From Priapulus caudatus (lineage: Eukaryota; Priapulida; Priapulimorpha; Priapulimorphida; Priapulidae): a stretch of 42,489 bases of DNA. The DNA lies in assembly GCF_000485595.1 (NCBI RefSeq), contig NW_014577320.1, positions 65,231 through 107,719 of the forward strand, written 5' to 3'. Shown here piece by piece: positions 1 to 42,489 of the stretch. The position numbers and the translations under genes are program-made. The notes beneath the pieces were generated by a model. It ran no database searches. It was not told the origin of the DNA and worked only from the letters and a program-made list of their open reading frames with translations. The first letter of the stretch is position 1, and the number at the start of each line of letters is the position of its first letter.

Positions 1-460
1 CTTATTCATAAACACGGTCTTACGATAGCGATTTGTTGTTACTATTATATATATCTTTTTGATGCCTGATTAGTGATGGTTGCGCTCTCTCCCTATGCAC
101 CACACTTTAAATGCTGTTTTATCACATAATATTAACTCCTCTGGGTGAAGGGTAGTGATTGCGTCATGCGCAAAAGAGTAAATAACAGGTTATGTACTTA
201 ATGTATGTGCAGAGCGGACCTTACATGCAAGGTCTTTGCCTTCCTATCTAACTTAGTTTCTACTGATGAAATGTTATTTCATATAAATCTATGCTAGGCC
301 TACACCCCTCTTTCAATTTAAATTCATTAATTTTTTCAAAATTTAATCTTCTCGGGAAATATTGCATGCCCGAGCACCGTTTTAGCGTCCAGTACGACAC
401 TAAATATAGTGCGTTAAGAGTTATACCTATCATTCACTTCCTGACGATACTTATATACTA
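1..460. other. AT-rich DNA without a recognised gene
   Basis: I see no convincing exon, RNA gene or repeat here. The short open frames lack coding character. Confidence 0.5.
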
Positions 461-526
461 ATATCAGGCAGTTATTACTATCAGTAGATATATCATCTCT
501 ATTATTCACTACCTGATAATATTATA
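461..526. repeat. short foldback with ATATCAGG / CCTGATAAT ends
   Basis: The segment starts AATATCAGGCAGT and ends ACTACCTGATAATATT, so the ends are imperfect inverted repeats around about 40 bases. The termini resemble those of the large foldback at 7340-8168 (ATAATAT then CAGGAGT). It may be a short relative of that family. The interior has no ORF. Confidence 0.4.
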
Positions 527-947
527 TATACGAATGTACATAATCTACCACAGATATCATAGCTACTGGAGAAGCTAGCCGATCGCGCGCGCGTACTAGC
601 CTTACATATTACAAGTCTACGTTAAAGTCAGTGCATATGCCGTAGGATTGGATTATGAGTGCACATTCTGCGAACTCGAGACTCGCCATAATACTTTCAA
701 TATCCCTTACCTACCGCCACCGAGCAGCAGTATACGGTCGCGTTCCTTATTCAGTAGAGTCAGACTATCATCGCGGAGTCATTTTTATACTTTCTATTTT
801 TTTCATTACAAGCACAAAATAATAATATTACATATAGAGGCTTAATTATGCAGAAGCACTATGTTTCAAAAACCTGGAGGAAATCTTAATATTGTGTCCC
901 TCACTCTTCGATTAAATGCGGGCGTGTTCCGCTGTTCCCATTGACAT

Positions 948-1290
948 TTGGCGCCATGGACTCCAAGGCCAGTACCACATCGCAGATACTACCATGATGT
1001 GCGGATATGGCGCAGTGCAGACAGGCTCGTTCGTACAGCACCTGCCAAACCGCCCCGATATGGTGCCTCCACACAAGAAAAAAATCGATGCGTGCTGATT
1101 GACGTAGCCGTACCAGATGATTATAATATCGTAAAGAAAGCAGACAAACTCACCAAGCTAAAAAACATCTGTAAGATAGCGCGAGATTAGCAGAATGGGA
1201 GCATTAAGACAGAGAGTTGACCGTGGTAGTCGAGCCCTTGGCTCCATAATTGAATCGTTTTTGAGAATGAACTTCAAGGAACTCCCCTGG
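948..1290 (+). pseudogene. decayed C-terminus of a non-LTR retrotransposon reverse transcriptase
   Basis: The frame at 948-1190 contains CVLIDVAVPDDYNIVKKADK, which resembles the C-terminal region shared by many LINE-type reverse transcriptases of marine invertebrates (LIDVAVPxDxN..KEAEK). After a stop, a shifted frame reads ALGSIIESFL, and one inserted base would give VVGALGSIIESFL, the next motif expected in that family. At least one stop and one frameshift are present, and no upstream RT or endonuclease domain is visible, so this is a 5'-truncated dead copy. The assignment comes from memory of the family motif. Confidence 0.55.
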
Positions 1291-1955
1291 CGTCACCACA
1301 CTCCCCCAAGAAGTCATCATAATGTGAAGAGGTCAGCTTATCTTTTATTTAATTACTATTATTATGATTATATTCCAAAGTGATCACAGCATTAGCCGGT
1401 ACGCTTCTGGGTGGCCCGTGTCCCAACCTGGACATATAGGGATTCTAATCCTAAGGAATCCGCCCATTACCTCTTACCGGGGGGGTTTTCAACGTGCGAG
1501 ACGATAAGCCTATTCACTAAGCTTTTTATTTTGCCATAACACGTTACTAAGCAACATGTTTCAACGACATCTTGGGAATTTTGCCCTAGCCAACGGCGTG
1601 GACCCTTCGACGACCGTCTGATGCAACAATGATATTAAAAATTATTTAAAAATATTATCCTGCTTGGTGATCTTTTCGCGAATATTTCGGGAGTCAATGT
1701 CAATTTAAACATGACCATTTATGGAAATTAAAACCTTCAACGTAATGACACACACCTAAAACTCAACAGACAAGCCACAATTTGAAAATGCATGTCCAGA
1801 TGCGTATTATGATAGCAATAATGCTCCAAAGCAGAGGTATATAAAAACATTAAGAATTGCGCTAGTAAATAGATTTCGTATTTATTTTAGATTATATTTT
1901 ATTTGAAACGCTTCAAGTGCCTGCTGGAATATGCACGTATCATGTGCTGCTACAT
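1291..1955. other. non-coding AT-rich DNA
   Basis: No gene, RNA or clear repeat is recognised between the retrotransposon remnant and the minisatellite. Confidence 0.45.
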
Positions 1956-1959
1956 TGAG

Positions 1960-2800
1960 ATGTAACTGTAATTTGTAGACTGTTAAACTGTGATATACGT
2001 AGTACGTTGACTGTACTAGTCTGAAGATGCACGTACGTCACTTATAGACTGAGTATGCACGCTATTCATGGACTGTAGTAGCATGAGATGCCGCGTATTG
2101 TGACTGTAGATTGAGATGTGGTATGGACTGAGGTTTGAAGAGTGCGTATGTGACGTACGGTTGAGATGTGCGTATGTGACTGTAGATTGAGATTGCCGTT
2201 GTGACTGTAGAATTGAATGTGCGCTATTGACTGTAGATGAAGTGCTGTATGTTACTGTAGATTAGATGTCGTATGTACTGTAGGGTTGAGCATGTGCTTA
2301 TGTGACTGTACGTTGAGATGTGACCGTATGTGACTGTAGGTTGAGATCGTGCGTATGCGACTGTTAGATTGAGATGTGCGTATGTGACTGGTAGATTGAG
2401 ATGGCGCTATGTTGACTGTAGGTTTGAGATGTGCGTTATGGACTGTAGTTTGAGATGTGCCGTATGTGACTGTAGATTGACCATTGAGATGTGCGTATGT
2501 GACTGTAGTTGAGATTGCGTATGTGACTGTAGATTGAGATGCTGCGTCATGTGACTGTAGATGAGATGTGCGTATTGACTGTAGATTGAGATTGCGTATG
2601 TTACTGTTATATTGCAGATGTGCGTATTTACTGTAGGTTGAGATGTGCTTATGTGACTGTAGCGATTAAGATATGCGACTGTGACTGTGAATTCAGATGT
2701 GCGTATTTGACTGTAGGTTGAGATGTGCGTATGTGACTGTAATAATGTGCGTAGTGACTTCAGACTGTAGCCGAAGATGTACGTACGTGACTAAACTTAG
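1960..2800. repeat. degenerate minisatellite, ~26-bp unit
   Basis: About 30 units of roughly GAGATGTGCGTATG + TGACTGTAGATT follow one another. Units differ mostly by single-base insertions and deletions rather than substitutions, so the period drifts between about 23 and 29. The unit is not a multiple of three and no frame stays open. The indel-heavy pattern could be real slippage or uncorrected long-read error. Confidence 0.9.
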
Positions 2801-2894
2801 ATGCTACATGTACGGTACGTAGACTGATTTATACGTATGTGGAAGTTGATGACAAAGGATGCACGTTTATTGTTCTTTATAATTAGCTCCTCAT

Positions 2895-2967
2895 CTAGGC
2901 CTTAGGTAGAGTACCTCATAAAGAGGAGGTTATTTATGGAGGTACTCTAGCCTAGGCTACTTCTTTT
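2895..2967. repeat. imperfect hairpin
   Basis: A left arm containing TAGGTAGAGTACCTCATAAA faces a right arm TTTATGGAGGTACTCTAGCC around a loop of about 14 bases. The arms differ by a one-base bulge plus small flanking mismatches. It is probably a MITE remnant; I cannot tell whether it is transcribed. Confidence 0.5.
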
Positions 2968-3437
2968 TTGTGTCCGAACATTTAGGTTCTGCACGCGCCA
3001 CCAAAAACTGTGTAGGCCCTACGGTTCCCGTCTATTGTTTAACTCTCATTTGACCCCCTTCCCCCTGCCTAAAAGATTAAAACAAACTAGACTTCTGACT
3101 TACAAATAAAATGTTAGCAAAACATGAAATTGGATGTACTCAAAAAGTTTCTGTTGACCTTAGACGCAAATTATTGCCTTTTCAGCTTCAACAATTTTGA
3201 GTGTTCCCTTAAAACGGAACACATCCCTGCTACCATCTGACTTACACAGCGGATCCCAGCTTAATAACACAAGAGATGCAACACAGAAGCCTAGCCGGCC
3301 CAGTTGATGCACACCAAAAATAAGCACACACCCCCCTCTAAAAGAGGAAACAATCATCCCTGTTACCTGTAGAACCCCCCTCCCCCCATAACCGACCCAA
3401 CTTCTAATATCAATCTATTAATTACTACTGTAACCCT
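2968..3437. other. non-coding DNA
   Basis: Several poly-C stretches are present (for example near 3330 and 3375). No exon is recognised. Confidence 0.4.
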
Positions 3438-3608
3438 GTTTAAATTTTGCTGTTTTTATGGAGTAAACTGAAGGGATGTCTTCATTTTAGCTGGCTGTTT
3501 AAATGTTGCTGTTTTTATGGAGTAAACTGAAGGGATGTCTTCATTTTTGCTGGCTGTTAAGTTTAAATGTTGCTGTTTTTATGGAGTAAACTGAAGGGAT
3601 GTCTTCAT
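3438..3608. repeat. tandem repeat, ~60-bp unit, 3 copies
   Basis: Three head-to-tail copies begin GTTTAAAT(G/T)TTGCTG and share ATGGAGTAAACTGAAGGGAT. Copies 1 and 2 are almost identical. A few extra bases precede copy 3, which ends early at TCTTCAT. Confidence 0.9.
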
Positions 3609-4999
3609 GTCCGCAAATTTAAAAAGGGTAAAATTTAGATCTTTTAAGAAATTGTACCAGAACCGCAAAAAAACCAGCCGCAAATATTTACCGGTTTACA
3701 ATATGCCACAGTCGACTGGCCAAACATTCAACTCCGTGCGGAGCACGGGTATTTACTAGTTAATAATAAAAAATATATGCGTGACTCTTGTTTCATGTGT
3801 AAATGGTACTTTAGCTGGCATAGTATGGACATATATTGTAATCAAAATACTAATAATTGAAATAGTATGCATTCAAACAATATTATGTTTATTAATGAAT
3901 GCTATTTAATTATTGAATGTTCGTTGCTTTATTAAGTATATAATTGAGAATGAGATGTAACTGCATGTGTATGAATGATGCAATGAGAAAATGGTGATTG
4001 AGACGTCAGATGTCCATGATGACAATTACAGAAACTTTGGTGAGGATGAAAAATAGTAAGGATACCTTTCAATAAATGATGGACTTAAAATAGTTTTAGA
4101 ATGTCTTAATTATCATATGTAAAAATAGCTACTAGGTAAACTCGAAAGTTGTTCACACATGCATCTTTACGTTATTGGCATAATTAGTACTGAAATTCAT
4201 TCCATGGGTCCTTTATAAACATATGCATGTATCCTAAAAGACAGGATATCAATTATAACCAAGTATTTTTCCATTGATCAACTAAGTAACATACAACAAA
4301 ATTGAACAAATAACATGTGCTTGTTCTACATGTATAAATGAAGTTTACACACATTCTATATTGGGCAAATCTTAGATAAATGTGATTTTATTTCAAACTT
4401 GGACAAATTCAGTACGTACGGTCCCACTTGCTATCACACGCAACGGAGACACAGCGAGCGGTCTATGTACAATTGACCTTTGGCAAAGGTTCACGCCAGA
4501 ATCTCGCGCATGCTCAATGCGTAACTACGAAGTGGCTTATTACCACCGCTAGATGGCGGGCTGTGAATTTTATTTTGCAGTCCACGCCATTTGCCTGTAG
4601 AAGACAAAGACATAAATGGAAAGATAGCGACAATTTCTGATGTTTCAGCCGCCTGGGACAGGTTTAGGAGGTGGGTTTTGTAAAATTTATGTTTACCTAG
4701 TTATTTCTAATTATTCAACATGTAGTTTTTTCTTACCGTTGTTATTTAAATGGATTTTTTTTGTCATAAACCTTATGATGTCAAGTCACTCGCTTCCGTA
4801 TTTGGTAATTTCATAATTTGGAGGCATATGAGACGTAAATGCGAAAAATATTTACAAATATATTGGTCCAAACGAAACAGTAATCCGCATGAACTCACTG
4901 GTGTGCATGCAAAACGTTATGGAGTCTAAAATTTGTCCTGGAATTGCTAGTACAAGCCCAAAATATAATTGGGAAATACACCCGTTGACAGTTTAACAC
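3609..4999. other. intergenic DNA, no gene recognised
   Basis: The part up to about 4400 is AT-rich. From about 4420 the sequence is richer in GC and CpG. The short open frames here have no recognisable domain. Confidence 0.4.
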
Positions 5000-5000
5000 T

Positions 5001-5480
5001 GCGCATGCGCTTAAGCCTAAGGTCAAAGGTCGGGAGGAGTTTCCGTCCCAGAATTGCGAGTAAAATTCTTTACTCGTGTGAAACGTGTAGTGTGAAGGGC
5101 TGTTCAAACGGATCGTATTGGCTTAAAATAGAATTTTGGAGCATGAATTGACCATAATTTAAATGTATCAAGTGTCATGTCACTCAGGTCATCCATTATC
5201 GGTGCTCTATTCCCTGCTACGTGCACTGTTCTTCGACACAAAGGTGAGCGACCTGCGTATGCAAGGTAGACAACGCATCGAGATAAACAACATGGCGGAG
5301 TTTACTCGCATATCCGGGTTCTCGCGGAGATGTGCCGCAGAACATAGGCGCAGAACTGTCAATCGGTGTATTCCGTATTAAGCAAGTTTGGAGCTTCACG
5401 TGCGCATGCGTCAAATGTTAAGGGTCAGAGATCAGGGTGTATATAAACAAACCAGCTGGTGTAGTCATTGTCAATGCAGT
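5001..5480 (+). promoter_or_regulatory. candidate promoter: NRF1-like sites and TATA box
   Basis: A perfect NRF1-type palindrome TGCGCATGCGC lies near 5002-5012 and a partial one (TGCGCATGCG) at 5401. A TATA box TATATAAA is at 5440-5447, and a TCAGT initiator-like motif lies about 33-37 bases further on. The segment is CpG-richer than its flanks. It precedes a strong splice donor at 5580, so it may drive the Argonaute gene, but the first coding exon is 6 kb away and no transcript evidence is available. Confidence 0.35.
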
Positions 5481-5579
5481 CAGTTGCGTTTGTTTGTTGT
5501 TGTTTTTTCTACCAGTTTGTGAAAACTTCAAACGCAACTGTTTATTTTGTTGTATTGTAATTTGTATGCCTATCCTTCA
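5478..5579 (+). other. possible non-coding first exon ending at a GTAAGT donor
   Basis: Starting about 30 bases after the TATA box, the sequence runs to a textbook donor (CTTCA|GTAAGT, GT at 5580-5581). It has no long open frame, as expected for a 5' UTR exon. It contains a 12-bp perfect inverted repeat that could fold in the leader RNA. The link to the Argonaute exons downstream is inferred only from strand and order. Confidence 0.3.
5481..5540. repeat. 12-bp perfect inverted repeat in the putative leader
   Basis: CAGTTGCGTTTG at 5481-5492 is the exact reverse complement of CAAACGCAACTG at 5529-5540, with a T-rich loop of 36 bases. Confidence 0.8.
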
Positions 5580-5599
5580 GTAAGTTTGTGTGAGTAATG

Positions 5600-7080
5600 A
5601 TAAGGCATAAGCCTATAATTTATAAATTATATGTTAAACAATAGTACTATTATAATGATTAGTATTAGTATTTACTCTGTGCCATACTAAGCTGGGTAGC
5701 CTCCAAAATCCTTTTGTATCTAGTAAACCCAAATCCACAATAAAAGCAAATACCGGTACATGACATTTGCATGGACTAGAGAACATGCTCAATCTAACTT
5801 CCTGTAGCTTTGCTTGCTAAAAGTTATCAACTAGAAATAAATTCATGTACAGGTGTACTAACAACAAACCGTCTCCAGTGCTCACACTCGTAGTACTAGA
5901 ATTGCATCTTCAATGTCATATTACATATCAGGGCGCGAAATTAGCACTGGCATATGCAAAGCAAATTATTTGGAGCGGTAACATTGGCAAAACACCGGCC
6001 TCAGACCCGGTGGTTGCAACCTTGTTTAGAGAGTACCTTACATAAAGTTGAGCTCACCTTGACTCTCAAGCTGAGCTATGCCATGGTCGTCGTCCGTACC
6101 TTCCGTCAATCATTCCTTCGGCTACGATAACTGCCAAGAACCGTTTGGCCACATGTTTGAATTGGGCTATAGTTGTTACTGCTATGCTCCCATATTAAAC
6201 GCTCCTATTTTGAGCACGCCAGTCGAGCGTACTTTCGAAGCCATGACAATTTTTTGGCAAAAAAGGGAATTCCAAATTAGTACAGTTCAGTTTCAACGGA
6301 TATGCTCATTTTGCCGTATCGTGAATGAATAAGGGCTATCGGGTTTATTATTAAGGGGTTTTGATATTTAAAAAAAAATTATGCAAATTAGGTAGGGTTT
6401 GGCAATTATATAGCATATTATATAGACACAAACAGTCTGTGGTGTCACAATCGTCTGGTTCGTTTTACAAGATTTCATTGACAATATCTTTAATGCAAAA
6501 TTGGTATTTCATCCACCCTGCCGATAAAACGTCTATATTAGAGTAAAGATTTACAAAACATGTCGGAACGCAGCATAACCTATTTATTTCAAACGCCATC
6601 GCTACAAAGCGGCTATAGCGCCATCTACGGTCACAAATTGTGATTCATTTTGGTTTATAAATTATTATTGCGATATACAGATGGCAATCGTTTCTATAAT
6701 GTACGTCGATGGTTGCTCAATTAAAACTGACTTCTTCTTACTCACTCATTTGTGTCCTTTTTTTGTGGTGAGCTACAGTATCATTGACACTTTCATTATT
6801 TATAGCATACATTATATATATATAGCAAATAGCCTACATTAATGTTTTACCTGAAGGATATCACGCCATAACTTATCAACATTTTACAAATTTGAAATCG
6901 AGAATACAAGCGTGAAACATGACATTGATTTTACAAACAAATTTGTGAGGGCTGGTAAATATTACAGTTACCACCCTTTTGGGCTGGTGCAAAAAAAATC
7001 TGAATTTTGTGCCCTGCATACCCAGGTTTAATATTACACTATAATATAAGTCAATAAAATTCACAGGTGTGAAAGTCTGG
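5600..7080. other. no gene recognised
   Basis: AT-rich DNA. Short open frames at 5845-6045, 6078-6332 and 6361-6546 show no domain, codon bias or good splice context, so I do not call them. Confidence 0.4.
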
Positions 7081-7339
7081 GGCCCATTGTCAGAAACAGA
7101 GTTAGTTTGGCATAGTTGATACACATATATACACTAAGAATTACAATTATAATGATATTATTTATCTACCAATCGTAAACCAAAACAAATATTTACAAAT
7201 GGCATTTGTTGCTTGTTTTGAATATTTTGATGAGTCATGGCTCTCGCGTCTTGTGTTACTCATGTCTTGCAGTGTAGAATAAAATTATGACCGTGTCGTT
7301 TTTATCAAATATAATTTATGTAGTTGACCATCATAATAT

Positions 7340-8168
7340 CAGGAGTGTATCAATAGGAGTGAGACAGAGTGAAACCGGCAAAATTCAACATTTAGTAGCC
7401 TTAGTCTACCTATGATTTATTGTGTTTACCTCGATAAACTTGAGCTCAAGTCTTGCCTTAATCATTAAAGTTTATCCGTGTCTAATCGTTGGTCTCACAA
7501 AAATGACAAATCGGGAGATATCGGTCCAAACGTACAATGTGGTTTTAGAAAGTTATACCGTGAAATCAACAACTGTGAACCGAAACATAAGGGCAATGCT
7601 TTTGAAAGCCCTCTATCGCTTAGCAATGCAAACATAGCAAAGAACTAGCGAGGTTTGCTAGGGATTTCGGAAAGTTAAACACACCTTGTTGTTATTATAG
7701 GCCATGTCGAATGACAGTAATTACATGTTATGAACAATATTGTTAAGAACAAATAAAATGGATAAAAATACTAAACATGTGAAATTTTTTATTTCTAATG
7801 TAAATAGTATCAATAACACCAAGTCGTGTTTAACTTTCTGAAATCCCTAGCAAACCTCGCTAGTTCTTTGCTATGTTTGCATTGCTAAGCGATAGAGGGC
7901 TTTCAAAAGCATTGCCCTTATGTTTCGGTTCACAGTTGTTGATTTCACGGTATAACTTTCTAAAACCACATTGTACGTTTGGACCGATATCTCCCGATTT
8001 GTCATTTTTGTGAGACCAACGATTAGACACGGATAAAGTTTAATGATTAAGGCAAGACTTGAGCTCAAGTTTATCGAGGTAAACACAATAAATCATAGGT
8101 AGACTAAGGCTACTAAATGTTGAATTTTGCCGGTTTCAATCTGTCTCACTCCTATTGATACACTCCTG
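7340..8168. mobile_element. foldback element 1 (arms ~360 bp, spacer ~110 bp)
   Basis: The left arm (about 7340-7700) and right arm (about 7810-8168) are near-perfect reverse complements. Both arms contain the same 71-codon open frame, differing at one residue (V or L at residue 17). The element begins CAGGAGTG and ends CACTCCTG. ATAATAT flanks it on both sides (7333-7339 and 8169-8175), as expected of a target-site duplication. There is no transposase. A transcript across it would form a dsRNA hairpin of about 360 bp. Confidence 0.85.
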
Positions 8169-8175
8169 ATAATAT

Positions 8176-9020
8176 CAAGAGTAGATAATAACACAAGAGT
8201 TACACACCCGATTCCCGCATTTTTAACCGATTTTTCTCATCAAAATTTGCCACCAATAAAGAAGCAATTGTATACGTTCCTCAGCTTATTATGACCACTA
8301 ATCACTCACCTTCGTGGTACTGATATTCGTTTACATGTATTTGCTAGCGTATTGCTGTAAATCGTAATCTTGCACGAGCTGAATTTGCACAATTTACCGC
8401 TATTGTGTAGAGGTGTTAAGCCAAAATTTGAAGCTATAGTGGCGCCAATATTTAGCAACGGACTGTTTCCAAATCATTCGTGCCCCGATAGGGTTGAGAG
8501 ACAATCTAAATTTCAAATTTTGATCTAGTGAGGAACTGCGAGACGTGCTCAGTTATTGTGATCGCAACACAAGAAACTGACATACTATCTTACATAAGTA
8601 ATAATACAATAATGACAATATTCTTTGTAGTAGTTTGCAGTAAGTATCACATAACGCACGCGCAGGTAATCAAGTACATTAAACCCCTATCGGGGCACAA
8701 ATGATTTGGAAACGGTCCGTTGCTAAATATTGGCGCCACTATAGCTTCAAATTTTGGTTTAACACCTCTACACAATAGCGGTAAATTGTGCGAATTCAGC
8801 TCGTGCAAGATTACGATTTACAGCAATACGCTAGCAAATATATGTAAACGAATATCAGTACCACGAAGGTGAGTGATTAGTGGTCATAATAAGCTGATGA
8901 ACGTACGTACGTACATGTATACACTTGCTTCTTTATTGGTGGCAAATTTTGATAAGAAAAATCGGTTAAAAATGCGAGAATCGGGTGTGTAACTCAAGAT
9001 TGTGTTATGATCTACTCTTG
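8176..9020. mobile_element. foldback element 2 (arms ~320-335 bp)
   Basis: The element begins CAAGAGTAGAT and ends ATCTACTCTTG. Its left arm (about 8176-8495) and right arm (about 8684-9020) are reverse complements with scattered differences, around a spacer of about 190 bp. It is flanked by ATAATAT at 8169-8175 (shared with element 1) and 9021-9027. It contains no transposase. A diverged partial copy lies at 29185-29435. Confidence 0.85.
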
Positions 9021-9232
9021 ATAATATATATGCATAAATTACTATGATGTACAATAAATACGTACATGAATTTGTATTTTGTGATCGATCCTCATCCAAT
9101 CAGCAGGCTTGTGACATCAAATTATGAAGTTCCTGTTATTGTAAGTTTTCTCATAGCTGCGTTGCGTTTCTGTCAACTATTCTCGTAACATTAACATTAA
9201 TTGTAAGTGCTATCTCAGCATTAACATTACAG

Positions 9233-10312
9233 GGTTTCCTATACATAAGTGGCGCACCGCCGTTGTAAAAATGCTCGGGTGCCTTAAATGCAGTCTTAAG
9301 ACATTCAAATTTGTAAAATTATGCTGGGGGCCCCCAGAACCCTCCCCCCATCTCTCCATCGTTATAGAGATGTATGATAACGGGATGAATTTTATGTGAA
9401 TCTATGCAGTTAAAACCTTCACGTGCAAGAGTTAGCTGCTACTTTAATGGTTATTCCGTTTTAAATGTTGAATGATGCTTGAGATTGTTATGTTATTGCT
9501 GAGAAACATTGATTACTACGTACTCATAACTACAACTCTATATCTACTGCGTACTGGCAGTACTGCGCTTTGTTTATATGACTTGAGTTTTGACATTACC
9601 CATGATGCTCTGGGAGACACTAGTAGTTGTGGGATAATGGTAAGTGATATATGCCCACAGTGGGTAGGTCAATATTCTCCTCTGTCTGAGGTCTGTGCCT
9701 GCGCTTGGCTTCCCATCATGGTTGTTATGAATGCCTCCAGGACTTTAGGCAATGGGGCATAAAATTATCAACTGACACTGCTCCTTGTAAATTACACTTG
9801 CACCTGGAAACGGGTGTACATTATGGGCTATTATGTGCCTGTTGTCAATGGTTGCTCCATATGGGACCAAAAAGTGTAAAATAAAGAGTTTGGTATGAAT
9901 ATTGAAAACATGTGGTCAGTTTATAATAACTAGCTAACATAAAGAATTTTTTATTAGGTAATTCACAGACTTCATAGTGAGGATTATTGGTAATTGTATT
10001 TGTACCGTGGGTAATATTTTTTAAAGACAAGTTCAAGTTCAGGTTAACTCTAAAGTGATGTAATCAAAGGTTAAGTTTAACCTCGTCTTTTTGTTTACAT
10101 GACATGACCAAGAGTATCTTGGTGAGAAGGGAGTATGGCTCGATCGAAACATGATATTGAAACATTGCATGCCTTTGTTTACCTATGATTTATTACATGA
10201 AACTCATTAGACATTACCTCAAAGTACGTATTGCCCCTTAGATTTCCAGCTGTCTATTTTGACGGTGAATTTGTATGTAAGGCGGGTTCCGATCCGTCCA
10301 CCGCATCGAGTG
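9233..10312. other. no gene recognised
   Basis: A GGGGGCCCCCAGA-type fragment near 9325 looks like a dispersed repeat. An open frame of 96 codons at 9472-9762 has no recognisable domain. Confidence 0.4.
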
Positions 10313-10943
10313 CAGGGGTAGAAATTAACTTTCAAAAAGAGGGAGTCCTCAGCAAAATAGGGAGTCCGCAGTCTGAAGTTCAAAACTAAAGATATTAACA
10401 ACTAGAGCACTCGGAGAGCACAGACCTCCGCCAAGGCAGCTGAATTCTCTATGTGGAATTTGTTATTAATTAATTAATTAATTAAGTAGAAAAATTAATT
10501 AATTAATTAATTAAATAATTAATTGGATCCGGATTAGTGCGAGCGTGCAGGTGGGGGAGGACTGTGGTTGCCCCTTAGCCTGTGTTTGCGTGTTTGTAAG
10601 TCTACAGCCAGCGCACCTAGCAGGAGTGAACTGAAACGTGCATGTTCACAAACACACAAACCAACACTCAAACATTCACCGGTGAAAACATAACCTCCGC
10701 CACGCCCCTGTCGGAGGTAATAACGCATGTGCTTATTTTGAAGATTCATGCAGTTGCACATCTGCCAAATTGTCTTTGAACATTTGCTGGAAAAATACGG
10801 TAATTCCGTGAGGTCGTGCTCTGGAACAAACTAGTTGGTTACGGTATATATATAGCAGAATTTTCAGGGAGTCACACGGACTCCTGCATATATGTCAAAT
10901 CAGGGAGTATTTGACTCCGGACTCCCGTTAATTTCGCACCCTG
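10313..10943. mobile_element. hAT5-like MITE with 5-bp target duplication
   Basis: The left end CAGGGGTAGAAATTAAC and the inverted right end GTTAATTTCGCACCCTG are matching terminal repeats. The direct repeat GAGTG flanks the element (10308-10312 and 10944-10948). CAGGG termini with 5-bp duplications fit the hAT5 group of hAT transposons. The interior has TTAATTAA runs (10464-10515), further inverted GGAGT/ACTCC motifs and no transposase. Confidence 0.7.
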
Positions 10944-11671
10944 GAGTGTCCGGAGAGCGATTTCCAGCTGAGCTCGCCAGATTGTCATCAAATGGCAAAG
11001 CCTGCTATTTAGCCAGGCTAGTTGCACAAGTTCTGTACAGAATGATACATTGGGATATATCGTTTGGATATATAATTGTTACCAATTTTATAAGCTATTG
11101 CATTTTTACAGTATCTGACAATTTTCATGTATGAAGTTTTTTTAGGGGAAATTAATGTATTATGTGTATACATTGGTGAATTACTGGAACCAATTTAAGG
11201 ACCTATCCGAGGAAGTTGTCTCTTGTTGCCTAAATATAGCAAATTGAGGGCTAGTGTATATTTTTTGTTACATGTATACGTGTGCTTAAAAGTTAAATGT
11301 GTAAGCTTTTGCATGTACACATGCTGGTTAGTTAGTGCTATATATGTTTATTGACACAAAATGAATGTGTCTCTAGGTTGTGCTTGCATCGTTGTACGGG
11401 CTTGGTAAAGCAAGTAATGTGTGTAAACGGTGATTGTTTTGAAACACCTGGGGATAATGGGCAGGAGTTGCAGCTGTGATTACTGTAAAAACATAGGGCT
11501 CCCAGCAGGAAACTTGTATTAATTACAAAGGCAGAGCCATATATACCATCTCTCTCGTACTTGTCAGCTTCTGTTCAGGTGGCTTGCTCCTGCAGTCTTT
11601 TAAAAGCTCCTAACTGTGATACAGTGTTTACTGTTTAGTAATTTTAAAAGTAGTGCGAGACTGTTTAAAAC

Positions 11672-11726
11672 ATGCTTATGGACTTGGAAGAACCAACAAC
11701 ATTCATTACATCTTTCTCTAAACATG
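11672..11726 (+). CDS. AGO: candidate first coding exon 1a of AGO
   Basis: An ATG preceded directly by an in-frame TAA (11666-11668) opens 18 codons, [18 protein letters not shown], and leaves one base (G) before a strong donor G|GTAAGC. The phase-1 end joins the exon at 20083 to give a Gly codon and then PPGPP. Human AGO genes likewise begin with a very short first coding exon. The second ATG at 11678 is an equally possible start. Confidence 0.5.
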
Positions 11727-11914
11727 GTAAGCTAGTTTCCCCCAATACTTTCACTAGTCATGGTTTTGGTCTGTTCAGGTTACTTTGAAACAAATAACTC
11801 TGACCAGATTTCTGATGCACCCTGTGTCAACAATAACGATGCATCTGATTTCGTTGAAATGCCCGAATGCAATATTGGGTTATGATCTCTCCCCTCTCTT
11901 TGAGTGTGTGTGTG

Positions 11915-11946
<32 letters not shown>

Positions 11947-14900
11947 TGCGTGTGTGTGTTGTGTTCTGTTGTGTAGAGTTTCGAAATTTGAAGCAGAGCT
12001 CTATAATATGTAATATACTCACCAGGTAATACCCCGCCCCAAAAAGAGAGTACATTATCTTAAATGAGTAATCGCACAGAACTGATTTGTATATTAATTC
12101 AGCGAACGATGCAGTGCAATTTCCTGATGATGAAGTTTGTGCGCATGCACGTATATATCCGTGCTCGCTTGGCAGTAGTCCTGTGTACAAACCGTGTTTA
12201 TTGATTCCCGCTCCTGTTGCAGTACAGAGCAAGGCGAGCTGTCTGTGCCTTCTCAGGCCAAACGAAATTATTTGCGTGTTTGTGGTTGCATCCAAATAAA
12301 GGATATGGTCGGTCGGTGGGTCCGTGAAGACGTATCTTGACAAGACTATTATTGCGAAAGATTAGGCTAGTTCAGTGGCATTTTCACGATCAATGAAACT
12401 CGTCGCACGTGATATTCCACCTATAAATTATTTAATATTAATAATTCACCAAACCAATCCTCACAAGTTGCTTCGCATCCGGCATACCCATGCGGCAGGT
12501 GTCCATTCTATTACTTGCCATGACTGAGAGGGGAAACCATGAAGGGAGCCGTGTAAAACCCCCTGGAGCAGCACTTGGTCGTTCTGAAATCTGTATTCTT
12601 TTATGATGCGATAAAGCGTGCGGTCGCTAGCAATTGCCGCGGTAGCGCGCGGTAAACAAGAAACCAAATTTCATGTGGTGCTGCATAGGTAGCTGGACTT
12701 GTTGCGATATGTAGAATATCATATATCTCACCCAGTCGCTGCTGACCGGCGCGTGGTATGCACTTAGTGGTAAAAGGATGATATCACTGATGACTAAAAG
12801 CGTATACATGTACGTTGTACGAAAAGCGTATATATATATATAACGTCACGTAGAAGCAGCAGGCATTAGTCATTCGATCGTAGCAGGGCTGTGTGTTTGT
12901 GTGCTCAGGCAGTCCTGTCACATGCTGTTCCATTTTTCCTGTCTTGCGTAGATATACCACGTATTGGAATACTAGTATTTTCAGCTTATGCAGGGTTAGA
13001 ACTTTTACCAGACAGCAACTACTTGCTGCCACTGCCAGGGAATAAGGCAAGCAGCAAATTTTCTTGCCCAGGCAGAATCTTTGGGGCTTCTACTATGGTT
13101 TATTAGGAATTTCTTTGCAGAAAGTTGTAACGTCCTTTTTCGTAATGACTCCCGTTGAGAAAGTTATTTGATATTTTATGCATTCTTGGCACACTGGTTT
13201 CATACACGTGAACTCGGAGGGTGCGTGATCATGCTACTTTCTATTCAAATTTTGTTTTGCTATTGGCCTGTTGAAATATAATATCCAGGAAACAGGAAAC
13301 TTCCTTCCTGCATTCTGCAAATCTCTGTGTGTGAAACTGCCCAGCTGTGTGTTTTCCAGTAAGCTTGCTACTCTAAATGTCACCTGCTGCTCCCAACAAC
13401 AAAGCAACCTGCTGGCATTGCACATCTGAGTTGCAGTAGAAGCCTAGTGTGCGTATACAAGGTGCAAACTAAAGTTGATATCGTGGTGCAAGGTTATAGT
13501 TCGGTGTGCACCTTAGTTGGATGAGATTCCCAATGATAGTTTGTGAATTTTCAATGATTCCTTACTGAGGATGGTCTCGGAACAGGCTTGCAACAACCAG
13601 TATTGGCAACTTTTAGATGCCCTTACGTTTGGCAGTTTGGCACTAAGAAGAGAAAAGGATGGTGAGTTGTTCTTGAGAAGTTATAGATTACTATTTTTGA
13701 CTTAATTATTATTTATGTGTGAATCTTGATCTCTCTTATTCCACTATGGTAAAGTGTGTAAATCATTATTATATGAAAGTGGAGAAATAGGGATTTGGGA
13801 CTACAATTAGGAATACACTTTGTGATCCATTATGTGCTTGTGCTACTAAGTTTATTTTATAATTTTACTAATGAAAGAGCGGTGAATGAAACGTGAATAC
13901 CTGCCTATCTCTCTAATGTGTCTTGTGCATCAATTAGCACAGATACTGATGCATGTATGTAACCACAGAGCGCCACACATCTTGGTCATTTTAGTCCGGT
14001 TGTAATAGTAACAGCTGCCGCAATAGACATCGGATGGTAATTTGGCGACGTGACCAATGGGGGTGCCTGTGTGGCCAAAAGTGCTGAATATGAAGATATA
14101 GTATTTCGGCCATGATCTTGCAAGGTAAATGTGACCTGTGTACTTGTATCGATAAAATTAAGCACATGTAATTATCCTAACCACAGTAACTGTTTGTACC
14201 GTTTCCACGGGTCCCCGGTGTAAATATTTATCTAATTATATTAGGAATTTTTTTAAATAATATTAGTAAGCACTGTCCAGCTATTAGATATATTCAGGGA
14301 AATATGAAAAGACTACATAGCTGATCAGTAATGTTGTTATTTGTTAATATTGTTAGTTGCTAATTGTGCATGTTTTTTTGAGAAAAATTGGGACTACTTA
14401 CAGAGATGCTGCAGTCTAATTATTGCATATATGTAGACAGTACCAACACTATAGTAAAACAGAACAATATTCTATGATGAAAAGTTTTATCGTTGAGCTG
14501 AAGTGATCCAAGGTCAAGTAAAATGTAAATAAATTGGAATGTGTTCTCAATGGCTGGCGATAGGAGGAGAATAGAGTGACTTCGGCAACTTCTGCTGCGC
14601 TCGTTAGTGTTGCTGAACTTACTATGGTTCGTGCCACTGTGAGAAAAAGAGACACTAAACAGTCAATTGTGTCCATAAAATGTTGTGCATTATAGTATTC
14701 ACATTCCTATTATACAGATTCAAAAGCATTGACATTAGGTGAAGCCTATATAGTAGCAGGGTTCTTGTTAACTTTTGACAAAGCAGGTAATTTGACAATG
14801 AATAGCAGGTAACTGTTTTTCCGGCACGGACGGTAGGGCGAGTGGCGAAGGCGCGAAGCCCTGCTAGGGGGGTCCGGGGTGAAAATTTTTCTGATTTGAC

Positions 14901-16289
14901 CCACAAATAGCGTATTTTGATGGGTATGGGTTCTAGAATTTGGTAGTTTAGATAGGAAAATATATGCTATTAAGTATCTATTATAAAAAGAAAAACCCGC
15001 CCGTGCACAGAGTTAGTCTTGGGTTGGAAGTATTTAAAATAAACTTCGTTTTTTCAAATATTTTTTTTATATTTTACCGCCTTTAGTGGGAGTTTCTCTC
15101 AAATTGATAGCCGGTAACAAATTGCGTGATAGGCGGTAAAAATAACCGGTTACCGGCTATTAACAAGAACCCTGAGTAGTATGTCAAATGCTATTATATT
15201 TAGACTTTTTAAGATGATAAAAATAAAGTGATTGTTTTTTTGCATGCAGAAATAATTAATCTATTTAATGTTGTGGTTGAAATCAGCTGATGAATCATCT
15301 TGGTTTGGTGATGGAGTGCAAACAGTCGTAAACAAATGTGTAATGTCTTTTTTATCAGAAAAATCTGGTGGATCGGTGTGAATGACATGATTATGTAAAC
15401 AAGAGTTTCTGTAATACGTCAAAAATAATACCACATATTAGTGCAGATCCACCTGTGCAAGTCTATGGTGGTAGGCAGTGGCGAAGTTCCTGAAACACTC
15501 CAAACGTCTAGGGTCGTGCTAGTTTCTGATAAATTTCAAAGGACTTTGTATGCCTGCCTATAATGTTAGGTGCGACACAAGCCATAGTGACTGTGCAGTG
15601 TGGCTACCTAATGCGTGACCCCATTATATTCAGCTGTTAACGTACAGTGCAGTTCATTGGAAAGGGCTGTTCACATTTAGGTCATTGACATTTTGTAGAC
15701 TCAAAGTGTTTGCGGCATGATAAATGCAGCTATCTTGAACAATTGTTATGCCAGTAAAAAAAGTTTGTTTCTAAATATTCTACAGTGTTGTAACTTGTAA
15801 GTGATTATAGCAGATATTTTGGGAAGAAGCTTTGAATCTATTTGGTTGTTATAAAGCAATCAATCATTGATTCTTAAACCAAATTGGTGTTTAGTTTACA
15901 AGTTTTAACTAGTATGAGGGTAACATAGTATCAGAAGTAGATAATAGGGAACTCTAGGGTCCCTATTATCTACTTCTGATAGTATAGTATATATCTGACA
16001 GCAATAATGTACAAAAATTGCATTGTTTACAAGCCATTCTCTGCATCTAGGTATTTCTATACATGTAAAACATGCTAGTTTAATTGTGATGTCCGATCAA
16101 TGAAAGTTACTCTCATTGTTTGTTTTTTCTGCACGCTGCCACCTGCAGTTCATCTCCACTTCAATGACGAAGCTGCGTCCACAGGTCAGCAACGTTTACT
16201 AACAACCCTCTAGCTCTGTCTGTGTCTTTAACTGTATTTTATATCTGTATCTATCACTGTGTTTCTTTCTTTTCATCTCTAACTATCCC

Positions 16290-16349
<60 letters not shown>

Positions 16350-19300
16350 CTCTCGCTCTCTCGCTCTCTCTCTTTCTCGCTCTCTCGCTCGTTCTCTCTC
16401 TTTCTTTCCCCTACCTGTTAGTTTGTCGGTCTCACCCTGGTTGTGTCTGTATGGATGCCTTTCTATTCTCTACACTCCCTTGCTTTTTGTCTAATTAACT
16501 AACTCTTATTCATGCACAATCGGCCACCCCCCCACTTCTTCCCCTTTTCTTGTGAGTTATCGTTTTCCCCACCTATCCTGTATTCTGGACCAAGACTAGC
16601 ACTGGCAATCGGGCAATAAGTACAAAATATGTTGTTTTTGCATGTACCTGGGGCCCGTTGCCAGAAAAAAATTAGTCTTAACATTAACCTTAAACTTAAG
16701 TTTTTCTCTTAAAGCGTTGCCAGAAACTTCGTAAAGTTAAGAGAATTAAAAATTCTCGTAACTTTTCTCTTAACTTAAGAGATCCTAGACCCTCCCTTAA
16801 CTTTAATATTAAGTTGAAAATAACACATTTACACTACGAATTACAATTATAGTGATATTATATTTTATAATAATGAATAAAATGTTTGTTTTTCTTGAAA
16901 AACACGTCAAAATCATTAATTATCTACCGCTAATAAAACAAAACAATACATTTATAAATGACGTATGGCATTTGTTCTCTTGTTTCAAAGGTTTGCAACG
17001 CTTGCCACGATTCTCGTACAGTGTGAGAATTTGTCTTGTTGTGCAGAATTAATTCATGACCACGTAATATTTCATCAAATATTATTTATATGTGTTTAGC
17101 CATCATAATATGCATAAATTACTGTGATGTACAATAAATGTGTATGAATTTGAATTTTGTGATCGATTCCCATCCAATCAGCAGCCTTGTGATGAAGTTC
17201 CTGTTATCGTAAGTTTTCACTTAAGTAAGTTTAGTTTAAGTGGTTTCTGGCAACGCTATTAAAATTAACCTTAACATTAACATTAGACTTAAAATTAATC
17301 GTAACTTTACGAAGTTTCTGGCAACGGGCCCCTGGTCAATATTCAGAGGTATGCGGGTTTCTCTTCCCCACTTCTCTAATGGTGGCAACAGTGGTATAAC
17401 TCAAGAATGGTGGCACTCGTGTATGGCATGCTATTTGGGTTGCACTGACACCTTGAAATTGGTTATAGAAATGACAACTATAATGAAATATATGAATTAA
17501 AAAAAGCCAAAGGGCAGATTCTAGATTCCACTCCAGTATATTGGTCTAAAAATACAATGAGAAGTGTACTTTAATTGGAAACTTATTATGCCTTCCAGAA
17601 AAAGGAGCAGAAAAGTAGCCGTAACGTATGACACTGGAAAGAGTTAAAACCAGATGTTTTCATCAAATGTGTGAAACCGTGTAAATGTGTAGTACCCCTT
17701 GTTCTGCAGATTAGTGTTATTTTTTTAAAATAACAATCATCGCATAGGCAATGCAAAACGATTTTGAGAAGGTCTCACCCACACTATGTACAGTCATGCT
17801 GCTGTGAACTTGCAGTGTCACAGACAGCTTAAAAAGATTAATTTCTTGCCACGCATGTGTACTGTGTCACAACAAAGGTGAAGACTGGCCACGTAGTTAG
17901 CAGAGTGCAAAAACATGGGGAGAAGCCTGTAGGAGGTTTGCCTGCAAGTTGCAACAAAACTAGCAAGGTTTTGTCTAGAAAAGGTGCGCGTTGCTGTATT
18001 TTCAGTTCACATTAATGGTATTAAATGAGGTGGTATTTTACCACATGGTTTCAAACAGGATATTTTATTCAGTGGGAAACGAATTGCTGAGTTTGCTCGC
18101 GCCTGGTTTGTGAAGGTATATGGCTGCATACTTTGTGAAATCGTAGTAGGTCAACTATTGCTGGTCGTATACACACGCATACACACGCAGCAAGTGATTG
18201 AAGTTTTATGTCATAGTCTAAATTCTCTCATAATTATACTCCCAGTATGTCCTGGACATTACACATTAATTCGTTATTTAGCCTGTGGATTTTTTCAGAA
18301 TGCTGTAGAATGATCATACCTCATTCACACCATTGTCATTGGCTTTTAATGTAGAAATTAATATTATAACAGACAGACTTGACCTTTTTGGCAGTTTATT
18401 TATCACTACTAATATCAGTATTGTATTGCACTTATTTAAAAAAATTGTCTCTCAGATGATATCTCCGAATAAATTAATGTTAAAGAATGGCAGCCATGTA
18501 TCTTGTGCTTTGAATGTGTACATGTGTAGCAACCTAGAAGTTACAAAAAACCATAGAAAATACATATATACAGAATGTAAACAGCATGCTGTAGAGTTAG
18601 TCATTATTTATTCAGATTTGGATGTTTCTCCATCTTTGTTCAGCAAGTGATGTTATTGCCACCCACAAGCACCCCAACATTTCAGTTCATGCATACATCA
18701 ACTGTCATAGTACATCATGATCATCTTGTATGGTGCATTGGCATATATACTGAAACAGTTTTAGTATACCTATGTGTGTCTTAGTGATCATAATGTATGT
18801 TCTATAGATAGTACCTCGTTTTCTCTATGTTTAGTGTGCGTTTATATGCATATTATCTTATACGTGAAAGTTTAACACATTTATACACATTGGAAATTTT
18901 GCATGAGAGTGAATGTATATGAATTTAGACTTCACTCAAAGTCGTATATGTAAATAGGTTTTTATTTACCAAGTGATCGCGTGCAGTACACAACTTTAAA
19001 GCATAATTGAAAGTGCTAGACAGTTTTCTTTTATTATTAGTTTTATTACACAAACAATGTACATGTTTACCACACTGCGCCAATCCTGGGGCTCACTCGA
19101 GTACTAGATACACGTGTGTTTGTACTTCTGTGTATCCTGCAATTTCTGGTCTGCTACAAGTGGTGGAAGGGTATTTATGTGTGTGTGTGTGTGTGTGTGT
19201 GTTGTGATGTAATATTAATTATTGACGATTGATAACTTTAGAAGGTAGCCATCATCGCAATATTAGAAGTGAGCTGCCAATGTTTTAGCGAGGTGCGAGG

Positions 19301-22300
19301 TGCAACGTTCTGGTATTCTGATTGACCACACCTCATAGCTGTTCACTTGATTTGCATGGAAATTTGTGATCTGTAAGTTGTAACAAACAGTTCTTACAGT
19401 TGATACTGATGCCAATGTGTACATTGCCTGTGTTATCCAGGTTTCAGTAGTATGTACCATTTGTTTTCCAGTGCTGCCAGCAACACGTGCATTTGACTAT
19501 GACCTTGTGAAACCGATCATCCGGGCATTTGATTTTGATCGTGACGTGATAACGTTCATGACAACTAACGGTGAAAAATGTAAGTCGGCACATAATTTGA
19601 TTTTGTGCCACAATGTGAGATAATTCTGTTATAGTGTAAGGGTCACTTCAGCTGCGGTCCACTGCACTGGAAATACCTGTGTAGGGAATGGTAGCATTTA
19701 ATTGTTTTTACTATGGTAAAATTCATCAATGCTACCAAAACCTGTGCAAGTATTTTCTGCTGTGCTAAGCAGTGACGCCAATCCAACAGGTTATTGGGTT
19801 TGGCAAAGTGGACTGAGCTGCAGTGTCTTTTGCATTGCTATTAAATGATTATCTCACATGGTGCCGCCCAGTCAAAATATTGCTGACTTGCGGATGGGTA
19901 GATGAGGCTCGTCTATAGTGTGTCTCGTGGTGTGATGGGAATGGCATGCGCAATGAGAGTGTGCTGTATCTTTCACACCACCAAGAAGGTGGCAGACAGG
20001 ATGCACATGTGTAGGTTGTGGAGACTCGACAGCGTGCGTGCGCATGGTTCTTTGTCAGTTCTAAAGTTGCTCTGTTTTTCAGGTCCGCCGGGTCCGCCCG
20101 GCCCTCCTGGAGGCCCACCTGGACCTCCAGTAGCCCAGGGACCCACGGGTGCGCGCCCACCTATGCCCCCACAGGCTCTGGCCCCTGTGTTGCCTTCACC
20201 GCCACAGCCGCCAGAGTTCACATGTCCTCCACGGCCCAACCACGGCACAGAGGGACGCCCTATCCTGCTGAGGGCGAACCATTTCCAGATCCGCATGCCC
20301 CGCGGCCATATACACCATTATGACGTTAGCATAGTGCCGGACAAATGCCCTAGACGAGTGAACAGGTGAGTGAGCAAGACATTTTATTTAGTCTCGTCGT
20401 GCAAGTAGTTCTTGCTAATGATAATAAAACAAGACTGTAGTTTAGCTGCAAGTATTGTAAATTATATAATAATATGTTATATTATTATATTGATATATTT
20501 AATTAATGATGTAAGTTGTAAATATTGTATATGATGTGTAGCATGACGTGTGTATGCTATTGTTGTTGACACTAGTATGGCACTCGTAATGTTTTACTTT
20601 CAAAACATTGGACTACATGCTAAAATGTAGTTCTTGCATGTATTATTGAAACTATTTTCACAGTAGTTATATTCTAAACTATCTTCTATTATGCTTGTTC
20701 ATCCACTTATAGTAGCACATAGATGTATCCTGCTGTACAACCTGAACTAGCAGTATACTGTCAAGCTCCCTCATGTATGTGCCCTTTAGGGGTACATTTA
20801 TTAAAAACAAATAGACTGTGACGCTGTCGGACTTGCAGTAAAATGTATGCAAGGTTTCATGCATGTGTACATACTTGCACCTTCGTATATGTTTTATTTA
20901 CTAGTTAATTCAGTTTATGGAAACAAATTGTTTGGTAGGAAGTCAAGTATCATATGTTGCAAATGTAATTGTTGTAGTACTAACTTGATTTGAATTTTAA
21001 AAGTGTAAAATTAATTGCATTTAAAAAGGACATTTGATGGTGGATTGTATCTTTACACATTCTCAAGTTGCGGCCAGCCAGACAGTTGAATACATGGTAA
21101 CTATTTATTTCTTACACAGGGAAATCATCGAAACGATGGTTCAAGTCGACACAAAGAAGATATTCATTGGTCAGAAGCCAGTATTTGACGGAAGGAAGAA
21201 CATGTACACACGCGACCCACTGCCAATTGGCAGAGACAAGGTGAGAAGTACAGATATACTACTACTTGTACTATACAATACGTTCGATACATTGAAGGAT
21301 TTTGGAGGAAATCAGCTTTAAATTGATTACTCTGGGAATATCTGTTATTTATTGTATCCCCCGCGACGAAGTCGGCAGTCATACTATGGTTTCATGTCTC
21401 CCCAGCCGCCGCCGCCGCCGCTCGGTCCGCCGCAGAGAATTTCCCTTCCGCTCTCTAACTCGGCCCCTAATTGACCTAGCGCTATCAAACTTGGTATACT
21501 TACACATCTTGGGGAGAAGGTGTGTCGCGTGCCAAAACCAGGTCACTACGATCTTTATTTGACCTTTACTTTGACCTTGATCATATTTTCCTTCCGCTCT
21601 ATAACTCAGGGCCCCTAATTGACCTAGCGCTACCAAACTCAGATACTTACACATCTTATAGAGAATGTGTGTCGCGTACCAAAACAAGGTCACTGCGGCT
21701 TTTATTTGACCTTGACCTTGATCATATTTTCCTTCCGCTCTATAACTCGTGCCCCTAATTGACCTAGCGCATTACTAAACTTGGTATACTTCCACATCTT
21801 GGGGAGAAGGTGTGCCGCGTACCAAAACTAGGACACTGCAACCTTTATTTGACCTTGACCTTGACCTTGACCTTCATCATATTTTTCTTCCGCTCTCTAA
21901 CTCGGCCCCTAATTGACCTAGCGCGATCCAACTTTGTATACTTACACATCTTGGGGAGAACACGGGGATACATGTAGTTGGCGACAACTGTCCTTTCTAG
22001 TTATATATTTTTTCATGCATGTATATCAATTTGCAGATTGAACTCGAGGTGACATTACCAGGTGAGGGGAAGGACAGAGTCTTCAAAACATCTCTCAAGT
22101 GGGTGGTACAGGTTAGCCTGTATGCCTTAGAGGAAGCTCTGGAGGGTCGCACACGAACTATTCCCTATGATGCCATTCAAGCTCTGGACGTCGTCATGAG
22201 GCATCTACCTAGTATGACGTAAGTGAGGGGTATATATGGTGGGCAGCAAGGTAGGAGTGTGGTAGGGAAATATTTATTTAGGCATCCGGGATATTACTGC

Positions 22301-25300
22301 CAATTGAGAACATGGTTCGAGTCAACTATTTTGTCAGAGCCACTGTCCTAGTTAGCTGATTGCCAAGTGAGTTGCTTGCAATTATGTGTGGATGAACTTT
22401 TCCCTATGGGCTGTGTATATAAATGGTTAGTTTCCTTTGATCAAATTCCCGTTTGAAATATGTTCTCAATATATGTTTAAAAAGTAATGTGGCACAATAC
22501 ATATATATCAAAGCACTGCATCATGTATAAAAACAGTGTTCATCAAAAATTAAATGGTCTGCCATGCTGTCTCCTACTGATTTCTGTCCTTGCTCTAAGT
22601 CTGCACTGTGCAGGACATGATAATAACGTTTTTTGCGATTGGCAGGTACACCCCAGTGGGTCGATCCTTTTTCTCCCAACCCGAGGGTTATTACCACCCC
22701 CTTGGTGGTGGTCGAGAGGTGTGGTTTGGATTTCATCAAAGTGTCCGCCCTTCGCAGTGGAAGATGATGCTGAATATTGATGGTGAGAGGCATTCTAATT
22801 TTGTGTGACGTAATAATTGATTGTAAGACCGGTGAAGTAACATTTCCACTGTGTATGTTATGTTCTGGTGTTGACGAGATTTTTGTGTGAAAGAATTAAA
22901 ACCATATCATAGGTAATTAGGCGATTATGTTCATCTGTGAGTTTGGTATTTGAATTAAAACGGGCATTTCTTGGATTGCAGTGTCTGCCACGGCCTTTTA
23001 TAAGGCGCAACCTGTGATAGAGTTTATGTGTGAAGTGCTAGATATCAAGGACATCAGTGAGCAAAAGAGACCCCTTACCGACTCACAACGGGTCAAATTC
23101 ACCAAAGAGATCAAGGGTAAGTTTTAAGGAGTTTTAATGATCCCCAGGCATTGTCGGTGAAAAATTATACATAGTTGTTGCAAGACCAGGATGACATTGA
23201 CTATCATGATATTGATTATATTTATAATCAAGTTTGTTTGGTCACCTGTAAATTTCATATTTAAAAATGTAAGTGTCAGAAATTCCACAAAGAATGTGTT
23301 CCTAGCTTCTTGGAAAGAAAATATTGATTCTATAAATTGTGCAAATCTGTTAAAAACGTTTTACAGTACACTCAATTTTTGGGCCATTTAGAATCATAGA
23401 CGGCAAAAAACAATGCATACCTGCTTACAATGCATGTAATTATTCGATCAATTACTTAAAGGAATAATAGGTCCATTGATTATGCAATGTTGACGAATAC
23501 TAGAGTAACTGGCACCTTGTGTAGTTAATAAGTACATTACCTTATAGCAAAACGTGTATTAATTGATTGATTAATCGATTGTCCAATATCACTGCTGGTT
23601 AGTAAGAAATGTCTAATTGAAATCCGCAGTCCAAAAATCAGTTGTTTACAGTTTCAAACCGCTGCCGGCGAAGCGGGTGTGATACAGATTTATAGTGCAC
23701 TGGACATTTTCGCACGCATGCTCGGTCGTACGCAATGCTATCATTCATCAGTGATTTCGTAAACATGGACGCTCGTGATAAGGAACTTTTTGTCAGGGCT
23801 GTCCACATGCGTCCGTGATTAGTACGTGTGTTTTACTCTATTTCCATGTTTAGTCCGTGGCCGTGGTTACACCGCTGACACCTCCGTTTCATCTGGCGTC
23901 CAAAACATACGGGCCACACAAATGGATAACATTTACGGCACGTAAATGATACGTTGATAAATATCAACAACCGATTTCAAGTCTAGTTTGTAATGTAAGC
24001 AGCAGTGATATTGGACAAACTAATACGCGTTTGGCTATAAGGTAATGTACTTATTAACTACACAAGGTGCCAGTTACTCTAGCTTTCGTCAACATTGCAT
24101 AATCAATGGAGTTATTATTCCTTTAAGCATAACCGATGATCAGTTGCCTGGATGGCTAGAGTATTGTCTGATCATTGTTGCATTTTTATAGGCCTCAAGA
24201 TCGAAATCACTCACTGTGGACAGATGAAAAGGAAGTACAGGGTGTGCAATGTGACAAGAAGGCCTGCTCAAACGCAGACGTAAGTACCATCAGCAGTTAT
24301 CTTAGTAATATAACACATCTCTATCCATCTACAAATCAACTCCCCTACATGCAGAATCTTTTAGAGAACTCTGGTCCCTGTCCTGATGTCAGTGTGAATT
24401 TTGAAAAGTTTGATAGCACTCGGCTGATGTAGTCATTCAGTCAGAGCAGTATGTTCCAACTAGTTTTTCTTGGTGCACAGGTTCCCACTGCAGCTGGAAT
24501 CTGGACAGACAGTGGAGTGCACTGTGGCTAAATACTTCTTGGACAAGCACAGAAAGCGCCTGCTTTACCCACACTTGCCCTGCCTGCAGGTGGGCCAAGA
24601 ACACAGGCACACATATCTCCCACTAGAGGTAAATCTGCTATAATTCTATTATTAGAGGCAAAAGAGAAGCCCTTACGCATTTAAAAATCGTACTTTCGAC
24701 TAGGGATAAAATAAGCCATTGCTAGCAAATTTGCAATGCCTGCTTTGTGCAATATAGCCTGCATAGCAGACTGCAATATCTGCACCAGGCTCTGCGACAA
24801 TACTGTGCAGTGGATTGCACCAATCTGTACGATAGCTTATTGTCACGATGCAGCCCTGTGGCATGGATCTTGCTCTATGGAATTTGCTCCTGCTATCGAG
24901 CTATCATGTGTATTGTTTCTGCATTAATCATGCTTAAAGTCGCGAGTCTGACATTATTTTATCGTACAGTTGTTAGTCGCTACTGCACAGGTTGTATATA
25001 ACAATGACTCGTTGATTAAGCGTTCTTTTCTTCTGCGTGAAGATTTCTAACCAGTGCTCGCGGATTCATGACCTTTCAGGTGTGTAACATCGTTGGCGGC
25101 CAGCGCTGCATTAAGAAGCTGACCGACATGCAAACATCAACTATGATCAAGGCAACAGCGCGCTCGGCTCCTGATCGTGAGAAAGAAATAAACAATTTGG
25201 TACGAAATGTGTCATAGTCTGCAGTTTTCCGATGCCTGAGCAATTGATTGCTCGTACAAATAATCGTTGTAAAAATATCGTAAAGCAGGTTATTATCTTT

Positions 25301-26129
25301 TGTGACTTGCTGACATCGATTTGCCATTGTGTGTATCTACATGTGCATAATTTTAGTCTTACGTTATTGTTAATATATAATTGTTTAAATTTATTATAAA
25401 TTCAAACAGGGTAAGTAGTAATTCTGATGTACTTTACGTTTACATGACAGTTACGGCGCACATTCTTAGTGTTACAGCCATGCACAGTTGGTATAGTTTC
25501 GATATGAAGTAATTAGTGTGTACATACTCAGACTGGATGGCAGTACTGTGTCCTGGGTTTAAAAAAAATTCTGTGATGTATATGTCAAAGTTTCATTCCT
25601 CAATGATTTACCTTGGCAGTATAGTGCATGTATTGAATTGGTACTGCATCTGCATTATTTGTTTCATTTTCCTCAAAATCTAAGCCCAATATCTGTACCA
25701 TATTGTCTCTTATACCCTATAGGTCATAGTACCTGTGCAGTCATGGACTACTGAGCTATTGCCTTGCCTACCAATCTGCCAAATTCCATAATAATAATCG
25801 CTAATTAATTTAGAATTCTCTTCACTCCGTATGTATACTTATTTTGTAGGTTCACAAAGTTAATTTCAATGAGGACCCATACATGCAAGAGTTTGGCATT
25901 AGTATCAATAGTACGATGACGGAAGTCAAAGGGCGTGTACTTCCACCACCAAAAATTCAGTATGGTGGGCGGGTGAGTAGAGAGGGGCTTTGGACGATTT
26001 CAAGCTTTCTCAGTAGGTACTGTAGACAAAGCAAGACGCTAGGGTGCACCCTGCCGGTTGCAGCTCTCTTGCTAGAACACGCCCCTGTGTGACATATCCA
26101 TGTTTTGTTTTAGTTGTGTATTTGTGTTT

Positions 26130-26165
<36 letters not shown>

Positions 26166-29100
26166 CAGTCTGAAGCTATCTTCTATCATGATGTTATCTC
26201 TGCATAGCAACCAGTTTTAGTAGCTGAAGTCTGTTCAACAGCAGCAGCAGCAGCAATAGCAATAACAACTTCATTTTTATTTCGTCTCACTTCTCTCCTG
26301 CGAATTTGTGCTAACACATTCATTGTCTGCTTCTGTCTTTCATTGCTCTCTGTTTGTTATCCCTGTGTCTAGTGCTGTATAGCACTGCATGTCCAATGCA
26401 GTAGCTCATCTCGATCCACGCCAGAGCACAGTACTGCCATTGTACGGCCGTCCAAGTTGCGGGTTGGGCTCCAGCTTTTCCTTCTTGGTGCCAGAGCACA
26501 GTACTGCCATTGTGCTGCCCTCGTTCTGCTGCCATATAACGTTGTCCTATCTTGCGCACGGTTCTTCTCATAGGTGTGCAAAGCTGACTTCAATGTCGAC
26601 ACCTACGTGCAAGACTTTGGGATTATAGTCAGTAGTGAAATGGCGGAGGTGCAAGGCCGAGTGTTGCCACCACCAAAGCTGCAGTACGGCGGCAAGGTTA
26701 GTAGCGCGACCCCCACATGGCCAGTCGTGTTATTCCAGTGGGTTACCCTCCTCTCAGCCAGATCCAAAAGGAAACCGGCAGCGCAGCGGTTGCTTTTCTG
26801 TGAGTGGTCTTTACAGCTAACCAACGCTAACATGCCAGCCAACGTTTGTTCCCGGTGATGGCACCGAGCGAATTCTACACGTGGTCTGGCAGTTGTTCGT
26901 CTTCGACGCCGAAAAACTGATGCGTTGCATTTTTGCAATGCTCATATCCAGTTCCATATGAGTTGTGAGTTGTGTGAGTTCCACCTAGTGAGTTGTGGTG
27001 TTTTATCTGTTATTTCCTGCATGGTAGACATAGATGTGCATGGTATATGCAGTGTGTTGCTTAGCCAAACCTATCGCTTGCAGCCTCCGCTTGACAGATT
27101 ATTTTTTGCAGGAATTTGGTTTCTGTAGGACGTCTATGTAAGTTTGTTGTTAATAGTAGCTTTTTTATACAGCATATGGATATACACATAATATATTACT
27201 TGTTTTAAATGTCTCGAATTTCAAACGGACAGCATATAAAATAATATGGTTCTTAAAAAATGTTCTTCTTACTTCACTGAACCTTTTGTGTCTTGTGAAT
27301 TCAATGACCCTCTGCTTTCGTCTCTTGTGAATTCAGTAATTGTGACTGGTTGAACCAGTGTTGCTATTGTACCGAGGCAGATTATCACCTAAGTCCTCTT
27401 AGTCTGGATTCCAGACAAAGCAGCAGGCCATCCCTAATCAGGGGGTGTGGGATATGAGAGGTAAAGAGTTTCACACTGGAGTGGAGATTCGCACCTGGGC
27501 CATCGCATGCTTTGCGCCACAGCGCACATGCAGAGAGGAGGCACTGAGGTTAGCACTTGTATCGAATTGTATGTAGTAGATATTCTAGAAGTCCAGAGTC
27601 CCTTTCAATTCGAATTGGATGAAGCCTAAGATATGGATGGATGTTATGAGCACGTTGAAGTGAATCCCGTTGTTTTCAGTCGGTTGAAAAATAATACAAA
27701 TAATTTGACGAATAAATCTCGGATACAGATAAGTAGTTCGTTCGGGTGCGCAGGGTTTCTCTATAGGGAAACCGTTGTCTCGTTGTTCAGGAACTTCACC
27801 GCACAGCTGCAGAAGATCAGCAACGATGCGGGCATGCCGATCCTCGGCCAGCCCGTCTTCTGCAAGTACGCGACGGGGCCGGAGCAGGTCGAGCCGATGT
27901 TCCGCTACCTGAAGAACCAGTTCCCCGGCCTGCAGCTCGTCGTCGTCGTGCTGCCGGGCAAGACTCCCGTCTACGGTACGTGCACGTGGGCGCAGCGGCC
28001 GATCCGGCCACAATTAAAAAAATCTTTGTTTGCCCTCACCCGACTCGGGCTGAAAAGTTTGGCTAGGGGGGTCTTTTTTGAGGGGGTCTTTTTACAAATT
28101 CAGCATGGTGTCTACATGCTCGGGTGTGCTTGTGTGGAGATACGTTTTATGTTGAATGTTTGTTTTGCTTGGTACATAGAATGTATTGCCTACAGATTTA
28201 TATAATGTACAGTGATACAATTTGTAAAAAAAAAAGAATAGGAAAGATTTTTTTGAATAAAATTGTTCGAGTCGGCTCCTTTTTGGCGGGTCGGTCAGGT
28301 GAGGGCAAACAAACAATATTTTTATTATGGCCTCAGAGATTACGCGGTGGGTGGGGGAGGGCACCGTACTCGAGCGGATAACTTATGGGAATGTTTTTAG
28401 CTCATCTGACGTAGTTAGATGCAGCTTGTAGAATCGCATGATCGTCCGTCCGTGCGTCCGTCCGTGCGTCCGGCCGTCCGTTCGTCAACAGTTGGGCACA
28501 AATCTTAACCGCTCGACGTACGGTCACGATATTCGGCACATCGGGGGGGGGGGTCGTCAAAACGAGTTGGGATGTCGAAGCTGGGGGTCAAGAGGTGTAA
28601 AAGAAGGGGGAACATTTACTCCTTAACTTAAGGTATAGGGAGGAAATGCAGAATTGCGGCTGAAATCTAAACGGCTTGACCTAGGCTCGTGATAGTCTGT
28701 GTATAGCATCATGGTAGGAAAAGCCATCACTGTGCCGAAATTGGAGGTCACAGGTCAAAGGTCAATGGGCACAGGGCAGATTTTATACATTTTCTGAGGA
28801 CATGGTCTGACGGAGCGATTGAAAAACTTTTTTGTTTCAGCGGTGACCTAACATTTTTATGGCTTTGTTGAAAGGACCATGAAATGTACTTTCCGCTGAC
28901 ATGCGAAGAGTAAGTGTCAGATAACCTTTTGACTCTCAAGAGGAGGGTTAAACATGGATTTGTTTCTCAACTGCGTTGGCGAGTACCTGTGGGTGTGGAA
29001 AGCTCCCATTTTACAGTGAAATTTCACACATAACTCTTACTTGAACAACGCTTATTTAGGAGATAATGACATGACTTATATATATAAGATTCTGTAGTGT

Positions 29101-32032
29101 ACATTATAAATAGTTGGAATACAGTCACTAGCACTCAAATAATTACCCAGTAGTGAGGCTGCAGATTTCCCAGACTTAATTTTCTCATCAAATTTTGGCA
29201 CCAATATAGACGCAAGTGTGTACGTTCTTGAGCTTATTCGGTCCACTAATCACTGGCCTACCTTGTACTGAAATTAGTTAAGAGATATTTGCTATCGTAT
29301 TGCTGTAAATTGTAATCTTGTACGAGCTGCTCTGCCTCTGGTTGTATCAACCATTGAGCTATTTTTAACGAGCCAGATGTGCCTCGCAAGGGGTTTAATG
29401 TACCTTATTACCTGACACCATAGAACGCACGTTATGTATAGTAATAATATGGTAATTATTCGCTCCTGCTTTTTGCAATCCGTCGTCAAAATGACAGCTG
29501 CCATTGCTGCAATGCTTTTGCTGACCGATGCAACGATGCCTTTGATAGCAGCCCGCCATCTATCGGAATTTTATTACACTAGTTTGAAGTGTTGTTTTTT
29601 GGGGTTAGAAATGAACGTATGTATAGGACGTCTTGCTATGCACAAATGAATTAATCAGCAGAACACCAGACACCAGATGAGCTCTGTCGCTCTGCGGCAC
29701 TTGTTTGGATCTTAAGAACTGTTTTGTAGTTTATACTTTTTCTCTGTGTTCTCGTATATTTTTTAATAAAAATTTTTGGGGAAATTTGTGCTGTGAGGTA
29801 CCAGCTTTGCATTACGTATAATATTGTGTCTTATTAGGAATACTAGTGGGGTGAGAAGCACTGCGTTTCTATTCATGACAGTGTGGCCTGAGCATGTACT
29901 CAATAATAAATGTTTTAGAAAATGTAGGAATCTGTTGGAAAAATGTTGAATTTAATCTTTCATTTAGCTGAGGTGAAGAGGGTAGGTGATACTGTGCTGG
30001 GTATGGCCACTCAGTGTGTACAAGCCAAGAATGTCAACAAGACATCGCCACAGACGCTGTCAAATCTGTGCCTCAAGATCAACGTGAAACTCGGTGGCGT
30101 CAACAACATTCTTGTACCAAGCATTCGGTAAGCCATGATCATTGCTGTCTACCAACGTCCACCACTGATCTCTAATAGCAGTTGATATTGAGAGAGTTCT
30201 GCAGCTGTCGCTAGCTGGGAGAAGACTTGGGCAAGTTGATTCAACTTGGCACAGTTCATTCGTACATTGTCTTCATCGCTAGCACTAGCATATTACTGCT
30301 CGACAAACGGCTTGGTATTAGGCTAAGAAACAGCGATAAAGCAGTTTGAACGCAGACCCCTTATTTCCATTTCAGTCCTCGAGTGTTTAATGAGCCAGTG
30401 ATCTTCCTGGGAGCAGACGTGACCCATCCACCTGCTGGCGACACCAAGAAGCCATCGATTGCGGCACTAGTGGGCAGCATGGATGCACACCCTAGCAGAT
30501 ATGCGGCCACCGTGCGCGTGCAGCATCATAGGCAGGAGATCATCCAGGTAAGATGTTTGCACGTCTGTATGTGACTGTTTGCGTGTGTTTACATACGTGC
30601 ATATTTTCGAGTGTTGATGTCAAGATCTACATGGAAGTGAACCATCTTAATTATTGACATGTATTAATTAATAGGTAGCTTGTAGAACACTATCAGTTCC
30701 AGTTTCCAGTTTATTTGAAACTCTGGTAGAGAAGCAACGTGTTGATAGCTACTATTAGAGATAGTATGTACAGTTATGAGCTCAAATTTACTTCTATTAC
30801 ATTATATAGTCTATTCCCAGGGTGGTTATAACAATTATTTCAAAAACTTGTTGGTCCCCTGCCTCATTAACTGTACCGTTATACATAGCATTAATGTCGC
30901 GCTCGTCAATTGTTTCTTATTGCACACTTCACAACGACGCTCCCCTGGTGTGTTTTTGCAGGATCTGGCATCAATGGTGAAGGAGTTGCTTGTTCAGTTC
31001 TACAAGGCCACAAGGTTCAAGCCTACACGTATTGTCTTCTACAGGGACGGAGTCAGTGAAGGCCAGTTTATGCAGGTCAGTGTAATGTCTCTAACTCAAA
31101 TATTTATTACATCATTTCTAATGGTTATCAATATTTACTTAATTTTCATGTTAACATTACTACTAGTTCATGTTCTTACTAGTTATATAGTGACATGTGT
31201 TAGTGACTGCCTTATTAGTGAGCTTATATTGTTCATGCAAGAGCTCATAATGGGTGGAGTGAACAAGGATAAAAAACAACAACTGAAAAACCATGTCTTG
31301 GTTTTAGCAGAGTTAAGTAACATTATGCATATAGTTTATAGAAAATACTATTTTATTTTTAACCAGCGCTGTTTGAGTGATTCAACAAGGCCTGCAGCTT
31401 GTCCCTGCCGTGATCCTCGTTCATTACTCCTCATTCATTCTATCGCAAAGCAACGTGTTGAAGCAACCAATGAATTTTAACGAAAAATAACAGTATCAGT
31501 TATTGGCAGTGTCTATATGTATTGTAGATGAGAATAGACAAGTAAACAGAGCAAGCTGTTATGTTGCCACAGTTACAGCCTGCTTCCTTGCTTATGAGTA
31601 GGGGGCCACTGCTGGTAGATTGCGAGACTATGGTATCTATCTGTGTACAAATGCTTGTGATATATAGGTTGGTGCACCTTTACACACATCTAGGTCAGCT
31701 CAGCCAAGCTCAGGAATGTGGCAGGGACAATCGATTGGCAATTAACTGATTATTCACTTAAAAATAAGGGGGGCGCATTTGGTTCTAGCTTAAATTCGAG
31801 AATATAAATTTGTTTATTGGTCGTGTGTGTCACGCTGTCAGGTGCGGTGACGGTGTGGTTAACTATGCGTTGCAGGTTCTTCAGCATGAGCTGCGAGCAG
31901 TGCGGCAGGCCTGCATGTTGCTGGAGGTCGGCTATCAGCCGGGCATCACGTTCATCGTCGTGCAGAAGCGCCATCACACACGACTGTTCTGCGCAGACAA
32001 GCGGGAGCAGGTGAGTGTTCATAATCGCTCTG

Positions 32033-32124
<92 letters not shown>

Positions 32125-33516
32125 TGGTGGTGGTGGTGGGTGAGTCGCGTTGGGTTTTAGTTTGCTTACGCAAGCCCACCTGAGTTTAGCCACTGTGTCG
32201 GGGATTACTTGAGGTGAACGGAATAATGAATAGCATCAATCGAGGATTGACATCAGCATATGTAATTTATATTGTAATTTGTAATTTGCAGATTGGTCGC
32301 AGTGGAAACATACCTGCGGGCACGACGGTGGATGTGGGGATCACCCATCCAACAGAGTTTGACTTCTATCTCTGCAGTCATGCTGGTATACAGGTGAGAA
32401 GTTCAGGATGATTATGCATGTTACCATAGCTTCCATTTCCTTGCTCTTACATGTTTTATATTATCTCGGTTCAGCTGTGTGATGGCTTCAGTTTTTACAT
32501 ATTGAGTACCAACAATGTGTGTAGGGTTGTATGGGAAAAATGCAGCCCGAGTACACACGTGCTAGCTACTGAACAAAATGTTTGATTTAGTGCACTGTAA
32601 ACACATAGCTGCTATAGGCATATCCATCTGCATGACATTCTCTTGTGCTTGATTTCTGTTTGTTACGAATGTGTTTCAGGGAACGAGTAGGCCGTCACAT
32701 TATCACGTGCTGTGGGATGACAACCACTTCTCAGCTGATGAACTGCAGCAGCTCACCTATCAGCTGTGTCACACATACGTGCGCTGCACGCGCAGCGTCT
32801 CCATTCCAGCTCCAGCCTACTACGCCCACCTGGTAGCATTCAGAGCACGATATCACCTTGTGGAGAAGGAGCACGACAGGTGAGCGTGATTCATTGTTTG
32901 TATTTACTCGCTTGGTTCAAATTTGATCATATCGCGGGTGATGTTGTAACATTTGTGGCGCATTTACCATTCGTTTTACTGAGTGCTAACAAACTATGTC
33001 TTTGTGTTATTAGCTCCAAGTATTCGCCAGGATACAGCTCTGAAGATGCATCTGAGTTGTAAGTATTAGTTATTATGTTGTCGCCTATTTGTGTTTTCAT
33101 TGAGTTTCATAACGAAACTAATCTGCTCACCTGTCTACGGATTGCAATGGCGTCTGTCTAACAGACCATTTTATGTGTTCAGGGAAATGTAGTTTTGTAA
33201 GGTAATTGACAGCCGCACGTTTGCAAACTAAAAATGTCCACCATTGTGCAACGAGAAAGGAGACCGACTTGACATAACACTAGTCATTACCGCCTGCAGT
33301 GTAGCTGGCGCCACTTGCTGTGACACGCAACGTTGTCGGTTTTTTTTTTTTTTTTGTCGCTGTAATGTGTCTTGACCTTATTGCTGTATGTGATTTCTGA
33401 CTTGCAGTGGGGAAGGTAGCCATCAGTCGGGAAGCAGTGAGGACCGGACACCGGCATCGATGGCACGTGCCGTGCAGGTGCACGTTGACGCTGGCAAGGT
33501 GATGTACTTTGCCTGA
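11672..33516 (+). CDS. AGO: Argonaute gene, whole coding locus (exons listed separately)
   Basis: The gene encodes an AGO-clade Argonaute, the small-RNA-guided core of the miRNA/siRNA silencing complex, acting mainly in the cytoplasm. All exons from 20083 to 33516 join in frame with GT-AG junctions. Using the first exon at 11672, one duplicated exon and no C-terminal cassette gives 900 aa. From the duplicated exon to the C-terminus the numbering equals human AGO2 plus 41 without indels. Rough domains: Gly/Pro-rich tail 19-60, N ~90-180, L1 ~181-270, PAZ ~271-388, L2 ~389-485, MID ~486-615, PIWI ~616-900. The slicer tetrad is intact: D638 (GADVTH), E678 (RQEIIQ), D710 (FYRDG), H848 (YYAHL). 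The 5'-phosphate pocket residues Y570 and K574 are present. Three regions offer alternative splicing. The AGO identity is certain; the N-terminus is not. Confidence 0.97.
11905..11960. repeat. GT / GTGC microsatellite
   Basis: A (GT)n run passes into (GTGC)n and back to (GT)n, inside the putative first intron. Confidence 0.95.
11961..13570. other. putative AGO intron, CpG-richer patch at 12.5-12.7 kb
   Basis: No exon is recognised. GCGCGCGG and CCGCGG motifs near 12635-12655 make a locally CpG-rich patch. It could be a second promoter for the first exon at 13571, but nothing else supports this. Confidence 0.3.
13571..13661 (+). CDS. AGO: candidate alternative first coding exon 1b of AGO
   Basis: The ATG opens 30 codons ([15 protein letters not shown]... 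ending LRREKD) plus one base before a strong donor G|GTGAGT. As with exon 1a, the phase-1 end creates a Gly codon when joined to 20083, so the two exons could substitute for each other. Its codons look protein-like and contain no low complexity. Splicing 1b straight to 20083 would give a 912-aa protein with one duplicated exon and no C-terminal cassette. It needs 5' RNA ends to confirm. Confidence 0.45.
13662..14756. other. putative AGO intron
   Basis: AT-rich sequence with no recognised exon. Confidence 0.35.
14757..15174. mobile_element. hAT5-like MITE, CAGGGTTCTTGTTAA termini
   Basis: The 15-base terminal inverted repeat CAGGGTTCTTGTTAA is perfect at both ends, and AGTAG is duplicated at the flanks (14752-14756 and 15175-15179). 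The interior carries a GCTAGGGGGGTCCGGGG block typical of dispersed marine-invertebrate repeats. No transposase ORF is present. Confidence 0.8.
15175..15928. other. putative AGO intron
   Basis: No exon, RNA gene or repeat is recognised. Confidence 0.35.
15929..15981. repeat. 22-bp perfect hairpin with a 9-base loop
   Basis: TATCAGAAGTAGATAATAGG (then GA) is followed after nine bases by its exact reverse complement. The termini resemble foldback element 2 (TATCAAGAGTAGATAATAAC). It is probably a collapsed member of that family. The stem is short for a typical animal pre-miRNA but close to shRNA size. Confidence 0.9.
16149..16184 (+). CDS. AGO: candidate 36-nt optional N-terminal exon of AGO
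   Basis: A pyrimidine-rich acceptor (TGCCACCTGCAG) precedes 36 bases that end at ACAG|GTCAGC. Both ends are phase 1 and the length is divisible by three. After a phase-1 first exon it reads [12 protein letters not shown] and again leaves a G. Including or skipping it keeps the frame. The evidence is splice signals and frame only. Confidence 0.4.
16286..16400. repeat. poly-C and CT microsatellite
   Basis: A C run is followed by (CT)n with interspersed CTCG units, about 115 bases, in a putative AGO intron. Confidence 0.95.
16652..17330. mobile_element. TIR element, GGCCCGTTGCCAGAAA termini, 5-bp duplication
   Basis: The left end GGCCCGTTGCCAGAAA and right end TTTCTGGCAACGGGCC are perfect inverted repeats. 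CCTGG is duplicated on each side (16647-16651 and 17331-17335). A sub-terminal inverted TTAAGTTAA-type region follows. This 679-bp copy is uninterrupted and gives the empty-site sequence for the nested copy at 7081-9232 (CATCATAATATGCATAAATT). No transposase is present. Confidence 0.85.
17336..19471. other. putative AGO intron
   Basis: AT-rich, with a (GT)n run at about 19179-19203. A pyrimidine-AG site near 18072 precedes a 43-base open stretch, but its length would break the frame, so I do not call it an exon. Confidence 0.35.
19472..19579 (+). CDS. AGO: candidate 108-nt optional N-terminal exon of AGO
   Basis: The acceptor TTTGTTTTCCAG is followed by 36 codons, phase 1 at both ends, and the donor AAT|GTAAGT. 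Read after a phase-1 exon it encodes (V)[18 protein letters not shown]... and ends TNGEK. The final T changes the junction codon with 20083 from Gly to Cys. The peptide is acidic and aromatic with no homology I recognise; it contains FDYDLV and FDFDRDV, a possible internal repeat. Combined with 36-nt and 1b exons it would extend the tail well beyond typical AGO. Confidence 0.45.
20083..20365 (+). CDS. AGO: AGO exon: Gly/Pro-rich tail and start of N domain
   Basis: The acceptor TCTGTTTTTCAG leads into a collagen-like tail [16 protein letters not shown] (codon for the first G is split), then a Pro-rich stretch, then the N-domain start [18 protein letters not shown] and KCPRRVNR. The donor is AACAG|GTGAGT. 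The tail is probably disordered. KCPRRVNR is invariant in AGO proteins and fixes the frame and the downstream junction (R split as AG+G). Confidence 0.95.
21120..21240 (+). CDS. AGO: AGO exon: N domain
   Basis: The exon begins by completing R and continues [27 protein letters not shown] and RDK, then donor GTGAGA. It aligns with the human AGO2 segment EIVEHMVQ ... LPIGRDK. Length 121 nt; it ends in phase 0. Confidence 0.95.
21445..21962. repeat. tandem repeat, 141-155-bp unit, ~3.5 copies, in an AGO intron
   Basis: Units begin CTTCCGCTCTCTAACTC (starts at 21445, 21591, 21732 and 21887), contain CCCTAATTGACCTAGCGC and ACATCTTGGGGAGAA, and end in TTTGACCTTGACCTTGA. The TGACCT repeats equal nuclear-receptor half-sites by chance or function. 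A CCGCCG run precedes them at 21402. Confidence 0.9.
22037..22218 (+). CDS. AGO: AGO exon: N domain to L1
   Basis: TTTGCAG|ATT opens [16 protein letters not shown] and runs through [16 protein letters not shown] and [12 protein letters not shown]. The donor is GAC|GTAAGT. The T codon is split AC+G with the next exon, as in vertebrate AGO genes where the same junction falls before YTPVGRSFF. Confidence 0.95.
22646..22782 (+). CDS. AGO: AGO exon: L1 linker
   Basis: GGCAG|G opens [20 protein letters not shown] and continues [20 protein letters not shown] to LNID. The donor is G|GTGAGA. L1 leads from the N domain to PAZ. Highly conserved; phase 2 to phase 1. Confidence 0.95.
22982..23116 (+). 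CDS. AGO: AGO exon: start of PAZ
   Basis: GATTGCAG|TG opens [20 protein letters not shown], then [14 protein letters not shown] with donor G|GTAAGT. PAZ binds the 3' end of the guide RNA. Third-position GC here is 26 of 45 codons, useful as a local baseline. Confidence 0.95.
23460..24122. mobile_element. TTAA-flanked MITE in an AGO intron
   Basis: TTAA lies on both sides (23456-23459 and 24123-24126) of a 663-bp element whose ends are inverted repeats of about 130-145 bp (AGGAATAATA ... TTATTATTCCT). TTAA duplication is the hallmark of piggyBac-type transposition, although the terminal bases are not the usual piggyBac ones. No transposase is present. Confidence 0.8.
24192..24279 (+). CDS. 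AGO: AGO exon: PAZ
   Basis: The acceptor TTTTTATAG leads into [20 protein letters not shown] and VTRRPAQTQ. The donor is GAC|GTAAGT. The human PAZ has the same [19 protein letters not shown] core. Confidence 0.95.
24481..24628 (+). CDS. AGO: AGO exon: end of PAZ
   Basis: The acceptor TGGTGCACAG completes T and opens [19 protein letters not shown], then [20 protein letters not shown] and PLE. The donor is GAG|GTAAAT, phase 0. Confidence 0.95.
24629..25079. other. AGO intron
   Basis: No exon or repeat is recognised in this 451-base intron; the open frames within it have no domain. Confidence 0.5.
25080..25199 (+). CDS. AGO: AGO exon: L2 linker with helix-7
   Basis: ACCTTTCAG|GTG opens [20 protein letters not shown], then [20 protein letters not shown]. 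The donor is TTG|GTACGA, with a less usual position 5. The TMI equals human AGO2 T363-M364-I365 on helix-7, which kinks the guide seed. The exon is exactly 40 codons, phase 0 to phase 0, so it can join either following duplicated exon. Confidence 0.97.
25537..25556 (+). promoter_or_regulatory. candidate intronic docking site for exon choice
   Basis: ATGGCAGTACTGTG (25537-25550) is the perfect reverse complement of CACAGTACTGCCAT, which occurs twice before exon B (26427-26440 and 26497-26510). Continuing into TCCTGG adds one G-U pair, one mismatch and four more pairs, for about 20 bp. The site is 294-313 bases before exon A. The CAGTACTG core is a palindrome, so part of the match is automatic; the six flanking bases of the 14-mer are not. 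Confidence 0.55.
25850..25972 (+). CDS. AGO: AGO duplicated exon A (L2 linker), probable mutually exclusive exon
   Basis: ATTTTGTAG|GTT ... CGG|GTGAGT gives 41 codons, phase 0 to phase 0: [41 protein letters not shown]. It aligns without gaps to human AGO2 383-423 and to exon B (26574-26696; 26 of 41 residues identical). At the position of human S387 it has Asn; the Y393 equivalent is kept. Either A or B alone restores the normal AGO length. Using both would add 41 residues but keep the frame, so exclusivity cannot come from frameshift alone. Confidence 0.93.
26131..26164. repeat. GT microsatellite between exons A and B
   Basis: A run of (GT)n of about 33 bases lies in the 601-base intron that separates the two duplicated exons. 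Confidence 0.95.
26420..26443 (+). promoter_or_regulatory. candidate selector repeat 1 upstream of exon B
   Basis: First copy of a 24-base perfect direct repeat (starts GCCAGAGCACAG, ends CTGCCATTGT). Its inner 14 bases, 26427-26440, are perfectly complementary to 25537-25550 in the intron before exon A. Confidence 0.5.
26490..26513 (+). promoter_or_regulatory. candidate selector repeat 2 upstream of exon B
   Basis: Second identical 24-base copy, 70 bases after the first and ending 60 bases before exon B. The same inner 14 bases pair with 25537-25550. Two identical selectors for one exon would raise the chance of pairing. Confidence 0.5.
26574..26696 (+). CDS. AGO: AGO duplicated exon B (L2 linker), probable mutually exclusive exon
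   Basis: CTTCTCATAG|GTG ... AAG|GTTAGT gives 41 codons, phase 0 to phase 0: [41 protein letters not shown]. The equivalent of human S387 is Asp, a permanent negative charge, and the Y393 equivalent is Tyr. ADFN and PPPKLQYGG match what I recall of other invertebrate AGOs, so B may be the more ancestral version. Its donor GTTAGT is weaker than that of exon A (GTGAGT). Both exons have intact splice sites and frames, and DNA differs while protein is conserved, so neither looks like a pseudo-exon. Confidence 0.93.
26697..27414. other. AGO intron
   Basis: A 718-base intron after exon B. No further copy of the duplicated exon is found in it. Confidence 0.6.
27415..27548 (+). CDS. AGO: AGO exon: end of L2 and start of MID
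   Basis: GGATTCCAG|ACA opens [19 protein letters not shown], then [20 protein letters not shown] and REEAL. The donor is CTGAG|GTTAGC. It is the common acceptor exon for exons A and B; its phase-0 start fits both. Confidence 0.95.
27791..27975 (+). CDS. AGO: AGO exon: MID domain, unusually GC-rich at third positions
   Basis: TTGTTCAG|G opens [20 protein letters not shown], then [39 protein letters not shown]. The donor is G|GTACGT. The final Y is human Y529, which stacks on the guide 5' base. By hand count 58 of 61 complete codons end in G or C, against 26 of 45 in the exon at 22982. Its protein is normal. Confidence 0.97.
28006..28332. mobile_element. short TIR element in an AGO intron
   Basis: GGCCACAATTAAAAAAATC and TTGTTTGCCCTCACC at the left face GGTGAGGGCAAACAAACAA and TTTTTATTATGGCC at the right, as inverted repeats of about 40 bases with small differences. 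The interior carries GGCTAGGGGGGTC. No ORF of interest; family not identified. Confidence 0.65.
28400..28960. repeat. dispersed repeat with CGTCCGTC run
   Basis: TTTAGCTCATCTGACG, GTAGAATCGCATGATCG and then CGTCCGTCCGTGCGTCC recall a dispersed repeat common in marine invertebrates. It lies within the 1992-base AGO intron 27976-29967. The boundaries are approximate. Confidence 0.45.
29185..29435. repeat. diverged partial copy of foldback element 2
   Basis: TTCTCATCAAATTTTGGCACCAATA, ACTAATCACT and GTATTGCTGTAAAT match the left arm of element 2 (8230-8380). GGGGTTTAATGTACC.TATTACCTG and CGTTATG match its spacer in inverse orientation. It is an old, partial and rearranged copy. Confidence 0.65.
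29968..30127 (+). CDS. AGO: AGO exon: MID to PIWI
   Basis: TCATTTAG|CT completes A and opens [20 protein letters not shown], then [20 protein letters not shown] and VPSI. The donor is CG|GTAAGC. K of AEVK equals human K533, and QCVQ equals Q545-C546, which bind the guide 5' phosphate. Confidence 0.97.
30376..30547 (+). CDS. AGO: AGO exon: PIWI, catalytic D and E
   Basis: CATTTCAG|T completes R and opens [20 protein letters not shown], then [28 protein letters not shown]. The donor is CAG|GTAAGA. D of GADVTH and E of RQEIIQ equal human D597 and E637, the first and second residues of the slicer tetrad. Confidence 0.97.
30962..31075 (+). CDS. AGO: AGO exon: PIWI, catalytic D
   Basis: TTTTTGCAG|GAT opens [19 protein letters not shown] and continues [16 protein letters not shown]. 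The donor is CAG|GTCAGT. D of FYRDG equals human D669. The reading frame stays open for 134 codons into the following intron (see findings). Confidence 0.97.
31876..32010 (+). CDS. AGO: AGO exon: PIWI
   Basis: GCGTTGCAG|GTT opens [19 protein letters not shown], then [19 protein letters not shown] and CADKREQ. The donor is [26 protein letters not shown] is nearly invariant in AGO proteins. Confidence 0.97.
32032..32126. repeat. GTGC microsatellite in a short AGO intron
   Basis: About 23 units of GTGC start 21 bases after the donor at 32011 and fill a third of the 281-base intron; a short (GGT)n follows. Confidence 0.97.
32292..32393 (+). CDS. AGO: AGO exon: PIWI
   Basis: AATTTGCAG|ATT opens [19 protein letters not shown] and [15 protein letters not shown]. 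The donor is CAG|GTGAGA. Exactly 34 codons, phase 0 to phase 0. Confidence 0.97.
32680..32879 (+). CDS. AGO: AGO exon: PIWI, catalytic H
   Basis: GTGTTTCAG|GGA opens [20 protein letters not shown], then [20 protein letters not shown] and [17 protein letters not shown]. The donor is AG|GTGAGC. H of YYAHLV equals human H807 and completes the slicer tetrad. The last codon is split (AG) at the residue equal to human S824. Confidence 0.97.
33014..33058 (+). CDS. AGO: AGO 45-nt cassette exon before the C-terminal Ser cluster
   Basis: GTTATTAG|C ... GAGTT|GTAAGT. The exon is phase 2 at both ends and a multiple of three, so it can be skipped. Skipping gives [12 protein letters not shown], matching human EHDSAEGSHTSG. 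Inclusion keeps the S824 equivalent (AGC) and inserts [15 protein letters not shown]. The insert has five Ser, two Tyr and three acidic residues and repeats the SSED motif of the normal tail (SSEDRT). Splice sites are good; usage is unknown. Confidence 0.75.
33408..33516 (+). CDS. AGO: AGO last coding exon
   Basis: GACTTGCAG|T leads into [20 protein letters not shown], then [15 protein letters not shown] and TGA. KVMYFA (or RTMYFA in human) is the invariant AGO C-terminus, buried near the active site. Positions equal to human S828, S831 and S834 are Ser and T830 is Gln, so the phosphorylation cluster is largely conserved. Confidence 0.97.
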
Positions 33517-33805
33517 AGTGCTTCAGCCGGCCCCTAGCGACTCCTGCATGGAGCGCAGATATACGATGCGCGGAGAGAGCGTGCGAAATCCATATCTGAC
33601 GACACGGACGGATGAAGCAGCAAGAATTGGTATTGTGACCTGAGTGTTGTGAGTGAGGAATGTGTGTGTGTTATGGTGTGCATTGTTGGTCGACTGCCGT
33701 TTTAAAAATGAAATTTGGCATCTTAATTCCACATGTTGTATATGTATGTGATAGTTTGTGTGTACTGGGTTAGGAGAATGCAATAAACGGGGTTGAAAAC
33801 TGTGG
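33517..33805 (+). other. AGO: AGO 3' UTR with poly(A) signal
   Basis: The sequence after the stop contains AATAAA at 33782-33787, the first canonical signal. Cleavage would fall about 10-25 bases later, giving a UTR of roughly 290 bases. Longer 3' ends are possible. Confidence 0.6.
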
Positions 33806-34940
33806 GATTGCCCGAAACTCCCATATTTTATTCAGTTTCCGAAAGCGAACCCTAACCCCTTTAGCAGTTTTTCACTATTTTTCAATAATCATATATCATG
33901 AGGCCTGTACTTTCTCTCCTTGGCCTTTAGTCTCCTCTCTGGTGCATGTTGGCATTCCTTGTACTCTGGGAGCTCAAATAGGCAAACGTGATATGGTCAA
34001 ACTGTGGTCAGCGTGTCAACGATTTATCTTGCCGAATCCTAACGATCATAGACAATGTGGCAGACTCCCATTCACGACGGATGCACCAAATTCTCTCAAT
34101 GTGCAACCAGTCTACAAATTCAAGAGATGAAATCCAGTGCGATGCAATCCAATCCAATTGCCAATGCATTTAAATCTGTGGAAATCGCTTAGCAGTAAAA
34201 CTGACACACTCTTTTTGACATTCTGAGAGGAGTCAAAGCTGCAAGGTCAAGGTCGGTCAAGGATCGGTAATATAGTTGTTTAGATCTGATCTCTGCAGAA
34301 AAATGGCTGTGAAGAGTTTTAAGTATTTTATTTTATCACATCCTATGATCATGAAGTGCTGTCTTTGACTCTACAATCAAGTTCCGTATCGAAGGCTGTG
34401 ACCTCTACTTGACCTCAAATGTTCCCCACTGTCTTGTAATGGTAATAATGGAGAAGGTATTAATATAAACAGAGACTGATATTATTTTTACTATAAAAGA
34501 TCGGTTGTAAGGATGTCCATGAGACATGAATACTGTGCGCAAAGTGATGTTGAGCGATTATGGGTAGGAATAGATTACTGATGGCACAATGTCTTAGGCC
34601 TGCCATATTACTGTAGTCATTGTGGACCATTTGTTTTAATGTCACGTCGGGATCGCGTATAAGGTGAACAATGCCTGCAGTGCCATCAGAAATATGTAGC
34701 AGATTCTAGACCACTGAAGGTTTTAATAACTCTTTTGACATCGGCATTGCTTAAAGGAGTTTTTTGTGTAGGTGTGTGGAGAGCTGTAGCCAGCTGGTTA
34801 CTTCAATTACCATTCAGGCGTGGCTCTAGCACCTGTGTGTGATCTCGTGTATGAATCATTGTAATGAAGTAATTGCCTAGTTTGTAGTCGATGGCAAGAT
34901 GTTGAAAATTATAATTTTGTGCACGTTAGTGTAATGTATC
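33806..34940. other. downstream intergenic DNA
   Basis: No gene is recognised. A TCAAGGTCAAGGTCGGTCAAGG stretch split near 34240-34263 recalls the TGACCTTGA repeats at 21.6 kb in inverse orientation. Confidence 0.4.
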
Positions 34941-34943
34941 TTG

Positions 34944-34951
34944 TGTGTGTG

Positions 34952-35003
<52 letters not shown>

Positions 35004-35118
35004 TGAGTGTGAGTGTGAGTGTGAGTGTGAGTGTGAGTGTGAGTGTGAGTGTGAGTGTGAGTGTGAGTGTGAGTGTGAGTGTGAGTGTGAGTGCGTGTGC
35101 GTGCATGTGTGTGTGTGT
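34944..35118. repeat. GTGC microsatellite joined to GAGTGT hexamer repeat
   Basis: (GTGC)n up to about 35004 switches abruptly to about 14 units of GAGTGT, then GTGCGT and GT units. The long open frames across it are simple-repeat artefacts. Confidence 0.97.
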
Positions 35119-38100
35119 AAATGCGTGCAAGGCTGTCTCGTGGTGGCTTGAGCTTCACGAAACGGTAGCTAACGTGTTTCATGCAGTTAATGTGGGCTGT
35201 TTGCCCAACATTTCCCCACTCCGAACAACCCCCCCCCCCCTATTCCTCAAACCGAACGGATTAGTAATCGTAGTAATCTCGTCTAATCGACGAAAGTAGT
35301 CTCGTCAATAATCAAGCGTGTGAGCGTATCTGCGTCTAAAGAGTTGCATTTCATTGTAAAAATACAGGTATATATATATACAATCCAGTACAGTGTCACT
35401 TGCTAGCTGTGCGAACCCGTAACAAGCCATATTTGCATCGTGAGTGTTCATGATAGGTGACTCTGATCATAGCCAGGTGATAGTTTTCGCCTACCGAACA
35501 ACATACGATAGCAAACTGTATAAATGATGATAAGTAAACGATTATGCACTTTGGAAAACTTGGTGGACACTGCATCGTTGTCAGTCGTATTTAAACGGTT
35601 TGTAGAGACAGGAAAGGTGGATAAAGCGAGTTCTGCTCAGCGAGCTCTGCAGTGAAGAGCTAGGGCTGTCAGTGCATGTGTGTTTGGTAGCCAGATGGTG
35701 TCTCCGTTCCTCGATGCATTGCACTTTTCGAGATGCGTCTCAGGCTTGTGGGAGTGCGGACCGCCTCACGAGCTTCTAGGTAACATTGTTACATATCATG
35801 CCTCGATCGCCACCTGCTCTTACCCCACATATCAGTGATAAGATCTGACGATTGTTTTGACAGCAAACGATATTTATACGATAGTTGATGTTTTGGTGGG
35901 TAAAATCACGGCGAATAACTCGTAATAAACCACTAGTTAAGTAGGAAGAATCATAAGACGAACAAGTTTATTGCTAATATAATGTGTCCAGTAACAAGGA
36001 AGTGATATATATTATGTATATGTATACAAGAAGGAATGTGGACGTAGAGCTATCTAGTCTTGGACGCATGCACTGTTCTGCCAGTCCCTGTCTGTATATC
36101 AAGCCAAAAATTAAAATGCATGCAATCGGTGTTTTTTTCAGTCGGAAGTCTGTTGGTGTTAACTTTGTGCTTTCCCACCATTAGGCAACGTTGAAATTGG
36201 CCGAAATTTTCGGAGGTGAATTAGCCATGTAAATCACTTAATCAAATTCAATAAGGCAAGTTATCAATTTTACGAAAAGTGTTACTGTTTTAATTTTGTC
36301 GTCCTTCTAAATTGGCAATAGAGAGAAGCGCATTCACTGCTTGCTATTTATTCCTGTACTAGGAGACTCAAGTTATTGAGTGAAGCATTTAATTAATGGG
36401 CACCGACCAAAAAGGGATAGCTGTGCGTTCCACCTTTGATAAACACCAAGCTGGAAAATATTTCCCATATTTATTGATATAAATTTGCTGATAATTGTAT
36501 AGTTACACGCACTAGCCTATAATATATCATTTTATCATCAACTTTTAACCCCCTCCCAACGAACTTAAGTGCGTACTCTTTTACGTTGTACATGTGCGGT
36601 TTTAATTTGGCTGCCTGTGCGCGCATACTCTATTGCACCCAACTGTAGTTCGCCACATGCGCGGATTCGGGCACGACCAAGCCAGTCATAGCATCTCAAA
36701 GTAACTACAAATGAAGTTTATGTCTCCGATATTGTGCCCTCTATACAAGGTGGATAGCCCCAGTACTGAAGTCCAGTACAGTATAGTACTTGAATGATGT
36801 GCGTGCAGGCTAATTTTTTTAAATAAAGACATAAATAACAGAACATACACTAGGAAAACTAGTTTTCGTTTATTAACAGACTGCTTTAAATTTATAAATT
36901 TCCTAACAACGTAATCACCAGATCATGAAAAATCATTTCAGAGATGTCAGTATTTGCTGATGCGATCGATCATTCACCATTTTATCGAATATTACTGATA
37001 TGTACATCTAATGTGTGCATACAGTCGGTAGGTCTTAGTGATTGGAATATATTTTACACATGATTGTCTGGCGGCATGGTTTGTCTTCAGTGGTTAGTGC
37101 ATATGCCAGAAATGAATGTTTTATCTTGCATAGCATAGTCATGTTTTAGTTTCGTTGTTACAGTCGTTTTAATATTGGTGATGTATACTAGGTCACACAC
37201 TATAACGACAGTTTTTGGTGGCAGATTTTTTTGGGGGTGACAATAATTATAACGTTTCGCTATAGAGTTGTGTAATCATGCTGTAAATAAGGAGGCCACA
37301 AAAATTTGTTGTAGAAGATTTTTTCAGGACCCGTTCATCGTGACGTATATAATTTCACCGTGAGCATGTGGTCACGTTCCGAATTGTCCATACGAAGTAT
37401 GAGAAACGAGCGGGAGAGGTTTGCTTGTCGCCAGTTAGGTGGCGCTGTGTGTTCGTTCCACGTCTATACGCGCGGATAGCGACAAATAACGCGCCGCGAT
37501 GATTTTAGTCGGTAGTGGTGCATTCTACGCGTGATATGTATAGTATACCTGGTCACTCCGTTCTGGTGAATTACACGGGTACTCTGAACATGCAGTACCC
37601 CTGTAAGTTTGCCAGCGGAAACACGTTTGACTTGTGTGTGCCGCTGTGTTAGGAGGAGGTAGACTGTAGTATGCACCCGATGTTATAGCGAGGCTCGAGT
37701 ATGGGCGGACTGTTGGATGAGTAGGCGGAATGCTGCATATCACCTGCGGATGCTGTGTATCGTAGGGATGGAAGGGGGGGGGGTCTCATAGCACCCAGGT
37801 ACTGTATTGTGTGCTTGGACAATAGGAATGTGACCAAATGTTCTCTTTCACATTTATAGCCACTGAGTGCTCGTATATGCCGTTCGGCATATTCCAATGA
37901 AGAGCCGGATATTCATTTCATTGTCAGTTTTTTCAGTATTTTTACATGGCTTAACAGTAATTTGGAACTGGCCAGCTCAGATTGATACGTATACGCATCT
38001 TCTCAGAAACTAGCGTCTCTCCACGAACCATGTAGCTTTTATATTTGCGATTGTCTTGATGTGTTATTCGGGGGCAAAATTATATACGATAGGTTGGATG

Positions 38101-38187
38101 GTGAGCATTCCTTCCTTATTAAAAATAGCTCGTTACAACGTGAAATACTGAAATACGTTAAACACACACGCACGCGCACACGCGTAT

Positions 38188-38188
<1 letters not shown>
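35119..38188. other. intergenic DNA, no gene recognised
   Basis: A CpG-richer patch lies at 37370-37520 (CGCGCGGATAGCG, GCGCCGCG). No exon, RNA or TIR element is recognised. Confidence 0.4.

Positions 38189-38242
<54 letters not shown>
38189..38242. repeat. TA microsatellite
   Basis: About 26 uninterrupted TA units, flanked by CACACGCACGCGCACACG on the left and ACATACACACACA on the right. Confidence 0.97.
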
Positions 38243-38246
<4 letters not shown>

Positions 38247-39028
38247 CACACACAACTGGTAACAATATTGTGCCGTGTAAATTGGATCCGACCAGGATGT
38301 CGCAACTCGTACACAATTATAAATAGTCGAGGCGCCACCTACTGCCCTGGCGGGAAGTCTCGAATGTCCCGACCTCTGTTTGACGTGTTGTTGGTTGAAA
38401 GTAGACGCAATGTTGATCGTAATAAATTAATAAATCGATTGTTCTTATATATTACACAAACACAATCCACATATGAATGTTTACTGCCTTTGGGAAGTGC
38501 GATTGTCCAGGGTTCAGCCTGGTGGCAATCGTCATTTGAGTCCGTCACCGGTATTTTTGATCACACACAAAATTCGTTGAACCTGTTCGTAGTGATATTC
38601 TACTATTCTAACAAAACGTGCCTAAATTAACGAATCTTTTCGTTTGATTCTTTTAGCTTATCCGCGCGCCTATTCCCAGTTGTAATTAGTCCGCCCTTTC
38701 ATTTCATCTCTGTCCACTCAAAACCAATAAAATCAGCAATACGCAGAGGCGGGCGGGGTAGAGTTTGCTATTGATGGCAACAGAATTTACGCAAATATTG
38801 CTATATTTGTTACTGGTTAAAGCGTTAGTTATAGAGCAATATCTATATGATCGATTGTCAAGTGTTGTAAATTTTGTAGCAATATTTCTCGATTATTAGC
38901 AATATAGTTGTAGAACGCAGCGTGCTCTATCGTTTCGTCCTACTTGTTGTGAATTTCCCCCCCATTTTAATCCAGTGTGTTCTCGAATGGAAGCGTGCTG
39001 TGACATTGCCACTATCTGAGTCACATAA
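38243..39028. other. intergenic DNA
   Basis: A GC-box-like GGCGGGCGGGG near 38749 and CCAAT near 38723 are isolated motifs. No gene is recognised. Confidence 0.35.
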
Positions 39029-39253
39029 TCAGCGGCGAAGCCCCTCTGTTCCGAATTGCTGACTGCGCGCAACTGTGGCCTTATCGTTGCTGTCGCGGTT
39101 TACTAGGAGGCGGTCCATAAAATGGTACAATCGCGTGCGAACGCAGAACACGTCGTTACGAACCAGTCGACGTGTCACCGCGTGCAGCTGAATGGCGCGA
39201 CGCACGCCAACGTTCTCCACGTGTAATACTGTCACGGTAACTGTGTTCATCAA
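39029..39253 (-). CDS. possible coding segment, unrecognised
   Basis: An open frame of 74 codons (with VTVTVLHVENVGVRRAIQLH and LVRNDVFCVRTRLYHFMDRL) is GC-rich at third positions and lacks low complexity, unlike nearby random frames. Just upstream on the same strand, a second frame holds about 48 open codons (LHVINIWDDRSVVKAALDCE), ending in TAG at 39262-39264. The two could be one region with a frameshift, or separate noise. I do not recognise a family, and splice sites are unclear. Confidence 0.22.
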   Translation of the reverse strand: MMNTVTVTVLHVENVGVRRAIQLHAVTRRLVRNDVFCVRTRLYHFMDRLLVNRDSNDKATVARSQQFGTEGLRR

Positions 39254-39429
39254 CCTGCCCTCTATGAGTGGGCCTGCTCACAGTCGAGGGCTGCCTTCAC
39301 CACAGATCGGTCATCCCAAATATTTATGACGTGCAGGTTCTGTATGCACGGAGTGGTCGTTCCGCACGCGTTCCTCTGATGAGCCGCAGGAACTGTTTGT
39401 AATGGTTGTCTTTAACTTCTTCGTAGTTG

Positions 39430-40812
39430 AAGACATAGATGTTTAGAAATAAAATCACCCGTGTAACTGTACGGACTGTCTACGATTTTTTTTATTGTAC
39501 TATACGCTGCCTTTTCATACATTTTGCTTGTATATTTTTGCCGTTTTTTTACATGCTGCAAGTACTGCCCAAGTAGTGTAGTATATAGTACATCAGCCCA
39601 CGTGGAGCGATCGCCCAACTATCATATTTACATAAAAACCCATGTTTACTGTAATTATGCAAATGCACCAGAAATAACGGACCGAATTAAATATGAGCGG
39701 TAGGAGAAGCGTACAAATATGATGATAATGCCGTCGGATCTTTGATCTTGAATAATACACCACGCTATAAAGTTCGTTTGTTATACACAAATTTAATTAG
39801 ACGTAAACATAATATTATATACGGCATCGCTCGCGTTTTATTAACAAGCGCTAATTTTTGGCATTCATTAGCTATACCATTGCAAGAAGGGCCCGCAGTA
39901 TAATCGTATTAATTATTGAATTATTAACCGCGTCACGTGGAGGTATAGCGATACGGCCATTAGGTTTATTACTATTTTAACCGTTAATTCGAAGCGGCAT
40001 TGTATATTATAATATTGCTAGCGCGTGTGTTCTGCGCTCAGTCTTTCTACCACAAATTTGGAAATACGGCGAGTATTGTACACATGCGCTTTGAGCTGTA
40101 GGCGATGAGAATCGAGAACGCAACAACAGAAAGAATGGTTTTTACAATAATACATACATTTTATCAGGAGTATAGTATCTACTCCTGATTTTATATAACT
40201 GCATCTATACTTACTGACTGTTCTGCTTGTAAACGAGTTTACTAGTTAACTACTGCTCCTAGTTGTGTCTGCATGTCTTTAGAGATTTTCGTAAATTGTA
40301 GAACAAGTTTGATACTGGACAACCAATTTCAAATTATATCTACAATATTCGCCATTTCTGAAAGCAAGGAACGAGCACCTATATGATAGTTCTTGACGAC
40401 TCAATTTTGTCATCAGATTGACGCAACATGATTGTATTTTAAGCATGATTTTTTAATGAAACGGATTTACGCTTCCTAAATAATATAATGTAATCACTAT
40501 TGTAATACAGGTTCGTTTTAGTAGAAACGTTCGCGTATCAATTACGTGATAAAAAATGCGTATCAAAAACACATCTGACATTAAATTGCGACCGTCTGGT
40601 GCCTCCGTCTTTATATGGATACGCACATATACACACATATTCCTATATATATATAGCGAAATTAAATGCGGTAATAGTCTTACTGCCGATCGCAATATCC
40701 GTTCTTTCTCCTTATGCGGAATGTTGACGGGTTGGCAGACGCTCACGCAGGTGATGGAATTCCTGCTGTGATAGTCGTCTGCTGCGTTTCTTTGCGGACT
40801 GTTGAAACTCAC
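39430..40812. other. no exon recognised; possible intron or 3' part of the LDLa gene
   Basis: AT-rich. A small hairpin ATCAGGAGTA / TACTCCTGAT lies at 40163-40189. No more LDLa domains were found on the - strand here. Confidence 0.35.
40163..40189. repeat. short hairpin with foldback-family ends
   Basis: ATCAGGAGTA at 40163-40172 and TACTCCTGAT at 40180-40189 are perfect inverted repeats with a 7-base loop. The ends equal the start of foldback element 1 (ATCAGGAGTG). Confidence 0.7.
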
Positions 40813-40932
40813 TGCAGCGTGCCTCGTCGCTGGCGTCCGGGCACTGCTCCACCCCGTCACAGATCCAATCCCACCAAATACACACGATATTATCGCCGCA
40901 CTTTACCTTCTCCGGCGAACACGTGAAATTCT
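40813..40932 (-). CDS. LDL-receptor class A domain exon 3
   Basis: On the - strand the acceptor GCTGTTTTGCAG leads into NFTCSPEKVKCGDNIVCIWW, then DWICDGVEQCPDASDEARC, and the donor is A|GTGAGT. It holds the six Cys of an LDLa module and the calcium-binding D..QCPDASDE motif (usual form D..DC.DGSDE). Both ends are phase 1 and the length is 120 nt, typical of LDLa exons. Such modules bind ligands outside the cell in LDLR/LRP-type receptors and many secreted proteins; which one cannot be told. Confidence 0.85.
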
Positions 40933-41025
40933 CTGCAAAACAGCACGAGTTGTGACAGTAGTTGCATACCCTAGTTGTTTTTTGCATATTCTGTAGAGCA
41001 TTACGTATCGCCTGCTATGTATTCC

Positions 41026-41125
41026 ATCAAGAGCTAATAAATACCTAGAAATATAGCCTATATAATATAACCTATAAATAAATACCTATACCTAAATACT
41101 AAATAGGTATTTATTAGCTCTTGAT
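41026..41125. repeat. MITE-like hairpin, 21-bp perfect ends
   Basis: ATCAAGAGCTAATAAATACC(T) at 41026-41046 and its exact reverse complement at 41105-41125 enclose 58 AT-rich bases with CCTATA(A) repeats. It sits in the intron between two LDLa exons. Confidence 0.85.
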
Positions 41126-41286
41126 TCTATTTGAATGTGATTAATCCAGCGACATATTGTTCACTATATGCAAAGGCGAAATGTTTGTTCGAATTCATAA
41201 CGGGATTTTATTTCAACATTATTAAACAGGAACCTTAACGGGGAATAACTGAGACTCGTTTCTACAATTAATTCACGGAGACATAC

Positions 41287-41478
41287 GGCAATTCCATTCG
41301 TCGCTGCCGTCGGCGCACGCCATGCGACCGTCGCATCGTAACTCCTGGAGATAACAACGCTTCTGGTCAGAACAAGGTAGCGACACGTCCTTTAGGCAGA
41401 GCGACCACGGCTCATTCTCATTCTGTAGCTGTAGCATGTGACCACGATCGAACTGCCATGCGGCCCTCCTCTTGGTTT
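41287..41478 (-). CDS. LDL-receptor class A domain exon 2
   Basis: The - strand acceptor TTAACTTACATAG leads to TKRRAAWQFDRGHMLQLQ, then NENEPWSLCLKD, then the module LPCSDQKRCYLQELRC and DGRMACADGSDEWNC. The donor is C|GTATGT. Both ends are phase 1 and the length is 192 nt. The C-terminal ADGSDEWNC is the classic LDLa calcium motif. The extra ~25 residues before the module could be an inter-domain linker; an alternative acceptor (CAGCTACAG) would give a shorter exon but break the phase pattern. Confidence 0.8.
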
Positions 41479-41913
41479 CTATGTAAGTTAACTACAGTAT
41501 TAGCCTTATAGAGTTTAATTATCGGTGTAAGCATTCGCATCTTCGAGTACGCGCTACTTATGTATTAATGCTGCTAACGAAAACGTGATTATTTAGTATC
41601 ATAGCACAAGGGTAATAAGAGGGAATAAAAACAAATTGTTTTCTGGTATACGGTGACCGCTAGTACACTACTAATAGTACGCATTTATCATTCACGCGAT
41701 GGGGTAAAACTTTTACTGTTCATAGTATTTATTAGTAATTAACATATATGATGTGTAGGTGAGAAATAGCATGAATGCTCTTGTGTTTTCGGAAAAGGTC
41801 AATGGTCGATAGCTATTCATATGAGCTGCATTCATATTACAACGCGCACGCCGAGTTCGCGCGCGCGCGCGCACAAGACATCCACACGACGCGTGTCAAT
41901 TATCAATGTATAC

Positions 41914-42094
41914 CGCAGTTGGCCTCATCGCTTCCATCGTTACAGAACTTTTGTCCATCGCATGCGAACACGTCCTTGTAACATTGGTAGCCGTTTGCAC
42001 ACTTCTGATAGCCGTCTATACACGGATGGGCGTCTACATGTAGAAAAAACGGAAAGAATACACAGCATACATATACTGAGCGTAATATATCCAT
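41914..42094 (-). CDS. LDL-receptor class A domain exon 1, first or internal exon
   Basis: Read as a first exon, the ATG at 42094 opens a signal-peptide-like start (MDILRS, then VYVCCVFFPFFLHV, then DA) followed by HPCIDGYQKCANGYQC and FACDGQKFCNDGSDEANC. Read as an internal exon, a pyrimidine-rich acceptor (CTACATGTAG) gives 42033-41914, exactly 120 nt and phase 1 at both ends like exon 3. The hydrophobic start would then be translated polypyrimidine tract. I slightly favour the internal reading for the module part, but both fit. The donor is G|GTATAC. Confidence 0.8.
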
Positions 42095-42144
42095 GCTATA
42101 AGCGCAATCAATATCTGTTCCTGGACACCGGATCTCCTCCTAAA

Positions 42145-42146
<2 letters not shown>

Positions 42147-42224
<78 letters not shown>
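42147..42224. repeat. CT microsatellite
   Basis: (CT)n with occasional GT interruptions, about 78 bases. Confidence 0.97.
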
Positions 42225-42300
42225 AGAGTGTAAAATGGTTATCCGCGTTGAATTATTTCTACCCGGCGGAAAAAATAGTTTATGCCCGGTTGAATATTTC

Positions 42301-42489
42301 TACTAACCACACACGCCACGCACCACGCCACGGCACATAGCAGCACGCACGACGCACGATCGCAACACGCCACGCACAGACCACAACACACACACACACA
42401 CACACACACACCCGGACAACACGACACACACAACAAACACCGCGCGCGCGCGCGCGCACGAACTACACGACAGGAGAGAGAAAGAGGGG
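42301..42489. repeat. low-complexity, T-poor tail of the window
   Basis: CACGC/ACACGC units, (CA)n at 42386-42411 and (CG)n near 42441-42458, ending in GAGAGAAAGAGGGG. T is nearly absent. It looks like simple sequence or a poor-quality contig end rather than genes. Confidence 0.7.

Follow-up and report, generated by a model that had tools for sequence, protein, structure and literature searches.

A tandem pair of putatively mutually exclusive exons in the L2 linker of an Argonaute gene of Priapulus caudatus

Within the 42,489-nt stretch of Priapulus caudatus DNA that was analyzed as a whole (the window), an Argonaute (AGO) gene contains two tandem homologous exons, 10A and 10B, which encode the same 41-residue piece of the L2 linker. 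We consider that these exons are probably alternative, mainly mutually exclusive versions of this piece (probability about 0.7), so that the gene would make two AGO proteins differing at 15 of the 41 residues, including the one at the position of Ser387 in human AGO2. That the two exons are used alternatively at all, whether strictly or not, is very likely from the sequence evidence. The exon pair itself is real, and the initial annotation, which had proposed mutually exclusive exons here, was right in kind and is strengthened by data from other phyla; exclusivity in Priapulus is still best called putative. Mutually exclusive exons themselves are known; new here is a duplicate, seemingly exclusive pair in an Argonaute L2 linker. 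No description of such a pair was found among the matches listed for open-licence literature on AGO splicing, and in the available portion of the Strigamia genome paper mutually exclusive splicing concerns Dscam, while Ago1 is only named.

The host gene lies on the forward strand, and exons 2-19 of our model occupy positions 20083..33516: exons 2-5 at 20083-20365, 21120-21240, 22037-22218 and 22646-22782, exons 6-9 at 22982-23116, 24192-24279, 24481-24628 and 25080-25199, the pair 10A/10B, exons 11-14 at 27415-27548, 27791-27975, 29968-30127 and 30376-30547, and exons 15-19 at 30962-31075, 31876-32010, 32292-32393, 32680-32879 and 33408-33516, the last containing the stop codon. The model encodes 881 residues; human AGO2, which aligns over 30-881, is the best PDB match of the version A protein (1533.8 bits). 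By this match and by the Pfam domains given below, the gene is an AGO-clade Argonaute of the AGO1/2 type. Motifs of a putative slicer tetrad, AYYAHL among them, are present in the model, a reading from sequence that covers three of the four residues. NCBI lists a product of it as 'protein argonaute-2-like isoform X3 [Priapulus caudatus]' (P0003, 996 residues), which is a database prediction and one member of a cluster of 9 sequences. Joining 22 window exons reproduces P0003 letter for letter, namely the two 5' coding exons at 11672-11726 and 19472-19579 on the same strand (the latter with a GT donor), exons 2-19 with both 10A and 10B, exon 11 taken from 27403, and a cassette at 33014-33058. 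Pfam places ArgoN, L1, PAZ, L2, MID and Piwi on P0003, all above the cut-off. The alternative acceptor of exon 11, 12 nt upstream of the usual one (27403-27414), gives P0003 an additional SGFQ where L2 meets MID, and Ylistrum and Lineus isoforms show a one-Gln difference at the same border. The cassette present in P0003 is a 45-nt in-frame exon between exons 18 and 19.

Exon 10A (25850..25972, + strand) and exon 10B (26574..26696, + strand) lie between exon 9 and exon 11; each is 123 nt long, in phase 0/0 and bordered by GT-AG sites, and the intron between them measures 601 nt. All of these values, together with the end of exon 9 at 25199, the start of exon 11 at 27415 and a protein identity of 26/41, were reported in the initial annotation and came out the same when re-measured. 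Its equation of the segment with residues 383-423 of human AGO2 agrees with our ungapped alignment (HMMER placed residues 3-41 of 10B on AGO2 385-423), and its view that either exon yields a collinear AGO was borne out, since the 881 residues are collinear with each, the N-terminus coming in addition. The structural features by which a mutually exclusive pair is recognized are found in 10A and 10B: they are tandem and homologous, equal in length modulo 3, identical in phase, and equipped with their own splice sites. Their likeness is not due to chance, because a tblastn search of the window with version A recovered 10B at E = 1.2e-12. The whole gene model, used as a tblastn query against the window, revealed no other duplicated exon, the remaining extra matches having E values of at least 2.

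The duplication appears to be old rather than recent, because only 86 of 123 bases are identical and the flanks are unlike: beyond the exon borders the similarity hardly exceeds the splice signals, ending after 3 nt on the upstream side and 8 nt on the downstream side. Both copies look selected. Of the 41 bases at each codon position, 30 (first), 34 (second) and 22 (third) are identical, and the NG86 method gives dN 0.24 and dS 1.48 (dN/dS of about 0.16), with LWL85 giving 0.26 and 1.15. When random drift was simulated to the same DNA distance, the frame stayed open in 1903 of 5000 trials and at least 26 residues were kept in a single one. The age and the constraint on both copies are drawn from this DNA divergence, the dN/dS ratio and the drift simulation together. 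A copy that is decaying or out of use, or a duplicate created by the assembly, is therefore very improbable, and nothing was found in favour of either. The latter, which the initial annotation had named as a case that would overturn its reading, is excluded by the 30% DNA divergence, and a decaying copy is hard to reconcile with the low dN/dS and with the retention, in both exons, of the splice sites and of all nine segment residues that do not vary across an alignment of 43 sequences. The moth Operophtera offers an example of a likely artefact, its predicted AGO P0128 containing two near-identical copies of the segment; this is probably an assembly or annotation error and was not counted as a pair.

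The initial annotation had proposed searching for the same exon pair in related genomes, and two versions of the segment were indeed found in molluscs and a nemertean, six further species from two other phyla, all compared at the level of predicted proteins. Protein searches gave 39 matches with version A, 14 with version B and, with the double segment of Batillaria, the best 120 of 509; a total of 139 homologues were fetched, and a pattern for the segment matched in 138 (all but P0041). Isoforms were assigned to one gene by their names and by their agreement in the rest of the protein. Lineus P0046 and Aplysia P0092 were left out of the counts, as their many differing sites make them look like products of second genes. 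The segment is swapped between isoforms of one gene in Aplysia californica (P0093/95-98, five isoforms, versus P0054/55, two), Babylonia areolata (P0102-105, four, versus P0064/66-70, six), Ylistrum balloti (P0027/35, two, versus P0134, one, with a further exon and a single residue differing as well) and the nemertean Lineus longissimus (P0044/45, two, versus P0047-50, four). Batillaria P0004 and Physella P0051 each contain both versions in tandem within one predicted protein. As the protein database is clustered at 90% identity, species for which one version is in hand may well have two.

These data bear on two other ways in which the gene might use the pair. The two exons might normally be joined, giving a tandem repeat of the ArgoL2 segment within the protein and no switch at all. 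P0003 joins the two without a frame shift, and its Pfam annotation contains two ArgoL2 domains; the same arrangement is predicted in Batillaria and Physella, and two phase-0 exons of 123 nt keep the frame on joining. Nevertheless, every fetched isoform of the swapping gene in Aplysia, Babylonia, Ylistrum and Lineus has exactly one version, and a pattern search found the segment twice in only four of 138 proteins (P0003, P0004, P0051 and P0128), the last with near-identical copies. P0003 also takes up other optional pieces (SGFQ and a 15-residue insert), as a prediction of the longest model might. Normal double inclusion is thus improbable in our assessment. AlphaFold2 models do not inform on whether the doubled form could fold, the mean pLDDT being poor both for P0003 (54.0) and for the single-segment control Lineus P0044 (48.9).

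A second alternative, which we also regard as quite unlikely, is that 10A and 10B are adjacent cassette exons under loose control, with transcripts carrying A, B or both. Both frame and distance would permit joining (601-nt intron, 123-nt exons, GT-AG sites), the joined form is predicted in P0003, and in a layout like that of Dscam exon 6 joining has to be prevented by an additional repressor (PMC6071210). The clean swaps in four species speak against loose control, as does the addition of 41 residues to a highly conserved protein that joining would bring. The proposal of mutually exclusive exons in the initial annotation therefore holds insofar as isoforms of relatives swap the segment, but its strict form is weakened by the in-frame joining of 10A and 10B in P0003, an outcome that the initial annotation itself counted against its reading should transcripts show it routinely, and a mainly exclusive switch is the reading that we prefer.

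Three mechanisms that can forbid joining do not apply to 10A and 10B, namely U2/U12 incompatibility, a too-short intron, or a frame broken by double inclusion. A block by the position of the branch point is the route to exon exclusion in tropomyosin; with an AG exclusion zone of 70 nt, against up to 101 elsewhere, 10B gives no indication of such a block. The introns do contain complementary sequences that might form a docking/selector system. A candidate docking site in intron 9 (25537..25556, + strand) is complementary at 18 of 20 positions to each of two candidate selector B copies upstream of 10B (26421..26440 and 26491..26510, + strand), with predicted duplex energies of -37.1 and -36.0 kcal/mol. 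Both copies lie in a 33-nt direct repeat (26420-26452 and 26490-26522, 91% identical, 70 nt apart). Within 25200-27414, the only inverted repeats of at least 14 nt linking different introns are those joining the docking site to the two selector B copies. A candidate selector A upstream of 10A (25710..25743, + strand) would pair with the docking site at -31.7 kcal/mol. In the proposed mechanism, the single docking site would pair with either selector A or selector B and thereby expose the adjoining exon.

Shuffling controls point to the same introns. The ungapped pairing score between intron 9 and the intron between 10A and 10B (here intron 10) was 43, which none of 1000 dinucleotide shuffles reached (maximum 42), and the scores of other intron pairs were not unusual, being reached by 176 (10/11), 84 (9/11) and 994 (8/10) of 1000. 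The energy of the docking site with 25710-25743 was reached by one of 500 shuffles, as was that with intron 10, versus 258, 86, 190, 365 and 58 of 500 for five other targets. In a scan of intron 9 (56 windows, 60 shuffles), the region upstream of 10A ranked window 25530 first (z -4.6) and 25410 second (z -3.9), and that upstream of 10B ranked 25524 first (z -5.6) and 25530 second (z -4.1); the overlapping windows 25524 and 25530 thus lead both rankings. A weaker site in intron 9 near 25612 pairs with the selector B copies at -23.5 and -26.3 kcal/mol. The helix between the docking site and selector B copy 1 is part of the minimum-energy fold of 25200-26700. When 12 segments were folded by partition function, it was dominant in 10 and the helix to selector A in two; as the dominant helix changes between segments, the fold depends on the segment chosen. 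The donor of exon 9 is the weakest of 18 in the gene (2.9 bits, the next being 5.4, by a leave-one-out matrix built from this gene).

The docking site was first spotted by eye, the helix is predicted in one species, and window 25410 too shows unusually good pairing with the region upstream of 10A. There is about an even chance that the complementarity reflects a dispersed repeat or coincidence and that RNA-binding proteins set the exon choice instead. The core CAGTACTG is palindromic, so that the copies would also pair among themselves (-19.7 and -17.4 kcal/mol), and the opposite strand carries a 14-nt core resembling it at 9555, both of which would suit such a repeat. Against it, a search of the 42 kb allowing three mismatches located the 22-nt core of selector B at these two places only, and the regions with which the docking site pairs best lie ahead of each of the two alternative exons. 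On these predicted structures, we place docking/selector control of the choice between 10A and 10B slightly below even odds.

The two versions differ in a regular manner at the position of human AGO2 Ser387, which is Asn in 10A and Asp in 10B. In all seven version pairs, exactly one version has Asp at this position, and the other has Asn in six pairs and Gln in one (Lineus); because a single duplication probably gave rise to all five molluscan pairs, the seven amount to about three independent cases. Positions 384, 390 and 400 likewise differ in 7/7 pairs. Over 142 segments in 138 proteins, the Ser387 position is occupied by Asp in 102, Asn in 32, Gln in five, Lys in two and Leu in one. Phosphorylation of Ser387 promotes recruitment of GW182 by AGO2 (PMC5507773, PMC5983126); the phospho-mimic S387E rescues binding of LIMD1 and TNRC6A, which is reduced in S387A, and AGO3, with a glutamate (E390) next to this site, needs no Akt to bind LIMD1-family proteins (PMC5507773). 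Ser387 is not conserved in fly AGO1 (PMC5507773). In neurons, S387D raises GW182 binding, S387A lowers it slightly but not significantly, and one of two miRNA targets is unaffected by either mutation (PMC5983126). Five human AGO2 sequences in the PDB have Asp at 387, taken here as engineered S387D, and another has Ser.

By analogy, the Asp387 version might act as a permanently phosphorylated Ser387 and recruit GW182 and LIM-domain partners of this kind strongly, the Asn387 version would recruit them differently or more weakly, and splicing would set what Akt signalling sets in vertebrates. Such a Ser387-like function of the exon switch is a tentative proposal. Residue 390 is Glu in Priapulus version A and Asp in Lineus version 2, and local charge is therefore not simply lost in these; the five molluscs have no acidic residue there. 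The swap between Lineus P0044 and P0047 also turns the residue aligned to Tyr393 of human AGO2 from Tyr to Phe.

The origin of the pair was examined with an exon tree of 49 hand-chosen rows from the fetched proteins and human AGO2, 45 remaining after four identical rows were dropped. The data for this tree are few. A molluscan Asn group was supported (98/99) with P0133 inside it, and exons from molluscs, nemerteans and annelids formed a group (92/92) that left both Priapulus exons outside; the rotifer Brachionus, on a long branch, stood beside 10A (92/65). AU tests rejected none of the groupings tried, whether Priapulus A with B (p 0.175), the Lineus pair (0.132), molluscan Asn rows together with Priapulus A (0.112), molluscan Asp rows together with Priapulus B (0.127), or molluscan Asn rows without P0133 (0.182). 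The order of the versions is opposite, Asn coming first in Priapulus and Asp first in the predicted Batillaria and Physella proteins. Because of the exon tree and this opposite order, several origins of the pair with the same Asp/amide difference are weakly favoured over one ancient protostome pair.

Further swaps were observed elsewhere in the AGO proteins of these relatives. In Babylonia P0069 and P0102, unlike the other isoforms, the PIWI motif GADVTHPP is replaced by GASITHPP, a second swapped exon in a molluscan AGO, and Batillaria P0004 holds both motifs; Dreissena P0040 has GGSVTHPP and Saccostrea P0138 GANVTHPP in its place. The motif presumably holds the first catalytic Asp of PIWI, and the altered sequences suggest that these molluscan forms may be slicer-dead. 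A tblastn search of the window found no second exon of the GADVTHPP type. Between Ylistrum P0134 and P0027 there is a third swap, affecting the counterpart of exon 4 of the window, and Lineus isoforms also swap a C-terminal segment.

If the proposed switch is true, splicing at the AGO L2 linker would make partner choice a cell-type decision, whereas in vertebrates L2 charge and partner choice are set by phosphorylation or by gene paralogues. The natural protein pairs of the priapulid, the nemertean and the molluscs would provide a direct test of the role of the Ser387 region, and an origin of the pair on more than one occasion would point to a strong functional reason. The broadest proposal, that protostome AGO genes repeatedly evolved a splice-set Ser387 switch in which competing pre-mRNA structures choose between Asp and amide L2 exons and thereby the partners of microRNA-loaded AGO, is at present doubtful.

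Several known systems resemble parts of this case. The slug Deroceras laeve also illustrates molluscan AGO diversity, having two AGO genes, one with a changed catalytic tetrad, but these are separate genes and the available text does not mention exon swapping (PMC12506671). In the shrimp Marsupenaeus, Ago1A/B/C are likewise isoforms of one AGO1 gene, probably produced by splicing; unlike in Priapulus, the differences are insertions, one of 9 nt close to the 5' end and one of 81 nt within PIWI, rather than a swap of duplicate exons, and they lie outside L2 (PMC3510085). The exon 6 cluster of Dscam is similar to 10A/10B in its equal-length tandem duplicate exons and in its layout, with one docking site upstream and selector-like sites before each variant exon (PMC6071210, PMC8042237); pairing between docking and selector sites exposes an exon for splicing there, and another mechanism, likely a repressor, prevents the joining of variant exons (PMC6071210). 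Priapulus differs in having two exons instead of tens, an Argonaute as the gene, a pairing predicted in one species, and a joined form in a database model. A separate anti-joining step of the Dscam type would fit leaky double inclusion in Priapulus. As for the protein, the Ser387 phospho-switch of AGO2 and the acidic residue of AGO3 show charge at the same place in L2 controlling partner choice; in vertebrates this charge is set by Akt3 or by paralogues (PMC5507773, PMC5983126), and Priapulus would set it by the choice of exon.
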